A stretch of 14,052 nt of DNA from a bacterium. GTDB lineage: Bacteria; SZUA-182; DTGQ01. The position numbers were made by a program, and so were the translations under genes. The notes below the pieces were generated by a model, which saw only the letters and a program-made list of their open reading frames with translations, was not told where the DNA came from and did not search any database. The stretch covers positions 1-14,052 of the forward strand of contig JAILZY010000085.1 in NCBI GenBank assembly GCA_023512255.1, given 5' to 3'. Positions 1-14,052 of this stretch are shown piece by piece (the first letter of the stretch is position 1; every line of letters starts with the position of its first letter).

Positions 1-18
1 GCATTTTAAAATCAATCA

Positions 19-47
19 GTTAACTTTCACAAAATGTGTGAGTTAAC
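19..47 (-). terminator. Hairpin downstream of leuS, possible terminator
   Basis: A 13-pair stem with one T-T mismatch and one G-U pair (19-31 against 35-47) closes on a three-base AAA loop, 48 bases past the leuS stop. On the minus strand it is followed by a mixed T-rich stretch (TGATTGATTTT) rather than a clean U-tract. It may be a weak intrinsic terminator, an mRNA 3'-end stabiliser, or an operator-like palindrome (GTTAACT...AGTTAAC). Confidence 0.35.
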
Positions 48-94
48 ATTCTGGAATATAAAGCTTTTCAGGTGTTCACTTCTGGATTCCAGGA

Positions 95-2668
95 TCATTG
101 GATGACGAAATTCACAATCTTATCCGGCACGACCACTACCTTTTTAATAGTGCGGCCGTCGAGCAGCTCACGGACACGGTCAAGCCTTTTGGCTGTGTTT
201 TCAAGCTCTTTTGGTGAAGCTCCTGGCTCGGTAGCAAATACCCCTCGGAGTTTCCCATTCACCTGGACCGCAATCTCGATCTCCTCCAGTCTGGCCAAAT
301 CCTCGTCATAGGCTGGAAAGCTGGCCAGGAATATAGATTGCTCATGCCCAAGGTGATTTCTCCACAGCTCTTCGGCAATGTGTGGGGCAAAGGGGGCCAG
401 GGTAATCAAAAACCGCTCGGCCAGCTCCTTAGTAAAAGAATCCCGAATCTGCGCCGCCTGATTGATAAATTCCATAAAGGCACTCACAGCCGTATTCAAC
501 TTGAAGGAGTTTACCCTTTCCTCAACCTTTTTGATCAGTCGATTGATAAGCTGCTCTGCTTTTCTAGAGGGCTGCTCAGCCTGAAACGGGCCTGCGGTAA
601 TGAATTGCCAGCTCTTTTTCAGGAAGGCGTAGCATCCCTTGATGCCCTCATCATTCCACTCAGAGTCAGCGGTCGGATCACCGGCAAAAAGCTCATAGAG
701 GCGCAGCGAATCTGTGCCGTACTGCTTGACTAAATCATCTGGATTTACCCCATTTCCCTTTGACTTGCTCATCTTTTCCAGAGATTTTTTTAGCAGCGTC
801 CCGCATATCGGACAAAATACCTGCTCTTTCCCAAAATCAGCCTTGATCTGCTCTTCGAATATCCAGCGATTGCACTGCTCGCACCGATAAGCTGCTCGGC
901 AGATCATCCCCTGATTGAAAAGCTGCTCAAATGGCTCCTCAAATGGAACTATTCCCTCATCGAACAGGAACTTGGTCCAAAATCGGGCATACAGCAGATG
1001 AAGCACTGCATGCTCGATTCCGCCGACGTACATATCGACTGGAAGCCATTGTTTGATATCCTCTTGTCTGGCTATACCCTGGTCGTAGTGAGGGGAAGCA
1101 TAGCGGATGAAATACCAGCTTGAGCCTGCCCACTGCGGCATGGTATCGGTCTCTCGCCTGGCCGGGCCGCCGCATGATGGACAGCTCGTATTGACCCAGT
1201 CGCTGATGGCCGCCAGGGGCGATTCTGCATCGCCGGTAGGCTGATACGACTCGACATCCGGCAATTTAACCGGCAGCTCACTCTCCGGCACTGGAACCGT
1301 ACCGCATCGCTGACAATGCACAATCGGAATCGGCTCTCCCCAATACCGCTGCCGAGCAAAAATCCAATCCCTAAGCTTATAATCAACGGTAAATTTCCCC
1401 TTCCCCTCTCGAGACAGCTCCTCAACAACCCTTTTCTTGGCCTCCTCGACTGTCAGGGAGTTCAGGTAGCCGGAATTGATCAAGATACCATCACCCGTAT
1501 AGGCAAAGACCAGATTACCTTGCTCGTCCCGCTCGGCCTGCTCCGAATAGATGACCTCGACAATTGGTAGACCGAATTTTTTAGCGAATTCAAAATCCCT
1601 CTGGTCATGAGCGGGAACAGACATGATGGCTCCGGTGCCGTAATCCATCAGCACGTAATCTGAAATGAAAATAGGAATGGACTGATTATTAACCGGATTG
1701 ACTGCATAGCTTCCGGTAAAACTTCCGGTTTTTTCGCTGCTGGTAACCTTTTGTCTGTCTACGGATGAGAGCGTCCTGGCTCGCTGAATGTAAGCATTTA
1801 CCTCAGCCTCTCTTTCCGGTGTGGTTATTCTGGCTACCAGGGGATGCTCAGGCGCAAGGACCATGAAGGTTGCTCCAAAAAGGGTATCTGGTCTGGTGGT
1901 AAAAACCTCAAGTTGAACTTCTTCCTGATCGACCGTAGTTACGGTAAAGTAAACGATTGCCCCCACCGATCGACCGATCCAGTTTCTCTGCATCTCTTTA
2001 ACCTTCTCTGGCCACTTTAGCCTGTCCAAATCATTCAGCAGCCGCTCGGCATAGGCAGTGATCCTGAGCATCCACTGCTTCTTGTCGATCCTTCTGATAT
2101 TTGTCCCTCCGCACCGCTCGCATTTTCCCCCTTCGGTTTCCTCATTGGCTAGGACCACCCGGCATGAATCGCACCAGTTCACCGGCTGCTGCTTCTGGTA
2201 GGCAAGCCCCTTTTTGAACATCTGCAGGAAAATCCACTGGGTCCATTTATAGTATTCAAGATCAGTAGTGCTGATCTCCCGCGTCCAGTCGTAGATACAG
2301 CCTATCTCCTTCAACTGCCGCTTCATGTTCTCGATATTCTTCCGGGTACTAACGGTTGGATGGATCCCCTTCTTGATAGCGTCAGTTTCAGCCGGAAGGC
2401 CAAAATTATCCCAGCCCATGGGATGGAGCACCTTAAACCCTTTTAGCATCTGGTAGCGACTCCAAACATCGCTGATCACATAGCCGCGCCAGTGCCCTAC
2501 GTGAAGCCCTGAGCCGGATGGGTACGGGAACATGTCCAGGCAATAGTAAGAGGGACGGTCCTTATAGATTGGATTGTCAACAAAGTGCAGTTTCTCTTCC
2601 TCCCACTTCTCTCTCCAGTAAGCCTCAAAGGAAGCTGGCTGATACAAATTTTCTCTGCTTTTGGTCAT
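95..2668 (-). CDS. leuS: Leucyl-tRNA synthetase
   Basis: Class I aminoacyl-tRNA synthetase that charges tRNA-Leu with leucine in the cytoplasm. From the chosen ATG it is 857 aa, normal for bacterial LeuS. The HIGH-type motif is HVGH (residues 56-59) after PYPSGSGL. The CP1 editing domain shows TRPDT (about 258) and GTGAIMSVPAHDQRD (about 344-358). The catalytic lysine loop is KMSKS (632-636). CxxC pairs at about 166/183, 452/496 and 596/619 suggest zinc-binding modules, the last being a Cys4 insert just before KMSKS. The C-terminal anticodon-binding and editing-proofreading end (IAVQVNGKLRG) is intact. The frame also opens at a GTG three codons upstream (2677), but GAGGAG overlaps that GTG and sits 8 bases before the ATG, so the ATG is preferred. 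I see no T-box leader. It is divergent from the BsuPI-like gene and stands alone here. Confidence 0.97.
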   Translation of the reverse strand: MTKSRENLYQPASFEAYWREKWEEEKLHFVDNPIYKDRPSYYCLDMFPYPSGSGLHVGHWRGYVISDVWSRYQMLKGFKVLHPMGWDNFGLPAETDAIKKGIHPTVSTRKNIENMKRQLKEIGCIYDWTREISTTDLEYYKWTQWIFLQMFKKGLAYQKQQPVNWCDSCRVVLANEETEGGKCERCGGTNIRRIDKKQWMLRITAYAERLLNDLDRLKWPEKVKEMQRNWIGRSVGAIVYFTVTTVDQEEVQLEVFTTRPDTLFGATFMVLAPEHPLVARITTPEREAEVNAYIQRARTLSSVDRQKVTSSEKTGSFTGSYAVNPVNNQSIPIFISDYVLMDYGTGAIMSVPAHDQRDFEFAKKFGLPIVEVIYSEQAERDEQGNLVFAYTGDGILINSGYLNSLTVEEAKKRVVEELSREGKGKFTVDYKLRDWIFARQRYWGEPIPIVHCQRCGTVPVPESELPVKLPDVESYQPTGDAESPLAAISDWVNTSCPSCGGPARRETDTMPQWAGSSWYFIRYASPHYDQGIARQEDIKQWLPVDMYVGGIEHAVLHLLYARFWTKFLFDEGIVPFEEPFEQLFNQGMICRAAYRCEQCNRWIFEEQIKADFGKEQVFCPICGTLLKKSLEKMSKSKGNGVNPDDLVKQYGTDSLRLYELFAGDPTADSEWNDEGIKGCYAFLKKSWQFITAGPFQAEQPSRKAEQLINRLIKKVEERVNSFKLNTAVSAFMEFINQAAQIRDSFTKELAERFLITLAPFAPHIAEELWRNHLGHEQSIFLASFPAYDEDLARLEEIEIAVQVNGKLRGVFATEPGASPKELENTAKRLDRVRELLDGRTIKKVVVVPDKIVNFVIQ

Positions 2669-2676
2669 TATGTTCA

Positions 2677-2682
2677 CTCCTC
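2677..2682 (-). promoter_or_regulatory. Shine-Dalgarno of leuS, decides the start
   Basis: GAGGAG on the minus strand lies 8 bases before the ATG at 2668 and overlaps the in-frame GTG at 2677. The spacing fits only the ATG. Confidence 0.75.
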
Positions 2683-2994
2683 AACTTTAGGAAATATTAT
2701 CTTCAAAAAAGAAGAACAAGAGTTTTGAGATTAAGGTGTGCCGAAGCTATCTTTTGCCGATTATTCAATCACCAAAAGATAACTATATCATTTCTTCCCC
2801 TCTTACGGCAATAGGGCAGAGAGGGTAATCAAAACTAAAAGATAAGGGTTAAAAGATAAGAGTTATCAGAAATAAAAAAGCTGGAAAATAAAAAGCTGGA
2901 ATTTATTTCTAGTGGAAGATAAGGCGCAAGAAGAGAGGGGCATCTTTTAGAGGCGCATCTTTCGGTAAGGGATTTATATTATTCAGTAAGGCAT
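2683..2994. other. Divergent intergenic region leuS / BsuPI-like gene
   Basis: About 410 bases (2669-3090) separate two divergent genes, so promoters for both should lie here. This part holds short direct repeats: a 14-bp unit AAAAGATAAGGGTT at 2837-2850 repeated at 2851-2864 with one change, and an A-rich AAATAAAAA(A)GCTGGA unit twice between 2871 and 2900. GGCATCTTTTAGA and GGCGCATCTTTCG at about 2939-2973 are a further degenerate pair. I see no convincing leuS promoter and no T-box antiterminator sequence. Confidence 0.5.
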
Positions 2995-3022
2995 TTGTTA
3001 TGAGAATTGCCGATAGAATAAT
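2995..3022 (+). promoter_or_regulatory. Possible sigma70-type promoter of the BsuPI-like gene
   Basis: TTGTTA (2995-3000) and AATAAT (3017-3022) are separated by 16 bases and resemble -35 and -10 boxes at 4/6 and 5/6 matches. They lie about 70 bases before the ATG at 3091. The region is AT-rich, so a chance match is possible. Confidence 0.4.
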
Positions 3023-3090
3023 CACTCTGAAAAATCACCTTTAAAAAATTCACCTTCACCTTAAGACTTTGTAACCAGGAGGCCAATAGT

Positions 3091-3972
3091 ATGAAAAAGT
3101 TAAGTTTATCTTTGACAATTATGCTGATTGCGGCTAGCAGCATAGCCGCAGGAGGACACTCTTTGGCTGCTTTTTCCCCTTCATCTTCCCATATCCTGAG
3201 GATGCTCAGGCTGCGGGCCGCGGTCAAAACCGATCAGCCTGAGTACGCGCTAGGACAGCCAGTCAGCATAATCTTTGAGGTGACTAACCCGTGGACAAGA
3301 CCAGTCAGAGTCGATTTTTCAGATAATCAGGGTTTTGATGTGATCGTAAGAAACTCTTTCGGCTTTCCCATCTGGCAACTTTCTTCCGATCAGAGCTATT
3401 CTTCGGCTTTTAGCAATATCGAGCTTGGGCCAGGCGAAACCGAAAGGTTTCAAATTCAGTGGGATCAGAAGGATATACATGGCCTTTCGGTGCCAGCAGG
3501 CCTTTATACGGTTCGGGCTTTTTTGACTGCGGCTACAGGAAGAGTTAGCTGTTCTGATTACACGCAAATCAGGATCAGGCCACAAGAGGCCTCAAATGCC
3601 TATATCCAGGATTATCAAAACAGCGGCTGCAATGTGGAAGAAGCAGGACGGCTAGCTGGAGAAGAAGAAAGGGATAAATTTAGCGCCGAGTGGCGGGATG
3701 GACTTCTTTATCTATATCATCAGAACGCCACCTACAATTGCTGTATAGAAGAGATTGCCATAACTATGAATATGGCGGATAGGATTATCTGGATTTATGA
3801 GGAGGAAATCTTAGAGGGTGATGGATGCCGCTGCATGTGCAATTATGATCTTACGACCACAGTTGCTGGTCTCTCTGCCGGAGTTTACACAGTAAGGTTT
3901 TACAATAAAAAAACCAAAAGATTTCTTGGAGAAATCCCCATAGTGGTGGTCCCTTGGGCATCACAGCCTTAA
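3091..3972 (+). CDS. Secreted BsuPI-like domain protein with Cys-rich C-terminal module
   Basis: A 293-aa exported protein. AGGAGG lies 8 bases before the ATG. Residues 1-27 form a Sec signal peptide (MKK, hydrophobic core, likely cut near SLA/A). Residues about 42-162 match the BsuPI type of beta-sandwich: TDQPEYALGQPVSIIFEVTN at the start, a central F-D-V-I-V strand, then a proline/glycine turn and GLYTVRAFL near the end. BsuPI was named for a Bacillus intracellular protease inhibitor, but most family members are uncharacterised, so inhibitor function is not implied. Residues about 200-290 are a second beta-rich unit with paired cysteines (217, 218) and a C-x-C-x-C cluster (246, 248, 250) followed by YDLTTTVAGLSAGVYTVRFY. 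These cysteines could bind metal or form disulfides. It has no operon partner; the role is unknown. Confidence 0.85.
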   Translation: MKKLSLSLTIMLIAASSIAAGGHSLAAFSPSSSHILRMLRLRAAVKTDQPEYALGQPVSIIFEVTNPWTRPVRVDFSDNQGFDVIVRNSFGFPIWQLSSDQSYSSAFSNIELGPGETERFQIQWDQKDIHGLSVPAGLYTVRAFLTAATGRVSCSDYTQIRIRPQEASNAYIQDYQNSGCNVEEAGRLAGEEERDKFSAEWRDGLLYLYHQNATYNCCIEEIAITMNMADRIIWIYEEEILEGDGCRCMCNYDLTTTVAGLSAGVYTVRFYNKKTKRFLGEIPIVVVPWASQP

Positions 3973-4010
3973 AGATAACGCCTTAAAGATACACAAAAAC
4001 AGACAGCAGT

Positions 4011-4073
4011 AGACAAAAAACAGAATAGCAGAGACCAAAAAACAGAATAAGAGACCAAAAAACAGAATAGCAG
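4011..4073. repeat. Three tandem copies of a 20-22 bp A-rich unit
   Basis: AGACAAAAAACAGAATAGCAG (4011-4031) is followed by near copies at 4032-4051 and 4052-4073. The copies differ by one inserted C and by a two-base gap. It lies just after the BsuPI-like gene and does not look coding. Confidence 0.85.
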
Positions 4074-4405
4074 GAGAGCAGGGTTGTAGTCTGCCCCTTT
4101 GGTGTCCCTCTAATAATGTCCCCACAAAGCCTTTGCTGGACCTTGGAAGGGTTTAGGCCTTGAACTTGAATATTATACCCTTGATATTTAACCTTTGCCT
4201 TTGCTATTTAACCTTTGCCCACTCTGCCCTTTTTTCACTCTTGCGCTTTTGAAAAATCGCTTCCACAGGATCACCCGCATGATCTGCCTGCCACTTTCGC
4301 CCTTGCGCTTTTGAAAATCGCTAAGGCTTATGTTTTTGCTAAAGGCTTATGCTTTTGCTAAAGAAATCCTGACTTTCGCCCTGGCGCTTTTGCTAAGGGT
4401 GTAAT

Positions 4406-4465
4406 TAGCGCCACACGCCTTTGATATCGCTACACCTATGATATCAAGGGTGTACATCGGCGCTG
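4406..4465. other. Large two-part stem-loop upstream of galE
   Basis: Inner stem of 14 pairs: 4415-4428 against 4440-4453, including a perfect TTGATATC/GATATCAA core and two G-U pairs, with an 11-base loop. Beyond a small asymmetric internal loop, GCGCC (4408-4412) pairs with GGCGC (4459-4463), extendable by an A-T pair (4407/4464) and a G-U pair (4406/4465). There is no U-tract on either side, so it is not a clear terminator. It could be a structured RNA element or a palindromic protein site; function is unknown. Confidence 0.5.
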
Positions 4466-4589
4466 CATCTATGATATAGTGTATAAAATAACCGTCTCGA
4501 GAATATCGGGAGAATAGGCCAAAGCCTCGTCCGGCTTGTAAATATAAGTAGGCAATAATACTACACTTTTGCAGAAATTTCTTAGCGCC

Positions 4590-4618
4590 TTGACATCCTT
4601 GAAAGTTACCTCTAATAG
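4590..4618 (+). promoter_or_regulatory. Possible galE promoter
   Basis: A perfect TTGACA -35 box (4590-4595) is followed after 17 bases by TAATAG (4613-4618), a weak -10. The implied leader of roughly 95 bases contains a 16-bp tandem repeat. A second option is TTGGAG (4641-4646), 18 bases, GATAAT (4665-4670). Confidence 0.4.
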
Positions 4619-4674
4619 CAAATCCAGCAAAATCAAGGCCTTGGAGAAAAAGTGCAAAAGCATAGATAATATAA

Positions 4675-4706
4675 AAGTTGATAATCCTTGAAGTTGATAA
4701 TCCGTC
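4675..4706. repeat. 16-bp tandem repeat in the galE leader
   Basis: AAGTTGATAATCCTTG (4675-4690) is repeated directly at 4691-4706, the first 13 bases being identical. It ends just before the galE ribosome site AAGGAGG (4707-4713), so copy-number change would alter the leader length. Confidence 0.85.
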
Positions 4707-4718
4707 AAGGAGGAGCGA

Positions 4719-5744
4719 ATGAGAATATTAGTAACCGGAGGAGCAGGCTATATCGGCAGTCATACCTGCTTGGAATTGTTGCAGGCTGGATATGAGATTA
4801 TTGTTGTGGATAATCTGGTCAACAGCCAAGAAGAGTCGTTAAAGAGGGTTCAGCAGCTGGCCGGCAAAACGCTTCAGTTCCATAAGGCAGATCTGCTCGA
4901 CAAAGAGGCCCTAAGAGCTATTTTTGACTATGCGGGGGGGGATATAGAGGCGGTCATTCACTTTGCTGGTCTTAAGGCAGTTGGTGAGTCAGTAGCCGAG
5001 CCGCTGCGCTACTACCATAACAATGTTACCGGAACACTTATGCTACTTGAGGTTATGAGCGAGCACAAGGTCAAAAATCTGGTTTTTAGCTCCTCAGCCA
5101 CTGTCTATGGAGATCCGGCCATGGTTCCGATTACCGAAGATTTTCCGCTCTCGCCGACTAACCCTTATGGACGATCAAAGCTGATGATCGAAGAGATACT
5201 GAGAGACGTTCACCGGGCAGATACTTCCTGGAATATCGCTCTCTTGCGCTACTTCAATCCGGTAGGGGCGCATCCGAGCGGGAGAATCGGCGAATCACCA
5301 AGCGGCATACCCAACAATCTCCTCCCTTATATCTCTCAGGTGGCAGTTGGCAGGCTGGCTGAGCTATCTGTATTCGGGAATGATTATCCGACCCGCGACG
5401 GCACCGGCGTCAGGGACTATATTCATGTCGTGGACCTGGCTGTCGGCCACCTCAAGGCCCTGGAGAAGCTGGCTGAAAAACCAGGGGTTGTAACCTACAA
5501 TCTCGGCACCGGACGGGGATACAGCGTTCTTGAAGTGATCAAAGCCTTCGAGCGAGCTTCAGGGAGAAAAATCCCTTATCGAATCACGGGCCGAAGGCCG
5601 GGCGATGTGGCCACCTGCTATGCCGATCCATCAAAGGCCCAGGCGGAGCTTGGCTGGTTTGCGATCCGGGGGATTGATGAGATGTGCGCTGATACCTGGC
5701 GCTGGCAGTCAGCTAATCCGAACGGCTACGGCGAGGCACCATAA
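4719..5744 (+). CDS. galE: UDP-glucose 4-epimerase
   Basis: Interconverts UDP-glucose and UDP-galactose in the cytoplasm (Leloir pathway), supplying galactose for surface polysaccharides. The protein has 341 aa; Escherichia coli GalE has 338. It is an extended short-chain dehydrogenase/reductase: the NAD-binding GGAGYIG (7-13), D31 at the end of the second strand, SSSATVYG (124-131) with the catalytic serine, and the YGRSK active site (Tyr150, Lys154). [12 protein letters not shown] and the terminal [14 protein letters not shown] are also typical of GalE. The start ATG follows AAGGAGG by 5 bases. The stop codon overlaps the next ATG by one base (TAATG), which suggests translational coupling to the Tat lipoprotein gene. 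Its last 27 bases are part of a 93-bp tandem duplication. A related sugar-nucleotide epimerase specificity cannot be excluded. Confidence 0.95.
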
Positions 5745-5909
5745 TGAAAGCCCCTAATGATCACCAGAAAGAGGAAGCTGGACGATCCTTTTATCAAGAG
5801 AAAAAGGAAGCCGAACGGCTACGGCGAGGCACCATAATGAAAGCCCCTAATGATCACCAGAAAGAGGAAGCTGGACGATCCCTTTATCAAGAGAAAAAGG
5901 AAGCCGAAC
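5718..5909. repeat. 93-bp tandem duplication across the galE / lipoprotein junction
   Basis: 5718-5810 and 5811-5903 are 93 bp each and differ at one base (T to C in a CTTTTATC / CCTTTATC context), followed by a 6-base stub of a third copy. Each copy carries the galE tail, a GAGG ribosome site, an ATG (5744 and 5837) and the first codons of the next gene. Because 93 is a multiple of three, the downstream frame is kept. Confidence 0.97.
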
Positions 5910-6928
5910 TATACCTTGCCCAAGATCCCCTAAAGCAGGAGCAGGGCGGAGGGCTGATGAGTCGCCGGGATTTTCTTTGGAAGTCGCCTGCCGCACTGGC
6001 CGCAGCAGCGGCTTTCGGGCTGACTGCGGCAGCCGGCTGTAAGGGCCGTGCTGGGGGTGATGGTGGAGACAGCAGTCTGGTGGGTGGTGGACAGCCCCAC
6101 TCTAAGCTAGGTGAGCAGGCTGGGCCTGCTGAGCCTGACCCAGGCTCATGGTGGTATAAGGATGGATTTGTCGTTCATGAGGCGGTAGACACTAGGCGAC
6201 TTGCTGCCGAGGGAATCATTCTTGCCCGTGTTGGCGGATCGTGGCGTGAGTTTAAGGTGATCGAACTTCCCGAGCGGTTTGTGGTCTGGAGTCTTAGGGC
6301 TAGACTAGAGCGGCTTTCAAGAATGCTCGAATTTGGCGGCATAGATCCACGAGATCTTGCCGGATCGCACAATGCCTGCGTAGCCACCTATGGTGGCCCC
6401 TGCCGGGACTCTAGCATATCGCTCAATACGGCCTACAAGGGAATGGGATTTGTGGTCAAGGCTCCAAAGCTGGCCGAGGCTGTCCATCAGATCATCGAGG
6501 CGAGGCTTAGGATCGAGCGGGATACAGCCGGTGATCCAGCCGGGGAGATTCAGGCCAAGGTAAGATTTTTAGCTGAATTCTACCATGAGAATGCAGCCAA
6601 TTTTGACCGCACCAAGCAGGTTTCGCTGGAGATTTTCACCTCAGTTGATTTCCAAACCCACACCTTTCTCAATATGATGGTCAACCCGATTGCTTCGGCC
6701 TCATTCCTGGCCTTTCCAACCTTTGAAATTCGGGCCGTGCCTCAGCTCCTGCATCCTAAAAACCCGCAGCTTTCCAGCCTAGAGAAAGACCTTGTCTCCT
6801 ACACCAACGCTATTCATGACTTCATTCACAGCCACGGAGACAGCCAGCGCATGGCTTGTGTCTATCATGTGATTGAGGTGTTTGACGACACCCCAAACGA
6901 GCTGAGCAGGGGAAGACGAATCGCCTGA
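5744..6928 (+). CDS. Unrecognised Tat-exported lipoprotein
   Basis: The full frame is 394 aa, but three in-frame starts are possible: ATG 5744, ATG 5837 (duplicate of the first, same GAGG site 7 bases upstream; 363 aa) and ATG 5957 (GGAGG 5 bases before; 323 aa). Starting at 5957 puts the twin-arginine motif SRRDFLW at residues 2-8. It is followed by an Ala-rich core and a lipobox ending AAAGC, so the product is probably folded in the cytoplasm, exported by Tat and lipid-anchored. The two 31-residue N-terminal copies are charged and probably dispensable. A Gly/Ser-rich linker follows the Cys, then a helix-rich domain of about 270 residues with a conserved-looking stretch around GSHNACVATYGGPCRD and a C-terminal part around HDFIHSHGDSQ. 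I do not recognise the family. Coupling with galE suggests an envelope role, which is inference. Confidence 0.85.
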   Translation: MKAPNDHQKEEAGRSFYQEKKEAERLRRGTIMKAPNDHQKEEAGRSLYQEKKEAELYLAQDPLKQEQGGGLMSRRDFLWKSPAALAAAAAFGLTAAAGCKGRAGGDGGDSSLVGGGQPHSKLGEQAGPAEPDPGSWWYKDGFVVHEAVDTRRLAAEGIILARVGGSWREFKVIELPERFVVWSLRARLERLSRMLEFGGIDPRDLAGSHNACVATYGGPCRDSSISLNTAYKGMGFVVKAPKLAEAVHQIIEARLRIERDTAGDPAGEIQAKVRFLAEFYHENAANFDRTKQVSLEIFTSVDFQTHTFLNMMVNPIASASFLAFPTFEIRAVPQLLHPKNPQLSSLEKDLVSYTNAIHDFIHSHGDSQRMACVYHVIEVFDDTPNELSRGRRIA

Positions 6929-6980
6929 TGCCTATCGTCCGCCTTTATCGCCTGCAAGCTATCCCCAGCCTCTTCGCCTT

Positions 6981-7153
6981 GTGCCTTGGGGGCAGGGCAG
7001 ATGGATCTGTGGCCTGTGCCTGGGGGGCAGGGCAGAATGTGGATTTTGTGGCAGCAGGGCAGTTTTACTATCGCCTGCACCTTGGGGGCAGGGCAGATGG
7101 GCCTGTGCCTGTAGCCTGTGGCCTGCGCCTGGGGGGCAGGGCCGGTGGGCCTG
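6981..7153. repeat. Four G-rich degenerate repeats between convergent genes
   Basis: A core CCT(T)GGGGG(G)CAGGGC occurs four times (near 6984, 7019, 7080 and 7128), each followed by related GGGCCTGTG-like sequence. It lies between the Tat lipoprotein and the secretin, which converge here. The runs of G could form two-layer quadruplexes. A 101-codon plus-strand frame (6928-7233, overlapping the previous stop as TGATG) reads through it, but its LGGRADG-like repeats simply follow the DNA repeat and I do not call it a gene. Confidence 0.8.
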
Positions 7154-7200
7154 TATCCCTCCCTGGCCAGAAATTTTTTGCCTGGCTGCGCTTTTCAGCT

Positions 7201-7238
7201 CAAAGGCTTCTTAGCCGATCAAAGGCTCCTTAGCTGCT
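7201..7238. repeat. 19-bp tandem repeat at the secretin 3' end
   Basis: 7201-7219 (CAAAGGCTTCTTAGCCGAT) and 7220-7238 match at 15 of 19 positions. On the minus strand the repeat covers the last secretin codons (AAKEPLIG) and the stop. Since 19 is not a multiple of three, a gain or loss of one unit would change the C-terminal end. Confidence 0.7.
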
Positions 7239-9006
7239 GAGGCAGCGGTTTTTACGATTTTGGGCGTGATCAGGATCAGCACCTCTGCATCTTCGCTTAG
7301 TTTTTCCTTTCTGCTGAAGATAAGATTTAAGATTGGGATATAGCCAAGGATAGGCACTCTCGATACCTTGGTAATCTCTCGCTTTTTCAAAAACCCCCCG
7401 ATAGCTATCGTTTCCTGATCATTAACCACAACCGTAGTCGTAACTGAGCGCTTGTTGATAAGTGGAAGGCCACCAGAGCCGGTCTCGACAAAATCGCTAA
7501 CCTCTGCCGGCTTTATCTTCACGGTAATGGTATTATCCTCTGAAACAAAGGGGATGATGTTCAGGCTGATGCCGGCCTTGATCGTCTGAACCGTAGTATA
7601 TGAGTAGTTGACCGGGCCGGTGGTAATGGATATATACTGCTCAAGGCCAAGGTTGATCGTGGCCTCCTCGCCATCCATCGTGGTTACATGAGGTGTGGCT
7701 CGCAAAGTAGCCTGCCCCTTCTCGGCCAGCTCATGGATTCTAGCCGTAATCTGATCCGCTACCCTAGGGACAGAAGAATCGAGATAACCAAAGGCCAAAT
7801 TGAGGTTTTGCATGGAGCCGGAAAACTTTCCCGACTGGCCTGACCAGTCTATGCCGAGGCTTTTCTTGGCCTCTGATGAAAGCTCCACGACAATGGCCTC
7901 CAGCCTGACCTGCTTGGGCATGGTATCGACCTTTTCTATATCCTCTTTGATTCTCTTGATCATCTCGGGTGAGGCGGTAATGGTGAGCATATTTCGTTCC
8001 TCATTTACCTGAATGGCAGAGGCAAAGGATGGCGAGATGAGCTTCACCAGCTCTTTGGCCTTGAGGAATTTTGGTTTCACATATTCGGTCTGACTCAGAT
8101 AGTTGAATAAGGGACTGCGGGGATCAGCCGATCCGATAAGATAGTAATCATCTATCTTCTTGAAAGTGTAGCCACCTGCCGAAAGGATAATCTTCAATAC
8201 CTCCTCAAGCGGCTTGTCTTTGTACTGAACCGAGATAATGCCCTGCACCGTATCATCGGCAATGAGATTGATGCCTGTCTCGGTAGCCAAATTTCTGATG
8301 ATCTCCTTGATATCGGTGTCGTAAAACTCATTGCTCAGAAGCTTTTCCGCCTTTTTCTTCAAAGTGTCTTTCGGCTCAGGCTGCTTTTCCTTTTCGGGCG
8401 GCTGCGGCGGCGACTGCTGCCGGGTGATCTTGCCTTTGGTCAAAGAGGGAGTTTTTTCCTCAAAAAGAGCCTGCTCTATCCTCTGTAGATAATCTTCGGA
8501 CAGCTCAGCCAGACTGCTTTCTGGATATTCTTCCTTTATCTGGATGAACTTCTCCCTTGCTTTTTCATATTCCCCTTGATTGTATAGCTTCTTGCCTTTT
8601 TTAAAAAGGCTGTAATCATCTCTTCCTAAGATCTTTGAGAAAATCCGGCCAGATCGCGGCTTTTTCTTCTGACTGCTGGCAGTTTCGGCCTCTCTAACAG
8701 CTTCAGCTTCTTTGGCAGTTTTGGCCTCTTTGGAAACCTTGCTACTGGCTGCTGCAGAGCTTCCCCTTGGCTGAAAATTGCGGCCTGATTCTGACTGTGA
8801 TGAGCTTGATCTGATACGCTCAAGCTGCCATTTTGAAGAGCCAAGCTGCAATTCGGACTCACGCTCAGCAACAAGAGTATGATGCGCACAGCCTGAAAAA
8901 AAACCGCCAAGAATAGAGTGAAGAGAGAAAGGATAATGCTGACCTCTAACGTATTGATATTAAAGAGAGAGGAAAACTTACACGCTACTTTACTACTTCC
9001 GTCCAT
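7211..9006 (-). CDS. Lipoprotein secretin (outer-membrane channel), split by a frameshift at a T8 run
   Basis: Subunit of a multimeric outer-membrane gate of the PilQ/GspD superfamily. The main frame (7211-8851, 546 codons) lacks an export signal and opens at a TTG without a good ribosome site. In the other frame, an ATG at 9006 has GGAG 8 bases upstream and encodes a basic/hydrophobic start. A -1 shift at 8896-8903 joins the two into 598 aa with the lipobox LAVFFSGC (Cys40). Main-frame domains: low complexity 1-70; a TPR-like helical pair 78-130; STN/N0 domain about 170-243; secretin N-domain about 255-325; secretin barrel about 326-533, with VPILGYIPILNLIF typical of the family end. It is last in the cluster, and its start overlaps the 197-aa gene by 22 bases. 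No type II or type IV pilus partner genes are visible. As sequenced, it may be a broken gene, an error or a slippage product. Confidence 0.88.
8896..8903 (-). other. T8 homopolymer, frameshift point in the secretin gene
   Basis: Eight T on the coding (minus) strand lie inside the signal peptide. Read straight, the upstream frame gives LAVFFQAV and runs on out of frame to 8626. Re-reading one T, or having nine T, gives LAVFFSGCAHH and enters the secretin frame. The secretin frame itself has no ATG, GTG or TTG between the upstream TAA (near 8967) and 8851. Confidence 0.85.
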
Positions 9007-9578
9007 GCTGTAAACTCCACGATGTTAATATTGGTGCTATTTTTATCTTTGATGGTCGCTCTAACCTTAGTTGAATATTTCTTTTTCCTGCCCCCAGGCC
9101 GGATTCCCCCTAGTAGTGAAACCTTCACATAGATATTCCTTTCATACTTTCCAGTCTGAATATGCTCCTGATACTGACTTAGGCTTACTCCACTGATCCA
9201 TCGCCTCCGCGCCTCAATGCTCATAGGCGCAGGAGAGCCAATGGGGGCGATGGCGTAGCAGGTTGGGAGAAAATCTCTTTCCCCGCTGTAGAGATTCCCA
9301 TTAGGGGTGTCTGTACTAAACTCTATGGTTATTGGAGGATTATTGGTTTCGACGGACAGAAAAACAGGAATTCTGTTGATAATAAATCCCTCCGCCGAAG
9401 AGCCATTTGAGATACCAGCAATGTCAAGCGGCAAAATATCAGGCTCGAGGCGAGAGACAAGAATCGGCAAAACCAAACCGCTAGCCCTAATCTGTCTGCT
9501 ATCAATTACCTGGCCACAGTCAGCAATTTTCGCTACGGCGATTAAGACAACCAAGATGCTGAAAATGATACGCTTCAT
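8985..9578 (-). CDS. Secreted beta-sandwich-like protein, partner of the secretin
   Basis: A 197-aa protein with an N-terminal Sec signal (MKRIIFSILVVLIAVAKIA), probably cut near IADCG; the Cys at 21 is not in a good lipobox. I do not recognise a named family. Two short patches resemble the pilin-like proteins of the same cluster: FLSVETNNPPITIEF (73-87) against FTVESNCSVTV and FEVEANSDVTL, and GKYERNIYVKVSL (143-155) against their final G-x-Y strand. After that comes a basic loop (PGGRKKKYSTKV) and two more strand-like segments, so it is longer at the C-terminus than the pilin-like pair. The start ATG is next to AGGAGG, with GAGG 8 bases upstream as the better spaced site. Its stop lies 22 bases inside the secretin gene, so the two are likely translated together. 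Confidence 0.75.
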   Translation of the reverse strand: MKRIIFSILVVLIAVAKIADCGQVIDSRQIRASGLVLPILVSRLEPDILPLDIAGISNGSSAEGFIINRIPVFLSVETNNPPITIEFSTDTPNGNLYSGERDFLPTCYAIAPIGSPAPMSIEARRRWISGVSLSQYQEHIQTGKYERNIYVKVSLLGGIRPGGRKKKYSTKVRATIKDKNSTNINIVEFTAWTEVVK

Positions 9579-9593
9579 CCTCCTCGCCTCTCT

Positions 9594-9646
9594 TTTGTTC
9601 TTAAGATTCTCCAGATTAAATTTGTTCTTCAGATTCTCCAGTTAAA
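9594..9646. repeat. 27-bp tandem repeat upstream of the 197-aa gene
   Basis: TTTGTTCTTAAGATTCTCCA (start of the unit at 9594-9620) is repeated at 9621-9646 with small changes. A related 14-bp unit, AAGATTCTCTATTC, occurs twice at 9734-9760. All lie in the gene-free 371 bases (9579-9949) before the 197-aa gene. I see no promoter there that I would defend. Confidence 0.85.
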
Positions 9647-9769
9647 AAGGGAGAAATAAGTAATCCTAAGCGATAAGCAGATGAGCAATTAACAAAAACA
9701 ACCAGAAAAAGAAATAATCTTCAGAATTCCCTTAAGATTCTCTATTCAAGATTCTCTATTATGCCATTC

Positions 9770-9964
9770 GATTATGCCTCCTCATGACCCACAGCGAACC
9801 TCATCATGCCCCACATATAACACCTCTACTCACCATAGATACCTCTACCACCCACCATAAATACCACTAATACCTCCTCATGCCCCACAGCGAACCCCAC
9901 CATGCCCCACAGCGACCCGATAAGATCTTGCCAGAGCAGGTGATAATGATTATGCCTCCTCATG
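9770..9964. repeat. Degenerate repeat block overlapping the 3' end of the 105-aa gene
   Basis: GATTATGCCTCCTCATG is perfect at 9770-9786 and 9948-9964; the second copy encodes the last codons and stop (HEEA) of the 105-aa protein. A third near copy, TAATACCTCCTCATG, lies at about 9869-9883. Between them are CATGCCCCACAGCGAACC-type units (about 9784-9917) and two copies of an ACCATA(G/A)ATACC(T)-type unit. The block looks like repeated partial duplication from the 3' end of the small gene. Confidence 0.75.
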
Positions 9965-10267
9965 CTCCAAGGCGGCCCGCTTCCTCTGGATCAGGGCAAT
10001 GCCTATGATCCCCGCAATGGCAAGGCAGATCGTAGCAGGATGAGACCACACAGGCACATTCGTAGCTGCTGGCGGTGGCGGAGTCGGCGTGTTTACCGTA
10101 GCCGATACATCTATTGTGGCCGAGGCCAGCGGTTCTCCTGCTGCCGAGGCTACCCTGATCAAAGAAGCTGATCCTGCCAATAAGATAGTTCTTATAGTTT
10201 TCAACATACTAAAAAAATTCAGCTTATGGCCTACTCTTTTCTTTTCGCTTATTCTTCTTACTCTCAT
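9950..10267 (-). CDS. Small exported protein with Pro-rich linker, membrane helix and basic tail
   Basis: A 105-aa protein. AAGGAGG lies 8 bases before the ATG, so the long N-region (MRVRRISEKKRVGHKLNFFS) is real; the hydrophobic core follows at about 21-38, with cleavage likely after VASA. The mature part is tiny: a strand-like SATIDVSATV (49-58), a linker PTPPPPAAT, then NVPVWSHP, a helix ATICLAIAGIIGIALI (78-93) and RKRAALEHEEA. This order of short motif, helix and basic cluster resembles C-terminal sorting signals such as PEP-CTERM or LPXTG, but neither core motif is present and the tail extends past the basic residues. It may be a membrane-tethered base or anchor for the pilin-like proteins; that is inference. 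It has its own likely promoter and lies between the 575-aa and 197-aa genes. Confidence 0.75.
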   Translation of the reverse strand: MRVRRISEKKRVGHKLNFFSMLKTIRTILLAGSASLIRVASAAGEPLASATIDVSATVNTPTPPPPAATNVPVWSHPATICLAIAGIIGIALIQRKRAALEHEEA

Positions 10268-10307
10268 GGGAAAATCCTCCTTATGGTTAGTTATTTTTTA
10301 GTGATTC

Positions 10308-10336
10308 TATATAGCTTGCTGGTTTTTCACTAACAA
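10308..10336 (-). promoter_or_regulatory. Likely promoter of the 105-aa gene
   Basis: On the minus strand TTGTTA (10336-10331), 17 bases, TATATA (10313-10308). A start about 7 bases beyond gives a leader of roughly 35 bases containing the AAGGAGG site. This would let the 105-aa, 197-aa and secretin genes be expressed separately from the upstream part of the cluster. Confidence 0.5.
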
Positions 10337-10347
10337 AGTGCGCAAGC

Positions 10348-10367
10348 TTGGGGGGGCGGCCCCCCAA
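10348..10367. other. Short GC-rich hairpin upstream of the 105-aa gene
   Basis: TTGGGGGG (10348-10355) pairs perfectly with CCCCCCAA (10360-10367) around a GCGG loop. No U-tract follows on either strand, so it is not a standard intrinsic terminator. It lies just upstream of the likely -35 box of the 105-aa gene and could be a transcription-pausing or insulating element. Confidence 0.7.
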
Positions 10368-10422
10368 TGTCTTGCCCCTACAATTAGCCTTATCTGCACC
10401 TACAATTGATAGCGTAATTGAT

Positions 10423-10520
10423 CCACTGCGCAACTTGTGTTACCTCCCGCTTTTAGCGAAAGGTCCACGGCGCAACTTGTGCTACCCACTTGCACTTAGC
10501 GTGTGTTACCCCACTTAACG
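10423..10520. repeat. About 42-bp degenerate tandem repeat, 2.5 copies
   Basis: CCACTGCGCAACTTGTGTTA begins a unit at 10423-10458; a second copy is at 10465-10501 and a partial third (TGTGTTACCCCACTTAACG) at 10502-10520. Smaller CCTACAATT repeats lie just before (10377-10406). It fills the 267-base gap between the 575-aa and 105-aa genes; no gene is seen there. Confidence 0.75.
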
Positions 10521-10534
10521 ATAAAACCACTTGG

Positions 10535-12262
10535 TTATTTGACCATAAAGGTTATCTTTGATCTTGCCGCCTCTTTTCCACCATAATCTACCTCAGCAGT
10601 GGCCACATATTCGCCCGCACTGAGTTTTTTGCCCAAAACTCCCCTCATCCTGGCCACAGTTTTAGGCAGAATAAGGGGGCTGAGAAGCTTCATCTCTATC
10701 TGGCCAGCATCATGGTTATAGATATCCTTGACCATGATCCGGCCCTTTGGCTCAAGGTGCGACAGACCGCTATTTTTAACCTCAAGGATAAATTCTAAAT
10801 TTCCCCCAGACTGAGTCAGGTGCTTAAAATTGACAATCTCAGCCGCAGGCTCAATCTGTCCCGGGACAATAGCTGCAACCTCAACTATTTCCCGCTCAGC
10901 TTGTCCTGATGTTGAGCTGTTTTGTCCTGATGTTGAGCTGCTTTGTGCTGATGGTGAGCTGCTAGAGGCCTCCTGTTCTGCGGCTGAGGAGGGCTTTTTT
11001 TCAATGACAATGGCCGCATATCGCTCGCCTGGCTCAGCCGAGTGAGGTGCAGCGAATTTGACCGCAATACCACGAGATAGCCTTGGCCCGATCGTGCACT
11101 CCCCTATCTCAAGCTCTATGCAGTCTGCGGCTGAATAAGGGGTTGAGTTTTTTTCTCTAAGCACAGTCTCACCCTCAGGGCTGTACTCAAGGTCCTTGAC
11201 CGACAAGCTCACCTGGATCGGCTCTTGAGTCAGGTTGACAATACTGAAAGAACCAGCCCTAACCCCACCCGGCTGGCCTTTAATCTCAAGGTTAGCTGGC
11301 TTTATCTCAAAGGAGCTGGTGGCGGCTGATTCTTTGGGCAGCAAAGAGGCCAGCTCTTGGCTCAAGACTACTTTTTGCTTAGCAGCCAGGGTTTTCTTGC
11401 CATATTTTAGATTAAGTATGGCTGTATATTCCCCAGGAGGAATAGGCTTATCCAGCCGACCAAAGAAGGCTACCCGTGCGCCGGGGAAAATACTCTGTGC
11501 ATCCTCATCCTCCTGCTGGGGCGCTTTTTTCATCCTCTTATTTTCCTTTTCTTCGTTTTTATATTTACGCTCAAGGGCTTCGGTAGTAAGTGGAAAGCCA
11601 GCCACTATCTTCCCTGAGCTGTCCTGGAGGCTGATCTTGCCTCTGGCCTTGAATTCAGCCTCGGATGTGTTGGCAATGAGGGCTTCAATACCCGCTGTGC
11701 CATCAGCAAGTTTTTTAATTCCTATTTTTTTGAGCTCTGCCTGCTCAATAGTCGGCCTTCCTTGAATATTTAGCTTAAGTACAACCGCGTATCGTAGTTT
11801 TATGGATACGCCGGTCGGTTTTTTTTCATAACCTGGCTCGACCATGATCGCCGCCACCCTACTTCCTGATTTTCCAGCCGGAACCAGCACTGTGCCCCTG
11901 ATCTTAGCCACCTCGCCTGCTGGAACAATAAGATCGGTCTTATCAAGCTTAATCCACGGAGTGCATGAGTAGGGAAGCTCGCCGGCATCGAAAAAATCAA
12001 CACTTCCATCCTCTTTCTGGGCAACCTCAGCCAGATAAATATGGACCGAAGCATCCTCTTTGGGTGAGGTGGAATAGGCCTCAATGGTGAACTCTCCCTT
12101 CTTGTTTGGGGCAAGTTCAAGATTTATGGTCAGCGGCCTAACACCTATCGTGCCGATAGATTCAGAAGGGGAGGGGAAAAGTAGACAGGACAAGATCATC
12201 AAACCCAAAATCAAAGCAAACTTATTAATTTTACAAATGGAATAAAAACTTTTCGATCTCAA
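10535..12262 (-). CDS. Secreted two-module Ig-like protein, possible assembly or chaperone-like factor
   Basis: A 575-aa exported protein. The start is most likely TTG (12262), 9 bases after AGGAG; no early in-frame ATG keeps the signal N-region. Signal peptide 1-36. Two tandem related modules follow. Module 1 (38-305) opens with TIGVRPLTINLELAPNKKGE, a strand pattern like DUF916/WxL-interacting or COG1470-type Ig-like domains, and ends with PPGEYTAILNLKYGKKTL. Module 2 (316-575) opens with SFEIKPANLEIKGQPG and ends with SAGEYVATAEVDYGGKEA. RGKISLQDSSGKI (207-219) and KGRIMVKDIYNHD (506-518) also correspond. Charged inserts occur at 231-255 and a Ser-rich insert at 426-456. Such domains often bind other surface proteins or extended strands. 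Placed directly after the pilin-like genes, it may act as their periplasmic chaperone or scaffold; this is inference. Confidence 0.82.
   Translation of the reverse strand: MRSKSFYSICKINKFALILGLMILSCLLFPSPSESIGTIGVRPLTINLELAPNKKGEFTIEAYSTSPKEDASVHIYLAEVAQKEDGSVDFFDAGELPYSCTPWIKLDKTDLIVPAGEVAKIRGTVLVPAGKSGSRVAAIMVEPGYEKKPTGVSIKLRYAVVLKLNIQGRPTIEQAELKKIGIKKLADGTAGIEALIANTSEAEFKARGKISLQDSSGKIVAGFPLTTEALERKYKNEEKENKRMKKAPQQEDEDAQSIFPGARVAFFGRLDKPIPPGEYTAILNLKYGKKTLAAKQKVVLSQELASLLPKESAATSSFEIKPANLEIKGQPGGVRAGSFSIVNLTQEPIQVSLSVKDLEYSPEGETVLREKNSTPYSAADCIELEIGECTIGPRLSRGIAVKFAAPHSAEPGERYAAIVIEKKPSSAAEQEASSSSPSAQSSSTSGQNSSTSGQAEREIVEVAAIVPGQIEPAAEIVNFKHLTQSGGNLEFILEVKNSGLSHLEPKGRIMVKDIYNHDAGQIEMKLLSPLILPKTVARMRGVLGKKLSAGEYVATAEVDYGGKEAARSKITFMVK
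10900..10962 (-). repeat. Three 21-bp in-frame repeats (7-residue Ser-rich unit)
   Basis: 10900-10920, 10921-10941 and 10942-10962 are near-identical 21-bp units encoding, on the minus strand, SSPSAQS, SSTSGQN and SSTSGQA. They form a flexible linker in module 2 of the 575-aa protein. Unit gain or loss would keep the frame. Confidence 0.9.
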
Positions 12263-12369
12263 AATTATATTCTCCTAGAGAAAAATAAGCCTGCACAACC
12301 TGTCTGGGTAATTTGATCAGGGTTCCCAAAAACAGGAGGATAATTTTTAGAAAAAGATCAAAAACTTAA

Positions 12370-12406
12370 GAGGGAAAAGGGCAAAAAGTACTTGCCCTTT
12401 TCCCTC
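12370..12406 (-). terminator. Intrinsic terminator or attenuator after the 171-aa gene
   Basis: A perfect 15-bp stem (12370-12384 against 12392-12406) with a 7-base loop lies 36 bases past the 171-aa stop. On the minus strand it is followed by TTAAGTTTTTGATC, a moderate U-rich tail. A smaller stem AGAGAA/TTCTCT (12416-12431) precedes it. The position suggests high expression of the two small subunit genes with reduced read-through into the 575-aa gene. Confidence 0.7.
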
Positions 12407-12441
12407 CTCACTTCCAGAGAAATAGTTCTCTCTAAAAGCCT

Positions 12442-12957
12442 TCAAGGAGAAGATACTGTTAACGTGATAGTGGCAGTGTAGTGTCCAGCCTTTTGGGATG
12501 AAATAGTAGGTCCTGACTTGGCCCGACCATAGATATGGTATCTTCGCGTTGTCTTGGCAGGCTGCGAAGTTGTGGCCTCACCACATGGAGCATATTGGTC
12601 ATCACGATTGAAAAAATTAAGCAGCACGTATGGATAAGACTGAGCAGCCCTATAAGAAGTCTTTATGGTGTCGGCATCACACGTTAAGTCAGTCCCTGAA
12701 AAATGCAGGGTAACGTCTGAATTTGCCTCAACCTCAAACTGCGCGTTATCCGCTGGGAAAGGACCAGGCGGGATCTCCTCATTTGGAAGCCCCGAAAACC
12801 ACCCCATATCCATAGGCTCAGACACAACGCTAACTCTTGCCTCTACCCCAACTAAGGCGTTAACAATGCTCCCCCCTTGCCATCCGGCAGCAAAACAACA
12901 TAATGACCCAGCAAGGATCATTAATAACGCCAAGATACTTCCAAGGAGGGTTTTCAT
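12442..12957 (-). CDS. Secreted pilin-like beta-sandwich protein 2
   Basis: A 171-aa protein with signal peptide 1-24 (cut near CFAAG). AAGGAG lies 7 bases before the ATG. It is a paralogue of the 144-aa protein immediately upstream: NAQFEVEANSDVTLHFSGTDLT (71-92) lines up with NANFTVESNCSVTV and the following PVELT, and both end in a K/S-AG-x-Y-T-x-T-[IV]-T-[LV]-TVS strand. That terminal strand is typical of spore-coat-U and DUF4402 subunits, in which a final strand completes an Ig-like fold. It differs by a longer middle part with Cys93 and Cys125 that could form a disulfide, and an aromatic-rich stretch YPYVLLNFFNRDD. The 21-base gap to the 144-aa stop holds only the ribosome site, so the two form one operon. 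A strong hairpin follows. Structural subunit is the likely role; polymerisation is not shown. Confidence 0.78.
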   Translation of the reverse strand: MKTLLGSILALLMILAGSLCCFAAGWQGGSIVNALVGVEARVSVVSEPMDMGWFSGLPNEEIPPGPFPADNAQFEVEANSDVTLHFSGTDLTCDADTIKTSYRAAQSYPYVLLNFFNRDDQYAPCGEATTSQPAKTTRRYHIYGRAKSGPTISSQKAGHYTATITLTVSSP

Positions 12958-12978
12958 AATTTGTCTCCTTAAGGCAGA

Positions 12979-13413
12979 TTAGTTAGCCGATACGGTAACC
13001 GTAACCGTACCAGTATAAGTACCGGCGCTTCTATCGCTAATATCTTCAGTAGTGTTGACGTCCAGGGTAATGGTTGGGTTAAGTGTGCCTTTCTCAGTAG
13101 ATGTACCATCTTTTATCGTTGCGGTTGCCGGAAGATTGGGCTCGCTATCTTTGGTTAGTTCAACAGGTGATGTGGCGGTAACTGTAACGCTGCAATTAGA
13201 TTCAACGGTAAAATTAGCATTGTTTGTACCAGAGTAACCATCGCCATCATACTGCACATCAATCGAAATGGATTCCGGTAGATCCCTTATCTGCGCATAT
13301 TGAGCAACATCAGCAGTTACGCCGATATTCCCTGTTGCAAGAGCAGCCATAGCCATACCATAGAACACTACTACCAAAGCTACCGTCAACAAAGCGATCA
13401 ATGACTTTTTCAT
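12979..13413 (-). CDS. Secreted pilin-like beta-sandwich protein 1
   Basis: A 144-aa protein with a clean Sec signal (MKKSLIALLTVALVVVFYGMAMA/A). AGGAGG lies 8 bases before the ATG, a strong site. The mature protein (about 121 aa) is rich in Thr, Ser, Val and Asn, almost all strand-like: GNIGVTADVAQYAQI (28-42), NANFTVESNCSVTVTATSP (65-83), PTITLDVNTTEDISD (113-127) and a terminal AGTYTGTVTVTVSAN. The composition and the last strand resemble fimbrial or spore-coat-U-like subunits, although the classic SCPU cysteine pattern is missing (only Cys74). It lies first of the complete genes in the cluster with a 329-base upstream region, consistent with a highly expressed major subunit. It lacks the prepilin-type (type IV) signal, so it is not a type IV pilin. 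Confidence 0.78.
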   Translation of the reverse strand: MKKSLIALLTVALVVVFYGMAMAALATGNIGVTADVAQYAQIRDLPESISIDVQYDGDGYSGTNNANFTVESNCSVTVTATSPVELTKDSEPNLPATATIKDGTSTEKGTLNPTITLDVNTTEDISDRSAGTYTGTVTVTVSAN

Positions 13414-13742
13414 AACTTACTCCTCCTAGGTAAAATAGTTAAAAGTTAATAGTTCAGATTAATCTTACTTAAGGTCTATCAAAGAGAGACAGCTTAATGA
13501 AAATTCATGAAAAAGCTGACTATCTCTTTTCTCCCCCCAAGCCTTAAAAAACAACTTTCTGATCCGCAGTATCAGAAAAATCACCTCCTGACCCCTGGTC
13601 AGGAAATCATGCAGGGCTCACATTTTTCAGAGCTTGCTCTTTTTCTCACCACTCACCTCCTTTCTTTGAACCCGGCCCTGCGGAAGGCCTATTATTTTTC
13701 CTGCCTGTTGATGAGAAAAACCTTACCTTAGGGGGTAGGGTC
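13414..13742. other. Leader/intergenic region upstream of the pilin-like operon
   Basis: A 329-base gap with no supportable gene. It holds two neighbouring hairpins (see 13556-13603), a small AGAGC-TT-GCTCT stem followed on the plus strand by TTTTT (13629-13645), and a GAAAGGAGGTGAG sequence on the minus strand (about 13656-13668) that looks like a ribosome site but leads only to very short frames. A TTGATA box on the minus strand (13482-13477) has no convincing -10. A 74-codon plus-strand frame (13507-13731) lacks a ribosome site. Confidence 0.5.
13556..13603 (-). terminator. Tandem hairpins before the pilin-like operon, terminator or attenuator
   Basis: On the minus strand CCTGACC-AGG-GGTCAGG (13603-13587) is followed by TTTCTGAT-ACTGCGG-ATCAGAAA (13578-13556) and then GTTGTTTTTT. 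The second hairpin with its U-tract resembles an intrinsic terminator, with an AT-rich stem. It could end transcription from the gene at the window edge, or act as a leader attenuator for the 144-aa gene. Confidence 0.5.
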
Positions 13743-14052
13743 TTATGGCGGCGGCAGGCAGGTAAAGGTTATAGTGCCGCTATATTCACCTGCTGGATCA
13801 TCCCATCCGGTCTGTAATTTAAACCAGAGACGGGTAGTAGATGTAGGGTTTCTCTCTGATCGAAAGGGTCTTTGTAAAACCACAACCTCTCGGTCGAGTG
13901 GGTGATAATTTCCATCCGCTGGCTTCACCAAAACCCGGGCCGCGGGAATATTCCCCTGACTGCTTTTAAGGGGCGAGGCAGATGTTCCCCATGTTGAAAA
14001 AATAATGTTGAAAATATAAAGGGGAGGAGAGAAAATAAAGAGAGAAGAAAGT
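13743..14052 (-). CDS. Partial secreted protein with pilin-like terminal strand
   Basis: The frame is open from its stop (13743-13745) to the right window edge; the start lies outside. The 102 visible residues begin with a hydrophobic, T-rich-coded stretch (LFIFSPPLYIFNIIFSTWG) that could be most of a signal peptide cut near GTSA/S. The remaining roughly 77 residues run to a C-terminal DDPAGEYSGTITFTCLPPP. The AGEYSGTITFT strand matches the ends of the 144-aa and 171-aa proteins, so it is probably a shorter member of the same group. A TTG within the frame (13931) is a poor alternative start and would remove the signal. Without the upstream sequence the N-terminus is uncertain. Confidence 0.55.
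   Translation of the reverse strand, partial: LSSLFIFSPPLYIFNIIFSTWGTSASPLKSSQGNIPAARVLVKPADGNYHPLDREVVVLQRPFRSERNPTSTTRLWFKLQTGWDDPAGEYSGTITFTCLPPP

Follow-up and report, generated by a model that had tools for sequence, protein, structure and literature searches.

How could small secreted beta-sandwich proteins reach the cell surface through a secretin when neither an usher nor a secretion motor is encoded beside them? Secretins are known as gates of motor-driven machines, and the partners known for PapD-like chaperones are ushers. The cluster described here, a run of minus-strand genes at 7211–14052 of the window (the whole stretch of 14,052 nucleotides that was analysed), places a chaperone-like protein and a secretin in one operon. 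The answer which we favour, and consider rather likely, is that these genes specify a chaperone-secretin pathway, which would build a Sec-dependent surface structure: subunits would be bound by the chaperone, pass through the secretin and form a fibre.

Gene content and conservation of the locus

The initial annotation had described seven minus-strand genes in a row, all with predicted export. The run and the gene sizes stand, and signal peptides are visible on the 144-, 171-, 575-, 105- and 197-aa proteins, but the first gene is a fragment. Conserved gene order in related genomes, on which the original proposal had been made to depend, was found: the order A-B-C-D-E-F is kept in the window, in a same-genus genome (G001) and in a third genome (L036), and a partial set in a further genome (G007) keeps the order subunits, chaperone, secretin. 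Because this arrangement recurs in independent genomes, it goes beyond chance; the cluster is real and conserved.

Searches of genome contigs with a single protein sequence retrieved no loci and those with an alignment as query retrieved six, and no close relatives were found in viral contigs. A secretin lies within 3 kb at 11 of the 15 testable loci encoding a double-module chaperone-like protein, as compared with none of the 48 single-module loci (Fisher p 2e-9, uncorrected for kinship); most of the latter carry a protein of at least 750 aa in its place. Two chaperone loci of one genome (G003) have no adjacent secretin, which counts against the chaperone-secretin reading.

Secreted subunits and lineage-specific components

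Gene A (13743–14052, minus strand, as are all genes below) has only its 3′ end in the window, with 102 aa visible. This frame had been taken for a small beta-sandwich subunit; judged by sequence comparison, it is the 3′ part of a longer, two-domain gene that the contig boundary truncates. It is 42% and 38% identical to the C-terminal ends of operon-heading proteins of 305 and 313 aa in relatives, and the 5′ half of A was located at the start of another contig of the same genome (G000:C105, positions 96–752), where it is 53% identical to residues 22–212 of the 305-aa relative. The visible part would thus be the C-terminal domain of a secreted tip- or adhesin-like protein.

The two genes that follow encode predicted beta-sandwich subunits, and A, B and C all carry Sec-type signals. 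Protein B (144 aa, 12979–13413) has orthologues in the same position with 35% (G001), 29% (L036) and 32% (G007) identity, and weakly resembles Pfam DUF4402 (E 0.0095, below the cut-off); same-position orthologues of protein C (171 aa, 12442–12957) are 35–51% identical. The low-confidence model of C (pLDDT 67) has the PapG pilin domain and CsuA/B among its top Foldseek matches (E ~0.006–0.008), and matches of the subunit model to chaperone-usher pilins are weak by VIA (Z ~5) and not above unrelated folds, the best VIA score for the subunit fold being Z 5.9, at chance level. A subunit profile gave nothing significant against PDB sequences, with Caf1 appearing only at E>1, and no WxL domain was matched in B or C by Pfam at E≤1.

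Between the chaperone and the secretin lie two further genes. Gene E (8985–9578) encodes a secreted protein of 197 aa with orthologues in the same position (48% identity in G001, 29% in L036). The 105-aa protein (9950–10267), encoded in repeat-rich spacer DNA, combines a signal peptide, a subunit-like strand (SATIDVSATV), a proline-rich linker and a C-terminal hydrophobic helix followed by RKR. After the nine training sequences, it is the top match to the subunit N-terminal strand among 923 ORFs, a result reached by 2 of 5000 shuffles. The idea that it is an anchor belonging to the conserved module is not supported: it is present in the window alone, with no homologue in the other clusters. 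A role as a conserved anchor or as a sorted protein of PEP-CTERM or LPXTG type was likewise rejected, with no second copy of its tail elsewhere in the genome and, apart from a sub-cut-off match to Loki-CTERM, no C-terminal sorting motif; exosortases are present in the genome. The start of the mature protein copies the first strand of the subunits, so that it may serve as a lineage-specific tether for them.

A tandem chaperone-like protein

Gene D (10535–12262) encodes the 575-aa protein previously described as a two-module Ig-like protein. Two modules are indeed present (approximately residues 37–300 and 315–575), but each is WxLIP-like and holds two Ig-like domains, giving about four in all. 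By sequence and predicted structure, D consists of two tandem modules related to the WxL-interacting protein (WxLIP, DUF916) known from Gram-positive bacteria and, in fold, to pilus chaperones of the PapD/CsuC type. The two modules are homologous to each other (hhalign 99.9%), and the family profile matches a solved WxLIP in the PDB, EfmWxLIP1 (E 3e-9), which makes the relationship to WxLIP clear. The L036 orthologue matches Pfam WxLIP_PGBD (DUF916) at 50.4 bits in two stretches, above the cut-off of 27.3, and D of the window reaches 19.3 bits, below it; HBD (DUF3324) scores 17.6 bits on D of the window, below its cut-off of 28.9, and is not listed for the L036 orthologue. In a tree of modules, N- and C-terminal modules tend to group by position, as a single ancient duplication would produce, though with weak support and with two N modules falling among the single-module rows.

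The predicted model of D aligns with WxLIP at Z 17.6–18.2 and has the two-domain PapD-like chaperone fold: module 2 matches CsuC, CfaA, FimC, Caf1M and PapD at Z 12–14 (CsuC 13.8, CfaA 13.2, FimC 12.3 and PapD 11.9, over ~180–200 residues), and module 1 matches FaeE at Z 11. Since Ig-like folds are common, the likeness to PapD could be one of fold only. Conservation of the predicted hairpin is 0.51 in module 1 (residues 80–106), against an average of 0.44, and 0.39, below average, in module 2 (357–384). This homology and predicted fold lend strength to the suggestion that the subunits are held by the 575-aa protein, and D probably holds them as a double chaperone.

The description of WxLIP is that of a peptidoglycan-binding surface protein, not of a proven chaperone, which weighs against the chaperone reading. 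D might instead be a structural scaffold that is kept in a finished WxL-like surface complex and fixes the sandwich proteins to the cell wall or surface, like the complex of WxLIP and WxL, with the secretin merely letting parts out. The nearest solved relative of D is WxLIP, including an entry for a complex of WxLIP with a long WxL (9i25); WxL clusters pair one WxLIP with two small secreted proteins (PMC10599100), and the two modules of D could bind two subunits simultaneously. However, WxLIPs end in a membrane helix whereas D ends in a beta strand (...KITFMVK), its modules bear a strong fold likeness to usher-pathway chaperones, and its presence as one gene per operon, placed before an outer-membrane gate, suits a chaperone. 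We consider the scaffold rather unlikely, though it is the most credible of the alternatives.

The secretin and the absence of ushers and motors

Gene F (7211–9006) encodes the protein initially annotated as a lipoprotein secretin. The 546-aa frame does indeed encode a secretin (PF00263, E 2.7e-38), with Secretin_N at the cut-off, N0/STN just below the cut-offs and a TPR_6 match; a TPR-like stretch lies between the lipobox and the N0 domain, followed by N1 and secretin domains. It is 72% identical to the G001 secretin and 62% to that of L036. The lipoprotein part of the description holds only if the frame shifts at a run of eight T (8896–8903), which is either an assembly error or a site of slippage or phase variation. 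The open frame of F extends from 7211 to ~8959; an ATG at 9006, in another frame, leads into a signal helix, and the lipobox (FSGC) and the rest of the protein are read in the second frame, the two parting at the T run. The same-genus orthologue is a single uninterrupted lipoprotein, and ATG 9006 is likely, from the sequence, to be the true start.

In secretin phylogeny, F and all other chaperone-linked secretins fall in one clade (100/99), which holds one further member; when the locus of this member was examined in turn, a chaperone homologue lay at a distance of 3 bp. The clade is separate from the type IV pilus and type II secretins of the same genomes.

No usher (PF00577) was matched anywhere in the genome, which was covered by targeted searches and selected stretches, the E. 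coli control being positive, and the 800–1070-aa partners of single-module chaperones, considered as possible ushers, gave no usher match by sequence in Pfam or the PDB. Genes of type IV pilus or type II systems were not found beside the cluster, either to its left in the window or on C105, the inferred continuation contig, and no ATPase, platform, prepilin or PilM-P gene was recognised near the intact orthologous operons (L036, L022–L024). The earlier observation that ATPase, platform and prepilin genes are not seen here is thus borne out in adjoining DNA.

The genome as a whole is not devoid of motors. Seven secretins were counted in it, along with twelve PF00437 ATPase matches; another of its secretin contigs, C101, has PilM-P-like genes, and the remaining secretin contigs carry PF00437 ATPases. 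F, which keeps GspD-like N0/N1 domains, might therefore borrow type II or type IV pilus motors, the cluster providing substrates and an alternative outer-membrane gate. The separate clade of the linked secretins, the lack of motor genes beside intact operons and the Sec rather than prepilin signals of the subunits all speak against such borrowing, which we consider improbable. A degenerate chaperone-usher locus, its usher lost or elsewhere and its secretin an incidental neighbour, would suit the PapD-like fold of D, the weakly pilin-like subunits and the large, possibly usher-like proteins adjoining single-module relatives, but is very improbable given a genome without usher and a secretin adjacency that recurs in several families with a single secretin clade, and is therefore not incidental.

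A proposed chaperone-secretin pathway

Conserved gene order and the lack of an usher and of adjoining motors support the original proposal of a hitherto undescribed surface-structure module that combines secreted subunits with an Ig-like holder and a secretin. In the chaperone-secretin pathway that we propose, A, B and C would leave the cytosol via Sec, and D would cap or complete their beta-sandwiches in the periplasm, by analogy with PapD-type chaperones and pilins and with the WxLIP hairpin, which is predicted to complete the WxL sandwich (PMC10599100). F would then receive the complex of D and subunit at its N0/N1 domains, perhaps with the assistance of E, and subunits would traverse the pore with tip-like A leading. 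Their assembly at the surface would proceed through strand exchange or stacking and need no ATPase. The base of the structure may, in the window strain, be tethered by the 105-aa protein, which would offer a copy of the subunit first strand on a membrane-anchored stalk.

Relation to known systems

The closest parallel is the WxL/WxLIP system (DUF916-DUF3324, Csc) of Lactobacillales and Bacillales, whose WxLIP is homologous to D and whose clusters similarly set small secreted beta-sandwich partners beside a single WxLIP-type gene, strand completion by the WxLIP hairpin being predicted. Its published description concerns Firmicutes; the present cluster differs in its double module and outer-membrane secretin, and in having neither a C-terminal membrane helix nor a WxL domain in the subunits. 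Chaperone-usher systems (archaic Csu, class 5 CFA/I, type 1) share the two-domain PapD-like chaperone fold, secreted sandwich subunits, a two-domain tip-like protein and an outer-membrane gate within the operon. Here, however, the gate is a secretin in an usher-less genome, the chaperone is a fused tandem, and polymerisation by donor strand is putative. With type II secretion, type IV pili and Tad the cluster shares a secretin with N0, N1 and secretin domains, but not the adjoining ATPase, platform, prepilin and PilM-P genes or the secretin clade. In single-module DUF916-like loci, present in many genomes, small secreted subunits are likewise followed by a homologous chaperone-like gene; these loci differ in their one module and in an 800–1000-aa protein with CarboxypepD_reg/SdrD_B-like ends that replaces the secretin, and no literature description of such loci was found. 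For the pairing of chaperone and secretin, for other combinations of WxL, secretin and chaperone-usher, and for DUF4402 and orphan secretins, no relevant paper was found in the open-access literature searched, and an earlier description outside it is possible.

It is in our view evenly balanced whether several distant bacterial groups share an unrecognised route of export and assembly, parallel to chaperone-usher, in which tandem WxLIP/PapD-like chaperones would pass their strand-complemented subunits to secretins of a dedicated clade that works independently of an ATPase. A conserved operon pairing a chaperone with a secretin of its own clade would imply that a secretin can act as a passive or chaperone-fed gate. 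One chaperone-like family would link the WxL surface complexes of Gram-positive bacteria with the chaperone-usher pili of Gram-negative bacteria, and this shared family bears on the question of how, with the gain or loss of an outer membrane, cells adapted their surface fibres.

Extent and conservation of the cluster

The minus-strand frames of the window, which is contig C91 of the 3.83 Mb genome assembly (96.6% complete) of an uncultured bacterium, encode 102 (a frame running off the contig end), 144, 171, 575, 105, 197 and 546 aa, in agreement with the gene run and sizes of the initial annotation, and the cluster reaches past the right end of the contig. The 102-aa frame, first read as a small protein of its own, is the end of a larger gene, A, whose counterparts encode 305 aa in a genome of the same genus (G001) and 313 aa in a third genome (locus L036). 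Residues 22-212 of the 305-aa query map to the beginning of contig C105 (53% identity) and residues 225-303 to the end of C91, so gene A very probably spans the junction of the two contigs; no terminal overlap between them was found. The remaining 12.4 kb of C105 carries genes for an outer-membrane-like protein, TPR genes and cytochrome-like genes; a profile search of it returned no secretin and no chaperone homologue, and no usher or ATPase was recognised among the C105 frames inspected.

Synteny is conserved: the order of A (two-domain, tip-like), B and C (subunits of 144 and 171 aa), D (the 575-aa tandem chaperone-like protein), E (secreted, 197 aa) and F (secretin) is the same in G001 (locus L022) and in L036, among unrelated flanking genes, with identities to the window proteins of 33-46% (A), 29-35% (B), 37-51% (C), 40-50% (D), 29-48% (E) and 62-72% (F). 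In G007, a locus with an A-like gene and three subunits also has D and F, both interrupted by a stop or frameshift; in G003, two A-subunit-D loci have no secretin beside them.

The 105-aa protein, initially read as anchor-like, is encoded in the window only and in none of the compared clusters, amid spacer DNA with short repeats. Its mature start, SATIDVSATV, fits the subunit start strand better than any other of 914 non-training frames does (2 of 5000 shuffles do as well), and is followed by a Pro-rich linker, a hydrophobic helix and RKR; tentatively, the protein may be a tether lending a strand. On either side of this lineage-specific gene, at 9774-9917 and 10422-10486, are short direct repeats of 42-46 nt and 23 nt, which hint at an insertion.

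On the plus strand, the window also encodes a secreted protein of 293 aa that carries a BsuPI domain (intracellular proteinase inhibitor; 3091-3972, E 1e-16) and a 394-aa protein in which about 32 residues at the start are duplicated almost perfectly, ahead of a TAT-like signal (5744-6928). A 101-aa plus-strand frame with repeated LGGRADG units (6928-7233) overlaps the secretin gene where that gene ends, and is perhaps not a true gene.

D and the subunits

D gives sub-threshold Pfam matches to both domains of the WxL-interacting protein (WxLIP) of Gram-positive bacteria, and its orthologue in L036 exceeds the WxLIP_PGBD cut-off in two stretches. An alignment profile of D relatives matches Enterococcus faecium WxLIP in the PDB (E 3e-9). 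The AlphaFold2 model of D (pLDDT 81), nearly all beta, is in keeping with two modules, each of two Ig-like domains; profile comparison shows the modules to be homologous (99.9%, E 8e-38). Among solved structures WxLIP matches both modules of the model (Z 18.2 and 17.6), and the next-best matches include the usher-pathway chaperones CsuC (13.8), CfaA (13.2), FimC and Caf1M (12.3) and PapD (11.9), with FaeE at 11.0 for module 1.

Two strands are common to B, C and their relatives: I/V-x-V-x-A/G-x-V at the start and AGxYxxxITxTV at the end. For C, the structure model is of low quality (pLDDT 67); among its top Foldseek matches are the PapG pilin domain and CsuA/B, at E of about 0.006-0.008, while VIA reaches a Z of only about 5 on it, the level of unrelated folds.

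A profile search for D homologues was positive in 52 of 386 genomes, and the neighbourhoods were fetched and their genes mapped. Most homologues have a single module (about 270 aa), often with small proteins ahead, and in 33 of 48 such loci a protein of at least 750 aa comes after; those scanned have CarboxypepD_reg/SdrD_B-like ends. In L108, L118, L034, L100, L097, L099 and others, a single-module DUF916-like gene and small secreted proteins accompany a protein of 800-1000 aa that has CarboxypepD_reg ends and a conserved motif, GDxxYSLSPLTERYxYGRGI. These partners are possibly usher-like; none of them matched an usher by sequence. In L029, from a 0.8 Mb genome (G067), two DUF916-like proteins that each have a membrane helix at the C terminus (5257-6222 and 7811-8830) adjoin secreted proteins, as expected of a form without an outer-membrane gate.

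A probable dedicated secretin

Of 15 testable double-module loci, 11 have a secretin within 3 kb; of 48 single-module loci, none has (Fisher p 2e-9, with related loci counted as independent). In L078, which is among the 11, the secretin is on the opposite strand, 2.5 kb off; another, L158, was found by following the secretin tree, and without it the count is 10 of 14. Linked loci occur in seven families by code (f1, f4, f51, f190, f178, f242 and f219), besides L036 and L039; as labelled, five of the seven share only the domain rank with the window organism.

In a tree of the linked secretins and other secretins of the same genomes, all 11 fall in one clade (support 100/99) with a single further row, L155 (G280). 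Its neighbourhood, retrieved after the tree was made, has a 560-aa chaperone homologue 3 bp from the secretin and then a subunit-like gene; the clade thus predicted the linkage. In L028 (5682-7484) and L073 (2109-3911), the chaperone-linked secretin is directly followed by a 600-aa protein whose start is N0/STN-like and whose end resembles a barrel.

The identification of the 546-aa protein F as a secretin holds (PF00263, E 2.7e-38); F also has N0, STN and Secretin_N domains, preceded by a TPR-like stretch. As to its being a lipoprotein, the G001 counterpart reads through as an uninterrupted lipoprotein frame, and the window gene needs a frame change: ATG 9006 is in frame with the hydrophobic signal helix, the lipobox FSGC is in frame with the secretin, and the two frames part at a minus-strand run of eight T (8896-8903), which is either an assembly error or a slippage or phase-variation site.

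Proposed mechanism and alternatives

On the reading that fits best, A, B and C would be exported by Sec and held by D in the periplasm, then handed to F, a lipid-anchored secretin that may pilot itself by means of its TPR-like region, and would assemble outside the cell without an ATPase. The make-up of the cluster, the homologies, its gene order, the secretin clade and the lack of an usher in the genome are established; binding of the subunits, their passage and their polymerisation are predicted. Alternatively, and less probably, the cluster may form a WxL-like surface complex with D as a structural part, a reading that the closeness of D to WxLIP would suit. WxLIP consists of DUF916, DUF3324 and a C-terminal helix, and its hairpin is predicted to complete the WxL sandwich (PMC10599100); D, unlike WxLIP, is without that helix, and keeps company with a secretin. 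Borrowing of type II or type IV motors is an unlikely alternative: the secretins of the linked loci form their own clade. The other secretins of this genome lie on contigs with PF00437 ATPases (C158, C84, C83 and C8) or, on C101, with PilM-P-like genes. A decayed chaperone-usher locus would suit the chaperone-like fold of D and sits poorly with the lack of an usher in the genome and with the recurring adjacency of secretins of one clade.

Every part of the cluster is of a known kind. According to a survey of the secretion systems of diderms (PMC4793230), secretins belong to T2SS, type IV pili, Tad pili and T3SS; the chaperone-usher pathway is named there separately. In the open-access literature searched, no earlier work was found that describes a tandem WxLIP/PapD-like chaperone paired with a secretin clade of its own. 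We consider the chances evenly balanced that this chaperone-secretin pairing merits the name of a pathway of its own.
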